NCBI GenBank assembly: GCA_017470525.1
Contig: JAFUYM010000028.1
Coordinates: 1-50,367, forward strand
Source of the DNA: Bacteroidaceae bacterium
GTDB taxonomy: Bacteria > Bacteroidota > Bacteroidia > Bacteroidales > Bacteroidaceae
DNA: 50,367 bases
Direction of reading: 5' to 3'
Every line of letters starts with the position of its first letter. Positions within the stretch are counted from its first letter, which is position 1. Positions 1-50,367 of the stretch are shown here, piece after piece. The notes under the pieces are model-generated. The model had not been told where the DNA came from. It did no database searches and was given only the letters and a program-made list of their open reading frames with translations. The position numbers were made by a program, and so were the translations under genes.

Positions 1-204
1 TTACCTCAAGTCGCATCGTGGGGTAAGGGGATGGTGGCTACATATTGATGTTGTGCTGTTGCTTTTTACTGAAAGCTGCTACTAACGACTCATAAATCTA
101 CCCTTAATCGTGTATTGGATGATAGTTGCGGATTTTAGGTTGAGAAGGACACCAACGAACTGCTGACCATCGAAAAGCCTGCCGATCCACACCGAAGGAA
201 TGCA

Positions 205-975
205 GTGTTGGTGGAAGATGATGAGGCGATTCGTCAGTATGTGCATAGCGAATTGTCAAAAGACCTTGTGATGCATTTGTGTGGCAATGGGCAGGAAGCA
301 TGGGACTATATCGTGTCGCATCAGGGTAAAGTCGATGTGGTTATCAGCGATGTGATGATGCCTGTGATGGATGGCATGACCCTGTGTCAGAAACTGAAGG
401 CAAACTTTAACACAAACCACATTCCCGTGGTGTTGATGACGGCACTGGGCAGCGATTCTGACCGCATCGCGGGCATCACGAATGGAGCGGATGCATACGT
501 GTCGAAACCTTTCAATATTGATGTGCTGCGCACAACCGTGCTGCAACTGATGAAATCTCGTCAGATGCTGCAAGGGAAATTCCATGCCGATAAGCAACAG
601 GAGGAAAAGATTGATAAGATAGAGATGGAATCACCCGACGAACATTTGATGAAACGTGTGATGAAGGTGATAAACGAAAACATGGACAATCCCGAACTTT
701 CTGTCGAGATCATTGCCGACAAGGTCGGCATCAGCCGTGTGCATTTCTATCGGAAGATGAAAGACCTGACGGGACAATCGCCTCGTGACTTTGTGAAGTA
801 CGTGCGCCTGAAGGAGGCTGCCCGCATGCTGTCGGAAAAGAAATTGGACATCACAGGCGTGAGCATCGCTACGGGCTTCAAGTCGCTGTCTGCATTCTCC
901 ACCAATTTCAAGTCCCTCTACGGAGTCACACCGACAGAGTGGGTGAAACGTAATGAACAGGAGAGATCGGGGTAA
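205..975 (+). CDS. Response regulator receiver plus AraC-type HTH; probable C-terminal remnant of a hybrid two-component regulator
   Basis: A phospho-receiver domain occupies about residues 1-115: acidic pair in VEDDEAIR, phospho-acceptor D49 in VISDVMMP, and K101 in YVSKPF. An AraC-family DNA-binding domain follows at about 150-250 (VGISRVHFYRKMKDLTGQSP, then FKSLSAFSTNFK). This is the order found at the end of Bacteroidota hybrid two-component systems, which sense glycans and switch on neighbouring polysaccharide genes. The coding frame stays open back to 139, after a stop at 136-138, and the extra residues look like the usual linker before the receiver domain. The kinase half is absent, and another in-frame stop lies at 46-48. 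The GTG start at 205 lacks a clear ribosome site. I read it as a decayed or truncated hybrid regulator; a free-standing regulator is possible. The next gene is a xylanase, which fits its expected target. Confidence 0.75.
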   Translation: MLVEDDEAIRQYVHSELSKDLVMHLCGNGQEAWDYIVSHQGKVDVVISDVMMPVMDGMTLCQKLKANFNTNHIPVVLMTALGSDSDRIAGITNGADAYVSKPFNIDVLRTTVLQLMKSRQMLQGKFHADKQQEEKIDKIEMESPDEHLMKRVMKVINENMDNPELSVEIIADKVGISRVHFYRKMKDLTGQSPRDFVKYVRLKEAARMLSEKKLDITGVSIATGFKSLSAFSTNFKSLYGVTPTEWVKRNEQERSG

Positions 976-976
976 A

Positions 977-1067
977 ATGAAAAACAGCCCTTCTCACGAA
1001 GAACTGTTCTCTCGACTAATTAACTAACTAACTAATTATTAACCTATTTATGCTTTACTAACTTTTT
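977..1067 (-). ncRNA. Candidate small RNA in a promoter-terminator cassette
   Basis: A minus-strand TACCTTTG box at 1074-1081 would start a transcript near 1067. About 60-90 bases on, the minus strand forms an 11-bp hairpin (983-993 with 998-1008) followed by a T run. Two of its pairs are G-U only on the minus strand and become C-A mismatches on the plus strand, so the structure belongs to minus-strand RNA. No ORF lies between, and the RNA is AU-rich with repeated GUUAG. No good -33 box is seen. It could instead be an attenuated leader, but the region beyond it is antisense to the regulator gene. Confidence 0.4.
983..1008 (-). terminator. Intrinsic terminator, minus strand
   Basis: Eleven-base-pair stem with a four-base loop. 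The minus-strand T run is at 978-982. The two G-U pairs exist only in minus-strand RNA. Confidence 0.55.
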
Positions 1068-1217
1068 CTGATGCAAAGGTACGGACTTTTTGCGAGACGA
1101 ACTTTCTCTTATGTGTCATTTGCTTTAACATTTTGAACAAAAATGCACTTTTTTGAAAATGTATCATAATCGAAAACAAATGTATCACGGACGAATCCCA
1201 CTCATCTGAAATCTCTC

Positions 1218-1225
1218 TAACTTTG
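1218..1225 (+). promoter_or_regulatory. -7 box TAACTTTG for the GH30-GH43 gene
   Basis: TAACTTTG matches the Bacteroidota -7 consensus TAnnTTTG and lies 40 bases before the ATG at 1265. I do not see a convincing -33 TTTG at the right distance, which would fit an activator-dependent promoter. Confidence 0.45.
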
Positions 1226-1264
1226 CAGAAACAAAACCTGATAGATAGATTAAACGATAAGAAA

Positions 1265-4198
1265 ATGAGAAAGTTAACACTTTTAACATCGCTGGCATCG
1301 GTTTTCATTTTTGTTACAGCGGGACAAATGTATGCACAAACGAAGACCGCATCGCTGCTTGTCAGTACAGGTACCAAATATCAGTATATTGACGGATTTG
1401 GCGGCACTGGTATGAATGGTCAGTGGGGAGATGTTTATACACAAGAGAAGGTGAAAAAACTTTGGGGGCAAGGAGACGGTCAGATAGGACTGAACATCAT
1501 GCGTGTCCGTATCAACCCGAACGAAAACAACTGGGGGGAGTATGGAAATCCCATCAAGTGGGCACGAAAAATCAACCCCGAAGTGCAGGTCTTTGCTACT
1601 CCGTGGACACCTCCCAAGAAATATAAGACTCAAAACACCAACAAATATCAGAATGATTATGGTACATGGGTTTGGCCCTTGGTGGAACACTCATGGGGTG
1701 GGGAAGGTTCTAATGGTGGTGCCATCAATCCCGACTGTTATGAGGACTTCGCCGACTTCTTGGAGCGTTATCGTCAGACGATGGCAAAAAAGGGATGCCC
1801 AATAGATATGATTTCTATCCAGAACGAGAGTGACTATACACCCACCGCCACCGACAACGGGGTGGAGCATGCCAGTTATGAGAGTTGCATCTATTCGCCT
1901 AAGGAGATGGCAGCGATGGTGAAAGCCGCACGTGCCAAGGTGGACGTGTCGTGCAAAATCATGGGTCCCGAGTGCTTCGGCTGGGGGGAGCATAGTTATA
2001 ATAACACGCTCGTGAACATCAAAGATGCGGTGGATAACATTGACGTTTGGGGCAACCACCTTTACGGCACAAACGACTGGTCGTTTGTCCAGAACGTGAC
2101 CAAGAAGACAGGTAAGCACATGTGGATGACGGAGTTCCTCATCGACTTTGACAAGAGTTATTCTGGGCAGTTCGATGCCGAGTATGAGATGATAAAGAGC
2201 ATAGAAAAGGCAATGCAGTCGGGCTACAATGCCTACGTCTATTATAATATGCTCAACGACTTCTTTGCCTGCAATCACGGCGGTAGCGACACCGAACTCT
2301 GGAAACGCGCCTATGTGTTTGGCCATTATGCTAAATATGCCACAGGAAAGACACGTGTGAAATCTACCCTGACCGATGGCAGTGGCAAACTTGTTGGTGG
2401 CTCTTCCTATGTCAATGCAACATCCGACACGGTGACAGTTTTCGTGCTAAATACTTCCAGTACCGACACCTACAGCCTGATAATAGGTCTTCCTTTCGTT
2501 CCCGCCAAGATTACGCAGATTGCTACAGGCGAGGCTGTCAATCGAATGGTGACTGATGTGACAGACAAGTACTCCAATGGCACCCAACGCCCGAAAGTGC
2601 AGTTGCTGCCAGGTGTCTTCTACACCTTCCAGTTTGTGGCAAATGCTGGTACGGAAGAGGAAACGACAGAACTGGCATCCTCCCCCAAACAGCCAGAGAA
2701 TGCTAATCCGCTTCTGGCAAATTATTTTGCTGCCGACCCTACGGCTGTTGAATACAATGGTCGTCTCTATGTCTATGCCACCAACGACCAGCAGGAATTT
2801 GACTGCTCAGACGGTCTTTATAAGAACACCTATGGAAAAATCACTCAACTCATTTGCCTCTCCACAGCCGACATGGTGAATTGGACTCATCATGGAGTCA
2901 TTGATGTGAAGGCGGCTGCTCCTTGGATATGGACATCGTGGGCACCCTCTGTCGTCAGTCGTGAAGAAGCGGATGGAAAGACCCACTTCTATCTTTATTT
3001 CACCAACAGTGCGGCAGGCATTGGTGTGTTGACCGCCACCTCTCCATTAGGACCTTGGACAGACCCCTTGGGCAAGGCACTTATTGACAGCCATACCGCA
3101 GGGTTGGGCACTCTCTCCAACATTATCGACCCAGGTGTTGCCATCAATACTGATGGTACTGAAGCATACCTCACTTTTGGTGGTGGCGATGTGACAGGCA
3201 CAGACCTTCAGCCAGGCAATGCGCGCATCGTGAAGTTGGGAGACGACATGATAAGCCTTGCCAGCGACATCAAGTCGATTTCCGCTCCCTGCCATTTCGA
3301 GGCAAATGAACTCAACTATATGGGCGGTAAATGGGTGTATTCCTATTGTACTCGATGGACGATTGCCAGCAATTGGTCCTCCTATAGCAGGTCCATTGCG
3401 GCTCCCACTGCCTGCTCTATTGTCTATATGACAGCCTCCGACCCACTTGCAGACAAGTGGACATACAAAGGAGAAGTGCTTCCTAATCCTGGTAGGCTGG
3501 GTTATCCCTATGGCAACAACCACAGCCGTTTGCAGAAATTTGGCTCCTCCTACTATCTGCTCTACCACACCCAATGGCTCGAAAATCAGTTAGGGTATAG
3601 TGGCGGCTACCGTAGTTTGCAGATGAACAAAATCGCCGTCGTGGAGAGTGTGGCAAGGTTGGCGGCATTGACCGCGACCACCGCATCCATCAAGGGTGTC
3701 TCCCAGTTGACAGCAGAACGTATCAATCCATACGAGGAACAGCCGGCAAACATGGCTGCTGTCACAGCCAAGAACTGGTGGATGGTGCGTGGCGTCAACT
3801 TTGCAGCCGAAGGAACTCCGGCTCGTAGCCTTGTCTTGACAGTGAAGGGGGCTGGCACGCTTGATGTGTGTCTGAATGCCATCGATGCAGCACCTCTTGC
3901 CACAGCCGATTTCAGCACCACAGCCGAACAAACCATTGCGGTGCCTCTCTCTGCCGACGTGACCGACTTTCAGCAGTATCTCTACTTCATTTTCACCAAG
4001 AATGTCGATGCCGAAGTTCTCTCTTGGCGTTTCTCCAACCTTCCAGCAGAAGAAGCCGTTACTGCCATCCAGCAGCCGGTTGTTATCACACCCCCTGTTG
4101 CTGACGAGTGGTACACCCTCAGTGGCTTAAGACTCTCTGCTCAACCAACCTCAAAAGGTATTTACATCCACAATGGGAAATTGGAGTCTGTCAGGTGA
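1265..4198 (+). CDS. Secreted GH30-GH43 fusion, predicted xylan-degrading enzyme
   Basis: 977 residues with an N-terminal signal peptide (MRKLTLLTSL...GQMYAQ). The first half is a GH30-type barrel: IDGFGGTG near the start, acid/base E188 in QNESDY, nucleophile E290 in WMTEFL, then the beta-sandwich side domain. From about residue 475 a GH43-type five-bladed propeller follows: base D491 in AADPTAV, a second Asp in IIDPGV, and acid E679 in HFEANEL. A further beta-rich module leads to a C-terminal tail (WYTLSGLRL...KGIYIHNGK) of the kind seen on secreted Prevotella proteins. GH30 enzymes of this kind usually cut glucuronoxylan and GH43 enzymes remove or hydrolyse xylose or arabinose, so the fusion may clear arabinoxylan in one protein; substrate is inferred. 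I chose the ATG at 1265 because it begins the signal peptide. It stands next to a hybrid-type regulator remnant. Confidence 0.85.
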   Translation: MRKLTLLTSLASVFIFVTAGQMYAQTKTASLLVSTGTKYQYIDGFGGTGMNGQWGDVYTQEKVKKLWGQGDGQIGLNIMRVRINPNENNWGEYGNPIKWARKINPEVQVFATPWTPPKKYKTQNTNKYQNDYGTWVWPLVEHSWGGEGSNGGAINPDCYEDFADFLERYRQTMAKKGCPIDMISIQNESDYTPTATDNGVEHASYESCIYSPKEMAAMVKAARAKVDVSCKIMGPECFGWGEHSYNNTLVNIKDAVDNIDVWGNHLYGTNDWSFVQNVTKKTGKHMWMTEFLIDFDKSYSGQFDAEYEMIKSIEKAMQSGYNAYVYYNMLNDFFACNHGGSDTELWKRAYVFGHYAKYATGKTRVKSTLTDGSGKLVGGSSYVNATSDTVTVFVLNTSSTDTYSLIIGLPFVPAKITQIATGEAVNRMVTDVTDKYSNGTQRPKVQLLPGVFYTFQFVANAGTEEETTELASSPKQPENANPLLANYFAADPTAVEYNGRLYVYATNDQQEFDCSDGLYKNTYGKITQLICLSTADMVNWTHHGVIDVKAAAPWIWTSWAPSVVSREEADGKTHFYLYFTNSAAGIGVLTATSPLGPWTDPLGKALIDSHTAGLGTLSNIIDPGVAINTDGTEAYLTFGGGDVTGTDLQPGNARIVKLGDDMISLASDIKSISAPCHFEANELNYMGGKWVYSYCTRWTIASNWSSYSRSIAAPTACSIVYMTASDPLADKWTYKGEVLPNPGRLGYPYGNNHSRLQKFGSSYYLLYHTQWLENQLGYSGGYRSLQMNKIAVVESVARLAALTATTASIKGVSQLTAERINPYEEQPANMAAVTAKNWWMVRGVNFAAEGTPARSLVLTVKGAGTLDVCLNAIDAAPLATADFSTTAEQTIAVPLSADVTDFQQYLYFIFTKNVDAEVLSWRFSNLPAEEAVTAIQQPVVITPPVADEWYTLSGLRLSAQPTSKGIYIHNGKLESVR

Positions 4199-4209
4199 TG
4201 ATTGAGAGG

Positions 4210-4434
4210 CTCTATAGGACAAAATTATCCTATTCCTAAAAGCCCTCCCATCTGAATTGATGAAGAACTCATTTCCTTATGTGTCTTCCGAATAAGGTGT
4301 AATTGCTGTAACGACAATAGGTTGCAAAAAAATGCGCACCCAGCGTCAAATGATAGGCGCTGGGTGCGTGTAATTTTATGCGCTGAGTGCGTGAAAAGAT
4401 ATCTGCAAGGTGCGTGTATAGGAAAATATTGACA
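4210..4434 (+). repeat. Interspersed ~225-base repeat, copy 1
   Basis: This stretch begins CTATAGGAC, contains TGATGAAGAACT and GGTGTAATTGCTG, and ends ATATTGACA. The same order of blocks, at roughly three-quarters identity, recurs at 19027-19249, and the hairpin half recurs inverted at 38905-39018. The core is a perfect 11-bp hairpin, CGCACCCAGCG (4335-4345) with CGCTGGGTGCG (4358-4368), followed by degenerate repeats of its right arm (GCGCTGAGTGCG, GCAAGGTGCG). It fills the gap between the convergent GH30-GH43 and tRNA-Leu genes. It has no T tail and no ORF, so it is neither a simple terminator nor a coding element. Family identity unknown to me. Confidence 0.75.
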
Positions 4435-4475
4435 TGAGCCATTCTCCTTCCGATCAACCTTGATTTTTTAGATAG

Positions 4476-4559
4476 TACCGGAAGCGGGGCTCGAACCCGC
4501 ACGGGCGCAATGCCCAAGGGATTTTAAGTCCCTCGTGTCTACCATTCCACCATTCCGGC
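4476..4559 (-). tRNA. tRNA-Leu (UAA)
   Basis: Full cloverleaf on the minus strand: acceptor GCCGGAA with TTCCGGT, anticodon stem AGGGA/TCCCT around CTTAAAA (anticodon UAA), a long leucine-type variable arm, and T-loop TTCGAGC. CCA is not encoded. It lies downstream of tRNA-fMet, probably in the same transcript. Confidence 0.95.
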
Positions 4560-4567
4560 ACTGTCTT

Positions 4568-4669
4568 AAATTGAAAATTGATAATTGAAAATTGATAATT
4601 ATTGCCTTGTGGCTTGGGTGCATCGCGTCGGCCCAATTGTCAATTATCAATTATCAATTATCAATTTTT
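4568..4669. repeat. AT-rich inverted repeat between two tRNA genes
   Basis: The left arm is built of ATTGAAAATTGATA units and the right arm of CAATTATCAATTAT units. The arms are near-complementary over about 35 bases around a GC-richer loop. It separates tRNA-fMet and tRNA-Leu. Similar TTGTTAATTG strings occur at about 19530-19580. Confidence 0.6.
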
Positions 4670-4671
4670 GG

Positions 4672-4744
4672 TTGCGGGGGCAGGACTCGAACATGCGACC
4701 TCCAGGTTATGAGCCTGGCGAGCTACCAACTGCTCCACCCCGCG
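4672..4744 (-). tRNA. tRNA-fMet (CAU), initiator, with unusual stems
   Basis: Anticodon loop CTCATAA. The acceptor stem starts with C1 facing A72, the hallmark of bacterial initiator tRNA. Two oddities: the anticodon stem has A29-U41 where most initiators have three G-C pairs, and the T stem has U52 facing C62, a mismatch that a single G at position 52 would repair. No CCA encoded. Promoter at 4788-4818. Confidence 0.93.
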
Positions 4745-4787
4745 ATGTATGTATGCTAAAAAGAAGACCATTCTTCTTTTGCGAGTG

Positions 4788-4818
4788 CAAAGGTAGCGCA
4801 ATTTTTGGACTCTGCAAA
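4788..4818 (-). promoter_or_regulatory. Consensus promoter of the tRNA-fMet/tRNA-Leu operon
   Basis: Minus strand reads TTTG (4815-4818), 19 bases, TACCTTTG (4788-4795), about 45 bases before the tRNA 5' end. Full match to the Bacteroidota housekeeping consensus. Confidence 0.75.
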
Positions 4819-4856
4819 ATAAAAGCGGGATTTTTTTCGTTTTTTTCGCGGAAAAA

Positions 4857-4887
4857 TTGTGGGAGTGAGTTTTTTTCCGTTACTTTG
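4857..4887 (+). promoter_or_regulatory. Promoter of the RlpA-family gene
   Basis: TTG at 4857-4859, 20 bases, then TTACTTTG at 4880-4887, one base off TAnnTTTG. The ATG follows 34 bases later. Confidence 0.5.
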
Positions 4888-4921
4888 TAGGTGCTATCTC
4901 ATCCAAAACCTCCCCTTGAAT

Positions 4922-5530
4922 ATGAAAATAGTCTTTTTCCGTTTCTTCTTATTAAGCCTGATTTTGGCGGTGTCGTCGGCAGTGTGTCGAGGTCAGGAAC
5001 TGCGTTCGTCGCAGAATCCGACGCACCCTGTCCATTGGGGCGTGGGGGAGGGCTTGCATTCGTCGGTTAGTCCCGAATCGTGGATAAACGGAATTGTGCC
5101 AGTTCCTGTGGATTCTGGGCATGTGGAGGGTGCAGGGTTGAAACAACCAGAAATTCCTGTGGGGAATCTGGATGTGAAGAAGGCTTCGAAGACGGATGCA
5201 GAAAGTGGTTTGCCTAAAGGCAGACTCTATGAAACGGGGCAGGGCACTTACTATTCTGCACGGACGCATGGCAGAATGATGGCGAATGGCACTCGATATG
5301 ATAAAAATGAGTTATTTTGTGCGCACAAGAAGTTGCCTTTTGGCACAAAAATTCGTGTGGTGAACAAGAAGAACGGTCGGGAGGTCATTGTTGATGTGCG
5401 CGACCGGGGACCTTTTGCTGCAGGCAGGGTGATTGACCTTAGCAATAAGGCGGCAGAGGTCTTGGGCATGTTGAGCGACGGGGTGGTGCCTGTAGAGTTG
5501 TGGGTGATTGATGAGAAAAGTGAAGAATGA
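4922..5530 (+). CDS. Septal ring lytic transglycosylase RlpA family protein
   Basis: 202 residues. A hydrophobic signal peptide (about 1-24) is followed by a low-complexity linker and a double-psi beta-barrel at about 106-198: GQGTYYSARTHG, MMANGTRYD, LPFGTKIRV, VDVRDRGPF, DLSNKAAE. This is the RlpA fold, which in other bacteria cleaves or binds peptidoglycan lacking stem peptides at the division site; activity here is inferred. No SPOR domain follows, so any septal targeting would need another means. The ATG at 4922 was chosen because it starts the signal peptide and suits the promoter. The gene converges on the ABC-F gene with no gap. Confidence 0.85.
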   Translation: MKIVFFRFFLLSLILAVSSAVCRGQELRSSQNPTHPVHWGVGEGLHSSVSPESWINGIVPVPVDSGHVEGAGLKQPEIPVGNLDVKKASKTDAESGLPKGRLYETGQGTYYSARTHGRMMANGTRYDKNELFCAHKKLPFGTKIRVVNKKNGREVIVDVRDRGPFAAGRVIDLSNKAAEVLGMLSDGVVPVELWVIDEKSEE

Positions 5531-7507
5531 TTAATTTTTCATTTCTTCCAAAGCCATACAAGCATCTGTCCATTCATCTTCTGCGCTGGAGAGTTGGTTT
5601 TTCAATTCTCCGTATCGGGTGAAGAGAGTTGTGTCGCTGGCACCTTCAGGGGTGGCAAGCCGAGTTTCGATTTCTGCAATTTGTTCTTCCAGTTGGGTTA
5701 CTTTCTGCTCTGCTGTTTCCACCGCTTTTTCTGCTCTTTTGAGGAGTTTGTTGCGTTCCTTCTGTTCCGCGTAGGAGAGAAGGGCTTGGGTTTTGCTTGC
5801 CAAATCTTTTTCGGGAGTCGTATCGGTAGTGGTTGATGGTTTTTCTTCTGTTGATGGACTGCCCGTGCTGTTCATGTTGCGCCCCAACTGGTTGAGGCTA
5901 TCTATCTGCTTCTTCCGCAAGAAGTCGTAGATGCCGCCAAGGTGTTCACGCACTTTCCCTCCGCCAAATTCATACACTTTGTTGACAAGCCCATCGAGGA
6001 AGTCACGGTCGTGGCTCACGATAATGGCTGTGCCATCGAAGTCACGGATGGCTTGTTTCAGCACATCTTTCGACTGCATGTCCAGATGGTTGGTCGGCTC
6101 GTCGAGGATGAGCAAATTCACAGGTTCCAATAACAGTCGAATCATGGCAAGGCGGCTCCGTTCTCCTCCAGAGAGCACTTTCACGTACTTATCGGATGCT
6201 TCGCCACCAAACATGAACGCACCCAATATGTCACGAATCTTCAATCGAATGTCCCCCTTTGCCACATGGTCAATCGTGTCGAACACTGTGATGTCACCGT
6301 CCAACAACTGTGCCTGATTCTGGGCAAAATAACCTATCTGCACATTGTGCCCAATCTTCAGATTCCCATCGAACGGAATCTCCCCCATGATACACTTTAC
6401 CAGCGTCGATTTTCCCTCGCCATTATTACCAACAAACGCCACTTTTTCGCCTCGCTTGATGGTGAGGGTTACGTCCGAGAACACTTGGTGCTGTCCATAA
6501 CTTTTCGCCACCTCATCACAGATGATGGGGTAGTCACCACTGCGGAGGCAAGGTGGAAACTTGAGGTGTAGCGACGATGTGTCCACCTCGTCAATCTCGA
6601 TAGGCACGATTTTTTCCAGCATCTTGATGCGTGACTGCACCTGATTGCTTTTTGTCGGTTTGTATCGGAAGGTCTCGATAAATTGCTTGATGTCGGCAAT
6701 CTCTTTCTGTTGATTCTCGTAGGCACGAATCTGCTGCTCCCGTCGTTCATCGCGCAGTTTCACATACTCGTCATACTTCACCTTGTAGTCGTTAATGCGG
6801 TGGCAGGTAATTTCAATGGTTCGGTTCGTCACGTTGTTGATGAATGCACGGTCATGGCTGACCAGAATGACCGCATTGGCTCTTTGTGCCAGAAATTGCT
6901 CCAGCCACTGGATGGAACCGATGTCCAGATGATTGGTTGGCTCGTCGAGTAATAGGAGGTCGGGCTTTTGGAGCAGGAGTTTTGCCAGTTCGATTCGCAT
7001 GCGCCACCCACCAGAGAATTCTGCTGTCGGGCGGTCGAAATCGCCGCGTTGGAATCCCAACCCTTGCAGGGTACGTTCTAGTTCGGCATGGTAGTTGGTG
7101 CCGCCCATCATGGTGAAGCGGTCGTTCTCATGGGTGAACTTTTCAATCAATTCCATGTAAGACTCGCTTTCATAGTCAGTTCGCCGTGCAATCTCATCGT
7201 TCATTTTGTTCAAACGCTCCTGCATTTCGGCAATGTGGGCAAAAGCAGTTTCGGCTTCTTCCATCACGGTGCGGCTATCGGAAAGCACCATCACCTGTGG
7301 CAGGTAGCCTATGGTGATGTCTTTCTGACGTGCCACCTGTCCGTAGGTGGGTTCCTGCATCCCTGCAATGATTTTCAGCATCGTGCTCTTGCCTGCACCA
7401 TTCTTGCCCACAAGTGCAATGCGGTCTTTGGGGTTGACCACAAAACTCGCGTCTAAAAAGAGTGGTGTGGCAGAAAACTCCACACCCAGTTTATCTATCG
7501 AAATCAT
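5531..7507 (-). CDS. ABC-F family ATP-binding cassette protein
   Basis: 658 residues with two ATP-binding cassettes and no membrane segments, the ABC-F layout. Cassette 1 has Walker A GKNGAGKST and FSGGWRMRIELAK...LLLLDEPTNHLD; cassette 2 has GNNGEGKST and LSGGERSRLAM...LILDEPTNHLD. A charged linker lies between, and a coiled-coil C-terminus (about 570-658, EKAVETAEQKVTQLEEQI) resembles the Uup/YheS group. Family members act on the ribosome in translation stress or antibiotic protection; the subtype is not certain. The start MISIDKLG at 7507 was preferred over upstream starts because family proteins begin at the cassette. It overlaps the EFR1 gene by 17 bases and is last in the operon starting near 9280. 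Confidence 0.88.
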   Translation of the reverse strand: MISIDKLGVEFSATPLFLDASFVVNPKDRIALVGKNGAGKSTMLKIIAGMQEPTYGQVARQKDITIGYLPQVMVLSDSRTVMEEAETAFAHIAEMQERLNKMNDEIARRTDYESESYMELIEKFTHENDRFTMMGGTNYHAELERTLQGLGFQRGDFDRPTAEFSGGWRMRIELAKLLLQKPDLLLLDEPTNHLDIGSIQWLEQFLAQRANAVILVSHDRAFINNVTNRTIEITCHRINDYKVKYDEYVKLRDERREQQIRAYENQQKEIADIKQFIETFRYKPTKSNQVQSRIKMLEKIVPIEIDEVDTSSLHLKFPPCLRSGDYPIICDEVAKSYGQHQVFSDVTLTIKRGEKVAFVGNNGEGKSTLVKCIMGEIPFDGNLKIGHNVQIGYFAQNQAQLLDGDITVFDTIDHVAKGDIRLKIRDILGAFMFGGEASDKYVKVLSGGERSRLAMIRLLLEPVNLLILDEPTNHLDMQSKDVLKQAIRDFDGTAIIVSHDRDFLDGLVNKVYEFGGGKVREHLGGIYDFLRKKQIDSLNQLGRNMNSTGSPSTEEKPSTTTDTTPEKDLASKTQALLSYAEQKERNKLLKRAEKAVETAEQKVTQLEEQIAEIETRLATPEGASDTTLFTRYGELKNQLSSAEDEWTDACMALEEMKN

Positions 7508-8198
7508 GAATTTTCTGTCCTTTGTTTTTAGTGAATTTACCGAAGTGTACTGCATGGCATGGACATCGGTGGTAACACCGTAAACAGCCTGTGCAGTTCT
7601 CGTGTTTCCACACAATGCGTCCCTCCTTGTCTGTCGCCATGTTGTCCAACGGGCAACCTCTTACACAGCGTTTGCAACGGATGCAGTTTTTGTTGGTGTG
7701 GAAATACTTGTCCGTCACCAGGAAGTGGTTGAACAATGGACGCAGTACATAGGTCTTGAGCCACGCGCATGTACCTCTCACCACTTCGGTCTTCTTTTCT
7801 CTCTTTCTGATGGATTCGGCAATGTCAGGTAATTTCAGGAGTGTCTCCTTCACTTTTGCTTCTGCCACGTCATCTTTGTCCACGTCAAAACCTGGCAGAC
7901 ACACATACGTGTTAGGCATTCTGACGGAGAATATGGCATCCAGCCTTTCCTCCAGCAACTTGCAAAGCACATGGTCGGCATAGCCAATATCATCTCCGCT
8001 GGTCACTACAGCGTATACATAGGAGGCTGACTTGATGTCTTGCAGATGTGCAGCAATGTATTCTGTCACTACTTTGGGGATTCCCCATGCATAAACAGGA
8101 AAGACCAACCCGAAGACCTCTGCATTGTCCTCTACCAGTCCGTCCAGTTTGTCTGCCACCCACTGGCTGTTGCCCGTTCCCGAAAAACAAAATCTCAT
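7491..8198 (-). CDS. EFR1-family ferredoxin-flavodoxin protein
   Basis: 235 residues. The N-terminal flavodoxin-like half starts FSGTGNSQWVAD, the phosphate-binding loop for FMN. The C-terminal part has two cysteine clusters of the 4Fe-4S type (CIRCKRCVRGCP and CTGCLRCYHRCP) near residues 180-225. The arrangement is that of EFR1-family proteins, presumed electron carriers of anaerobes; the partner is unknown. Its ATG overlaps the TGA of the DUF1460 gene by one base, so the two are translationally coupled. Confidence 0.85.
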   Translation of the reverse strand: MRFCFSGTGNSQWVADKLDGLVEDNAEVFGLVFPVYAWGIPKVVTEYIAAHLQDIKSASYVYAVVTSGDDIGYADHVLCKLLEERLDAIFSVRMPNTYVCLPGFDVDKDDVAEAKVKETLLKLPDIAESIRKREKKTEVVRGTCAWLKTYVLRPLFNHFLVTDKYFHTNKNCIRCKRCVRGCPLDNMATDKEGRIVWKHENCTGCLRCYHRCPCHAVHFGKFTKNKGQKIHDFDR

Positions 8199-9064
8199 CA
8201 GTCTTTCATTCTGAACACGCGGATGCCCGTGTGTTTGGGTTGCTTCATTTCGTATTCGTAAAAGGTCTCTTTGCTTAGCAGCACTTTCTTGTAGAGGCTT
8301 GACGCATGCAACAGGTGCAGTCGCCCGTTTTGCCAGAAGGCAATGCCGATGTGACGTGTGTCCGACCCGTCGCTATCTGTCAGCATGGCTACGATGTCGC
8401 CGTCGTGTATCACTCCCAGTGCAGTGCTTTGCTGCCATGACAAATTCTTTTTAGGAATATAGCGGAAGGTTTTTCCTTTGCTCTCGTCTTCCATCTTCTT
8501 GATGATAGGTACAAAATCGGGGTGAATCTTCAGTTGCTTATAGAGTGTGGGGTGGGCTGACATGTAATTGATGCCAATGGTTTGTACGGCTGTGAAGGCT
8601 CCCCATGGTGCAGTCTTCGGACAGATGTCTTCCACGATGCCCAATTGTTCGTTGTCTGCTGCCCACCATGTGAAATAGTGCAACCTTGAGGTGTAGTCAG
8701 TCATATTCCCTCCTCTGAATCGTACCTTTGAGAGGTTTTTGCAATAATCGTCGAAGGTTCGCTTGTCTTGTCGGTCGCACATAGACAAAGCCACTACCGT
8801 CTCCACAAAAGTGGTGCAGTCCAGTTCGTGGAGGTTGACAATGAGGTGCTCTTGGTTCCCTTTTTCCAATGTGTGTGCTACGTAAGGAAGACCCATGAAT
8901 TTCTTGCCAAAATAGAACACGCGATTTTCTGTTCCACGTTCCGTTTGGGCTTCTTTCAGCAGTTGCACCACAAGTGCACTGTCTGCTTTTGTGTATTCCA
9001 CTCCTTGTGCTTGCATGCCCAACCATAGGCATGCTGTCAGCAACAACATGGTCAATCTCTTCAT
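8198..9064 (-). CDS. DUF1460 family secreted protein, NlpC/P60-like amidase fold
   Basis: 288 residues with a signal peptide (MKRLTMLLLTACLWLGMQAQ). The motif HELDCTTFVETV contains a likely catalytic Cys, and a later DTRHIGIAF holds a candidate His, consistent with DUF1460 (N-acetylmuramoyl-L-alanine amidase-like). Probable role in periplasmic cell-wall turnover or peptide recycling. Starts at 9064 and 9070 are both possible; I chose 9064 because AAGAG lies seven bases upstream. Third-to-last gene of the operon. Confidence 0.82.
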   Translation of the reverse strand: MKRLTMLLLTACLWLGMQAQGVEYTKADSALVVQLLKEAQTERGTENRVFYFGKKFMGLPYVAHTLEKGNQEHLIVNLHELDCTTFVETVVALSMCDRQDKRTFDDYCKNLSKVRFRGGNMTDYTSRLHYFTWWAADNEQLGIVEDICPKTAPWGAFTAVQTIGINYMSAHPTLYKQLKIHPDFVPIIKKMEDESKGKTFRYIPKKNLSWQQSTALGVIHDGDIVAMLTDSDGSDTRHIGIAFWQNGRLHLLHASSLYKKVLLSKETFYEYEMKQPKHTGIRVFRMKD

Positions 9065-9074
9065 GTTCATTCTC

Positions 9075-9254
9075 TTACTGATGTTTCCCTTCAGGCTTAT
9101 GCGTTCTTTCCAGTTCTTCCAGTTGGACTGTAATGTCCTTTTTGTTGTCAACAAGGCTCTTCATGAACGTGTTGGCACGGCTGAGCAGTTCGTTGTCGTC
9201 GGAGATGAGCCGAACGAGTCGGTTCAGTTCGTCAAGATTCTGATTATTTGTCAT
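9075..9254 (-). CDS. Small hypothetical protein, 59 residues, first gene of the operon
   Basis: Starts MTNNQNLDELNRLVR and ends TVQLEELERTHKPEGKHQ. It is polar and predicted helical, with a heptad-like leucine pattern and no signal or membrane segment. It begins about 24 bases after a predicted start point and stops 10 bases before the DUF1460 start. An in-frame ATG at 9287 would lie inside the promoter, so 9254 is the likely start. I do not recognise a family. Confidence 0.6.
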   Translation of the reverse strand: MTNNQNLDELNRLVRLISDDNELLSRANTFMKSLVDNKKDITVQLEELERTHKPEGKHQ

Positions 9255-9284
9255 GGGGACGTTTTTTGAGGGTGATTGTGAGTG

Positions 9285-9316
9285 CAAAGATACGATTAAG
9301 TGAGCACAATGCCAAA
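9285..9316 (-). promoter_or_regulatory. Promoter of the four-gene operon 9254-5531
   Basis: Minus strand: TTTG (9313-9316), 20 bases, TATCTTTG (9285-9292). Confidence 0.7.
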
Positions 9317-9387
9317 TGAAAAACAGATTTATTTGAGTTATTCCTTTTTTGAATGCTCTTGTAATGGTAAAACCTGAGTGTCTTTGG

Positions 9388-9537
9388 CTATTCGTTTATG
9401 TAGTTTTTTGTTGACATGTCATAGTACAATGCTTCCAACTCTTGTAAAGTCAGTTTTTCGATGGAATGTTCGATTAACCGAATCAACTCTTCGCGACGGT
9501 ACTCGTCCGACTGGCTGAATGTTCCTGTATGTGTCAT
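9388..9537 (-). CDS. Small hypothetical protein, 49 residues
   Basis: The reading frame starts MTHTGTFSQSDEYRREELIR and ends ALYYDMSTKNYINE. It begins four bases after the stop of the thioesterase gene (TAA, four bases, ATG), which argues for co-translation. The content is helical and charged with no cysteines or membrane segment. Bacteroidota genomes carry many such short helical ORFs of unknown role. The case rests on spacing and composition only. Confidence 0.5.
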   Translation of the reverse strand: MTHTGTFSQSDEYRREELIRLIEHSIEKLTLQELEALYYDMSTKNYINE

Positions 9538-9541
9538 TAAG

Positions 9542-9913
9542 TTATAATTTGGAAAGGAATTTCTCTCTATCTACAATAAATCGGAGGTGTGTGCCTTCTC
9601 CAATCAGCGTTTCACCAGAGTAGGCTGCCACCTTGAACTCTATCTTCTTCCCATCGACTTTGGTCACCTCTGCTTCAGCCCTGACGACATCACCTACTTT
9701 TGAAGGTTTCAGGTGGGAAGAGGCAATTTGCCCCCCGACGGTTGTGCATCCGGTGGGCAGTTCATCTTTCACGGCAAGCATGGCTGCGTTTTCCATCAAT
9801 GCCATCATCATCGGAGTGGCGAGGACAGGCATATCGCCCGACCCGACTTTCATTGTAGTTACAGACGCCGTAACCGTCAACTCACTTGTATATTTCAGTC
9901 CAATTTCAAGCAT
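9542..9913 (-). CDS. FlK-like hotdog-fold thioesterase
   Basis: 123 residues. The sequence LATPMMMALMENAAMLAV with TTVGGQIASSHLKPSKVGD and GEGTHLRFIVD fits the fluoroacetyl-CoA thioesterase-like (FlK) hotdog family: an acidic residue at the start of the central helix and the conserved HL before the second strand. Such proteins hydrolyse small acyl-CoAs; the natural substrate in gut anaerobes is unknown. A TAACTTTG box lies at 9944-9951 on the minus strand. A 49-residue ORF follows four bases later. Confidence 0.8.
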   Translation of the reverse strand: MLEIGLKYTSELTVTASVTTMKVGSGDMPVLATPMMMALMENAAMLAVKDELPTGCTTVGGQIASSHLKPSKVGDVVRAEAEVTKVDGKKIEFKVAAYSGETLIGEGTHLRFIVDREKFLSKL

Positions 9914-9943
9914 AACATGCTAAAACTATCACAAATCTGAGTG

Positions 9944-9951
9944 CAAAGTTA
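9944..9951 (-). promoter_or_regulatory. -7 box TAACTTTG for the thioesterase gene
   Basis: Minus-strand TAACTTTG about 31 bases before the start codon; -33 box weak. A plus-strand TAATTTTG at 9984-9991 in the same gap probably serves the divergent DUF4250 gene. Confidence 0.5.
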
Positions 9952-10024
9952 GTAAAAATACCCTAATTTTCAGTTGAAATGAGTAATTTTGCACTACATT
10001 ATTTAATATAATATCAGTGAAAGT

Positions 10025-10225
10025 ATGGATTTTCTGCCTAAAGACCCTGCCATTTTGGTATCAACGGTCAATATGCTTCTGAGAGATGAGGAGTATGAAA
10101 CACTTGAATCTTTGTGTGATGCTTTCAGCACAGACTCAGATGAAATGAAGGAACGCCTGTTGAAGGAAGGCTTCGTGTATAGTGAACAACAAAAGCAGTT
10201 CAGACCTGTTGGCTACGACAAATGA
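10025..10225 (+). CDS. DUF4250 domain-containing small protein
   Basis: 66 residues starting MDFLPKDPAILVSTVNMLLRD, the typical opening of DUF4250 proteins (about 60 residues, function unknown). Cytosolic, acidic, two predicted helices. The downstream PNPOx gene starts 41 bases after its stop and probably shares the transcript. Confidence 0.78.
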   Translation: MDFLPKDPAILVSTVNMLLRDEEYETLESLCDAFSTDSDEMKERLLKEGFVYSEQQKQFRPVGYDK

Positions 10226-10266
10226 GAATAGACTTATTGTATTGTATAACTAAACCTGAAACTGAA

Positions 10267-10809
10267 ATGAAGAAGATTTTATTTGTATTCGCAGTGCTGT
10301 GTGCGATGACAGCCTACGGCAAGAACAACCCGACGCAAGTTGAAGAGAACGATGAAACTGTTGCTCAAACTGCAATGGCAATGAACGGTGAACAGACAAA
10401 GCAGGAGAACATGAAAGAAGTACAAGCGTTTCTGAAAGAGTGTGGCGCATTCTTTGTTGCGACAGTTGATGGAGACCAGCCTCGTGTACGTCCTTTTGGC
10501 GTATCTGAAATTATTGATGGTCGTCTTTACATCATGACTGGTAAGGTGAAAGACGTTTACAAGCAGATGGCAAAGAACGGCAAGTTTGAAATCTGTGCCT
10601 TAAAGAAGTCTGGCAGTGAGTGGATGCGTCTGAGCGGAACATTGGTCAATGATGAAACACTGGCTGTCAAGGAGGAATTCTTGAATCGCAATCCCAGTTT
10701 GAAGGGAATGTACAAGGCTGATGATGACAACATGGCAGTGCTATACATCACGAATGCTACAGCCCGTTTCTGCTCATTTGCAGGCCCAGAAAGAAAAGTC
10801 AACTTTTGA
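10267..10809 (+). CDS. Pyridoxamine 5'-phosphate oxidase-like protein with a signal peptide
   Basis: 180 residues. Residues about 50-178 show the split-barrel PNPOx fold: AFFVATVDGDQPRVRPFG, the typical FMN-site strand, followed by YIMTGKVKDVYKQM and MRLSGTLVND. Such proteins bind FMN, F420 or heme. Unusually it begins MKKILFVFAVLCAMTAYG, an apparent signal peptide, then a polar linker rich in E and Q. Most relatives are cytosolic. The ATG at 10267 was preferred over 10222 because it starts the signal peptide. It converges on the TolC gene of the exporter operon, 11 bases away. Confidence 0.8.
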   Translation: MKKILFVFAVLCAMTAYGKNNPTQVEENDETVAQTAMAMNGEQTKQENMKEVQAFLKECGAFFVATVDGDQPRVRPFGVSEIIDGRLYIMTGKVKDVYKQMAKNGKFEICALKKSGSEWMRLSGTLVNDETLAVKEEFLNRNPSLKGMYKADDDNMAVLYITNATARFCSFAGPERKVNF

Positions 10810-10820
10810 GGTTTTAATGG

Positions 10821-12281
10821 CTAATGACGACTTCCGTGTTGGATGACTTGATGATGCTGGTAGTCGTAGAGAGTCAAACGACGCAAATGGTAGTAGGCTA
10901 ACCAGTAGTTTTGCAGACTTGCAATCTGATTCTGACGGGCTGTCTGCCAATGGCTTTGAGCAAGGGAAAGGTCGTAAGCGTCGGCTTGGGCTCTGATAAA
11001 TCGTTGAAGTGTCTGAGCATAAGCATCTTCAGCGATGGTCAAAGCGCGTTGGGCATTCTCCACAATGCTCTGTCGTTCATTGAAGTCCGCAACAGTCAGA
11101 GCCACATCAAGTTCGGTGTCTCTTGCGGTTTCCTGTTCCGCACGTTCAGCAGCCTCTACGGTGCTACGGGCTGCGAAGTAGGCATTCTTGCGTTTTCCCC
11201 AGTCCTTCAGCGGAATAGAGAGGGTGATGCTTGCCATATCCTGTGACAGCAGCCTACGGTAGGCATCTGGAAAGCGGTCTGCCACTTGATTCAGACCGAT
11301 GCTTGCGTCAAGGCTTAAACTCAAATTCTTTTCCACACGGGCTTTTTCTGCATCACGTCGAGCCTCGGCTGTGGTTTGTTGCGATTCGATATACGTAGGA
11401 TTGTTCTCACGGGCATGCTGAATGGCATCGGCTGCATCAATGCGGAGGTTTTGTACAACCGTGGGGATGACAAGGCTGATGTCTGTTCTTCGGTCCATGC
11501 CGAGGTATGTGGCAAGTTCCTGCATCGCGCGTTGGCGAGCCAGTCGGGCATTGGCAAGTGTCGTTTGGGCATTTGTTTTTTCCAGTTCAAGGATGCTCAG
11601 TTCTGCTTTTGGAATGCTGGCGATGCGGAAACGGCGTTCTGCTATGGCATAAATGGTGTCGCATGACTGTAGGTATTCTTCTGCCATGCGCTGCTGGTCT
11701 TGTGCCAATGCAAGTGCAAAAAATCTTTCCACAGCCTCTTCACTGGTGGCTTCGATGTCGTAAGCCAATTCTTTCTCGGCTCGTGCAAGTTTTAGTGGCT
11801 CTATTTTACGTGCCCATTTCAAGGGATTGTAGAACAGTAGTTCTTGTTTGTAACCCACTGCGATTGGAATAGTCATGAATTGCGTTTGGTTATCGTCTCC
11901 GAATGTTCGGAGATAGCCGAGTTGGGTTGAACCGTAGAATTGTCCACCCCAACGTTCCATTGTTTGCGAGGCGGAAATACCCGCTTGGCTATAGAGCATT
12001 CGCTGTTGACGATACACATCAATGTCTTCTGCTGAGAGGTATCGCTGTGTCATGTAGCGTTCGTAATTGACAGGTGTTGATTCGAGTGTGAACTGTGGTT
12101 TACGTGAAGCCTGCCATGAGAGGTAGCCATAACGTGAGGCATCAAAGACACTTTGGTATTTTTGTGCTGCGAGTGAACTGTCAGTTGCCAGTTGCACCGT
12201 TCGGTCAAGGTCGAGCGTTACGCGGTGTTGCGCTGAAGCGGTTGCTGCCACCAGTAAACCGAGAAAAACGATTCGTCTCAT
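10821..12281 (-). CDS. TolC-family outer membrane protein of the NHLM exporter operon
   Basis: 486 residues with a signal peptide (MRRIVFLGLLVAATASAQ). Two long helical repeats match outer-membrane efflux proteins: LARAEKELAYDIEATSEEAVERFFALALAQDQ in the first half and AERAEQETARDTELDVALTVADF in the second, ending with SLQNYWLAYYHLRRLTLYDY. It would supply the outer-membrane duct for the exporter encoded upstream. It starts three bases after the adaptor stop and is last in the six-gene operon. Confidence 0.87.
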   Translation of the reverse strand: MRRIVFLGLLVAATASAQHRVTLDLDRTVQLATDSSLAAQKYQSVFDASRYGYLSWQASRKPQFTLESTPVNYERYMTQRYLSAEDIDVYRQQRMLYSQAGISASQTMERWGGQFYGSTQLGYLRTFGDDNQTQFMTIPIAVGYKQELLFYNPLKWARKIEPLKLARAEKELAYDIEATSEEAVERFFALALAQDQQRMAEEYLQSCDTIYAIAERRFRIASIPKAELSILELEKTNAQTTLANARLARQRAMQELATYLGMDRRTDISLVIPTVVQNLRIDAADAIQHARENNPTYIESQQTTAEARRDAEKARVEKNLSLSLDASIGLNQVADRFPDAYRRLLSQDMASITLSIPLKDWGKRKNAYFAARSTVEAAERAEQETARDTELDVALTVADFNERQSIVENAQRALTIAEDAYAQTLQRFIRAQADAYDLSLAQSHWQTARQNQIASLQNYWLAYYHLRRLTLYDYQHHQVIQHGSRH

Positions 12282-12284
12282 AGG

Positions 12285-13211
12285 CTATTTCAGAATTACT
12301 TCTACATTCATTCCGTCAAATAGTTCTTGCGCACCAGAGAGTCGGGCACAGAGGGTCACAGCACCCTGTTGGTCAACTATTGGATTGATGGCATTGACCA
12401 AGGCTGTGTATTGTATCGATTTATTCGCAACAGGGATGACCAAGAGTTCTGTCCCCACTTCATACCGACAAAGGTCTGCTTCCATCACACGAAACTCTAC
12501 TTCCATATCTCCATTGGCGATTACCCGGCATACGGTCTGACTGGGTTGTGCCAATTGATGTGCCTGAATAGAGAGGTTTGCCACCACGCCATCGAATGGT
12601 GCAGTCAAAACACCGCTGCGAAGTTCATGTTGGGCTGCGGCAAGTTGGGTTCGGGCTGTGGCGAGTCGGTTCTTGGCAAGTGCATAGCCCGACTTTACGT
12701 CAGCGTTATGCCGCACGTTGTCAGGAACGGAGGAATCTTTGTCGGGGTCATATCCCTGCGAGATAATGACATCCTGCATCTGCAGGTGTGCTTGCTCCAT
12801 CTCCAGTTGTGCCTGTTCGATGGCTCGTTGCTGCTGTTCGATAGCATTGCGCAGTTTGAATTGGTCAAGCACCGCAATGGTCTGTCCATGACGGACGTGT
12901 TGCCCATTCTTCACCAGCACCCGCTCGATAGGCAATGCTGTCTCAAACGATAAGTCGGCATAATGAGCGGCAACCACCTTTCCCATCGTTCGTATGATCC
13001 CAGCCATTGGAATGCTGTCAATGGATGGGGAGGGTGCAGGTTCGTTGACGGTGATAGAATCAACTCCATTCATTTGTATGGAGTCATTTTCAGGAGTTTC
13101 CTGCCCATTTTGCCCTTCGCCACAACCTGCCAGCATCATGGTGGCTGACATCATCGCACTGATGGTAAAAGCCATCAGCACCACGGGCGTTATTAAGTTT
13201 CTTTTCTTCAT
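12285..13211 (-). CDS. Periplasmic adaptor (HlyD/RND type), lipoprotein
   Basis: 308 residues with lipobox LAGC after a hydrophobic start (MMSATMMLAGCGEG). A first lipoyl-like half precedes an alpha-helical hairpin (about 120-200, QQQRAIEQAQLEMEQAHLQM), then the second lipoyl half (VLTAPFDGVVANLSI) and a beta-barrel. This is the usual adaptor layout bridging an inner-membrane pump and TolC. It is the second adaptor in the operon, the first being membrane anchored. Substrate unknown. Gaps are 12 bases upstream and three downstream. Confidence 0.85.
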   Translation of the reverse strand: MKKRNLITPVVLMAFTISAMMSATMMLAGCGEGQNGQETPENDSIQMNGVDSITVNEPAPSPSIDSIPMAGIIRTMGKVVAAHYADLSFETALPIERVLVKNGQHVRHGQTIAVLDQFKLRNAIEQQQRAIEQAQLEMEQAHLQMQDVIISQGYDPDKDSSVPDNVRHNADVKSGYALAKNRLATARTQLAAAQHELRSGVLTAPFDGVVANLSIQAHQLAQPSQTVCRVIANGDMEVEFRVMEADLCRYEVGTELLVIPVANKSIQYTALVNAINPIVDQQGAVTLCARLSGAQELFDGMNVEVILK

Positions 13212-13223
13212 ATCGTTGTTCGT

Positions 13224-15392
13224 TTATAATTGCCTTAATGACATCTCATAGAAGAGACCTTTGTTCTCCATCAGTTCCTCGAATGTGCCTTGCTCGGCAA
13301 TCTTGCCTTTGTCAAGCACGATGATGCGGTCGCAATGGCGGATGGTGCTGAGACGGTGAGCAATGACCACGCGGGTGCACATCAGCGAATCGAGGTTTTC
13401 AGACACAGCCTTTTGTGAAATGTTGTCGAGTGCCGAAGTCGCTTCGTCAAAGAAAATGATGTCGGGTTTAGAGATGAGGGCGCGGGCAATGAGGATGCGT
13501 TGCTTCTGTCCACCAGAGAAACCTCCACCTCCTTCGCTGACCACCGTATGCAACCCCATCGGCATACGACGCACATCCTCTTCAAGACAAGCCATCCGAA
13601 GAGCCTCCCACGCATCGTCGTGCGAAGCCCAAGGTGCTGTGATGGTGATGTTATGGAAGAGGTCGCCCGTGAAAAGGCTTCCGCTCTGCAAACAGCAGCC
13701 AATCTTGCGGCGCAATGAGGCTTTGTCCACCTTCGAGAGGTCATAATTGTCGTAGTAAATACCTCCAGAAATCGGCTGTTCAAAACCAAGCAGCAAGCGC
13801 ATGAGAGTCGATTTTCCACAGCCAGACTTTCCGACAATGCCGACATATTCCCCAGGTTCTATTTTCAGGCTGAGGTCGTCGAGAATCATGGGACCATCTT
13901 CTTGATAGCGGAATGATACACCCGACACCTCAATGCCCCCGAAGAGGTCTTCCACCTGTGGAGCCTTGTCTTCCATCTCAGGCACAGCCTCCAGAATGGG
14001 TTGCACAGACTCCAGCAATGGTTGAATCTGTGCCACATTGGGCAAGATGGTGTTTAGTCCTGCCAATGTAGCGGTAATCATGCCAAAGGCAGAACTGAAA
14101 GCGATATAGTCAGAAGGCGATATGCCATTAGAGAGAGTCGTCCAGTAGAGCAACATCATGCCTCCAAGGGAAATAAAGGCTATAAGTGCGGGGTAGAGTC
14201 GTCCCGTGAAAGCAGGGTTATAGATAGGCTGCGCCACGTCACCATAATGGTCGAGCCAGCGAGTGAAGGCTCGATTTTCCGCCCCCGTCAGTTTCAGTTT
14301 CTGAATACCAGCGAACATGTTGTATTCCAATCCGCTAAGTTTTGCAGCACGCTCCGTGTATTTTTGTTGTACACCGACGGTACGTCGATAGTTCAGCATC
14401 AGCACAATCGCCTGTGATAGAATAATCAGCAAAGCAGGTCCAAACAGTTGTTTGCCATAGATATAGACCTGTACGAGGTAAATGGTGGAGAGCATCGCGG
14501 AAAGAAGCGAACCCACCACAGTCTCGTTGACAAGTGATGATAGGGTGGTGATATTATTCAGTTTTGCCGTCAATTCACCACTTGCATTCTTGCTGAAGAA
14601 GTTGGGCGAGAGCAGGAACGTGCGCGCCATCACTGCATTTTGGGTGTGTAGTTCCACGATGTGTTGGATGCGAATGATGTAAAGGTTCCGTGTAAGAGTC
14701 AACATCAGAGTGCCTAAAGTCGCACCAAGCAGCAGACCTGCAATCGGCACCAAGTCGGCAGCATCGCCCGTAGGAATGACAGTGTCGAAGATGAGTTTGT
14801 TAGCCATAGGGGTGAACATGCCGAGCAATATCACCACGAGGGCAGCGGCAAGCAGCAGCAAAGCGTTGGGGCCCGAAACGACACTCCACGCGAAACGCAA
14901 GAAATCGCGAATCTTCAGTGGTCGTAATGGCAAGGCTTTCGTAAAAGTGATGGCTCTGGGTTGTAGTTCTTCTGCCATCTCGCGTTTCCCCACCTTTCGG
15001 ATGGTGCCGTCCGGTTCGCGGTACTGGTAGCCAAGTCCCCAGCCAGTAGGTGTGAGCGCCACGAGTCTTCCGTCCTTAGCGTAGCCAAGCAGTGGACCCA
15101 CACATTCGCGCCACCATTCGTCAGTCAGCAGGATGTCGCGCATCATGATGCCACGTGGTCGCAGGATGCCCGTCAACTGCTCTTCTGGAGACTGCATTCC
15201 GTCATCCTCCAGTTCGTAATCGCTGATGTTGAGAGCATCGAGCACTTGTCGGAGAGCCGAAGCGTTGTCCTGCGGGACGGCGCGTTTCTTCTGTTGCAGC
15301 CCGAGTTTCTCCCCAGTCTTCTCATATACATCGGCGAGTTCGGCTTGTTCCTGCTGCCGCCGTTTCTTGATTTGGTCGATATATACAGCCAT
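13224..15392 (-). CDS. NHLM bacteriocin-type ABC transporter, permease/ATPase subunit without peptidase
   Basis: 722 residues. An N-terminal region of about 160 residues without a peptidase motif (TPTGWGLGYQYREPDG) precedes a six-helix transporter domain (about 165-450) and an ATPase domain: Walker A GKSGCGKST, signature FSGGQKQR, Walker B IIFFDEATSALD, H-loop IAHRLSTIRH. The layout fits the second ABC protein of NHLM (nitrile hydratase leader microcin) export systems. It would pair with the C39-bearing subunit encoded just upstream, three bases away. Confidence 0.85.
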   Translation of the reverse strand: MAVYIDQIKKRRQQEQAELADVYEKTGEKLGLQQKKRAVPQDNASALRQVLDALNISDYELEDDGMQSPEEQLTGILRPRGIMMRDILLTDEWWRECVGPLLGYAKDGRLVALTPTGWGLGYQYREPDGTIRKVGKREMAEELQPRAITFTKALPLRPLKIRDFLRFAWSVVSGPNALLLLAAALVVILLGMFTPMANKLIFDTVIPTGDAADLVPIAGLLLGATLGTLMLTLTRNLYIIRIQHIVELHTQNAVMARTFLLSPNFFSKNASGELTAKLNNITTLSSLVNETVVGSLLSAMLSTIYLVQVYIYGKQLFGPALLIILSQAIVLMLNYRRTVGVQQKYTERAAKLSGLEYNMFAGIQKLKLTGAENRAFTRWLDHYGDVAQPIYNPAFTGRLYPALIAFISLGGMMLLYWTTLSNGISPSDYIAFSSAFGMITATLAGLNTILPNVAQIQPLLESVQPILEAVPEMEDKAPQVEDLFGGIEVSGVSFRYQEDGPMILDDLSLKIEPGEYVGIVGKSGCGKSTLMRLLLGFEQPISGGIYYDNYDLSKVDKASLRRKIGCCLQSGSLFTGDLFHNITITAPWASHDDAWEALRMACLEEDVRRMPMGLHTVVSEGGGGFSGGQKQRILIARALISKPDIIFFDEATSALDNISQKAVSENLDSLMCTRVVIAHRLSTIRHCDRIIVLDKGKIAEQGTFEELMENKGLFYEMSLRQL

Positions 15393-15395
15393 AGT

Positions 15396-17531
15396 CTATT
15401 CCGATTTCATGAGTTCCTGATAGAATCCTTCTTGAGCAATCAACTCTTCGTGTCGCCCACGTTGGAGAATTTTACCTTGGTCCATCACGATGATTTCGTC
15501 ACAATCGCGGATGGTGGAGAGACGGTGTGCAACAATCACTTGGGTGGGTCCCATGCGGCGGATGCTGGTCATGACCTCATCTTCCGTCTTCGGGTCGAGG
15601 GCTGAAGTCGCCTCGTCCATAATGAGGATGGTGGGTTCTTTGGCAAGCGCCGTAGCAATCTCTATGCGCTGCCGCTGACCACCACTGAAGTTCTGTCCTC
15701 CCTTCACAACCTTGGTCGAGAAACCATCTGGACGGCTGACAATGTCTGAGCGTATCTGTGCATCGTTACATGCCATCATCATTGTGAAATCCTCAATGGA
15801 AGGGTCCCACATGCGAATGTTCTGTGCCACGGTGTCATCAAAAAGCACCACATTCTGGTCAATTACTGCCACAGAGTTGGTCAGTTCCTCATTCGATATT
15901 GTTTCGATGGACCTGCCGTCAAAAAGAATCTCACCGCTCCAAGGCTTGTAGAGACCACTGATGAGTTTGGCGAGGGTCGATTTGCCACAACCGCTCGTGC
16001 CGACAAAGGCGACAGAGTGCCCAGGTTCTATCTTTAAGTTGAAATTCTCAATCAGAGGAGGTTGAAGAGGTGAATAACCGAAGGTGACATCCTTCAATTC
16101 CAAAAGACCTCCCAATTTGCCTTCTGCCATACCGCCTCTGTCATCGCGGTGGTCTTCCGGATATTTCATCACATCCTCCACACGCTCCATTTGGCTTCGC
16201 ATCTCAACAATAGACTTTGAGGCATTCACGACCTCGTTCACTGGTGCCATAAACGAGCCCATGAAGCCTTGAAAGGCAATCAGCATACCCACAGTCAATT
16301 CCCCCTTCAGTATCAGATATGCACCAAGCACAAGCACTGATGTATCTACGATGCCATTCGCAAGTACAGGCAATAGCGCCATCTGCGTTTGTTCCTCTGT
16401 GGTTTGTCCGTTTACATTGAACTTATGTGCCCAAAGTCCCGACCAGTACTTGAAGAACCCCGTTTCAGCACCCGCAGCCTTGATGCTCTCCATGTTGTCT
16501 ATACATGAGATGGTGGCTGAAAAATACTGTCCTTCAGACTGCTGCATCGAGCGGATGAGGTTGATGCGCCGCTTTGAAAAATACTGCACAATAGTAAGGT
16601 TGATGACTGCTGCCGACACACCAATAAGTGTCAGCCATACCGAATAGTTCAGCATCAACGTGAGGTAAAGCACCAGCAGCACGATGTTGATGACCTGTGG
16701 GGCAAGTACTTCCACAAGGGAGTGGGTGATGGATTCGTTCAAGTGCATGCGCTGTTGCAAGTCACCGACATTGCGCATGGCAAAGAACGACATGGGCAGT
16801 CGGAGCAAATGCCTCAAATATGCCGTGTTGCCTTTCAGTGCCAAGGCACCAGCCACACGTTTGGCATAGCGGCTTTGCAGCAGTACTGTGACGAATTGAA
16901 AGATTGCCACGCCACCCATGCACACGAAAAACCATGTTTTCCATTCAGCATTTTTCCCTGTTAAAATCTCGTCGAGGAAAATGCGGGTGAACAGAGGGGT
17001 GACCAGTGCAACGAATGCCGCTAACAGGGAGAAAATGAACGTCAGCCAAAATGCTTCAGAGGCACCCTTCAAATTCTTCTTCATGTAGGAGACGATGTTG
17101 GTCTGTTGACCGCAGGGCTTGAATTGCTCCGTCGGCTTGAATGTCAGGCACACACCCGTGAAATGCTTGCGAAACTCCTCCATGGGATATTTCACAGGAC
17201 CCACCCCGGGGTCGTTCAGACAAGCGCGCCCCTTGCGGTCGAAGCCACGAAACACAACGAAGTGCTCAAAGTTCCAATGGATAATAGCAGGCTGATGACC
17301 CTCCAGAGCCTCTGGCGTCACTTTATAACCGTGGGCTTCAAGCCCATAGTTACGTGCAGCCCTTAAAATGCTTTTCGCGCTGCTTCCGTCTCGGCTGACG
17401 CCACAGGCAGCCCGCACTTCTTCCAGTGGTAGCCACTTTTTGTAGTGCGCCAGAATCATCGTCAGCGATGCAGCACCGCATTCTACGGCTTCCATCTGCA
17501 TCACAATTGGCACTTTCGCAACTTTACTCAT
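15396..17531 (-). CDS. NHLM bacteriocin-type ABC transporter with C39 leader peptidase
   Basis: 711 residues. An N-terminal C39 peptidase domain has its full triad: C18 in MEAVECGAAS, H90 in NFEHFVVF and D107 in LNDPGVGP. Transporter helices (about 150-430) and an ATPase domain follow: GTSGCGKST, FSGGQRQRIEIA, ILIMDEATSALD, AHRLSTIRD. C39 domains cut a leader off the substrate peptide, often after a double glycine, during export. The intact triad implies a peptide substrate, but no precursor gene is seen in the window. Confidence 0.9.
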   Translation of the reverse strand: MSKVAKVPIVMQMEAVECGAASLTMILAHYKKWLPLEEVRAACGVSRDGSSAKSILRAARNYGLEAHGYKVTPEALEGHQPAIIHWNFEHFVVFRGFDRKGRACLNDPGVGPVKYPMEEFRKHFTGVCLTFKPTEQFKPCGQQTNIVSYMKKNLKGASEAFWLTFIFSLLAAFVALVTPLFTRIFLDEILTGKNAEWKTWFFVCMGGVAIFQFVTVLLQSRYAKRVAGALALKGNTAYLRHLLRLPMSFFAMRNVGDLQQRMHLNESITHSLVEVLAPQVINIVLLVLYLTLMLNYSVWLTLIGVSAAVINLTIVQYFSKRRINLIRSMQQSEGQYFSATISCIDNMESIKAAGAETGFFKYWSGLWAHKFNVNGQTTEEQTQMALLPVLANGIVDTSVLVLGAYLILKGELTVGMLIAFQGFMGSFMAPVNEVVNASKSIVEMRSQMERVEDVMKYPEDHRDDRGGMAEGKLGGLLELKDVTFGYSPLQPPLIENFNLKIEPGHSVAFVGTSGCGKSTLAKLISGLYKPWSGEILFDGRSIETISNEELTNSVAVIDQNVVLFDDTVAQNIRMWDPSIEDFTMMMACNDAQIRSDIVSRPDGFSTKVVKGGQNFSGGQRQRIEIATALAKEPTILIMDEATSALDPKTEDEVMTSIRRMGPTQVIVAHRLSTIRDCDEIIVMDQGKILQRGRHEELIAQEGFYQELMKSE

Positions 17532-17543
17532 ACGCTTCGCCTC

Positions 17544-18380
17544 TTAATTTCCTATCAACGATTCTACCGTGTTGTCTGCTGCGCCAATAAGAACACGCCA
17601 GACGGGCTTGCGTTCAGTGATGACTTGAATATTGCAAAGTGACCCTGTACCCACAGAGAGGCGGCGGCTCTTCTCACGGCTCCAGATGAGGTTGCCATCC
17701 TTTTCGTCAAGCAGCACACGCACCTCATAGACCGCCTGACCATCCTGAATGAATGCTGCCAGAGGGTCAAGTTTCAGACGCTGCACCACTTCTATCCGTG
17801 TTGTCGGATATTGCTCGATGCCCACCACGCGCCCGTATGCATAGCCATTGTTTTCACGTTGCAGGTCGGCAGGCGTTGCTTGCACCTGTTGTCCCACCTT
17901 CAGTTTGCGCAGGTCGTTGTAAGTCACATAGCAGAGCATCTCGCGACCCACCAATTGCCTTTCCTGAGGCATGAGCCATGCTATGGGTTGACCAGCCTTG
18001 AAGTCAGTGTTAGGGGGAAGGGTCTGAAGAACGACCCCGTCACGTGGTGCCGCAACAGAAGTGGTGGCAAGGGCAGAGCGAATTTCGATGATGCCGGTGC
18101 CTGAAACCACAGCCGTGCCGTGATTCACCAGACTGCGCACAACCGTGCCTTCGTATGGAACATTCACAGGAGCAGCCTCGCCGAAAGGGAAGACCACCCC
18201 CTGGGCTGTCACCTTATGGTTGATGGTTCCGAAGATGCACCAATAGGTCACGACGACAATCATCGTGATCATGGTGGCAAGCACCAATTTCAGTTTTGGC
18301 GATGCCACACGCGCCATCTCCTCCACCTCTCTGTGATCGTCAAGGGCATCGAGAGCCTCCTGGTTGAATAGGTCTGCCAT
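17544..18380 (-). CDS. NHLM-type secretion protein, membrane-anchored HlyD-like adaptor
   Basis: 278 residues. A cytosolic start (MADLFNQEALDALDDHREVE) leads to one membrane helix at about 32-52 (LVLATMITMIVVVTYWCIF) and a short lipoyl/barrel domain (PYEGTVVRSLVNHG, AAPRDGVVLQTLPP). The DALDDHREVEE start is characteristic of the adaptor of NHLM export clusters. It is too short to reach the outer membrane alone, which may explain the second adaptor. It lies four bases after the STAS gene. Confidence 0.82.
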   Translation of the reverse strand: MADLFNQEALDALDDHREVEEMARVASPKLKLVLATMITMIVVVTYWCIFGTINHKVTAQGVVFPFGEAAPVNVPYEGTVVRSLVNHGTAVVSGTGIIEIRSALATTSVAAPRDGVVLQTLPPNTDFKAGQPIAWLMPQERQLVGREMLCYVTYNDLRKLKVGQQVQATPADLQRENNGYAYGRVVGIEQYPTTRIEVVQRLKLDPLAAFIQDGQAVYEVRVLLDEKDGNLIWSREKSRRLSVGTGSLCNIQVITERKPVWRVLIGAADNTVESLIGN

Positions 18381-18384
18381 AGGC

Positions 18385-18690
18385 TTATGCTCTTTCTATC
18401 GTGATGAGGCGTACAAATCCCGTCATCTTCAGGATGCCGAAGATGTCATCGTTTACATGAGTCATCTTCATCTGACCGCCAAGTTGACGTGTCACGGCGC
18501 GCATGGTCGAGAGCAAAACGCGGAGTCCCGAACTTGCCATGTAAGTCAAGTCAGTACAGTCAATTTCCAAATCGACCCCCTTTTCGAGAGCGGGCTGAAT
18601 GTCTTTCTCAAACTGTCCGGCATTGAGAGTGTCAATGCGGGCATCAGTCTTGATGATGGTCTTGTTGCCTTCTTTCAGAATCTGTGTCAT
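18385..18690 (-). CDS. STAS-domain protein, anti-sigma factor antagonist type
   Basis: 101 residues, a single STAS domain. LEIDCTDLTYMASSGLRVLL carries the serine pair (53-54) at the site phosphorylated in SpoIIAA/RsbV proteins. Those proteins free a sigma factor by binding its inhibitor when unphosphorylated. No RsbW-like kinase or PP2C phosphatase is in the window, so the partner is unknown. As first gene of an export operon it may link secretion to a partner-switch signal, or serve as a scaffold. The start at 18690 overlaps the end of a 13-codon upstream ORF. Confidence 0.85.
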   Translation of the reverse strand: MTQILKEGNKTIIKTDARIDTLNAGQFEKDIQPALEKGVDLEIDCTDLTYMASSGLRVLLSTMRAVTRQLGGQMKMTHVNDDIFGILKMTGFVRLITIERA

Positions 18691-18826
18691 AATTGCTGTA
18701 TATATAACTGTGTGTAAACTTCATTCATCCCAATTTGTTTCTGCAAGATATTGGGTGATGCTTTTTGTATTATTTGTATACTTATTTATTATTAGGTTTA
18801 TTATTCGGCTTTTTTGTTTGATGTTG

Positions 18827-18834
18827 CAAAGATA
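18827..18834 (-). promoter_or_regulatory. -7 box TATCTTTG of the exporter operon
   Basis: Minus-strand TATCTTTG about 137 bases before the STAS start; no clear TTG at the -33 position. The leader RNA holds a small hairpin (CCCAAT with ATTGGG, about 18727-18763) and a short ORF ending at the STAS start. From 18840 to 19026 I see nothing I can name. Confidence 0.5.
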
Positions 18835-19026
18835 CAACATTTTTCATAAACACTTTCTTTTCTCCCGAAAAAAGTGAAGTGAGGGCTTCATTTTTCTTTT
18901 TGGGTGTTCGTCTGGCTTCCTTTATTGTGATTACGTCTGTTCCTTCATGGCAATTACGTTTGTGGGTGTGTCGTAAATTCGTTTGTTCCTTTGGCTCTTA
19001 GGGCGAAGGAGAAATGAGAGGGGTGC

Positions 19027-19249
19027 CTATAGGATAAAATTGCACTTATCTGAAGGAATGTTCTACGAGAGGTGATGAAGAACTTTGTTTTTCGTATTTT
19101 TGGTGGAAACGGTGTAATTGCTGCAATGACAGGTGGTTGTGAAAAAGTGGGCACTCAGCGTGAAATGATAGGCGCTGGGTGCTCGTAATATTATGCGCTG
19201 AGTGCGCCAAATCACATGTGCAGGGTGCGCATATAGGAGGATATTGACA
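19027..19249 (+). repeat. Interspersed ~225-base repeat, copy 2
   Basis: Starts CTATAGGAT and ends ATATTGACA, 223 bases long against 225 in copy 1 (4210-4434), with the same internal blocks. The core hairpin is GCACTCAGCG (19151-19160) with CGCTGGGTGC (19173-19182). One pair is a G-U in plus-strand RNA where copies 1 and 3 have C-G. Like copy 1 it lies just 3' of a tRNA gene. Confidence 0.75.
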
Positions 19250-19285
19250 ATGGGGAATCTGTCGAGCCGAAATTTGCAAAAGAAA

Positions 19286-19307
19286 AAGGACTTCTTTCGA
19301 AGTCCTT
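19286..19307 (-). terminator. Intrinsic terminator of tRNA-Lys
   Basis: Perfect nine-base stem AAGGACTTC/GAAGTCCTT with a four-base loop, then TTTTTCTTTT on the minus strand, five bases after the tRNA CCA end. Confidence 0.85.
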
Positions 19308-19311
19308 GGCT

Positions 19312-19387
19312 TGGTGATCCGCTTGGGGCTCGAACCCAAGACCCCAACATTAAAAGTGTTGTGCTCTACCGACTGAGCTAGCGGATC
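19312..19387 (-). tRNA. tRNA-Lys (UUU)
   Basis: Minus-strand cloverleaf: acceptor GATCCGC/GCGGATC, D stem GCTC/GAGC, anticodon loop CTTTTAA (UUU), T-loop TTCGAGC, and an encoded CCA at 19312-19314. Terminator at 19286-19307. Confidence 0.96.
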
Positions 19388-19479
19388 TACCTGTCAGGCT
19401 TGCGGCAATTTCTTGCTAAAATGTGTCTTTGGCAGAGAAATGACAGGGTTTTGTGCCTGTCTCTTGTCGTAAGCGGGTG

Positions 19480-19510
19480 CAAAGGTAGTGTAAATTTTAG
19501 ACACTACAAA
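19480..19510 (-). promoter_or_regulatory. Consensus promoter of tRNA-Lys
   Basis: Minus strand: TTTG (19507-19510), 19 bases, TACCTTTG (19480-19487). Same geometry as the tRNA-fMet promoter. Confidence 0.75.
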
Positions 19511-19583
19511 ATAAAAATTTGATTTTTTTGTTTTTTAATTGTTAATTGTTGGTTGTTAGTTGTTAATTGTTCTTTGCTAATCA

Positions 19584-22463
19584 TTAACTTCGTGAGATTT
19601 GAAGACCTTTGTCGGAGAGGGTCATTTCCACGAAACGGGATGAGGCTGTGAGAGGATGTTCGGTCAGCATTTCGCGGATGCGGCTGGCTGCCTGTGGGTC
19701 TTTTGCCACCATGTAGAGGTAGCCTCCACCGCCGGCACCTGGCAGTTTGTAGCCGAGACAGAGGTCGTCGATTTGTTGGCACAGATTCGCAATGATGGCA
19801 GGTTCGGTGCCTGCGTCGAGTGCCTTGTTCTGCTGCCAGGTTTTGCGGATGAGTCTTCCGTATTGCTGGAAATCGCCCAACTGGATGGCATCGAACAGGT
19901 GGGTGGCATGCTGTTTCATTTGTTGCAGCAGGTCGAGGTGTTCGGCTGAATTGAGGAACATGCCCTGCACAATCTCTGCCAGGATTTGCTTGGCTGTGCG
20001 GGTGATGCCTGTATAGTAGAGCAGGTGGCATTGCTGGTAGTCGGGTTGACGGAAAAAGGTGTCGGGCAGCCAGCGGACGATGGGGATTTGGTGGAATCCG
20101 CTTTCGGTTTGCAGCAGTTTGATGCCTGGCATGATGCCGCCATATTGGTCTTGCCATCCGCCGCCTGTGGTGAGCATCTGCTCAAGGATGAGGGTGCGGT
20201 TGCCGATTTCGTATTTGTCCCAGCCTAATCCGCAGAAGTCTGCCAATGCACCGATGACGGTGGAGGAAAGGATGGAACTGGTGCCTAATCCCGAACCTGC
20301 TGGAATGGCGGACAGGAGGGTGATTTCGATGCCTGAACCGAATGCTGACAGTTGCTGTTGCAGGGTGGCGTATTTCTCGGCACAGAATGCTGGGAGGAAT
20401 CCGCACAGTGCCAGTGCTGCCTTGGGAATGGAGAAGGGGGAACCGACCTTGTTGAACAGAGAGAGTTCTTCGTAGGTGGTGATGGTCTCGACGGCTCCGA
20501 GGTCGATGGAACGGCACTTGATGTGCAGTTCTGCTGTCGGCTTCACATACACCTGAAGCGGTTGCTGCCCGTTGAGTTCGATGGCGAGATTGACCACGTT
20601 GCCCCCTTTCAGCAGGCAGTGGGGCGGGGTGTCTGTCCAGCCTCCCGCAATGTCGATGCGGACGGCGGAACGTCCCCACACAATCTGGTCTTTGTATGCA
20701 TTCAGTTGTGGCATTTGCGGATGCCGTTTGGCTGTGTTCACCAGTTGCTCTTGGAGCAGGCTGAAGGCTTTACGTTCGTTTGCTGTGAAGTCGTCTCCGC
20801 GTAGTTTCTGCACTTGTGCCCTGAACATGGCATCGTGAATCTGCTGCATGGGGAGGGCTTCTTCGTCGAGTGGATTTGGCAAGGCGATGTTGTTGTCGGC
20901 ATATTTTTGTGCCAAGTCTTTCAGGTCAATCTGGTAGAAAACGGATTTCTTGTAATTCTGTGCCAGTTGCGGTATGTTTTTTGAGAGGAAATCCTTGCGC
21001 TGCCGACTTTGGCGTTCGAGACAGGCTTGGGCTGCAATGTCGTTGGCAGACAGTCGGGGGAGGGATGCCCACAGGGAACTGAGGTCGTCGGTGGGTTGTG
21101 GGGCAAGCATCCATTTCAGCAATGCTTCCATCTGGGCAAGGTCGTCGCAAACGGGGAAGATGTTGGCTGCCTGCAGGTCGTGAGTGGAGGTGAGCATGCT
21201 CAGGTCGATGTGGTGATGCTTCAGCCATGTGGTTGCTGGTTGTCCGATGAAAAGGGTGTCGGGGCGGGTGAGGTCGCCACGCATGGCGTCCCGATAGCCG
21301 TAGGGCCGAAGTGCATAGGAGGCAGAGCCGATGGCTTGGATGTCAACACATTGACCGGGTGACAGATGGATGTGCCAGTTGTTGGTCGGTATGCCAGTGA
21401 TGACATTCTGCGATGAAAGCGTCCACGTTGCGGGGACATGAGCGTTTTCTATCCATATTTCGGAGTTCTGTTCGGTCAGTTCTGTCTCGACGAGGGCGTT
21501 TTGTGTGAACACGGCTGGATGTTTCTTCACGTTTTTCTGGATGATGACGCGTTGGTCGAGCACCAGATTCTGTAAGGTTGTGGTGGAAGAAATCATTTCG
21601 GGGGTGGTGCCGTAGTGGTAGAATTCACCCCCTTCGAGCGGAAGGATGGCAACCCGCAGCGTATTGATGTCGGGGTCGATGGACGTGGGGTGTTCGCCGA
21701 GGGCGGTGCCAAATTCGGAATAGAGGTCGTAGGGGGAGTAGTTTTCTGGTGTGGCTGGCTGTGTCGGATTCTCTGGGGTGTCGGGGGGCGTTTTGTGCGA
21801 CCGCTGTCTGAGCAGTTGCACTGCCCGGTCGTTGAGCAGCCAGATGCCGATGTCCATCAGGGCGAGGTGGGTTTGTGATAGTTCTGCCATTCGCGAAGTG
21901 GAGGGCTTTTGTAGCACAAAGTCCAGAAGGTCGGGGGTGTGCCGATTCATGAAATACACGCCGTGATTTTTTGCCAATGAGGGGTCAACCCACAAGCCGT
22001 AGCAAACGACATCGGCTTCGGGAATGGGTTGGAGGGGACGTGTGGAGCGGATGAACACATCGCCCGACACAATCAGGGTGTGGAACGTGTCGGGGGCTTG
22101 CTGCATGATGCGTTCATAGAGCGGCAGTTGCAGGTCAAGCAGGGTTTGGTCTATTTTCTGTCCGCGCATCCATCTGAACACGGGGATGGGAATGGAGGTT
22201 TTTCCGCCTGCTGCGTAAGCAGGAAGCCTTCGCGATTGTCCGCCAGCATGGACAAGGATGCGCTTCTCCTTTGAGAGCCAGGCGGAGAAAGAAGAGGCGT
22301 TTTCGTGCGTGGCAGCCTGTTCCAGCAGCCATGTGGTGCCTCCTCCACTGCCCAGTTTCTTGTCGATGGGGTCGGATGTGCAGAAATATTCTTCTGCTGA
22401 AAGGTGATGGATGTCTAAGTATTGTTCTACCGCATTTGGCGGAAGCGACAGTAATTTCTTCAT
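19584..22463 (-). CDS. fkp: Bifunctional L-fucokinase/L-fucose-1-phosphate guanylyltransferase
   Basis: 959 residues, the full length of Bacteroides Fkp. The N-terminal nucleotidyltransferase part has HAGGQSRRLPAYAAGGKTS at about 71-90. The C-terminal GHMP kinase part has IAGGWTDTPPH, the ATP loop PAGSGLGTSS near residue 720, and LPGAGGGGYLY near the end. Fkp turns salvaged L-fucose into GDP-fucose for capsule and glycoprotein fucosylation. An insertion rich in Pro and Thr (HKTPPDTPENPTQPATPENY, about 222-241) interrupts the first half just before YDLYSEFG. It lies 26 bases after the AI-2E-type permease and is probably co-transcribed with it. Confidence 0.92.
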   Translation of the reverse strand: MKKLLSLPPNAVEQYLDIHHLSAEEYFCTSDPIDKKLGSGGGTTWLLEQAATHENASSFSAWLSKEKRILVHAGGQSRRLPAYAAGGKTSIPIPVFRWMRGQKIDQTLLDLQLPLYERIMQQAPDTFHTLIVSGDVFIRSTRPLQPIPEADVVCYGLWVDPSLAKNHGVYFMNRHTPDLLDFVLQKPSTSRMAELSQTHLALMDIGIWLLNDRAVQLLRQRSHKTPPDTPENPTQPATPENYSPYDLYSEFGTALGEHPTSIDPDINTLRVAILPLEGGEFYHYGTTPEMISSTTTLQNLVLDQRVIIQKNVKKHPAVFTQNALVETELTEQNSEIWIENAHVPATWTLSSQNVITGIPTNNWHIHLSPGQCVDIQAIGSASYALRPYGYRDAMRGDLTRPDTLFIGQPATTWLKHHHIDLSMLTSTHDLQAANIFPVCDDLAQMEALLKWMLAPQPTDDLSSLWASLPRLSANDIAAQACLERQSRQRKDFLSKNIPQLAQNYKKSVFYQIDLKDLAQKYADNNIALPNPLDEEALPMQQIHDAMFRAQVQKLRGDDFTANERKAFSLLQEQLVNTAKRHPQMPQLNAYKDQIVWGRSAVRIDIAGGWTDTPPHCLLKGGNVVNLAIELNGQQPLQVYVKPTAELHIKCRSIDLGAVETITTYEELSLFNKVGSPFSIPKAALALCGFLPAFCAEKYATLQQQLSAFGSGIEITLLSAIPAGSGLGTSSILSSTVIGALADFCGLGWDKYEIGNRTLILEQMLTTGGGWQDQYGGIMPGIKLLQTESGFHQIPIVRWLPDTFFRQPDYQQCHLLYYTGITRTAKQILAEIVQGMFLNSAEHLDLLQQMKQHATHLFDAIQLGDFQQYGRLIRKTWQQNKALDAGTEPAIIANLCQQIDDLCLGYKLPGAGGGGYLYMVAKDPQAASRIREMLTEHPLTASSRFVEMTLSDKGLQISRS

Positions 22464-22489
22464 GATAGATGCTGACGAACTATGTTTTT

Positions 22490-23599
22490 CTATTTGTTTT
22501 CTGCTGGATGTTCCACTTCTTTTTCATCGTATTCTTCCAACACATATCTTTTATAATAGGAGACGAGAAGGGTGGTGAGAGGCAAGGCGACGATGAGGCC
22601 TACGAATCCGAGCAGGCTGCCCCAGATGGAGAGGGAGAGCAGGATGACGGCTGCATTCAGCCCTGTCACTTTGCCCATGATGCGCGGGGTGAGCACCCAG
22701 TCTTGAATGGCTTGAACCACACAGAACACAATGAGTGCTGCCAAAATGATGCCCCAGAAACTTTGCCCCGTGTCGTAGGCTTTCAGCAATGCCAGTACGA
22801 TGGTGGGTATGAAGCCGATGACTTGCAGGTAGGGAACGAGGTTGAGGAATCCGATGAAAAGTCCGAGAGGAATTGCCAACGGGAAGTCGATGATGAGGAA
22901 CCCGATGGCGAAAAGCACACCGACGCACATGGCGATGATGGTCTGTCCTCGGAAGTAACTGTTCATGCCTTTTTGCAGGTCTTGCATGATTTCATGCACA
23001 ATGTCTCGTCTCTCTTTGGGCATGAGTTTGAAGAGTCCTTCTGCCATCAGTTCATAATCGACTAGAATGAAGAACAGGTAGATGATGGCGATGAGCGAGG
23101 CGATGAACCCCACAATGGCGCTCACGCTGCTGCTGATGAAGGAGAAGAACTGCGGCACTTTCTCTTCGACGAACTCCGACACATCCTTCACGGTCAATGC
23201 TTGGGTGATTTCGTTGAGGTCGATGTTATGTTTAATGAAGTTTTGTACCTCCGACGAAATGGACTCTACGGTGGAGTCGGTGCTTACATACTCCACGATG
23301 ATGTCTTTCAGATGTCCGATTTCTTCAATGATGGGGGGAATAATAAGATAGCAACCTCCGATGATGATGCCCACGATGAGCAGTACCGTAATGATGATGC
23401 TCACCACGCGCGACTTGACGTGGCACTTGTATTGGAAGAAGGTGACGATGGGGTAGAGCAGGTAGGCAATGAGCCATGCCACAAGGAAAGGTATGAGCAC
23501 ACTGCTCAAGCGGAGTATCAGAAAATAGCCTGCCACCATGATGACGATGCTGATGAGAATCCGCACCACTCGGTCGAAAGTAAATGTCTTTGTTTTCAT
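22490..23599 (-). CDS. AI-2E family transporter (PF01594-type permease)
   Basis: 369 residues with about eight hydrophobic segments. Two N-terminal helices, a soluble stretch (about 90-150, STDSTVESISSEVQNF), and a C-terminal block containing GFLNLVPYLQVIGFIPTIV and LTPRIMGKVTGLNAAV are the family signature. Members export signalling molecules or act in ion transport; substrate unknown here. The start at 23599 was chosen over 23632 because MKTKTFTFDRVVR fits the family start. Confidence 0.87.
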   Translation of the reverse strand: MKTKTFTFDRVVRILISIVIMVAGYFLILRLSSVLIPFLVAWLIAYLLYPIVTFFQYKCHVKSRVVSIIITVLLIVGIIIGGCYLIIPPIIEEIGHLKDIIVEYVSTDSTVESISSEVQNFIKHNIDLNEITQALTVKDVSEFVEEKVPQFFSFISSSVSAIVGFIASLIAIIYLFFILVDYELMAEGLFKLMPKERRDIVHEIMQDLQKGMNSYFRGQTIIAMCVGVLFAIGFLIIDFPLAIPLGLFIGFLNLVPYLQVIGFIPTIVLALLKAYDTGQSFWGIILAALIVFCVVQAIQDWVLTPRIMGKVTGLNAAVILLSLSIWGSLLGFVGLIVALPLTTLLVSYYKRYVLEEYDEKEVEHPAENK

Positions 23600-23714
23600 G
23601 TTTTCTTTCAAAAATTCACCACGAAGATACACAAAAACTTGTGTTTTATCAGTCTGTAATGTGAAAAAAAGTTGTTTTTGATGGTAAAATACGCATTGTA
23701 AGTGTTTTTATTTC

Positions 23715-23722
23715 TATTTTTG
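23715..23722 (+). promoter_or_regulatory. -7 box TATTTTTG before rsmI
   Basis: TATTTTTG matches TAnnTTTG and lies 12 bases before the GTG at 23734. The leader is very short; the nearest TTG (23696-23698) is only 16 bases upstream. Confidence 0.35.
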
Positions 23723-23733
23723 CACCCAAAATT

Positions 23734-24504
23734 GTGATTCAGGTGGGAAAACTTTATGTTGTGCCGACTCCTGTGGGGAATATGGAAGATATGACCTTCA
23801 GGGCTGTGCGAGTGCTGAAAGAGGCTGATTTGATATTGGCAGAAGACACGCGCACGTCGAGTGTGCTGTTGCAGCACTATGACATACATGGAGAACTGCT
23901 CTCCCACCATAAGTTCAACGAGCACGAGACCGTGCAGCATGTGGTGAGGAAAATACAGGGAGGAATGACTGCCGCACTCATTAGCGATGCGGGTACACCT
24001 GGCATCAGCGACCCTGGATTCCTGCTGGTTCGTGAGTGTGTGAAGAACGGCATCGAGGTGCAGACATTGCCAGGGGCGACGGCTTTTGTGCCAGCATTGG
24101 TGAGCAGCGGGTTGCCTTGCGACAAGTTCTGTTTTGAGGGATTCCTGCCTCAGAAGAAAGGTAGGCTGTCGAGGCTGGAGGAACTGAAAGACGAGGAGCG
24201 CAGCATTGTATTCTACGAGTCACCCAGGCGGCTGGTTAAGACCCTGCAGCAGTTTAAGGACGTGTTTGGCGAAGAGCGTCAGGTGAGTGTGGCGCGTGAA
24301 ATCTCGAAACTGCATGAGGAGCACGTAAGAGGTGCTCTGAAAGAGGTGCTTGCCCACTTTGAGGCAACCGAACCGCTGGGCGAGATTGTCGTCATCTTGG
24401 CAGGGAAAGGTGAGCAGAAGGAAACCAAAGAGAATGAAGAAAAGCCTGTTGACCCCATGCAAATGCTGATGGGGACAGGCAAGAAAAAGAATAAGTATAA
24501 ATAG
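23734..24504 (+). CDS. rsmI: 16S rRNA (cytidine-1402-2'-O)-methyltransferase
   Basis: 256 residues. The tetrapyrrole methylase-type fold is shown by LYVVPTPVGNMEDMTFRAV at the start, LAEDTRTSSVLL, the SAM-site loop ALISDAGTPGISDPGF, and LPGATAFVPALVSSGLP. It matches RsmI, which methylates the 2'-O of C1402 in 16S rRNA at the P site. A lysine- and glutamate-rich tail extends the C-terminus. The start is a GTG at 23734; GTG at 23743 is also possible. A lipoprotein gene follows nine bases after the stop. Confidence 0.92.
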   Translation: MIQVGKLYVVPTPVGNMEDMTFRAVRVLKEADLILAEDTRTSSVLLQHYDIHGELLSHHKFNEHETVQHVVRKIQGGMTAALISDAGTPGISDPGFLLVRECVKNGIEVQTLPGATAFVPALVSSGLPCDKFCFEGFLPQKKGRLSRLEELKDEERSIVFYESPRRLVKTLQQFKDVFGEERQVSVAREISKLHEEHVRGALKEVLAHFEATEPLGEIVVILAGKGEQKETKENEEKPVDPMQMLMGTGKKKNKYK

Positions 24505-24513
24505 GAAAAGATT

Positions 24514-25359
24514 ATGAAAAAGGTTCTTTTTATGGCAGCAATGGCAGCCTTCTTGGTTGCCTGCAATGAAGGTGGTAACAATACGGCAGGTAATCGCGAA
24601 CGCGATTCTTTGCGCAATGTTATCGACCAGAAGGACAACGAGATTAACGACCTGATGGGCACATTCAATGAGATTCAGCAGGGCTTCGACCTCATCAATG
24701 AGGCTGAGGGCCGGGTAAACATGATGCGCGAAGGGGCTGAGAACAACAGTTCGGCTGAGAACATCCGCGAGAACATGGAGTTCATTCAGCAGACGCTTGA
24801 GGAGAATAAACGGAAGATTGAAGAGTTGCAGAGTAAACTCAAGAGCAGTTCCATCAACTCTTCCAAACTGAAGGAGGCAATCAACAGCCTCACCCAGCAG
24901 TTGAACGAGAAGAATGCTGAACTGGAGAACCTTCGTGCCCAGTTGGCTGAGAAGGATGTGCAGATTGAAGAACTCTCTGGCACTGTCAACACGCTCAAGG
25001 ACGAGAATGCCCAAGTGAAGCAACAGAAAGAGCAGACCGAGGAAATTGCCAAGAACCAGGATGCCCAGCTGAACACGGCATGGTATGTGTTTGGCACCAG
25101 CAAGGAACTGAAGCAGGAGGGCATTCTCAGTAAGGGTGAAGTGCTGCAAGGCAACTACAATAAGAATTATTTCACCAAGATTGACATCCGCAAGGTGAAT
25201 GTCATCCCGTTAGAGTCGAAGTCGGCAACACTCCTGACCACTCATCCGGCAGGTTCTTACACCTTGCTGAAGGACAGCAAAGGTGAATACACTCTGCGCA
25301 TCACTGATGCTGCCAAGTTCTGGAGCGTCAGCAAGTATTTGGTGGTCAAAGTGAAATGA
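24514..25359 (+). CDS. Coiled-coil lipoprotein
   Basis: 281 residues. A lipobox (FLVAC, Cys17) follows a short hydrophobic start. Residues about 25-185 are heptad-rich coiled coil (KIEELQSKLKSSSINSSKLK, LNEKNAELENLRAQLAEKDV). A compact C-terminal domain (about 190-281) has KNYFTKIDIRKVNVIPL and HPAGSYTLLKD. The layout recalls Bacteroides coiled-coil lipoproteins annotated as Cbp1-type collagen-binding adhesins; I cannot confirm that relation. Probably outer-membrane or periplasmic. Confidence 0.7.
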   Translation: MKKVLFMAAMAAFLVACNEGGNNTAGNRERDSLRNVIDQKDNEINDLMGTFNEIQQGFDLINEAEGRVNMMREGAENNSSAENIRENMEFIQQTLEENKRKIEELQSKLKSSSINSSKLKEAINSLTQQLNEKNAELENLRAQLAEKDVQIEELSGTVNTLKDENAQVKQQKEQTEEIAKNQDAQLNTAWYVFGTSKELKQEGILSKGEVLQGNYNKNYFTKIDIRKVNVIPLESKSATLLTTHPAGSYTLLKDSKGEYTLRITDAAKFWSVSKYLVVKVK

Positions 25360-25378
25360 TGATTAAAGGGACGCAAAC

Positions 25379-26068
25379 ATGAGACGCATCAAATGGTTGA
25401 TGGCAATGCTGACTCTTCTGTTGGCATTGCCTATATCTGCCCAAGAGAAGGACTGGGAACCGACGGGCGTATGGCCTTTCATCAACAAGCACTTTCGCAC
25501 GGCTAAGGTTTATGCAGGTGTGTTCCATCAAACGGAAACTGAGGTGCCATGCAACATCCATGTCGGCAATCACACCCTTTGGTACAGTCAGAATGACACG
25601 CTGATGGAGGCGATTAAGGGCACTGTCACGCGCATCCAATTCCCGAATGGCGACATTTACATTCCTGTGGGTAGTGAGCAGATGTTTGGTCGCATTGTCC
25701 GTCAGGATGTCATCGACGGCTCTGTCGCACGTGTCATTCATGTACGTGTGGTGAATCAGAAAGAACTTGACCAGAAGTATCTTGACCATATCAACAAGAC
25801 GCAGAACGCCCTGCAGGGCATGACGCTTTCTCATCTGGCTGATACCGAGGCTGGTGTCATCATGGAACAGCAGCCCCTTCCGATGAATAATTTGTATTAT
25901 TTTCAGGTGAGAGGCGAAATCTTCCCTGCCACACCGAAGAACATTCTTTCGCACATCAACCCGCAGCGCAAGCAGGAATATCGCAACTTCACCCGTTCGG
26001 CGGAAATCATTTCCTCCAACGAGAGTTCCATGCTGAAAGTGTGGCAAGAATTCTTTTTGAAAAGGTGA
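25379..26068 (+). CDS. Secreted hypothetical protein
   Basis: 229 residues with a signal peptide (MRRIKWLMAMLTLLLALPISAQ). The mature part has mixed alpha/beta content with NIHVGNHTLWYSQNDTLMEAIKG, and no catalytic motif that I recognise. It lies 19 bases after the coiled-coil lipoprotein, likely in the same operon (rsmI, lipoprotein, this gene), and may act with it in the envelope. A 66-base palindromic repeat starts 27 bases after its stop. Confidence 0.65.
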   Translation: MRRIKWLMAMLTLLLALPISAQEKDWEPTGVWPFINKHFRTAKVYAGVFHQTETEVPCNIHVGNHTLWYSQNDTLMEAIKGTVTRIQFPNGDIYIPVGSEQMFGRIVRQDVIDGSVARVIHVRVVNQKELDQKYLDHINKTQNALQGMTLSHLADTEAGVIMEQQPLPMNNLYYFQVRGEIFPATPKNILSHINPQRKQEYRNFTRSAEIISSNESSMLKVWQEFFLKR

Positions 26069-26094
26069 TGAAATGATGGTTGCACCGTCATGAA

Positions 26095-26160
26095 ATCGGA
26101 CTGCTCCAGTCCGACGTGCCGCACTGCTCCAGTCCGATGAATCGGACTGGAGCAGTGCGA
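26095..26160 (+). repeat. 66-base palindromic repeat, copy A
   Basis: Contains a small hairpin (TCGGACT, loop GCTCC, AGTCCGA; 26096-26114) followed by a perfect 19-bp inverted repeat with a two-base loop (26120-26138 with 26141-26159). An inverted copy with 64 of 66 identical bases lies at 29881-29946. It sits between genes and has the look of a REP-type extragenic palindrome. Confidence 0.8.
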
Positions 26161-26291
26161 TTTTGTGGCTGTGGGAGGGCTTTTTGAGGGGCTTGGGGTA
26201 CAAATGTACATTTTAACAATATTTGTGCATTTTCTAACTGGCTGATTGATGGAAGATTCTCCTTTTGGGCGAAAAAGATGTGCAAAAAATG

Positions 26292-26322
26292 TTTGTATAT
26301 TGAGTTTTTTTGTGTAATTTTG
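26292..26322 (+). promoter_or_regulatory. Promoter of the tetR-fabG-rluA operon
   Basis: TTTG (26292-26295), 19 bases, TAATTTTG (26315-26322), 25 bases before the ATG at 26347. Full consensus match. Confidence 0.7.
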
Positions 26323-26346
26323 CAGCCAAATTACAATCTTGCAATT

Positions 26347-26940
26347 ATGTCAACAGTAAAGACACGGGCGCTTTTGGTGGATGTGGCTCGCCAACTGTTT
26401 GCCAAGAACGGATTTGAGAACACCTCCATGAACGATATTGCTGTGGGGGCGAACAAGGGGCGGCGCACGCTCTACACCTACTTTAACAGCAAGGAGGAAA
26501 TCTATCTGGCGGTCATTCAGACAGAACTGGAGCGCCTGTATGGACGTATGGAGGAAGTGGCGCGTCGCAACATCTCGCCGGAGGAGAAGATGGTGCAACT
26601 CATCTTTGCCCATCTGGAGGTGATGAAGGAAGCCGTCTATCGCAACGGAAACCTACGTGCCGAGTTCTTCCGCGATGTGTGGAAGGTGGAGTCGGTGCGC
26701 AAGAACTTCGACAAGAACGAAATCAATCTCTTCCGCCGCATCATGAATGAGGGCATAGACAAGGGCGTGTTCGACATCCGCAATGTGCGTCTGACGGCTG
26801 AAATCACTCATTATTGCTTGAAGGGGTGCGAAGTGCCCTACATCTATGGACGTTACGCTGTGCAGAACGCAGAGGAACTATATCCTTATGTACGGAACAT
26901 GGTGTTTAAACACTTCGGACGTAACTTGAGATATAATTAA
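26347..26940 (+). CDS. TetR/AcrR family transcriptional regulator
   Basis: 197 residues. The N-terminal DNA-binding domain reads ARQLFAKNGFENTSMNDIA, then GRRTLYTYFNSKEEIY, the TetR helix-turn-helix. The ligand/dimer domain is entirely helical. With fabG 22 bases downstream it probably controls fatty-acid synthesis genes, as in similar gene pairs; the ligand could be an acyl-CoA or acyl-ACP (inference). The ATG at 26347 fits the promoter at 26292-26322. Confidence 0.88.
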   Translation: MSTVKTRALLVDVARQLFAKNGFENTSMNDIAVGANKGRRTLYTYFNSKEEIYLAVIQTELERLYGRMEEVARRNISPEEKMVQLIFAHLEVMKEAVYRNGNLRAEFFRDVWKVESVRKNFDKNEINLFRRIMNEGIDKGVFDIRNVRLTAEITHYCLKGCEVPYIYGRYAVQNAEELYPYVRNMVFKHFGRNLRYN

Positions 26941-26962
26941 CAACCAAATATATTAAAGAATT

Positions 26963-27721
26963 ATGGGACTTTTAACTGGTAAGACAGCACTCATCACTGG
27001 TGCTGCTCGCGGCATCGGTAAGGCTGTCGCTATCAAGTTCGCACAGGAAGGTGCAAACATCGCATTCACTGATTTGGTTTTGAACGACGACATGGCAGCA
27101 GGACTCGAGGCTACCCGCAAGGAGATTGAGGCACTGGGTGTTACTTGTCGTGCGTATGCTGGCAATGCTGCTGACTTCGCTGAGACGGAGGCTGTGGTGA
27201 AGAAGATTCACGAGGACTTTGGCTCTATCGACGTGTTGGTGAACAATGCTGGTATCACTAAGGATGGCTTGATGCTTCGTATGACAGAGGCTCAGTGGGA
27301 TGCTGTGCTCAACGTGAACCTCAAGTCGGCATTCAACTTTATTCATGCTTGTGCTCCTATCATGCTTCGTCAGCGTGGTGGCTCTATCATCAACATGTCT
27401 TCTGTTGTTGGTGTTCATGGCAACGCTGGTCAGTGCAACTATTCCGCTTCCAAGGCTGGTATGATTGGTCTGGCTAAGTCCATTGCTCAGGAACTCGGTC
27501 CTAAGGGTGTCCGTGCTAATGCTGTGGCTCCAGGTTTCATCGAGACAGCCATGACTGCTCAGTTGCCTGAAGAAATCCGCAAGGCTTGGATGCAGAAAAT
27601 CCCACTCCGTCGTGGCGGTCAGGTGGAGGACATCGCCAATGTATGCCTCTTCCTCGCATCCGACATGTCAAGTTACGTCAGCGGTCAAGTCATTCAGATT
27701 GACGGCGGCATGAACATGTAA
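26963..27721 (+). CDS. fabG: 3-oxoacyl-[acyl-carrier-protein] reductase
   Basis: 252 residues, a classic short-chain dehydrogenase. The NADP loop is TGAARGIG (12-19), NNAG at 94-97, the active-site serine region NMSSVVG (146-147), and YSASK with Y160 and K164. The start, the length and the C-terminal IQIDGGMNM match FabG, which reduces 3-oxoacyl-ACP in fatty-acid elongation. Codons ending in T for Ala, Gly and Arg are more frequent than in its neighbours, as expected for a highly expressed gene. The pseudouridine synthase gene follows two bases later. Confidence 0.92.
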   Translation: MGLLTGKTALITGAARGIGKAVAIKFAQEGANIAFTDLVLNDDMAAGLEATRKEIEALGVTCRAYAGNAADFAETEAVVKKIHEDFGSIDVLVNNAGITKDGLMLRMTEAQWDAVLNVNLKSAFNFIHACAPIMLRQRGGSIINMSSVVGVHGNAGQCNYSASKAGMIGLAKSIAQELGPKGVRANAVAPGFIETAMTAQLPEEIRKAWMQKIPLRRGGQVEDIANVCLFLASDMSSYVSGQVIQIDGGMNM

Positions 27722-27723
27722 AT

Positions 27724-28392
27724 ATGACCGTTGTTTACGAAGACAATCACATCATCATTGTTTCGAAAGTGTCGGGTGAAATCGTGCAGGGCGACAAGAC
27801 TGGCGACAAGCCCCTGAGCGAAACAGTGAAACGATACATCAAGGAAGCGTACGCCAAACCTGGCGACGTGTTCCTTGGTGTTGTTCATCGGCTCGACCGT
27901 CCTGTGTTCGGGCTGGTGCTTTTTGCCCGCACTTCCAAGGCGTTGGCACGAATGAACACCCTATTTGCCAATGGGGAAGTGCATAAGACTTATTGGGCAA
28001 TTGTCAAGAACGAGCCACCGCAACCCGAAGGAACCTTGACTCATTGGTTGGTGCGCAATGAGAAGCAGAATAAGTCGTACGCTTACGACCAGGAGGTGCC
28101 GCATAGCAAGAAGGCTGTCCTTGATTATAAAGTGATTGGTAAGTCCGACAATTATTTCCTCGTTGAAGTCGATTTGAAGACTGGACGCCACCATCAGATT
28201 CGTTGTCAACTTGCCAAAATCGGCTGCCCCATTAAGGGTGACCTCAAGTATGGTGCCAAACGCAGCAATCCCGATGGTAGCATCTCATTGCTCAGTCGAA
28301 CCATGCAGTTTGTCCATCCTGTCAGCAAGAAGGATATCTCGGTTGAGGCACCTCTGCCCGACGACCGGCTGTGGCAATCATTCGGTGTGTAG
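27724..28392 (+). CDS. RluA-family RNA pseudouridine synthase
   Basis: 222 residues. VVHRLDRPVFGLVLFARTSKAL holds the catalytic D58, and DLKTGRHHQIRCQLAKIGCPIKGD is the second conserved block. It lacks an S4 domain. Related short RluA proteins modify rRNA or tRNA uridines; the exact site cannot be told. Translation is probably coupled to fabG, since only two bases separate them. Confidence 0.9.
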   Translation: MTVVYEDNHIIIVSKVSGEIVQGDKTGDKPLSETVKRYIKEAYAKPGDVFLGVVHRLDRPVFGLVLFARTSKALARMNTLFANGEVHKTYWAIVKNEPPQPEGTLTHWLVRNEKQNKSYAYDQEVPHSKKAVLDYKVIGKSDNYFLVEVDLKTGRHHQIRCQLAKIGCPIKGDLKYGAKRSNPDGSISLLSRTMQFVHPVSKKDISVEAPLPDDRLWQSFGV

Positions 28393-28408
28393 AAAATGTT
28401 CACAATTG

Positions 28409-28433
28409 CTGCAAATCCAGCATGGTTTTGCAG
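28409..28433. terminator. Hairpin between convergent rluA-type and cyclophilin genes
   Basis: Eleven-position stem with one mismatch (CTGCAAATCCA with TGGTTTTGCAG) and a three-base loop. There is no strong T run on either side, so its termination role is uncertain. Confidence 0.35.
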
Positions 28434-28481
28434 AATAAAAGCGGATTTTGTGTTGAGAGTTTGGACGTGGTTGTGTGGAAG

Positions 28482-29312
28482 TTATTCAACCACATACGCT
28501 TTGATGATGCGGACTTCCTTGAGTGGCACGTCGTTGGCGTTGGTTTTCAATTTTTGAATTTCTTCTACCACTTTCATGCCTTCAACGACTTCACCAAACA
28601 CGGTGTATTCGTTGTCCAGCCAAGGGGCACCACCATGTATTTTGTAAGCCTTGCGCAGTTCTGCTGAATAGGTGATGGGCGGATTTTCCGAAATTTCCCA
28701 CTTTGCCTTATCCCGCAGTTTCTCCAAGAAATCGCTGATTCCTTCGCGGTCTCGTGCTGCACGGAGAGCCTCCAGTTTCTCTTTGTTTTCCTGTTGCTTT
28801 TTCATGTAGAGAATTTCGGCATCGCGCTGCTCGCGGGCTGTCTCGAATCCGTCCATGTCGTCATCCAGGCAGGTTTTGCCCGTCACGATGTAAAACTGAT
28901 ATTTGTCGCTCATCCGTTCGGGGTTCTCGTCGTCTCCATCTCGTGCCGCAGCCAGCATGCCGCGTCTGTTGAAGTGTTTCGGCCAAACGATTTCAGCGGG
29001 TATGCGTTCGGTAATGGTGTCGCCTTCCTCGTTCACCTTCGCTTCAAATCCCTCGGGACGTGTGGCTGGGTCACCCGTCTGAATCATGAAGTTGCGAATC
29101 ACACGGTGGAAGGTCACGCCAGTGTACATTCCCTCTTTCACATTCTTCACAAAGTTGTCCCGATGTCCGGGCGTGTCGTTGAACAGTTTCACCCGGATAT
29201 CTCCTGCTGAGGTTTCCAGCACCACTTCCGTTTCTTTCTCGCCGCTCGCCCCCGTGCAGCCTAAACAAACGAGGCAGCAAGTCCAAAACATGATGGCAAA
29301 TAGATTTTTCAT
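28482..29312 (-). CDS. Peptidyl-prolyl cis-trans isomerase, cyclophilin type, lipoprotein
   Basis: 276 residues. A lipobox (CLVCLGC) follows the signal helix. The cyclophilin core is split: VLETSAGDIRVKLFNDTPGHRDNF and GVTFHRVIRNFMIQTGDP at the front, NEYTVFGEVVEGMKVVEEI at the end. Between them, about residues 120-215 form a long charged helical insertion (AREQRDAEILYMKKQQENKE). Such periplasmic PPIases help fold exported proteins. The start at 29312 was chosen because it begins the signal peptide and matches the promoter at 29357-29388. Confidence 0.87.
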   Translation of the reverse strand: MKNLFAIMFWTCCLVCLGCTGASGEKETEVVLETSAGDIRVKLFNDTPGHRDNFVKNVKEGMYTGVTFHRVIRNFMIQTGDPATRPEGFEAKVNEEGDTITERIPAEIVWPKHFNRRGMLAAARDGDDENPERMSDKYQFYIVTGKTCLDDDMDGFETAREQRDAEILYMKKQQENKEKLEALRAARDREGISDFLEKLRDKAKWEISENPPITYSAELRKAYKIHGGAPWLDNEYTVFGEVVEGMKVVEEIQKLKTNANDVPLKEVRIIKAYVVE

Positions 29313-29356
29313 ACGTTCTTTTGGTTTGTACGTTCTTTTTTGATTGTATTTGGCAA

Positions 29357-29388
29357 CAAAGTTACCCCTTTTTCTCTTCACCTCCAAA
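29357..29388 (-). promoter_or_regulatory. Promoter of the cyclophilin gene
   Basis: Minus strand: TTTG (29385-29388), 20 bases, TAACTTTG (29357-29364). Confidence 0.65.
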
Positions 29389-29403
29389 TGAAAACACAAA
29401 AAG

Positions 29404-29636
29404 GCAAATAAAAAAGTGAAATCCATCGCGGACTTCACTTCCTTTTTCATCTTTTTGCTAAAAATGAACCTAAATCTTTTACTAACCTAAAACCTATTGT
29501 ATAACCTATGTCTAATATTACTATCTACTCTCTTTTCTTTGTGTTATCCCGTGTAAAACAATCTTTTACCTAACCAATAACTTATTGAGGGAATACCATG
29601 AAACTAATACTTTTTACTAACCTATGTTCCTTTTGA
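29404..29636 (-). ncRNA. Candidate small RNA, about 230 bases
   Basis: A minus-strand TAACTTTG at 29642-29649 would start RNA near 29635. An intrinsic terminator at 29414-29440 ends it, upstream of the separate cyclophilin promoter, so this unit does not read into that gene by default. The RNA is AU-rich and carries three versions of AGGUUAGUAAAA. No ORF of note on the minus strand. A 13-base direct repeat CCTTTTGACGATG (29629-29641 and 29653-29665) brackets the -7 box and may be an operator. Nothing identifies a known RNA family. Confidence 0.42.
29414..29440 (-). terminator. Intrinsic terminator, minus strand
   Basis: AAGTGAAGTCC, loop GCGAT, GGATTTCACTT, then TTTTATTTG on the minus strand. 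One pair is G-U only in minus-strand RNA, which fixes the direction. Confidence 0.7.
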
Positions 29637-29730
29637 CGATGCAAAGTTACGACCTTTTGACGATGTGGCGTTCATAAAACATCGAAAAACTTTCAAAAAA
29701 CGTTGTTTTATTGATGTATATCAATGTATG

Positions 29731-29771
29731 TGTGCGGACACAAGTTGTTTTTATGCAATTGTGTGCGCACA
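29731..29771. repeat. Imperfect hairpin of unknown role
   Basis: TGTGCGGACACAAGTTG (29731-29747) pairs with CAATTGTGTGCGCACA (29756-29771) except for one G-G mismatch and one bulge. The rest of the gap 29650-30030 holds the palindromic repeat copy B and nothing else that I can name. Confidence 0.45.
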
Positions 29772-29880
29772 CACACTACATTTCCTGTTCTTCTTTTACA
29801 AGTCTGGAAGAAGGCTGATGCAGGTTTTTCTTTTTCTTGATGGGGACACTGTTTCCATACATGCATTCAGCGCCTGTGTT

Positions 29881-29946
29881 TCGCACTGCTCCAGTCCGAT
29901 TCATCGCACTGGAGCAGTGCGACACGTCGGACTGGAGCAGTCCGAT
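29881..29946 (-). repeat. 66-base palindromic repeat, copy B (inverted)
   Basis: Reverse complement of copy A (26095-26160) with two substitutions in 66 bases. One substitution creates a self-complementary CGCACT...AGTGCG hairpin in the middle, so the fold can change while the element stays palindromic. Confidence 0.8.
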
Positions 29947-30032
29947 TTTGGGGTTGTGTTGCTTTTGTATCTGTACAAAAAATGGGAATGTAGCACCATC
30001 TCTTTCGAATTTGTCATTTTTCTGTGAAATGT

Positions 30033-30064
30033 TTTGTTTGTACGCAAAAGAATGCCTACATTTG
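30033..30064 (+). promoter_or_regulatory. Promoter of the histidine kinase gene
   Basis: TTTG (30033-30036), 20 bases, TACATTTG (30057-30064), 24 bases before the ATG. Confidence 0.65.
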
Positions 30065-30088
30065 TGTCATGAAATTGAATAGACAGGT

Positions 30089-30886
30089 ATGTTTAGTACA
30101 ATATCAATCATTATTATTGTGGCATTGGTTGCAGCGTTAGCAACGGTGTCATTTCTGTATTTGAGAGTGAAGCGGGCTGAATTGAAGTACAAGCGAGGCA
30201 TGGTGGTGCAGAAAGTGTATCTGCAGAACATGAGCCATGACATCCGCACCCCGATGAATGCCATTTGTGGCTTCTCTCAGATTCTTTGCAACAAGCAAAT
30301 CCGCGATATGTTATCAGAGGAGGAGATTGCGGAATATGGTGTCATCATCCAGAGCAATACGGACTTGCTGAGCACCTTGGTGAATGACATTCTGGATATT
30401 TCTGATATGGAGAGTGGCAAGTACCGCATGAACATTGGTACGTGCAACGTGAACGATGTGTGCCGCAAGGCAATTAGCACGGTGAAGTATCGCTGCCCGG
30501 ACGGTGTGAACATGTATATGACCACTGATGTGCCAGACACTTATACGATTCAGAGTGACCCGAAGCGTGTGGAGCAAGTGGTGATGAACTACCTGACGAA
30601 TGCCGAGAAACATACGGACGAAGGCGAAATTCATGTGCATGTGTCGTTGGACGAGCATCCTGGCATGGTCACCTTCTCTGTGACTGATACGGGTGAGGGC
30701 GTCCTGCCAGAGAATGCAGAACGCATATTCGGGCGTTTCGAGAAGTTCAACACCATCAATGGCGGCACGGGATTGGGCTTGCCCATTTGCCGAAAGATTG
30801 CCACACAGTTGGGCGGTGAGGCAAAACTTGACCTCACACACAAAGGTAAGGGAGCGCGCTTTATCTTTACGCATCCTGTTGGGTAA
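30089..30886 (+). CDS. Small sensor histidine kinase with one membrane anchor
   Basis: 265 residues. One N-terminal membrane helix (about 4-25), then HisKA with the phospho-accepting His in NMSHDIRTPMNAI, and a HATPase domain with NYLTNAEKHT (N box), DTGEGVLP (G1) and GGTGLGLPI (G2). It has essentially no periplasmic sensor domain. No response regulator is adjacent, so it is an orphan kinase. Its 3' end overlaps the end of the convergent lipoprotein gene by 20 bases. Confidence 0.88.
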   Translation: MFSTISIIIIVALVAALATVSFLYLRVKRAELKYKRGMVVQKVYLQNMSHDIRTPMNAICGFSQILCNKQIRDMLSEEEIAEYGVIIQSNTDLLSTLVNDILDISDMESGKYRMNIGTCNVNDVCRKAISTVKYRCPDGVNMYMTTDVPDTYTIQSDPKRVEQVVMNYLTNAEKHTDEGEIHVHVSLDEHPGMVTFSVTDTGEGVLPENAERIFGRFEKFNTINGGTGLGLPICRKIATQLGGEAKLDLTHKGKGARFIFTHPVG

Positions 30887-31880
30887 CCATCAAGTTTTTC
30901 ACAATGATTTTGGTAAGATAGGCGATGAGGACTGCCAACAGGAGGTAGCCCGCATAAAATAGTGTTGTCCACGAAATGATGAGATACACCAACATGGCAA
31001 TTCCTGTGATTTTGGCAAGATAAGTGATGCCGGGCAGGAAGTAGAAATGATGATACACCTCGTCAATGAGAGCAAGGAATGTGATGATAACCATCCACAT
31101 GGCAACAACCAATGCCGCCATCAGCGGTGGCAACACCAAGGGGTTCAGTGTGGGGTGAAAATAATATTCCTGCCAAAATTCGGGCACGAAGTTCTGCACG
31201 GAGGCATAGAGCGATGCCATCACTGCGACCAGCGCGAGAAAGAGGGGAGGGTAGATGCTGGTCATTTCGCTGAGAAAATAACCGAACGTATGAGGGAGTT
31301 CTTTCAGAAGGAACTCTTTTTTGTTGACGTTCTTTTTGCGTCCGAGGAATAAGGCAATGATGCCGATGGCAACCAGTGCTGACATCCAGATGGCACGGCT
31401 GCTGGACAGCGCATCAAGCATCTCGGAAATGGTGTCGTCGGGAGTGGTTCCTCTGAGCAATTCTTGTTCGGGAATCCAGCCCATATTGAACTGGCTGCTT
31501 GCCACTTTCACCCAAATGGAGTCAATCGAATCGCCTGGCACATTCTTGATGGCGGCAACCGCAATCACATCCCCGTCATACACATAGCAGGTGTCGGTGA
31601 TGAGGTCTCCTTCACGGGGAATCAGGGTGAGGGAGTCGGTTTTGACGAGAAAATTGAAATTCTCGGAATAATGGTGCGTGAGGCGAAAAACGAGCGAGTC
31701 AACCTGATGTGGTGTGAGGCTCAAGAGGGTAGTGTCCTCCACCGTTGTGGTATCTACGATATTGACAATCGTCACGATGGAGTCGCTGTCGGCAGGGGTT
31801 CCTTCCGAAGCAGGTGGGGTGACTCCTCCCACACAAGATGCCACTACGATGGCGAGGATGATGTAAAGCAATTTTCTCAT
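30867..31880 (-). CDS. Lipoprotein with C-terminal membrane helices, function unknown
   Basis: 337 residues. An apparent lipobox (VVASC, Cys16) is followed by a Thr- and Asp-rich stretch, an SH3-like beta region at about 85-140 (DTCYVYDGDVIAVAAIKN, VKVASSQFNMGWIPEQELL), then four or five membrane helices (about 165-330). The join of a lipid-type N-terminus and an integral membrane domain is unusual. It is last in the metA-U32 operon, with its ATG overlapping the U32 stop (ATGA). Confidence 0.65.
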   Translation of the reverse strand: MRKLLYIILAIVVASCVGGVTPPASEGTPADSDSIVTIVNIVDTTTVEDTTLLSLTPHQVDSLVFRLTHHYSENFNFLVKTDSLTLIPREGDLITDTCYVYDGDVIAVAAIKNVPGDSIDSIWVKVASSQFNMGWIPEQELLRGTTPDDTISEMLDALSSSRAIWMSALVAIGIIALFLGRKKNVNKKEFLLKELPHTFGYFLSEMTSIYPPLFLALVAVMASLYASVQNFVPEFWQEYYFHPTLNPLVLPPLMAALVVAMWMVIITFLALIDEVYHHFYFLPGITYLAKITGIAMLVYLIISWTTLFYAGYLLLAVLIAYLTKIIVKNLMVTQQDA

Positions 31881-33508
31881 GCTAAGTATAGTTTCATCAG
31901 GCAGTTTCTACAATCGAAATCGAGGCGGAACTGGGTGCCGTTTGCCATGCGGAGTGCCCATTCGCCTGTTTTTCCTCCTTCTTTCAGGCATTGCCCTGTT
32001 TGTCTCCGGATGCAGTGATGGCATATCATCACGGGTACCGTTCTGTTGTGTGTCCGTTCGTAGGGCGTTTCCGTCTCGACGCTGATGGGTTCGTGTACTT
32101 GCCTTTCCTGAGGATAGTACTTCATTCGCTCTGCCACGAGTGCGTCTGCCAGCGTTCGTCTCCAAGTGCTGAGTAGCGAGGAGGGGATGAAGTAGTTTTT
32201 GTGCATATATATATTAATAATGTGTACCTCGAAGATGGTATCGCCGAGTTTGCTCAGTTGTCGCTTGATGTTCTCTGTCTGGTGGGTGTGCGCCAGTTCA
32301 AAGTTGTTCTCGAACTCGACGCTTGCCGTCATGCCATCTTCATCAGTCATGCAGATGTGGTTATCATACACGTCGATACTGACGCCAATCTTCCGTTCTG
32401 CCGATGGTTTGCTGAGCATCTTGTCCCATTCGGTGTCTTGGTTGCGGAAGTACTGGATGCCTCTCACGGGACGGAATGCTGCGGCATTGTTCAAACGGAA
32501 TCCCACCAGTTGCCCCTTTTCCAGATAGCAAAGCCCGTCGCCGTTGTGCAGCACCGTGCTTTTGGTCACAGGTTCTCCCATTGCTTTCGGGGTGTCGAAA
32601 TTTGCATCGGGTTTATTCACGTCCGCCACAAACCCGCGATTGAAACTTTTCCGAACATCGGGCTTGAACTTCATGCGCACATGTCCGGACGAAGCACGGC
32701 AGAACTCCTTGGGGTGTTGGGCAATTACGGCATCCAAGGCTTCTGAGTATGCCGCAGTCACGTTTTTCACATAGTCGGCATCCTTCAGCCGTCCTTCGAT
32801 TTTCAGCGATGAGGCTCCTGCCATGAGCAGCCTTTCGAGGTTGTCGAGTTGGCAATTATCCTTGAGGGAAAGCAGATGCTTGTCTTTTAGCATTGTTTTT
32901 CCGTTGGCAAGTAGGTCGAACTTCATGCGGCAGACTTGAGCGCATTCACCTCTGTTGGCACTTCTGCCAAAGAGGGCTTCGCTGGCGTTGCAACGACCAC
33001 TCAATGAAACGCATAATGCCCCGTGCACAAAGACTTCGAGTTTTGTGCTGGGGCATTGTGTATGGATTTTTGCTATCTCTTCAAGGGTCAACTCGCGGGC
33101 AAGGACAACTTGGGGAAATCCTAAATCCGCGAGATGTTGCACCTTTTCAGGAGTACGGTTGTCCATCTGGGTGCTGGCGTGAAGAGGAATGGGGGGGAGG
33201 CGGAGCGACAGGAGTCGCAAGTCTTGCACAATCAGGGCATCCACGCCGATGTTGTGCAATTGCCAGATGAGCCGTTCCGCTTCCTCCATCTCTTCGTCGA
33301 AGATGACAGTGTTGATTGTCACATATACCTTCGCCTTATAGAGATGGGCAAAAGTGACGAGCCTTTGAATGTCCTCCACGCTGTTCGTCGCAGCAGCACG
33401 TGCGCCAAACGCCGTGGCACCTATATAGACAGCATCAGCACCGTGGCGAATTGCCTCGATGCCAATGTCAGCAGTCTTTGCAGGGGCAAGAAGTTCAATG
33501 GCGGTCAT
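31877..33508 (-). CDS. U32 family peptidase-like protein, probable RNA-hydroxylation enzyme
   Basis: 543 residues. The TIM-barrel start (ELLAPAKTADIGIEAIRHGADAVYIG) and the cysteine block GALCVSLSGRC...GECAQVCR are the U32 signature. A C-terminal MICHHCIRR...CLKEG...FDCRNC adds more cysteines, likely an Fe-S or metal site. U32 proteins such as RlhA and TrhP take part in hydroxylation of rRNA or tRNA in other bacteria, rather than classical proteolysis. The ATG overlaps the metA stop by four bases. Confidence 0.85.
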   Translation of the reverse strand: MTAIELLAPAKTADIGIEAIRHGADAVYIGATAFGARAAATNSVEDIQRLVTFAHLYKAKVYVTINTVIFDEEMEEAERLIWQLHNIGVDALIVQDLRLLSLRLPPIPLHASTQMDNRTPEKVQHLADLGFPQVVLARELTLEEIAKIHTQCPSTKLEVFVHGALCVSLSGRCNASEALFGRSANRGECAQVCRMKFDLLANGKTMLKDKHLLSLKDNCQLDNLERLLMAGASSLKIEGRLKDADYVKNVTAAYSEALDAVIAQHPKEFCRASSGHVRMKFKPDVRKSFNRGFVADVNKPDANFDTPKAMGEPVTKSTVLHNGDGLCYLEKGQLVGFRLNNAAAFRPVRGIQYFRNQDTEWDKMLSKPSAERKIGVSIDVYDNHICMTDEDGMTASVEFENNFELAHTHQTENIKRQLSKLGDTIFEVHIINIYMHKNYFIPSSLLSTWRRTLADALVAERMKYYPQERQVHEPISVETETPYERTHNRTVPVMICHHCIRRQTGQCLKEGGKTGEWALRMANGTQFRLDFDCRNCLMKLYLA

Positions 33509-34425
33509 TCCTTGATGTCGTCAATATTGAACGGCGTTTCCTGATATACATAATAGTTCAACCAATTGGTGTAGAGCAGGTTGGCTGCTGCCCTCCATCT
33601 TACAATCGGCATCTTCGTCGCATCATCGTTGGGATAGTAGTTCTGTGGCAAGTTGATAGGCTTGTTCTTCGCCAAGTCACGTTTGTACTCACCATCCAAT
33701 GTTAGGGGCGAGTACTCCAGATGACAGGTGATGAAGAACTCCCTGCCGTTTCGGGCTTCTATGATAGTTACACCCGCCTCCTTGCTGTCCGCAATGATGT
33801 GCAGTCCTGGCACCTTCTCGATGTCCTTGCGATATACCTCGCAGTGACGGCTATGAGGTGCATAGAATACATCGTCGAACCCCCTGAAAATAGGCAATTC
33901 GGGTGCCAACATCCGATGCTCGAACACACCGAAGATTTTGTTCGTTGTGTTGTATTTCGGCACTCCATAGAAGTGGTACAAGCCCGCAAACGCAGCCCAA
34001 CACACATAAATGGTGCTCGTCACGTGGCTGTGTGCCCAATTGAACACCTCTTGCAGTTCCTCCCAATAGGTCACCTCCTCATAACTGATAAATTCAAGCG
34101 GTGCACCCGTCACAATCAGCCCGTCGTACTTCTCCTTCTTCATCTCCTCGAAGTTGCGGTAAAATGCCAGCATGTGCTCAATGGGCGTGTTTTTGCTCGT
34201 GTGCGACTTGATTTTCATAAACTCCACCTTGATTTGCAGCGCAGAGTTCGACAAGATGCGGATGAAGTCCGTCTCCGTCGTTATCTTCAGCGGCATCAGA
34301 TTGAGCACAGCCAATCGGAGCGGACGAATCTGCTGACTGTCTGCTCGCTTATAGCCCATCGTGAAGATGTTCTCCTGCTTCAGTTCATCAATGGCAGGGA
34401 GTTGGTCGGGTAAGATGAGTGGCAT
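33505..34425 (-). CDS. metA: Homoserine O-acyltransferase (MetA), predicted to use acetyl-CoA
   Basis: 306 residues. The catalytic Cys142 lies in TIYVCWAAF, with His in TCHLEYSP. Residue 111 is glutamate (VTGAPLE). In this family Glu111 is associated with acetyl-CoA and Gly111 with succinyl-CoA, so the product is probably O-acetylhomoserine in spite of the usual succinyltransferase name. First step of methionine synthesis from homoserine. First gene of an operon with ATGA overlaps to the U32 gene. I see no SAM riboswitch in the 108 bases upstream; a perfect inverted repeat is there instead. Confidence 0.92.
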   Translation of the reverse strand: MPLILPDQLPAIDELKQENIFTMGYKRADSQQIRPLRLAVLNLMPLKITTETDFIRILSNSALQIKVEFMKIKSHTSKNTPIEHMLAFYRNFEEMKKEKYDGLIVTGAPLEFISYEEVTYWEELQEVFNWAHSHVTSTIYVCWAAFAGLYHFYGVPKYNTTNKIFGVFEHRMLAPELPIFRGFDDVFYAPHSRHCEVYRKDIEKVPGLHIIADSKEAGVTIIEARNGREFFITCHLEYSPLTLDGEYKRDLAKNKPINLPQNYYPNDDATKMPIVRWRAAANLLYTNWLNYYVYQETPFNIDDIKE

Positions 34426-34443
34426 AAATGTCTAAGGTAAAAA

Positions 34444-34522
34444 TGAAAAGTGAAAAATTTGCTACCGCATTAGACTACCATCTGTTGACAAACACGTGCG
34501 GTAGCAAATTTTTCACTTTTCA
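34444..34522. repeat. Perfect 26-base inverted repeat between leuB and metA
   Basis: Arms 34444-34469 and 34497-34522 are exactly complementary (TGAAAAGTG...GCTACCGCA), with a 27-base loop. It fills the gap after the leuB stop. The arm begins with the AAAAGTGAAAA type of string common between genes of Bacteroidales. Could act as terminator or be a MITE-like element. Confidence 0.8.
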
Positions 34523-34533
34523 CTCTTCGCTTT

Positions 34534-35595
34534 TCACTTGTTCTTAATGTATTCAACAATCCATGCACCCACTTCCTTCGTTCCATACTTGGCGCCACCT
34601 TCCACTTGAATCTCGGGTGTGCGCACATTCTGGTCGAGTGATGCGTTGACCGCTTCGCGGATGAGGGCACCTTCTTCTTTCAGGTCGAAGTACTCATACA
34701 GCATTGCCACCGACAGAATCTGTGCCAATGGGTTGGCAATGTTCAAGCCCTTTGCCTGTGGCCAACTGCCGTGAATCGGCTCAAACACAGGAGTGTGCTC
34801 ACCCGTCGAAGCCGATGGCAGCAAGCCCATAGAGCCAGTGATGCAACTGCCTTCGTCGGTGAGGATGTCGCCGAAAGTGTTCTCGGTCACCATCACGTCA
34901 AAGAACTTAGGCTCCTGAATCATGCGCATGGAAGCGTTGTCCACATACATGAAGTCAGTCGTCACGTCAGGATACTGAGGTGCCATTTCCTGTGCCACGG
35001 CTCTCCACAAGCGGCTCGATGCCAACACGTTCGCCTTGTCCACAACGGTCAAGTGCTTTCTGCGCTGACGCGCATACTGATATGCCACCTTCAAGATTCT
35101 CTCCACCTCAGGGCGAGAGTAAGCATTGGTGTCGTAAGCATAATCCGTACCCTCCTTCTTCTCGCCAAAGTACATGCCACCAGTCAACTCACGGATGCAG
35201 ATGAAGTCAGCACCACGCACCAGTTCATCCTTCAGCGGCGACTTGTGCACAAGACAGTCGAATGTCGTTACAGGACGCACGTTGGCAAACAGACCCAACT
35301 TCTTTCTCATTGCCAAAAGTCCCTGCTCAGGACGAACCTTGGCATTGGGGTTGTTGTCAAATTTAGGGTCGCCCACCGATGCGAAGAGCACGGCGTCAGC
35401 CTCCATACACGTCTGGAACGTGTCTTCGGGGAACGGGTCACCCACCTCGTCGATGGCATGTGCGCCACAAATCGCTTCCTTGTAACTTACCTTGTGTCCA
35501 AACTTCTCGGCAACTGCGCTACACACAGCCACGCCTTGTTCCATAATCTCTGGTCCGATGCCGTCACCAGCCAGCACTGCAATTTTCAGTTCCAT
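34534..35595 (-). CDS. leuB: 3-isopropylmalate dehydrogenase
   Basis: 353 residues, usual family length. Starts [17 protein letters not shown]; the substrate/metal motif [20 protein letters not shown] and [13 protein letters not shown], plus [15 protein letters not shown] near the end, mark LeuB. It oxidises and decarboxylates 3-isopropylmalate in leucine synthesis. No leuA, leuC or leuD is in the window. It follows thiD by 10 bases. The ATG at 35595 gives the standard N-terminus. Confidence 0.94.
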
Positions 35596-35605
35596 ATTTG
35601 TTTGA

Positions 35606-36460
35606 TTAGTTGTAGATTCTTTCAAATGTCACTTTGTCTTCCATGAAGCAAGGATGCACAGGACCATACCCATGCCCAAACTCATATTCCGCTCCTAATG
35701 CAATGGCGCGGTCAATGAACTCTTCCCCTTTCTCCACCGCCTTTTCCAAGTCGTAGCCTTTCGCCAGATAGGTGGCAATCGACGAAGAGAACGAGTCGCC
35801 CGTACCATTCACATTGTGTGTGGCAATTCGCCGTTTCCGAAACTCTCTTACCTTGCCCGTTTCGGCATTGTAGAGAAAGTCCGAAAGCATGTCTTGAGCC
35901 GACGAACCGTGACCTGCGTAGATTTGGCTCTCCATGCTCTTCACAATCACGCTGTTGCCCCATTGTCCCAGTTCCTTGATGTCTTCCCAGATGTTAGTGA
36001 TGCGTCTTTTCAACAGCACTTCTGCCTCTCGAAAGTTCGGAGTGATGAGTGTGGCTAAAGGAAACATCTTTTTTTTGTAAGCACCGATGCTCTCGTCGCT
36101 CACTAATTGCACTCCGTTGCTATCTACGATAACTGGGTCAATCACCTTCTTCACCGTCGGGTATCGCTTCAGTAATTCAGAGACACCGTCGATAATCTCT
36201 GCTGTGGGCAACACACCCGTTTTGATACATTGTGCGCCCACATCGCCTAAGAACGATTCTGCCTGGCTCACCACCAATTCCACTGGCAGCGGTGTCACAC
36301 TCTTCACCCTTCTTGTATCCTCATCTACAATACCTGTCAGCGCACATGCAGCATAGCCACCACAGGCGGTAATCGCCTTGATGTCAGCCTGCATGCCCGC
36401 ACTGCCCAGTGGCTCGCTACCGGCAATCAGAAACACGATGCTCAACTGCTTCTTCTCCAT
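35606..36460 (-). CDS. thiD: Hydroxymethylpyrimidine/phosphomethylpyrimidine kinase
   Basis: 284 residues, ribokinase-like. [20 protein letters not shown] matches the ThiD N-terminal substrate loop, PVIVDSNG and [14 protein letters not shown] the mid part, and [22 protein letters not shown] the anion hole and catalytic Asp. It phosphorylates the pyrimidine precursor of thiamine. The start at 36460 leaves a leader of about 15 bases, too short for a TPP riboswitch. A pyridoxal kinase role is a lesser alternative. Confidence 0.83.
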
Positions 36461-36481
36461 GCTGTGATACCCATTAGGCTG

Positions 36482-36511
36482 CAAAGTTACGAAAAATTCG
36501 GGACACATCAA
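36482..36511 (-). promoter_or_regulatory. Promoter of the thiD-leuB operon
   Basis: Minus strand: TTG (36509-36511), 19 bases, TAACTTTG (36482-36489). Confidence 0.65.
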
Positions 36512-36643
36512 CGCTCTGACATCATTTTTTGTGGTAGAATAGACTTATTCTCCTGTATGGAAGGATTGCTCGTGCAAAAAAGAACTCACGATGGACGGAT
36601 AAACTACTGATATTGTCCATCTATTTTTACAGGATTCTCCATT

Positions 36644-36673
36644 TTGCGGATAGGGAAAAAATGTGTAAATTTG
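36644..36673 (+). promoter_or_regulatory. Promoter of the GH35 gene
   Basis: TTTG (36644-36647), 18 bases, TAAATTTG (36666-36673), 32 bases before the ATG. Spacer is one base short of the usual. Confidence 0.5.
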
Positions 36674-36705
36674 CACACAAAACAATCTTAATAACTGAAT
36701 TTAAT

Positions 36706-38781
36706 ATGAAAAGAATCTTTTTAGCGTTGCTGGCGCTGGCAAGTTTCATGACTATCAGCGCACAAAAGCCAGAAATCCGTTGGGACAAGCACAGTCTCAT
36801 CATGGATGGGAAACGTGTTGTCCCAGTCATGGGCGAGGTGCATTATTCGCGTATTCCTGAATCGGAATGGGCAAACGAAATCCGCAAAATGAAGGAGGGT
36901 GGTGTGACTATCATCGCCACTTATGTGTTCTGGAATCATATTGAAGAGCAGCAGGGCATTTTTGACTGGAGCGGACAACGCAATCTGCGTCGTTTCATTG
37001 AACTTTGCGAGGCTGAAGGATTGCCTGTATGTTTGCGCATTGGTCCCTATTGCCATGGTGAGGTTCGTTGTGGCGGCATTCCCGACTGGGTGGTACAGAG
37101 CGGTTGCAAATTGCGTAGTCAAGATGCCCGGTTCCTGGCATATACGGAAACGCTTTACCGTCAAATCTTCACTCAGATTCAAGGTTTGCAATGGAAGGAT
37201 GGTGGTCCCGTGTTGGCGTGTCAGTTCGACAACGAATATGGTGGTGATGGCGCCTATCTGATGGCATTGAAAGGTATTGCCCAGCGCATCGGTTTCGATT
37301 TGCCTTTCTATACTCGTACTGGTTGGCCTGCAATGAAGAAACCAACGCCTTTTGGTGAGATGATTCCACTCTATGGCGACTATGCCGATGGTTTTTGGGA
37401 TAGGAACACTACAGAGGGTAGTGGCAATTATTGGAAAGCGTTCCACTTCAGTTCTTCGCCTACGTCGGGTGCGATTGGCTCAGAACAATTGGACTATTCA
37501 AATGGTTCGGGTGCCTCTGTACAAGCCTATCCTTATTTTACTTGCGAACTGGGTGGTGGCATGATGACAGCCTACCATCGCCGTGTCTATCTCTATCCCG
37601 AAGATGCTTATTCCATGGCGCTCGTCAAACTTGGTAGCGGTTCTAACCTTCTGGGCTACTATATGTATCATGGAGGCACGAATCCTGAAGGCCATCTGAC
37701 CTATCTGAATGAGTGTCAAAAAACGCTTGTGACTAATTACAACGACCTGCCAGTGAAGACGTATGACTTTCAGGCACCTCTCGGAGAGTTCGGACAGTGT
37801 AATCCTCACTATTACGGCTTACGCCCTCTGCATTTGTTTATGCAGGATTTCGGTGAATTGTTGGCTCCAATGGAAGCCCAATTTCCTTGTGCTGACAAAG
37901 AGGTAAAGAAGCATGATGATTCCTATTTACGTTGGAGTTACCGCACAGCCGACGGAAAGAAAGCATTTGTCTTCGTCAACAATTATGAACGCTTTGCAAA
38001 CCTTTCCGCAAAGAAGGGAACACAATTTGAGGTCTGTGGCGTGAAATTCCCTCAGAAGCCCATCACCGTTCCTGCCTCTACGATGACAATTTTCCCCGTG
38101 AACCTTCCTGTGGGCAATGCAACACTTACCTATGCAACAGCACAGCCCATTGCTCAGCGTGATGGCAAGATTTGGTTTGAACAAAAGGCTGGCATTCCTG
38201 CTGAATTTTGCTGGAAAGGGAAGGTGCAGACCGTGAAGCGAACCAGTTTGGAGAAGCCCTTTGCCACTCTTGGTGGCATCGACCTCTACTTGGTCAGCAC
38301 GGTTCAAGCCGAGCGACTCTTCCTGCAAAACGTGGAGAAAGATGCAGACCGTGTGCTTCAGTCATCTATGATGAATAACCAGACACTTATATATAATAAA
38401 GTGAAGGAGATGGGTGCTCTACGTGCTATTACCATCGGTGGGGCAAAGGTGGCAGAAGAGCCTGTGGATGCTGACTTCGACGATGCTGCTGTCTATCGCA
38501 TCACATTACCTGCCGATACCGTTGCTCGCCAAGGTCTTATGCAGATTCTTTATCGTGGTGATGTCGCTCGTCTCTATGCCAAGGGCAAACTCATTGGTGA
38601 CAACTTCTACAATGGTCGTCCCTTCCTTTATGGTTTGTGGCGACTGCCTGCCGACGTAACAGAATTGGAACTTCGTATTTTGCCTCTTCAGAAAGATATG
38701 CCCGTTTATTTCCCGAAGGAAGCAGATACGACACCTGGTGAAGAAGTTAAAGACATCATTATTACTCCGAAACCACAATGA
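36706..38781 (+). CDS. Secreted GH35 beta-galactosidase
   Basis: 691 residues with a signal peptide (MKRIFLALLALASFMTISAQ). GH35 marks: GEVHYSRIPESEWANEIRKMKEGG near the N-terminus, acid/base E177 in QFDNEYGGDG, nucleophile E281 in TCELGGGM, and YYMYHGGTNPEGH. Beta-rich domains fill residues 420-680. It would release terminal beta-galactose from plant or host glycans in the periplasm or outside. The ATG at 36706 starts the signal peptide; upstream codons fall within the promoter. Confidence 0.9.
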   Translation: MKRIFLALLALASFMTISAQKPEIRWDKHSLIMDGKRVVPVMGEVHYSRIPESEWANEIRKMKEGGVTIIATYVFWNHIEEQQGIFDWSGQRNLRRFIELCEAEGLPVCLRIGPYCHGEVRCGGIPDWVVQSGCKLRSQDARFLAYTETLYRQIFTQIQGLQWKDGGPVLACQFDNEYGGDGAYLMALKGIAQRIGFDLPFYTRTGWPAMKKPTPFGEMIPLYGDYADGFWDRNTTEGSGNYWKAFHFSSSPTSGAIGSEQLDYSNGSGASVQAYPYFTCELGGGMMTAYHRRVYLYPEDAYSMALVKLGSGSNLLGYYMYHGGTNPEGHLTYLNECQKTLVTNYNDLPVKTYDFQAPLGEFGQCNPHYYGLRPLHLFMQDFGELLAPMEAQFPCADKEVKKHDDSYLRWSYRTADGKKAFVFVNNYERFANLSAKKGTQFEVCGVKFPQKPITVPASTMTIFPVNLPVGNATLTYATAQPIAQRDGKIWFEQKAGIPAEFCWKGKVQTVKRTSLEKPFATLGGIDLYLVSTVQAERLFLQNVEKDADRVLQSSMMNNQTLIYNKVKEMGALRAITIGGAKVAEEPVDADFDDAAVYRITLPADTVARQGLMQILYRGDVARLYAKGKLIGDNFYNGRPFLYGLWRLPADVTELELRILPLQKDMPVYFPKEADTTPGEEVKDIIITPKPQ

Positions 38782-38904
38782 AACACCATCTATTGATATT
38801 GTCACTTTTATTGTGTCCCTGAGTGTGGTGGAAACATTGAAAGAAACCGCTCTTCCTTGACTCCCCTTTCTGTAGTTGCCAACGTGGGCTTCAACTCTTT
38901 ATGA

Positions 38905-39018
38905 CTCTATGTGCGCACCCTGTATTTATCATTGTAAGCACCTTGTGCCTATCATTGTAAACATTCAGCACATAATAATACAAGCACCCAGCGCCTGTCA
39001 TTTCGCGCTGGGTGCTTG
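38905..39018 (-). repeat. Interspersed repeat, copy 3 (partial, inverted)
   Basis: The reverse strand carries the hairpin and tail half of the 225-base family. The core hairpin is a perfect 14-bp pair, CAAGCACCCAGCGC (38981-38994) with GCGCTGGGTGCTTG (39005-39018). Derived repeats (GCACAAGGTGC, ACAGGGTGCGCACATAGA) follow. It lies between convergent genes, 20 bases from the end of the 813-residue protein gene. The gap 38782-38904 shows nothing else. Confidence 0.7.
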
Positions 39019-39040
39019 CTGATATCATTATAGGGTGTTT

Positions 39041-41482
39041 TTACTTCTGCAAGTATCGCTTTCCGTTCTTGATGACGATGCCCTTGTAAGAGTCATCAAC
39101 TTGCTGACCAGCAAGATTGTAAGTGCCCTTTATGCTCTTGGCGGGAGCGGCAATCGTGTCGATGCTTGTGATGATTTTGCTTTCTGTGCCATAGTAGGTG
39201 AGGTGATATTCATCCACCATTGACCATGCTGTACCTCCATTAGTGTTGCGGGCACCAATTGTGAGTGCGCCATCTTCGCCCACAATCACAGGAATGGTAT
39301 AGATGCGCATGTATTCATCAGCCTCACTCTTGCCTACAGTTACGACAACCGTATTGTCATTGGCAAAGAGTTCAAAACCTTCATTGTCTGCGTATGCACC
39401 GCAAGACACCTCATAAGCACCTGCTGGCAGACCTGTGATTGCCTGATAAGCCGTGGCATTGCCTTCGTTCCAGAGGTTGAGGTAATTGCCGTCACCGCTA
39501 CTTGCACCTTCTTCATTCGCGAAGCCATACCATGTGTTGTTGGAGAATGTACTCCAACCGTCATTGGTCCATCCATCCACGCCTACGAACGTCGGGTTGT
39601 AGATCTTAGCAGTGTAATCCACAGGGTTGTCATCGCTGGCAGGTGCAGCAGGAACTTGAAGGTTGAACTCGATGGCATAGAGTTCACTCAACAAGGCATC
39701 AGCATCTTCCACCGTCAGGTTGTCCTTGCTCAATGCTGCATATTTCTCTACGAAAGTAGTGTATGCGTTGGCTGCTTCCTCCGTGCATTCTTCTTTATAG
39801 TCTAGATAGATGCTCTCTGCTGTGGTCAGTTCTTCTGTGAGTTTCTCCATCTGCCAGATGTAATTCTGTGCTTCGTCAGCTAGGGTGTTCAGTTCAGCCG
39901 TAGCCTTCTGCACCTCTTCTGTAGATAAGTTATGTTCCTGTAGAATGTTTTCTTTTTCACCTGCATCATCACCCAGTTTGTCACCATACAGGGTGTTGGT
40001 GTTCTCATTGTTGATGAGTTCATTGGCTTTGCTGATGGCAGCCTCCAGTTCCTCATAAGCAGCAATGTTGAGGTCGATGCGGTTGATGATGTCTTCCATC
40101 TTCGGAATGACAGCCAGAATCGCCTCTTCCGTCTGGGCTGCATTTACTTCCGTCATCACTTGGTTGTACTCATCCACCAATGAGGATTGTACATTGACAT
40201 TGCTGTAATCAACCGTACTTTCTTTCAGTGAATTGAGCCAATACTTGAGAGCATCGGTGCCACTTCCGTAGTACTTCACCGTGGCATTGTCAATAGCCAC
40301 CCAGTTGGTGCCCTCGATGTCTTGTCCGAAACCATACATGAGAGTGCCGTCGGTCACGTTGGTGGTCACCTCATAAGTGGCACCGGCTACACCGCCTCCC
40401 ACTGCTTTCTGATTACGATTGGCAAACACATAACCTTCAAGTTTTTCTGAATAAACAGCCATGCTCACTACATAGATGCCGTTAGGAAGGTCATTCAGAG
40501 TCTTGTCTGCGAAACCATTGAGCGAGGCACCCCAAATGTTAAGTGTCGTCCCTTCGAAACCTGTCCATCCGTCGCCAATCCATGACTGCGTGCCCCAAGT
40601 CGTCGCATTGATTTCATTGGTCCAGCCATCGATAGAGTTGCAGTCATCAGTGCTTATGTCCATAGGTTTGTCGGGAGTGACATACACCTCGTAATAAGCC
40701 AACGTCTTTTTGTTGACAGATTCAATAGCACTTTCCAAAGTCTCAGTGTCGCTTGCAGTGTTGGCATAGATTGCCTTTTCGTTGTCGAGGTCTGGCACAC
40801 CGATTCCAGCAGCCTTGTCAAGGGCTTCTTTCAGCATCATCGCAGTCTGATAGGTCTTCACTTGTTCACCGTATGCGGCATAGTCGTCTTGGCTGACAAA
40901 TGCCCAAGTTGCCTGGAACTCACCTGCGCCATAACTGGAGTCGCTGCCATTGTCGTCGTAAATGACACCTGTTCCAGTCTCGATGGCATCTTTTTCATTC
41001 ACGTATTTGGTGTAACGTCCCAGCATGTAGCCCGCATTGTCGCCAGTGGCATTCCATACAGGGTTGATGTCGGCACCATAAATTTGATAGGTGTTTCTTC
41101 CCATGTCTCTGAAAGAAAAGCAGTTGTTTCCTCTTCCCTTGCAATCTACATAGACATGACCGCCATCGGTGATGAACAAGGAATCGACAGAGCCGTTTTT
41201 CACAGATGAAATCAGGATGATGTAAGTCTTCTCATCCCATTCCGTGTCTGCCGGTGCATACTGTTCAACTGTGGCAAGCAAGCCCGATTCGCCTACGGTA
41301 GCATGAGTGCCCCAATCATTACCTTCAGTGAGGAACAGTTGGGCTTCTGTGTTGTAGATGTACATCGTTTCCCCAGCCGTAAGCGGCTGAAAACTTCTAG
41401 AATAAACAGGCTTTTGCCAATCGTCGGCGAAAAGTCCGCAAGTTGCTGTCATGGCAACTAAGAAAAGTAAAAATTTCTTCAT
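39041..41482 (-). CDS. Large secreted protein with two jelly-roll-like domains and a helical centre
   Basis: 813 residues with a signal peptide (MKKFLLFLVAMTATCGLFA). Two related segments, near 275-395 (CNSIDGWTNEINATTWGTQS, LPNGIYVVSMAVYS) and 625-770 (NPTFVGVDGWTNDGWSTF, LPAGAYEVSCGAYA), look like carbohydrate-binding jelly rolls. Between them, 400-600 is helical and Glu/Asn-rich (FIVAR-like). The C-terminal tail (YNLAGQQVDDSYKGIVIKNG) is typical of secreted Prevotella proteins. No catalytic motif is evident, so it probably binds glycan or surface. An AraC regulator gene lies 25 bases upstream on the same strand. Confidence 0.7.
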   Translation of the reverse strand: MKKFLLFLVAMTATCGLFADDWQKPVYSRSFQPLTAGETMYIYNTEAQLFLTEGNDWGTHATVGESGLLATVEQYAPADTEWDEKTYIILISSVKNGSVDSLFITDGGHVYVDCKGRGNNCFSFRDMGRNTYQIYGADINPVWNATGDNAGYMLGRYTKYVNEKDAIETGTGVIYDDNGSDSSYGAGEFQATWAFVSQDDYAAYGEQVKTYQTAMMLKEALDKAAGIGVPDLDNEKAIYANTASDTETLESAIESVNKKTLAYYEVYVTPDKPMDISTDDCNSIDGWTNEINATTWGTQSWIGDGWTGFEGTTLNIWGASLNGFADKTLNDLPNGIYVVSMAVYSEKLEGYVFANRNQKAVGGGVAGATYEVTTNVTDGTLMYGFGQDIEGTNWVAIDNATVKYYGSGTDALKYWLNSLKESTVDYSNVNVQSSLVDEYNQVMTEVNAAQTEEAILAVIPKMEDIINRIDLNIAAYEELEAAISKANELINNENTNTLYGDKLGDDAGEKENILQEHNLSTEEVQKATAELNTLADEAQNYIWQMEKLTEELTTAESIYLDYKEECTEEAANAYTTFVEKYAALSKDNLTVEDADALLSELYAIEFNLQVPAAPASDDNPVDYTAKIYNPTFVGVDGWTNDGWSTFSNNTWYGFANEEGASSGDGNYLNLWNEGNATAYQAITGLPAGAYEVSCGAYADNEGFELFANDNTVVVTVGKSEADEYMRIYTIPVIVGEDGALTIGARNTNGGTAWSMVDEYHLTYYGTESKIITSIDTIAAPAKSIKGTYNLAGQQVDDSYKGIVIKNGKRYLQK

Positions 41483-41507
41483 GATTAATAAATGATTGAT
41501 TAAGTAT

Positions 41508-42434
41508 TTATAGATGAATTGATGGCTGTTCGTTGATTTCCCGGTTGCGGTACTGCAAAGGTGACATGCCCATCACCTTGCGGAAGAGACGCGAAAAATA
41601 GTAGCAGTCGTCGAAACCGACTTTATGGCAAATCTGGTTGATATGAAGACTCGTCGAGTCCAGCATCTGGCAAGCATGCTGCACCTTGAGTTTGTTGAAG
41701 TAAGCCAAAGGTGCAGAGTCCGTGGAGCGACGGAACAGCGAAGAGATATAACTGGGTGAATAACCCGTGTAGGCTGCGATGTCCGAGAGTGCAAGACGTT
41801 TCTCTATGTTTTCATTCATGTAGTGGATCGTTGCGCCCAACACGTCGATGCTCTCTCGCTCAGCCGCTCGGGTTTGTCCTCCAGCCAGCCTGTATTGGTG
41901 AATATAGCGGAGAGAGCAAAGGTAATAGTTGAGCAGGGCAGATACATACGTGAGGTTGTCAGACGTATAGCCATCGTGCAGCACATTGAAAATCTCCTCG
42001 AAGTGGTCCGTGCGGTGAGCAATGCGAGAATAGAGTTCTGGACGCACGGTTTGTGGAGCAAGGGTTTTAGGGGCAAAATGGTGCGCCTTATTGCCTGCAA
42101 AGTGTATCCAGTAAATCGTCCACGGATGAGCATAGCCCGTGTGGTAGCCATGTGGACAATGGGCAGGCAAGATGAAAAACTGGTTGGTGCCCACATCATA
42201 GTTGGTGCGCTTTCCCTGTTCGGTTTCCACCCAATAGTGTCCTTGCCCATCCATCACATAGATGAGCACATATTGGTCAATGGGTTTGGAGCGTTCCACA
42301 GCATGAAGGGTAGCATGAGGGTAGTAGCCGATGTCGGTAATGTAAAGGTCAGACATGAGAGGGTCTGCCTTCATCACCTCCACCACCATCTCGGGCAGGA
42401 CTACCTCCCGTGAACCGCTGAATCCGTCTTTCAT
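41508..42434 (-). CDS. AraC family transcriptional regulator with cupin sensor domain
   Basis: 308 residues. The N-terminal cupin-like domain (about 30-150) has VLIYVMDGQGHYWVETEQGK and ILPAHCPHGYHT. The C-terminal double helix-turn-helix contains LALSDIAAYTGYSPSYISSLFRR and ICHKVGFDDCYYFSRLFRKVMGMSPLQYR. This is the sugar-responsive AraC layout (RhaS/XylS-type). It probably controls the following secreted protein gene or nearby glycosidases (inference). The start at 42434 was chosen since the promoter box CAAAGTTA (42465-42472, reverse TAACTTTG) lies just upstream. Confidence 0.88.
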   Translation of the reverse strand: MKDGFSGSREVVLPEMVVEVMKADPLMSDLYITDIGYYPHATLHAVERSKPIDQYVLIYVMDGQGHYWVETEQGKRTNYDVGTNQFFILPAHCPHGYHTGYAHPWTIYWIHFAGNKAHHFAPKTLAPQTVRPELYSRIAHRTDHFEEIFNVLHDGYTSDNLTYVSALLNYYLCSLRYIHQYRLAGGQTRAAERESIDVLGATIHYMNENIEKRLALSDIAAYTGYSPSYISSLFRRSTDSAPLAYFNKLKVQHACQMLDSTSLHINQICHKVGFDDCYYFSRLFRKVMGMSPLQYRNREINEQPSIHL

Positions 42435-43025
42435 CTGATTGAGGTTATTAGTTAGTTTTGTGTGCAAAGTTACGGATAAGAAAGGAGAGTTGAAAGGATT
42501 TTTCGATATTTTTGTTCGTTCTATCATAAAAAGAAAGGAGAAAAAGAGTGAAAGAAAGGCTGATGAGCGGATAGGGTGGGGCTATAAAAAGCGAAAAAGC
42601 GCGAATCTCACGACTCACACTTTTCTGTTCTCAATAAGTATTAATTTTTTTAAGGTAAAAAGATTGTTTTTAGGATGTTGCAAAGGTACGGACTTTCAAA
42701 TTCTTGGGAAAGCCGAAAAACATGTTTCTTAACATGTGTGTCCGAACACAACGCATTTTTTCTGCTTTTTAGAGCATTTTTCCATGTTTTTTCTTGATAA
42801 ATATGCATTTTTTTGAGGGGTGGAGTGCTCTTCTGATGGATAGGGCATGTACTTCATGATAGCCTTCTTGTCCGTCAGCATGTGTTCAAATAGTTTTTAT
42901 TCCATTTTCCCACACCGTGATGGAAAATAGAGGACTTGAGCCGCATAAAATCGTCCTAAAAGTCGAATCCGTTATCCTTTTGTTGGTTTTGTGCCTTCTA
43001 TTTATTTAATATGTGTTAAATGAAG
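42435..43025. other. Long intergenic gap
   Basis: Contains the AraC promoter box at 42465-42472 and a second minus-strand TACCTTTG at 42681-42688. About 65 bases beyond the latter is a weak minus-strand hairpin (42600-42612) with a following T-rich run, a possible third small RNA cassette. The stretch 42700-43020 is AT-rich with no ORF, repeat or hairpin that I can support. The RND operon promoter starts at 43026. Confidence 0.5.
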
Positions 43026-43056
43026 TTGTGAGAAACGGTGATTATTGCTACCTTTG
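43026..43056 (+). promoter_or_regulatory. Promoter of the RND efflux operon
   Basis: TTG (43026-43028), 20 bases, TACCTTTG (43049-43056), about 43 bases before the first gene. Confidence 0.65.
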
Positions 43057-43098
43057 CAAAGTTTTTTGAAAGGTTTATTTAATAAAAAGTAAAAATCA

Positions 43099-44445
43099 GT
43101 GGAATTGAAAGGTAAAAAATGGTTGATGAGCCTTGGGGTGCTGATGGCAGGAACGCTTGGCACTCAGGCTCAGGAACAGCAAGGCGGCACATCGTTAGGA
43201 ACGGTGAACCTGACGCTGGACAAAGCGATTGAGATTGCGCTGGCGGAGAACCCGACCATCCGTGTTGCCGACAAGGATATTGAGTTGAAGAAGATTGCCG
43301 ACACCGAGGCATGGCAGAGTCTGCTGCCCACGGTGGATGCCACCCTGTCACTGACAGACAACCTGAAAGTGGCAGAAATGGTCACAGGCATGGGTAAGTT
43401 TAAGATGGGTGTCGATGGTACCCTCAATGCGGTAGGTGGCGTCACGATGAACCTGCCCCTCTTTGCTCCTGCCGTGTATCAGAACATGAAATTGACGAAA
43501 GAAGACATCCTGCTGGCACAAGAGAAAGCACGTGGAAGTCGGCTCGACCTGGTCAATCAGGTGACCAAGGCTTATTATGCCGCGCTGTTGGCACAAGACA
43601 GTTACAGCGTGATGCAGAAGAGTTACAAGACATCGGAAGAGAACTTCAACGTGGTCAACAACAAATATCAGGTCGGCAGCGTGAGCGAGTACGATAAAAT
43701 CAGTGCCGAAGTGCAGAACCGAGCCATGTACTCAAACGTGGTGAGCGCACAGACAGGACTGAATCTGGCAAAATTGCAACTGAAAGTGCTGATGGGCATA
43801 ACCCCCGAAGTGGACGTGGCGATTGACGACAGCCTGAGCCGCTACGAAGGCACGTTGATGCTGCCTCAGGCAGATTATGCCCTGGAAGGCAACTCGTCGC
43901 TCCGTCAGATTGACCAGAACATGAAATTGCTGGAGCGCACACGCAAACTCCTCAAGACCAACTTCATGCCCACGGTCGCATTTCAAATTTCAGGACAGTA
44001 TCAGAGTTACGCCAACAACAACTGGAACGTGTTTGGCTACACTTACAGCAACAGCGCGACCATGTCGTTTGCAGTGAACATCCCTATTTTCCATGCCAGC
44101 AACTGGACCAAACTGAAGAGCAACCGAGTGCAGATTGCCCAGTTGGAAGACACACGGCTCGACACACAGCGCAAACTGAACATGGCGGCAGAAAGTTATC
44201 GCCAGAACATGGCAAGCACCTTGGCACAAGTAGCCAGCAATGCAGAGGCTGTGAAGCAGGCAGAGAAGGCAGTGCTGATTGCCGGCAAGCGTTATGAAGT
44301 CGGTCGTGGCACCATTCTGGAACTGAACCAGAGCGAGACCGCTCAGACACAGGCAGAACTCACCTACGTGCAATCTATCTATGACTATCTGACCAACAAG
44401 GCAGATTTGGATTATACTTTGGGAAAAGAAACATATTTGAAATAA
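43099..44445 (+). CDS. TolC-family outer membrane protein of the RND efflux operon
   Basis: 448 residues with a signal-like start (MELKGKKWLMSLGVLMAG...GTQAQ). Two TolC repeats: VNLTLDKAIEIALAENPTIR to VTKAYYAALLAQ, and RLDTQRKLNMAAESYRQNMA to GRGTILELNQSETAQTQ. It forms the outer-membrane exit duct for the pump encoded downstream. The start is uncertain: GTG at 43099, TTG at 43105 or ATG at 43126. I prefer 43099 because it keeps the KGKK charges of the signal peptide. It lies nine bases before the adaptor gene. Confidence 0.87.
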   Translation: MELKGKKWLMSLGVLMAGTLGTQAQEQQGGTSLGTVNLTLDKAIEIALAENPTIRVADKDIELKKIADTEAWQSLLPTVDATLSLTDNLKVAEMVTGMGKFKMGVDGTLNAVGGVTMNLPLFAPAVYQNMKLTKEDILLAQEKARGSRLDLVNQVTKAYYAALLAQDSYSVMQKSYKTSEENFNVVNNKYQVGSVSEYDKISAEVQNRAMYSNVVSAQTGLNLAKLQLKVLMGITPEVDVAIDDSLSRYEGTLMLPQADYALEGNSSLRQIDQNMKLLERTRKLLKTNFMPTVAFQISGQYQSYANNNWNVFGYTYSNSATMSFAVNIPIFHASNWTKLKSNRVQIAQLEDTRLDTQRKLNMAAESYRQNMASTLAQVASNAEAVKQAEKAVLIAGKRYEVGRGTILELNQSETAQTQAELTYVQSIYDYLTNKADLDYTLGKETYLK

Positions 44446-44454
44446 CTACACATT

Positions 44455-45468
44455 ATGAAATATCTGAAGACATTATCACTTGTCGCTCTTGCCATGTTGG
44501 CAGTGTCGTGCGACAACAAGAGTGCAGACAAGGCTGGAGAAGCCCAGCAAGAGAAAGTGCAGGTGAAAATCGCTAAGGTGACCAGCGAGAGCATCCCGCA
44601 GACAGAGACTTACACCGCTACAGTGGAGAGCGACGTGAAGAACAACATTGCCCCCAACACCCCCTACCGCATCGAGCGCATCTACGTGGATGTAGGCGAC
44701 CATGTGCGCAAAGGTCAGGTGCTCGTACAGTTAGATGCCAGCAACTTGCAGCAACTGAAACTCCAGTTGGAGAACCAGAAGGTGGAGTTTGGGCGTACCT
44801 CACAACTCTATCAGGTTGGTGGTGTCAGCAAGGCAGAATACGATGTGGCAAAAATGCAGTTGGACGTCTATTCCACCCAATACAAGCAGTTAGTGGAAAA
44901 CACCCAACTCGTGGCACCCATCAGCGGTGTGGTCACAGCTCGCAACTACGATGATGGCGACATGTATGGCGGCAACCCCATCCTCACCATCGAGCAGACC
45001 AACCCCGTCAAGGTGCTCGTGAACATCTCCGAAACCTACTACAAGCAAGTCTATAAGGGCATGCCTTTTGACATTGCGCTGGATGCCTATGACGGTGAGA
45101 CCTTCTACGGCAAAGTCACCATCGTCTATCCGACCGTTGACCAGACCACCCACACCTTCCCCGTGGAAGTCACCATCAGCAACCCCGAACAGAAAGTCCG
45201 TCCAGGCATGTTCGCACGAGCCACCGTCAACTTCGGCGACCAAGAGCACGTGGTGGTGCCCGACGAGGCACTCGTCAAGCAGATAGGTGCAGGAGACCGC
45301 TATGTCTATGTATATAAGAATGGCAAAGTCTCCTACAACAAGGTGGAACTGGGCAAGCATCTTGGCGACAAATACGAGATACTCAGCGGTGTGCAGTCAG
45401 GCGACGACGTCGTGATAGCCGGACAGAGCCGACTCGCTAACGGTAAAGAAGTGGAAGTGGTAAAATAA
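44455..45468 (+). CDS. RND efflux periplasmic adaptor subunit, lipoprotein
   Basis: 337 residues with lipobox LAVSC (Cys19). Lipoyl halves at YRIERIYVDVGDHVRKGQVL and LVAPISGVVTARNYDDGD flank a short helical hairpin; a beta-barrel and membrane-proximal domain follow (PVEVTISNPEQKVRPGMFA). It joins the RND pump to TolC. Part of the operon starting at 43099. Confidence 0.9.
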   Translation: MKYLKTLSLVALAMLAVSCDNKSADKAGEAQQEKVQVKIAKVTSESIPQTETYTATVESDVKNNIAPNTPYRIERIYVDVGDHVRKGQVLVQLDASNLQQLKLQLENQKVEFGRTSQLYQVGGVSKAEYDVAKMQLDVYSTQYKQLVENTQLVAPISGVVTARNYDDGDMYGGNPILTIEQTNPVKVLVNISETYYKQVYKGMPFDIALDAYDGETFYGKVTIVYPTVDQTTHTFPVEVTISNPEQKVRPGMFARATVNFGDQEHVVVPDEALVKQIGAGDRYVYVYKNGKVSYNKVELGKHLGDKYEILSGVQSGDDVVIAGQSRLANGKEVEVVK

Positions 45469-45472
45469 AGGC

Positions 45473-45631
45473 AGACCCTCTCCCCCAATTCCTCCTCCCC
45501 CATCATGGGGAGGGAGACCATGCGGGGTGCAGGCTAAGTAATTAATAACAATAAAAAATCACCCTCAGTAAGAAACTGTCCGCTTGGCACTCCCCATTAC
45601 GGGGGAGAAGTCCGTAGGACAGAGAGGGTCT
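45473..45631. repeat. Inverted-repeat element between adaptor and pump genes
   Basis: Ends AGACCCTCTC (45473-45482) and GAGAGGGTCT (45622-45631) are exact inverted repeats. Inside are two smaller hairpins (CTCCCC...GGGGAG near 45504-45522 and CTCCCCATTACGGGGGAG near 45590). It begins four bases after the adaptor stop and ends seven bases before the pump ATG. It looks like a MITE-type insertion tolerated within an operon. Confidence 0.6.
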
Positions 45632-45637
45632 TCTAAT

Positions 45638-48600
45638 ATGAGTCTATACGAAGGTGCGGTCAAACGACCGATTATGACAAGTCTCTGCTTCCTGGCAGTA
45701 ATTATATTGGGTCTCTTCTCAGCCCTCAAGTTGCCGATAGACCTCTACCCGGACATCGACACGAACACCATCATGATCATGACCTATTACACAGGTGCCA
45801 GTGCAGAAGACATCGAGAACAATGTGACCCGTCCGTTGGAGAACACGCTCAACTCAGTCGAGCACCTCAAGCACGTGACGAGCAACAGCCGTGAAAATGT
45901 GTCCGTGATCACCCTGGAGTTTGAATACGGCCACGACATCGATGCCTTGACCAACGATGTGCGAGACAAACTGGACATGGTGTCCAACTCCTTGCCAGAC
46001 GAGGCGCAGACACCCATCCTGTTCAAGTTCTCCACCGACATGATTCCAATCCTGATCCTATCCGTTCAGGCGCAAGAGTCACAGCAGGCACTCTACAAGA
46101 TACTCGACGACAATGTGGCAAACCCCTTGGCACGTATCGACGGAGTGGGAACAGTCAGCATCTCAGGTGCTCCCCAGCGTGAAATCAACATCTACATGGA
46201 CCCCCAGAAGATGGAAGCCTACAACCTGAGTCCTATCCAGGTGGCAAGCGCCATCTCGGCTGAGAACCGCAACGTGACCAACGGAACCATCGATGTCGGC
46301 ACACAGACCTTCACCGTCCGCGTCGAAGGCGAGTTCGACGACCCCCGGCAGATGCTCGACGTGGTCGTGGGTTCCTACAACGGCGTGAACGTCTATCTGC
46401 GCGATGTGGCACGAGTCGTCGACAATGTCGAGGAACGTTCCCAGCGCACCTTCACCAACGGGGTGCAGGGAGCCATCGTGATCATCCAGAAGCAGAGCGG
46501 CGCCAACTCCGTGGAGATTTCCAACAAGGTGATGGACATGCTGCCCACCTTGCAGAAGAACCTCCCCTCCGACGTCAAACTCGGCATCATCGTCAACACC
46601 TCCGAAAACATCATGAACACCATAGGCTCTCTGCGCGAGACCATCACCTTCGCCATGATATTCGTGGCACTCATCGTGTTCATCTTCCTCGGTCGTTGGC
46701 GAGCCACCACCATCATCGTCATCACCATCCCTATGTCGTTGATAGCCTCCTTCATCTACCTCTACGGTTCGGGCGGCTCCTTCAACATGATATCCCTCTC
46801 GTGTCTCTCCATCGCCATCGGTAACGTCGTCGACGATGCCATTGTGGTGCTGGAGAACGTGACCACCCATATTGAACGAGGCTCCGACCCAAAACAGGCG
46901 GCAGTCCATGCCACCAACGAGGTCGCCATCTCCGTGATAGCCTCCACCCTCACCATGATAGCCGTGTTCTTCCCCCTCACCATGGTGACCGGCATGTCAG
47001 GTGTGCTCTTCAAGCAGTTAGGCTGGATGATGTGCGTCATCATGACCATCTCCACCACCAGTGCCCTCTCCTTCACCCCGATGCTCTGTTCGCAGATGCT
47101 CCGCCTCCAGAAGAAGCAGAGCAAAGCCTTCAAGACCTTCTATGGACCCATCGGGCGGGCACTCGACAACCTCGACACCTGGTATGAGAAACGCATCAAC
47201 TGGGCAGTCCGTCATCGTTGGACCATCGTGGCAGGCAGTGTCGGACTCTTCGTCCTCAGTCTTGCCATCGCAGGCATCGTGGGCATCAAGAGCGAGTTCT
47301 TCCCAGCCAACGACAACGGTCGTGTCGGCATCACCCTCCAGTTGCCCATCGGCACCCGTGTGGAGAAGTCAGAAGCGATAGCCAAGAGCCTCGTCGAGAA
47401 GTGGCGCCAGCGCTATGGCGACGACATGCAGTCCTGCAACTTCACCGTCGGTCAGGCAGGCGACAACAACACCTTCGCCTCGCTCTCCGACAACGGCACC
47501 CACATCATCTCCTACAACATCATGATGGTGCCCTCCAACAAACGTGCCAAAGGCTTGGCAGCCATCTGTGACGAGATGCGAGCCGACCTCAAGCAGATAC
47601 CCGAACTGGCAAAATACCAGGTCAACCTCGGAGGAAACCAAGGCGGTCGAGGCATGGGTGGACAATCCACAGCCACCTTCGAAATCTACGGCTACGACCT
47701 CGATGCCACACGCGACGTTGCCGAACAGATGGCAGCCAAGTTCCGTGCCAACGAGATGATCACCCAGATCAACATCTCCCGTTCCGACTTCCAGCCAGAA
47801 ATCGTCGTCGATTTCGACCGCGACAAGTTAGCACAGGAAGGCATCGGGCTCACCACCGCTGCCTCTGCCGTTCGCGCCCTCATCTACGGCGCACAGCAGA
47901 GTTACTACCGTGAGGACGGTGAGGAGTACGACATCAAAGTGCGCTACGAGCCCACTGCACGTGTCTCCATCGAAGACATCGAAAACATGGTCATCCCCAA
48001 TGCTAAAGGTCAGAATGTCCGCATCCGCGATATTGCCAAGGTGAAGGAGAGCGCCATCCCCCCCACCATCGAGCGTAAAGACCGTCAGCGCATCGTCACC
48101 GTCAATGCCGTGCTGGCAGACGGCTATGCCCTCTCCGACGGTGTCGCACTTGGCGAATCCTTCTACGACGAGATGGACATCCCCAACGGCGTGACCATCC
48201 AGGTGGCAGGTTCCTACGAAGACCAGCAAGACTCCAACCGCGACCTCGGCACCCTCGGCGTGCTCATCATCATCCTGGTGTTCATCGTCATTGCCGCACA
48301 GTTCGAGTCCCTCACATACCCCTTCATCATCATCCTCTCCGTGCCATTCGCCTTCTCGGGCATCATCCTGGCACTCGTCCTGACAGGCACCAACCTCAAC
48401 ATCATGTCCATGCTCGGAGGCATCATGCTCATCGGTATCGTGGTGAAGAACGGTATTGTGCTCATCGACTACACCCAACTCCTGCGCGAGCGAGGCATCG
48501 GACTCATCCGTGCCTCCGTCATGGCTGCCCGTTCCCGTCTGCGCCCCATCCTCATGACCTCCCTCACCACCATCCTCGGCATGGTGCCAATGGCAGTCAG

Positions 48601-48880
48601 TCAGGGAGTCGGAGCCGAGATGTGGCGTCCCCTCGGTGTGTCAGTCATCGGCGGTCTGACCGTCTCCACCATCCTCACCCTCATCTACGTGCCCTCCATG
48701 TTCTGCATCTTCGGAGCCGTAGGAGTGAAGCGCCAGCGCCGCAAACTCAAGGAGAAGCGCGAACTCGAAGCCTACTGGCGCGAGCACAAGGCAGAAGAAA
48801 TGCTCACCAACACCCGCACCAGCGTGATGGAAAAGAACGCACAGCGCGCAATCAATAACTTTAGAGACGAAAAGCAATGA
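45638..48880 (+). CDS. RND family efflux pump, inner-membrane permease
   Basis: 1080 residues, usual for HAE1-type pumps. The start MSLYEGAVKRPIMTSLCFLA is the first membrane helix. Mid-protein blocks include IFLGRWRATTIIVITIPMSL and AIGNVVDDAIVVLENVTTH, with the acidic proton-relay residues on helix 4, and a second transporter half with MLGGIMLIGIVVKNGIVLID. Two large periplasmic loops are present. It would pump small hydrophobic or amphiphilic compounds out through TolC using the proton gradient; substrate unknown. The start at 45638 follows the family N-terminus. The gene is rich in C-ending codons. Confidence 0.93.
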   Translation: MSLYEGAVKRPIMTSLCFLAVIILGLFSALKLPIDLYPDIDTNTIMIMTYYTGASAEDIENNVTRPLENTLNSVEHLKHVTSNSRENVSVITLEFEYGHDIDALTNDVRDKLDMVSNSLPDEAQTPILFKFSTDMIPILILSVQAQESQQALYKILDDNVANPLARIDGVGTVSISGAPQREINIYMDPQKMEAYNLSPIQVASAISAENRNVTNGTIDVGTQTFTVRVEGEFDDPRQMLDVVVGSYNGVNVYLRDVARVVDNVEERSQRTFTNGVQGAIVIIQKQSGANSVEISNKVMDMLPTLQKNLPSDVKLGIIVNTSENIMNTIGSLRETITFAMIFVALIVFIFLGRWRATTIIVITIPMSLIASFIYLYGSGGSFNMISLSCLSIAIGNVVDDAIVVLENVTTHIERGSDPKQAAVHATNEVAISVIASTLTMIAVFFPLTMVTGMSGVLFKQLGWMMCVIMTISTTSALSFTPMLCSQMLRLQKKQSKAFKTFYGPIGRALDNLDTWYEKRINWAVRHRWTIVAGSVGLFVLSLAIAGIVGIKSEFFPANDNGRVGITLQLPIGTRVEKSEAIAKSLVEKWRQRYGDDMQSCNFTVGQAGDNNTFASLSDNGTHIISYNIMMVPSNKRAKGLAAICDEMRADLKQIPELAKYQVNLGGNQGGRGMGGQSTATFEIYGYDLDATRDVAEQMAAKFRANEMITQINISRSDFQPEIVVDFDRDKLAQEGIGLTTAASAVRALIYGAQQSYYREDGEEYDIKVRYEPTARVSIEDIENMVIPNAKGQNVRIRDIAKVKESAIPPTIERKDRQRIVTVNAVLADGYALSDGVALGESFYDEMDIPNGVTIQVAGSYEDQQDSNRDLGTLGVLIIILVFIVIAAQFESLTYPFIIILSVPFAFSGIILALVLTGTNLNIMSMLGGIMLIGIVVKNGIVLIDYTQLLRERGIGLIRASVMAARSRLRPILMTSLTTILGMVPMAVSQGVGAEMWRPLGVSVIGGLTVSTILTLIYVPSMFCIFGAVGVKRQRRKLKEKRELEAYWREHKAEEMLTNTRTSVMEKNAQRAINNFRDEKQ

Positions 48881-49170
48881 AATCAATATTTGTAGCATAC
48901 GACCAGGCACATCACGAAAACGTGATAGAAGCCCTCAACGACACCAACGTTCGTGGATACACCTTCTTCGAGCAGACAGGCGGTCGGGGCACCAAAGGCG
49001 GCGACCCCCATCTGGGCAGTCACGCATGGCCCTCCATGAACAGTTCCATCCTCACCGTAGTCGACGACGAGAAAGTGCAGCCCCTGCTCGCCCGCCTCAA
49101 GAAACTCGACGACGACAACCCCATGCTCGGACTCCGCGCCTTCGTGTGGAACGTCGAGCAAAGCATCTGA
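48877..49170 (+). CDS. PII-like small protein at the end of the RND operon
   Basis: 97 residues. IFVAYDQAHHENVIEALND, GYTFFEQTGGRGTKGG, LGSHAWPSMNSSILTVVDDE and LGLRAFVWNVEQSI fit the ferredoxin-like fold and loop pattern of GlnB/PII-related proteins. It lacks the classic tyrosine-bearing T-loop of GlnB, so nitrogen sensing is not implied. Its ATG overlaps the pump stop (ATGA), which ties its synthesis to the pump and suggests a regulatory or nucleotide-sensing subunit. Confidence 0.72.
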   Translation: MKSIFVAYDQAHHENVIEALNDTNVRGYTFFEQTGGRGTKGGDPHLGSHAWPSMNSSILTVVDDEKVQPLLARLKKLDDDNPMLGLRAFVWNVEQSI

Positions 49171-49177
49171 CAACCGG

Positions 49178-49234
49178 ACCCGAGGGGTACGGCACACCAT
49201 ACCCGAGGAGTACGCCATCCCGTACCCCTCGGGT
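49178..49234. repeat. Three-part palindrome with competing stems
   Basis: ACCCGAGGGGTACGG (49178-49192) is an exact inverted repeat of 49220-49234. A middle copy (49199-49214) can pair with the same right arm with one mismatch, so two folds exclude each other. It lies eight bases after the PII-like gene. Confidence 0.6.
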
Positions 49235-49269
49235 ATGCCTTCTTATAACGTGAGTCGGCACACCATAAA

Positions 49270-49307
49270 ATGAGGGCACATCATTTTGAAGAATGATGTG
49301 CCCTCAT
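49270..49307. terminator. Strong hairpin between the RND operon and tRNA-Val
   Basis: Perfect 16-bp stem (49270-49285 with 49292-49307, ATGAGGGCACATCATT) and a six-base loop, between convergent units. No long T run on either side, so it may work as a bidirectional stop or RNA-end protector. Confidence 0.55.
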
Positions 49308-49350
49308 CATTATGAGATGCCATAAAATGGATGTCTTTTTCGTAGAAAGG

Positions 49351-49425
49351 TAGGGACGATCGGGTTCGAACCGATGACCTCTGCAATGTGACTGCAGCGC
49401 TCTAAACCAACTGGGCTACGCCCCT
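49351..49425 (-). tRNA. tRNA-Val (CAC)
   Basis: Minus strand: acceptor AGGGGCG/CGTCCCT with one G-U pair, anticodon stem CTGCA/TGCAG around GTCACAT (anticodon CAC), T-loop TTCGAAC. CCA not fully encoded. A TAACTTTG box lies upstream at 49445-49452. Confidence 0.9.
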
Positions 49426-49600
49426 GTCCTTCTCATTTGTGCTGCAAAGTTACGCATTTCTCCCGAAACCACCATCATTTTTCCCAACTTTTTTATCCCA
49501 CATCCCCACTTTCTTCCCATATTCCCATCGATAACCAGGCGGATAGGTGGCAAAGCGCACAAAAATCCAGCAGAAATATGGAGGATTGAAATTAAATGAT

Positions 49601-49608
49601 TAACTTTG
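49601..49608 (+). promoter_or_regulatory. -7 box TAACTTTG before the rhuM fragment
   Basis: TAACTTTG 21 bases before the ATG at 49629; no -33 TTG at 19-21 bases upstream. Confidence 0.45.
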
Positions 49609-49628
49609 TGGGCAAAACTCAATGAGAT

Positions 49629-49949
49629 ATGGTAAAACGACACGAGATAAGAAATAGTACGGCAGAGTTCCTGATTTTTCAAGTGGAAACTCAAGCAGAT
49701 GGAGTGGAAGTGATATATGCAGATGAAACTATCTGGTGCACTCAGAAGGCAATGGCAACACTCTTTAATGTAGGGGTTCCAGCCATCAGTAAGCATCTAG
49801 CTCATGCATTTGCGACAGGTGAACTTACAGAAAGCGCAACTATTTCCAAAATGGAAACAGTTCGTCAAGAGGGCAACAGAGAAGTGAAACGTATGGTCGA
49901 AATGTACAGCCTTGATGCTATTATTGCTGTTGGTTATCGTGTGTTGTGA
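49629..49949 (+). pseudogene. RhuM family protein, 5' fragment cut off by the CRISPR array
   Basis: 106 residues, against about 330 for full RhuM proteins. The N-terminal conserved block is intact: YADETIWCTQKAMATLFNVG, then ISKHLAHAFATGEL and GNREVKRMVEMYSLDAIIAVGYRV. Family members continue from GYRV into a conserved stretch ending in FRIWAT, but here the next codons are TTG TGA, the first bases of CRISPR repeat 1. Everything up to GYRV looks normal. RhuM-family proteins are common in mobile or defence islands and their biochemical role is unclear. Either the array was joined to the gene by recombination, or the contig is chimeric at the repeat. Confidence 0.82.
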
Positions 49950-50367
49950 ATTGCTGACAAATTAGTATCTTTGCATTATCATAAACAACGTTCACGCCTT
50001 GCTGTGACGAGGACGAGCAGTTGTGAATTGCTGACAAATTAGTATCTTTGCATTATCATAAACAACTCCAACCAACCGTCATCGCCTTCTTTCAGTTGTG
50101 AATTGCTGACAAATTAGTATCTTTGCATTATCATAAACAACGCAAAACCCGCAATGCCCGACAGGGGTAGAGTTGTGAATTGCTGACAAATTAGTATCTT
50201 TGCATTATCATAAACAACAATATAAAATTCCACAAAAGCTACAACAATGTTGTGAATTGCTGACAAATTAGTATCTTTGCATTATCATAAACAACCTACA
50301 TGGCGGGGCTGTCGGTGAAGGAGCGGTTGTGAATTGCTGACAAATTAGTATCTTTGCATTATCATAA
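49943..50367 (+). CRISPR. CRISPR array, 47-base repeat, five complete and one partial repeat
   Basis: Repeats start GTTGTGAATTGCTGAC and end CATTATCATAAACAAC: 49943-49989, 50020-50066, 50095-50141, 50172-50218, 50249-50295, and 50326-50367 (42 of 47 bases, cut by the window end). All complete copies are identical. Spacers are 30, 28, 30, 30 and 30 bases and unrelated to each other. Length and sequence resemble the type II-C (Cas9) repeats of Bacteroides and Prevotella, which start GTTGTGAATT and contain TTAGTATCTTTG. No cas gene or tracrRNA is within the window. Each repeat holds TTG (positions 2-4), 19 bases, TATCTTTG (24-31), a consensus Bacteroidota promoter directed into the next spacer. 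Confidence 0.96.

Follow-up and report, generated by a model that had tools for sequence, protein, structure and literature searches.

A 47-nt type II-C CRISPR repeat of a Bacteroidaceae bacterium that probably doubles as a housekeeping-type promoter

The last 425 bases of a 50,367-nt contig from a Bacteroidaceae bacterium (this whole stretch being referred to below as the window) belong to a type II-C CRISPR array, of which they form the leader-distal end; its 47-nt repeat, GTTGTGAATTGCTGACAAATTAGTATCTTTGCATTATCATAAACAAC, probably doubles as a Bacteroidota housekeeping promoter of the sigma-ABfr type, reading in the + direction and starting near position 36 of every repeat. The predicted promoter combines a TTG at about -33 with a TAnnTTTG box at about -7. 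Each repeat would start its own transcript, made of 12 nt of repeat at the 5' end, the spacer and the next repeat. Nucleotides 1-24 of that next repeat would pair with the tracrRNA, itself presumably started at about its first pairing base from its own TAnnTTTG, and RNase III would presumably cut the duplex to give the crRNA 3' end, as passages on Campylobacter jejuni suggest (PMC3656092). The evidence comes from sequence and comparison, and comprises the motif, its geometry, its conservation, the limits of pairing, and the patterns found in array flanks and first repeats; by these means, a promoter sequence of the host type, in the crRNA direction, can be recognized in every repeat. Repeat promoters are known in type II-C systems, and what appears to be new is the TAnnTTTG form of Bacteroidota, with its different predicted start site.

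Six copies of the repeat can be found, five complete and a sixth cut by the contig end, separated by spacers of 30, 28, 30, 30, and 30 nt (Table 1). The original prediction placed TTG at repeat positions 2-4 and TATCTTTG at positions 24-31, with a gap of 19 nt, and all six copies agree with it. Among the three of five spacers searched, one viral match was found, that of spacer 1, the flank of which fits the NNNNNTAAA motif reported in passages on the II-C system of Flavobacterium columnare (PMC8092290). This suggests that the + strand is the crRNA strand, although it is a single case and the Cas9 is a different one. Spacer 2 together with the first repeat bases resembles a site of the own genome (L006 1501-1532, contig C61:20194-20225), at 88% over about 33 nt.

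Table 1. Features of the array and matches to TTG-N19-TAnnTTTG in the window (promoter elements and starts are predictions)
Feature	Position	Strand	Remarks
TTG-N19-TAnnTTTG match	4817-4788	-	upstream of tRNA-Met
TTG-N19-TAnnTTTG match	19509-19480	-	upstream of tRNA-Lys
TTG-N19-TAnnTTTG match	26293-26322	+	first codons of longest ORF of TetR-type gene, before its HTH domain
TTG-N19-TAnnTTTG match	36511-36482	-	at mechanically called start of one of two divergent ORFs
TTG-N19-TAnnTTTG match	36644-36673	+	at mechanically called start of the other divergent ORF
Truncated rhuM-like gene	49629-49949	+	PF13310, 36 of 252 profile positions; runs into repeat 1
Repeat 1 (leader-distal, intact)	49943-49989	+	predicted -33 TTG 49944-49946; -7 box TATCTTTG 49966-49973; inferred start ~49978
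Spacer 1	49990-50019	+	30/30 match to viral contig; 3' flank GGAGCTAAAGG
Repeat 2	50020-50066	+	-7 box 50043-50050; inferred start ~50055
Spacer 2 (28 nt)	50067-50094	+	
Repeat 3	50095-50141	+	-7 box 50118-50125; inferred start ~50130
Spacer 3	50142-50171	+	
Repeat 4	50172-50218	+	-7 box 50195-50202; inferred start ~50207
Spacer 4	50219-50248	+	
Repeat 5	50249-50295	+	-7 box 50272-50279; inferred start ~50284
Spacer 5	50296-50325	+	
Repeat 6 (cut by contig end)	50326-50367	+	-7 box 50349-50356

Within the window, TTG-N19-TAnnTTTG has 11 exact matches, against a mean of 0.45 and a largest value of 2 in 100 dinucleotide shuffles; six of the 11 are one repeat sequence copied and are therefore counted as one event. 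The geometry had been said to be common to the repeat and the promoters of tRNA-Met, tRNA-Lys, and a TetR-type gene, and the same exact motif is indeed present at all of them, the TetR site lying inside the longest ORF. The repeat has the sigma-ABfr layout of Bacteroidota, i.e., TAnnTTTG at -7 with TTG 18-21 nt upstream, at a spacing equal to that of the tracrRNA promoters described below. As passages on Flavobacterium psychrophilum place the box at -12 to -5 (PMC9723704), a box at 24-31 would give a start near repeat position 36. The start originally proposed at positions 37-39 is moved to near 36; the predicted start lies 12 nt before the spacer, and the transcript would begin with 12 nt of repeat. 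Regarding the upstream element, the -33 motif was not found in Flavobacterium johnsoniae, according to passages of PMC7366714.

Conservation was assessed among Cas9 loci of the phylum. A search for Cas9 exceeded the cut-off in 65/395 genomes of the phylum, 144/393 of the order, and 88/395 of the class, the three sets overlapping. From the matching genomes, 140 loci were hand-picked, mainly those with room on the contig, and 114 of them, plus the own locus, gave an array, defined as at least 4 units of 33-50 nt. Ninety-seven arrays are from Bacteroidia (78 long and 19 short, own included) and 18 from other classes, a long repeat being one of 44 nt or more; the 78 long-repeat loci of Bacteroidia hold 77 distinct repeats, that of the window among them, grouped in 38 or 41 clusters depending on clustering order. 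TTG-N18-22-TAnnTTTG can be found in 50 of the 77 distinct repeats, the other 27 being without the exact motif, and at least five of the six box letters are present in 66/77; on the reverse strand the motif occurs in 0/77. At the level of cluster representatives it is found in 21/38, against 0.25 expected from dinucleotide shuffling and 0.43 when only the 3' part is shuffled. When the letters were not preset, TAnnTTTG was the commonest XXnnXXXX pattern (23.5 of 41 clusters). The distance between TTG and box varies from 18 to 22 nt while the box stays whole, and since the box also lies at variable distances from the two repeat ends, it becomes blurred when all 77 repeats are aligned globally with MAFFT; conservation anchored on the box is circular for the box letters and was left out of the evidence on them. 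Even the free "nn" positions show conservation, as TC (0.71 and 0.81). Between internal copies of the same repeat, changed letters amount to 3/6228 in the box, 9/23843 in the pairing part, and 24/16462 in the tail. In a Cas9 tree of 154 rows, all 51 exact boxes fall within one clade of 84 rows. Two loci, L104 and L112, have nearly identical 47-nt repeats together with Cas9 proteins that are only 28% identical, so that Cas9 and repeat seem to evolve separately.

Type II-C repeats of other hosts appear to carry another promoter form. Among 80 named Cas9 loci, 40 arrays were obtained, of which 12 records of Bacteroidota, Ignavibacteria, Balneolaceae, or Rhodothermales were set aside, leaving 28, one of them (L186) labelled only "bacterium". 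Of these 28 non-Bacteroidota repeats, 27 have a sigma-70-like TANNNT no more than 2 nt from the 3' end, vs. 1 of the 78 long Bacteroidia repeats, and TAnnTTTG is found in 0/28. A TANNNT end can also be found in the Bacteroidia loci L045, L064, and L079 and in 4 of the 12 records set aside. TTG as a repeat start is present in 76/78 long Bacteroidia repeats vs. 17/28 non-Bacteroidota repeats; being a common repeat start outside Bacteroidota as well, the TTG half constitutes weak evidence for a promoter. Apart from this half, the proposal of a repeat-borne promoter in the sigma dialect of Bacteroidota is well supported by comparison, through the enrichment of motif and spacing, the other phyla and, as detailed below, the position of the box outside the pairing, the flanks and the first repeats.

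The same repeat family can be found in a sister class of the same phylum, for which 17 arrays (from 19 stretches) were supplemented by hand with L178, L179, L181, L183, L184, and L194, L281 being read without its 5' end. The full motif is present in 1 of the 22 distinct repeats vs. 50/77 in Bacteroidia, and CTTTG in 13/22 and 56/77, respectively. This persistence of CTTTG without the full motif is the chief argument against box letters kept solely for a promoter, and, the "nn" letters being conserved too, some of the box may serve a different function or reflect plain ancestry. GTTCTT occurs in 11/22 sister-class repeats, where Bacteroidia often have GTATCTT. An AnnTTT that follows a second TTG by 18-21 nt, some 8 nt downstream of the usual box site, is found in 15/22 sister-class vs. 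1/77 Bacteroidia repeats, with 0.6 expected when the 3' part is shuffled; the count was made after the pattern had been spotted, and in related rows, which makes it a lead only. The exact motif is found in 0/17 distinct 36-nt Bacteroidia repeats, three of which have five of the six letters. L137, L139, and L152 have 36-nt repeats inside the long-repeat Cas9 clade, with five of six box letters and a much shorter 3' tail. Other 36-nt Bacteroidia repeats (GTTGTGGTTTGATTAAAG...CGATATT and relatives, e.g., L119) are without TAnnTTTG and mostly without a sigma-70-like end.

It could be supposed that TAnnTTTG is nothing but the far part of the anti-repeat pairing with the tracrRNA. Pairing does end where the box begins, so that one or two letters overlap, a loose alignment extends the pairing further in many loci, and a duplex of -9.5 kcal/mol is possible between box plus tail alone and 160 nt of the tracrRNA gene strand. 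However, the pairing between tracrRNA and repeat in the own genome covers repeat positions 1-24, with one bulge and at -29.1 kcal/mol, and stops there; moreover, the tracrRNA promoter lies at the edge of the anti-repeat, so that the complement of the box would be absent from the tracrRNA. A box due to mere pairing was rejected on these two grounds, and we regard it as very improbable. The original prediction had named a box explained entirely by tracrRNA pairing as its refutation, and had called for an alignment of many Bacteroidota II-C repeats; the outcome of both speaks for a promoter.

The tracrRNA genes themselves argue for the same promoter form in the same hosts. A tracrRNA gene was accepted in 75/97 Bacteroidia loci and in 65/81 long-family loci, using a stricter local alignment for the anti-repeats since the loose version over-extended the pairing. 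A TAnnTTTG up to 45 nt upstream of the anti-repeat or at its edge is present in 45 of the 65 located genes (4.0 expected), the other 20 being without an exact box, and in 41 of these 45, 1-5 nt separate the G from the anti-repeat. On the repeat side, no more than 2 nt separate the start of the box from the last paired base in 35/42 loci. In the 45 tracrRNA promoters, 26 TTG occurrences lie at gaps of 18-21 nt, vs. 0-4 for any other gap between 8 and 28, and the -33 spacing is thereby checked independently. In the own genome, TATATTTG ends four bases before the anti-repeat and, with the box at -12 to -5, the tracrRNA would start at its first pairing base.

Two further explanations accept the box and assign the crRNAs to other transcripts. 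One promoter outside could transcribe the array, the box being kept for another reason, e.g., repeat recognition by Cas1-Cas2 or shared ancestry. The CTTTG that persists in the sister class, mostly without TA, and the conserved "nn" letters are in keeping with this, as is a promoter-like TAACTTTG at 49601-49608, in front of the truncated rhuM-like gene, which could read into the array of the window. Yet no clear excess of inward-reading promoters was found in the 200 nt on either side of 64 arrays, while this motif does pick out 45/65 tracrRNA promoters: inward TAnnTTTG occurs on the distal side of 10 arrays (6.1 expected, hence slightly more) and on the leader side of 1 (6.2 expected), outward boxes numbering 16 (5.8 expected) and 4 (8.4 expected), respectively. 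As the repeat motif also fits the sigma consensus, TTG spacing included, and the box stays whole while its distance from TTG varies, an outside promoter as sole source seems quite unlikely. The repeat promoters might alternatively work but be weak, most crRNA being cut by RNase III out of read-through transcripts, as it is in type II-A. The full 24-nt tracrRNA duplex is retained, and with a start at position 36, 12 nt of repeat remain for 5' trimming, both in favor of this possibility; the flanks, without clear signal of an outside promoter, and the leader-distal repeats, which mostly keep their box when cut, speak against it, and we hold it to be fairly unlikely.

These leader-distal repeats, the oldest of their arrays, were compared in 76 long Bacteroidia arrays (own array and L107 excluded), less 10 at a contig edge and L074, which has a run of N, leaving 65. 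The 5' part of the first repeat is replaced in 35 of them and the repeat is fully intact in 19, as it is in the window. The loss extends beyond position 24 in 4/35, against 15.7 expected if uniform over positions 4-41 (binomial p ~3e-5), and beyond position 32 in 0/35, losses deeper than about 41 not being detectable. Of the 23 cut first repeats in arrays that have a consensus box, 16 retain a perfect one, and in L050 and L052 the altered stretch ends precisely at the first base of the box. This pattern fits a repeat that needs its promoter and not its pairing part. Nevertheless, changed letters in the cut repeats amount to 10/256 in the tail and 9/138 in the box, so that the tail has changed even less than the box and loss from outside explains part of the pattern. 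TTG at the right distance upstream of the box is not clearly enriched in the cut first repeats (4/23 vs. 1.9 expected). In 13 of 14 Bacteroidia arrays with 36-nt repeats and away from a contig edge (L137, L139, and L152 left out), the first repeat is intact, unlike in long-repeat arrays.

With the repeat-borne promoter as the preferred reading, a wider scheme can be put forward tentatively, and we consider it possible though rather less than probable: the repeats of one Cas9 family may have been retuned to the sigma factor of the host, repeat length following the promoter. Bacteroidia would have TAnnTTTG around positions 24-31 of 45-49-nt repeats, the sister class would have lost the TA and gained a shifted AnnTTT, and other phyla would have the TANNNT end. 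A new spacer would then always arrive with a host-matched promoter, and the oldest repeat would decay to little more than a promoter.

The window is contig C25 of a genome that is 83.5% complete, the cas operon of which is on contig C3, all on the - strand (cas9 5731-1605, cas1 1605-670, cas2 666-322). This cas9, cas1, cas2 order is that of type II-C, and a tracrRNA with an anti-repeat (L013 5793-5815, contig C3) pairing with repeat 1-24 is also present; we infer that C3 and the contig of the window belong to one locus. If C25 joins C3 in this way, the repeats point to cas2, as expected for type II-C. Two overlapping frames together make up the own cas9 (L013 1605-5731, contig C3), and the locus may therefore be inactive, the split being either a real frameshift or an assembly error. 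An apparent second copy of the cas9 region can be found on contig C56 (L014).

Repeat-borne promoters are reportedly present in the type II-C arrays of Neisseria meningitidis. The repeat of the window has TAnnTTTG at 24-31 of 47 nt and a predicted start 12 nt before the spacer, unlike that of C. jejuni, where one promoter per repeat is described, the repeat has the extended -10 box GGTAAAAT at its end, transcripts begin 5 nt inside the spacer, and the 3' end is made by tracrRNA and RNase III (PMC3656092, in the passages concerned). The independence from RNase III that the original prediction envisaged is conjectural; the array of the window keeps a 24-nt tracrRNA duplex, and C. jejuni relies on the enzyme for its 3' ends. 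In the same phylum, passages on the II-C systems of F. columnare and F. psychrophilum propose a repeat-borne promoter and describe array transcripts, among them eight array reads towards the leader in F. columnare; only TTG is named there for the repeat, TAnnTTTG being named only for cas9, and the F. columnare repeat is of 36 nt by a figure legend, against 47 nt here (PMC8092290, PMC10309648). The record L224, labelled F. psychrophilum, has a 36-nt repeat without TAnnTTTG. CRISPR1 of Riemerella anatipestifer, compared by description, resembles the array of the window, with 47-bp repeats, 30-bp spacers, a cas9-cas1-cas2 order, and spacer entry on the cas2 side; its authors, in the passages cited, saw no potential promoters in the repeats and favored a leader promoter, the leader having been scanned with a general-purpose predictor (PMC5006608, PMC6008519).

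The leader itself had been thought needless. This may hold for transcription, but the Riemerella array with 47-bp repeats takes new spacers at the cas2/leader end (PMC6008519, in part), and we propose that new spacers enter at this far end together with a repeat, hence with a promoter. In Bacteroides fragilis, no leader could be assigned to the II-C system, according to passages of PMC5704556. A mutated "extra repeat" has been described for II-C arrays, the oldest repeat being changed mostly in its first 15 nt, with a suggestion of retained promoter function (PMC12080349); the word Bacteroid is absent from its text, and the loss stopping short of the TAnnTTTG box is described here. Among the matches listed for the open-licence PMC literature, preprints apart and in the passages they gave, no paper places TAnnTTTG in a repeat and none maps crRNA 5' ends for an array with 47-nt repeats.

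If the repeat-borne promoter is real, each spacer in many of the long-repeat Cas9 arrays of Bacteroidia would be expressed on its own, so that array position should matter little for immunity, and guide designs using these repeats would start transcription inside every repeat. Selection would then act on a CRISPR repeat twice over, both as promoter DNA and as guide RNA, and a simple reason would be suggested for the unusual length of 46-48 nt.

With regard to the neighborhood of the array, the truncated rhuM-like gene ends where repeat 1 begins, as if fused to the array by deletion, insertion, or misassembly. RhuM and RhuM-Fic genes can be found as a toxin-like module within Cas9 operons: in L151 (7430-8826) both are directly between cas9 and cas1, and in L126 (10335-12283) a HIRAN-domain gene and a RhuM-Fic gene follow cas9. 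A tblastn search with the rhuM fragment of the window also gave matches in L149, L161, and L221, and weak ones in L104 and L259; L221 shares its Cas9 with L126.
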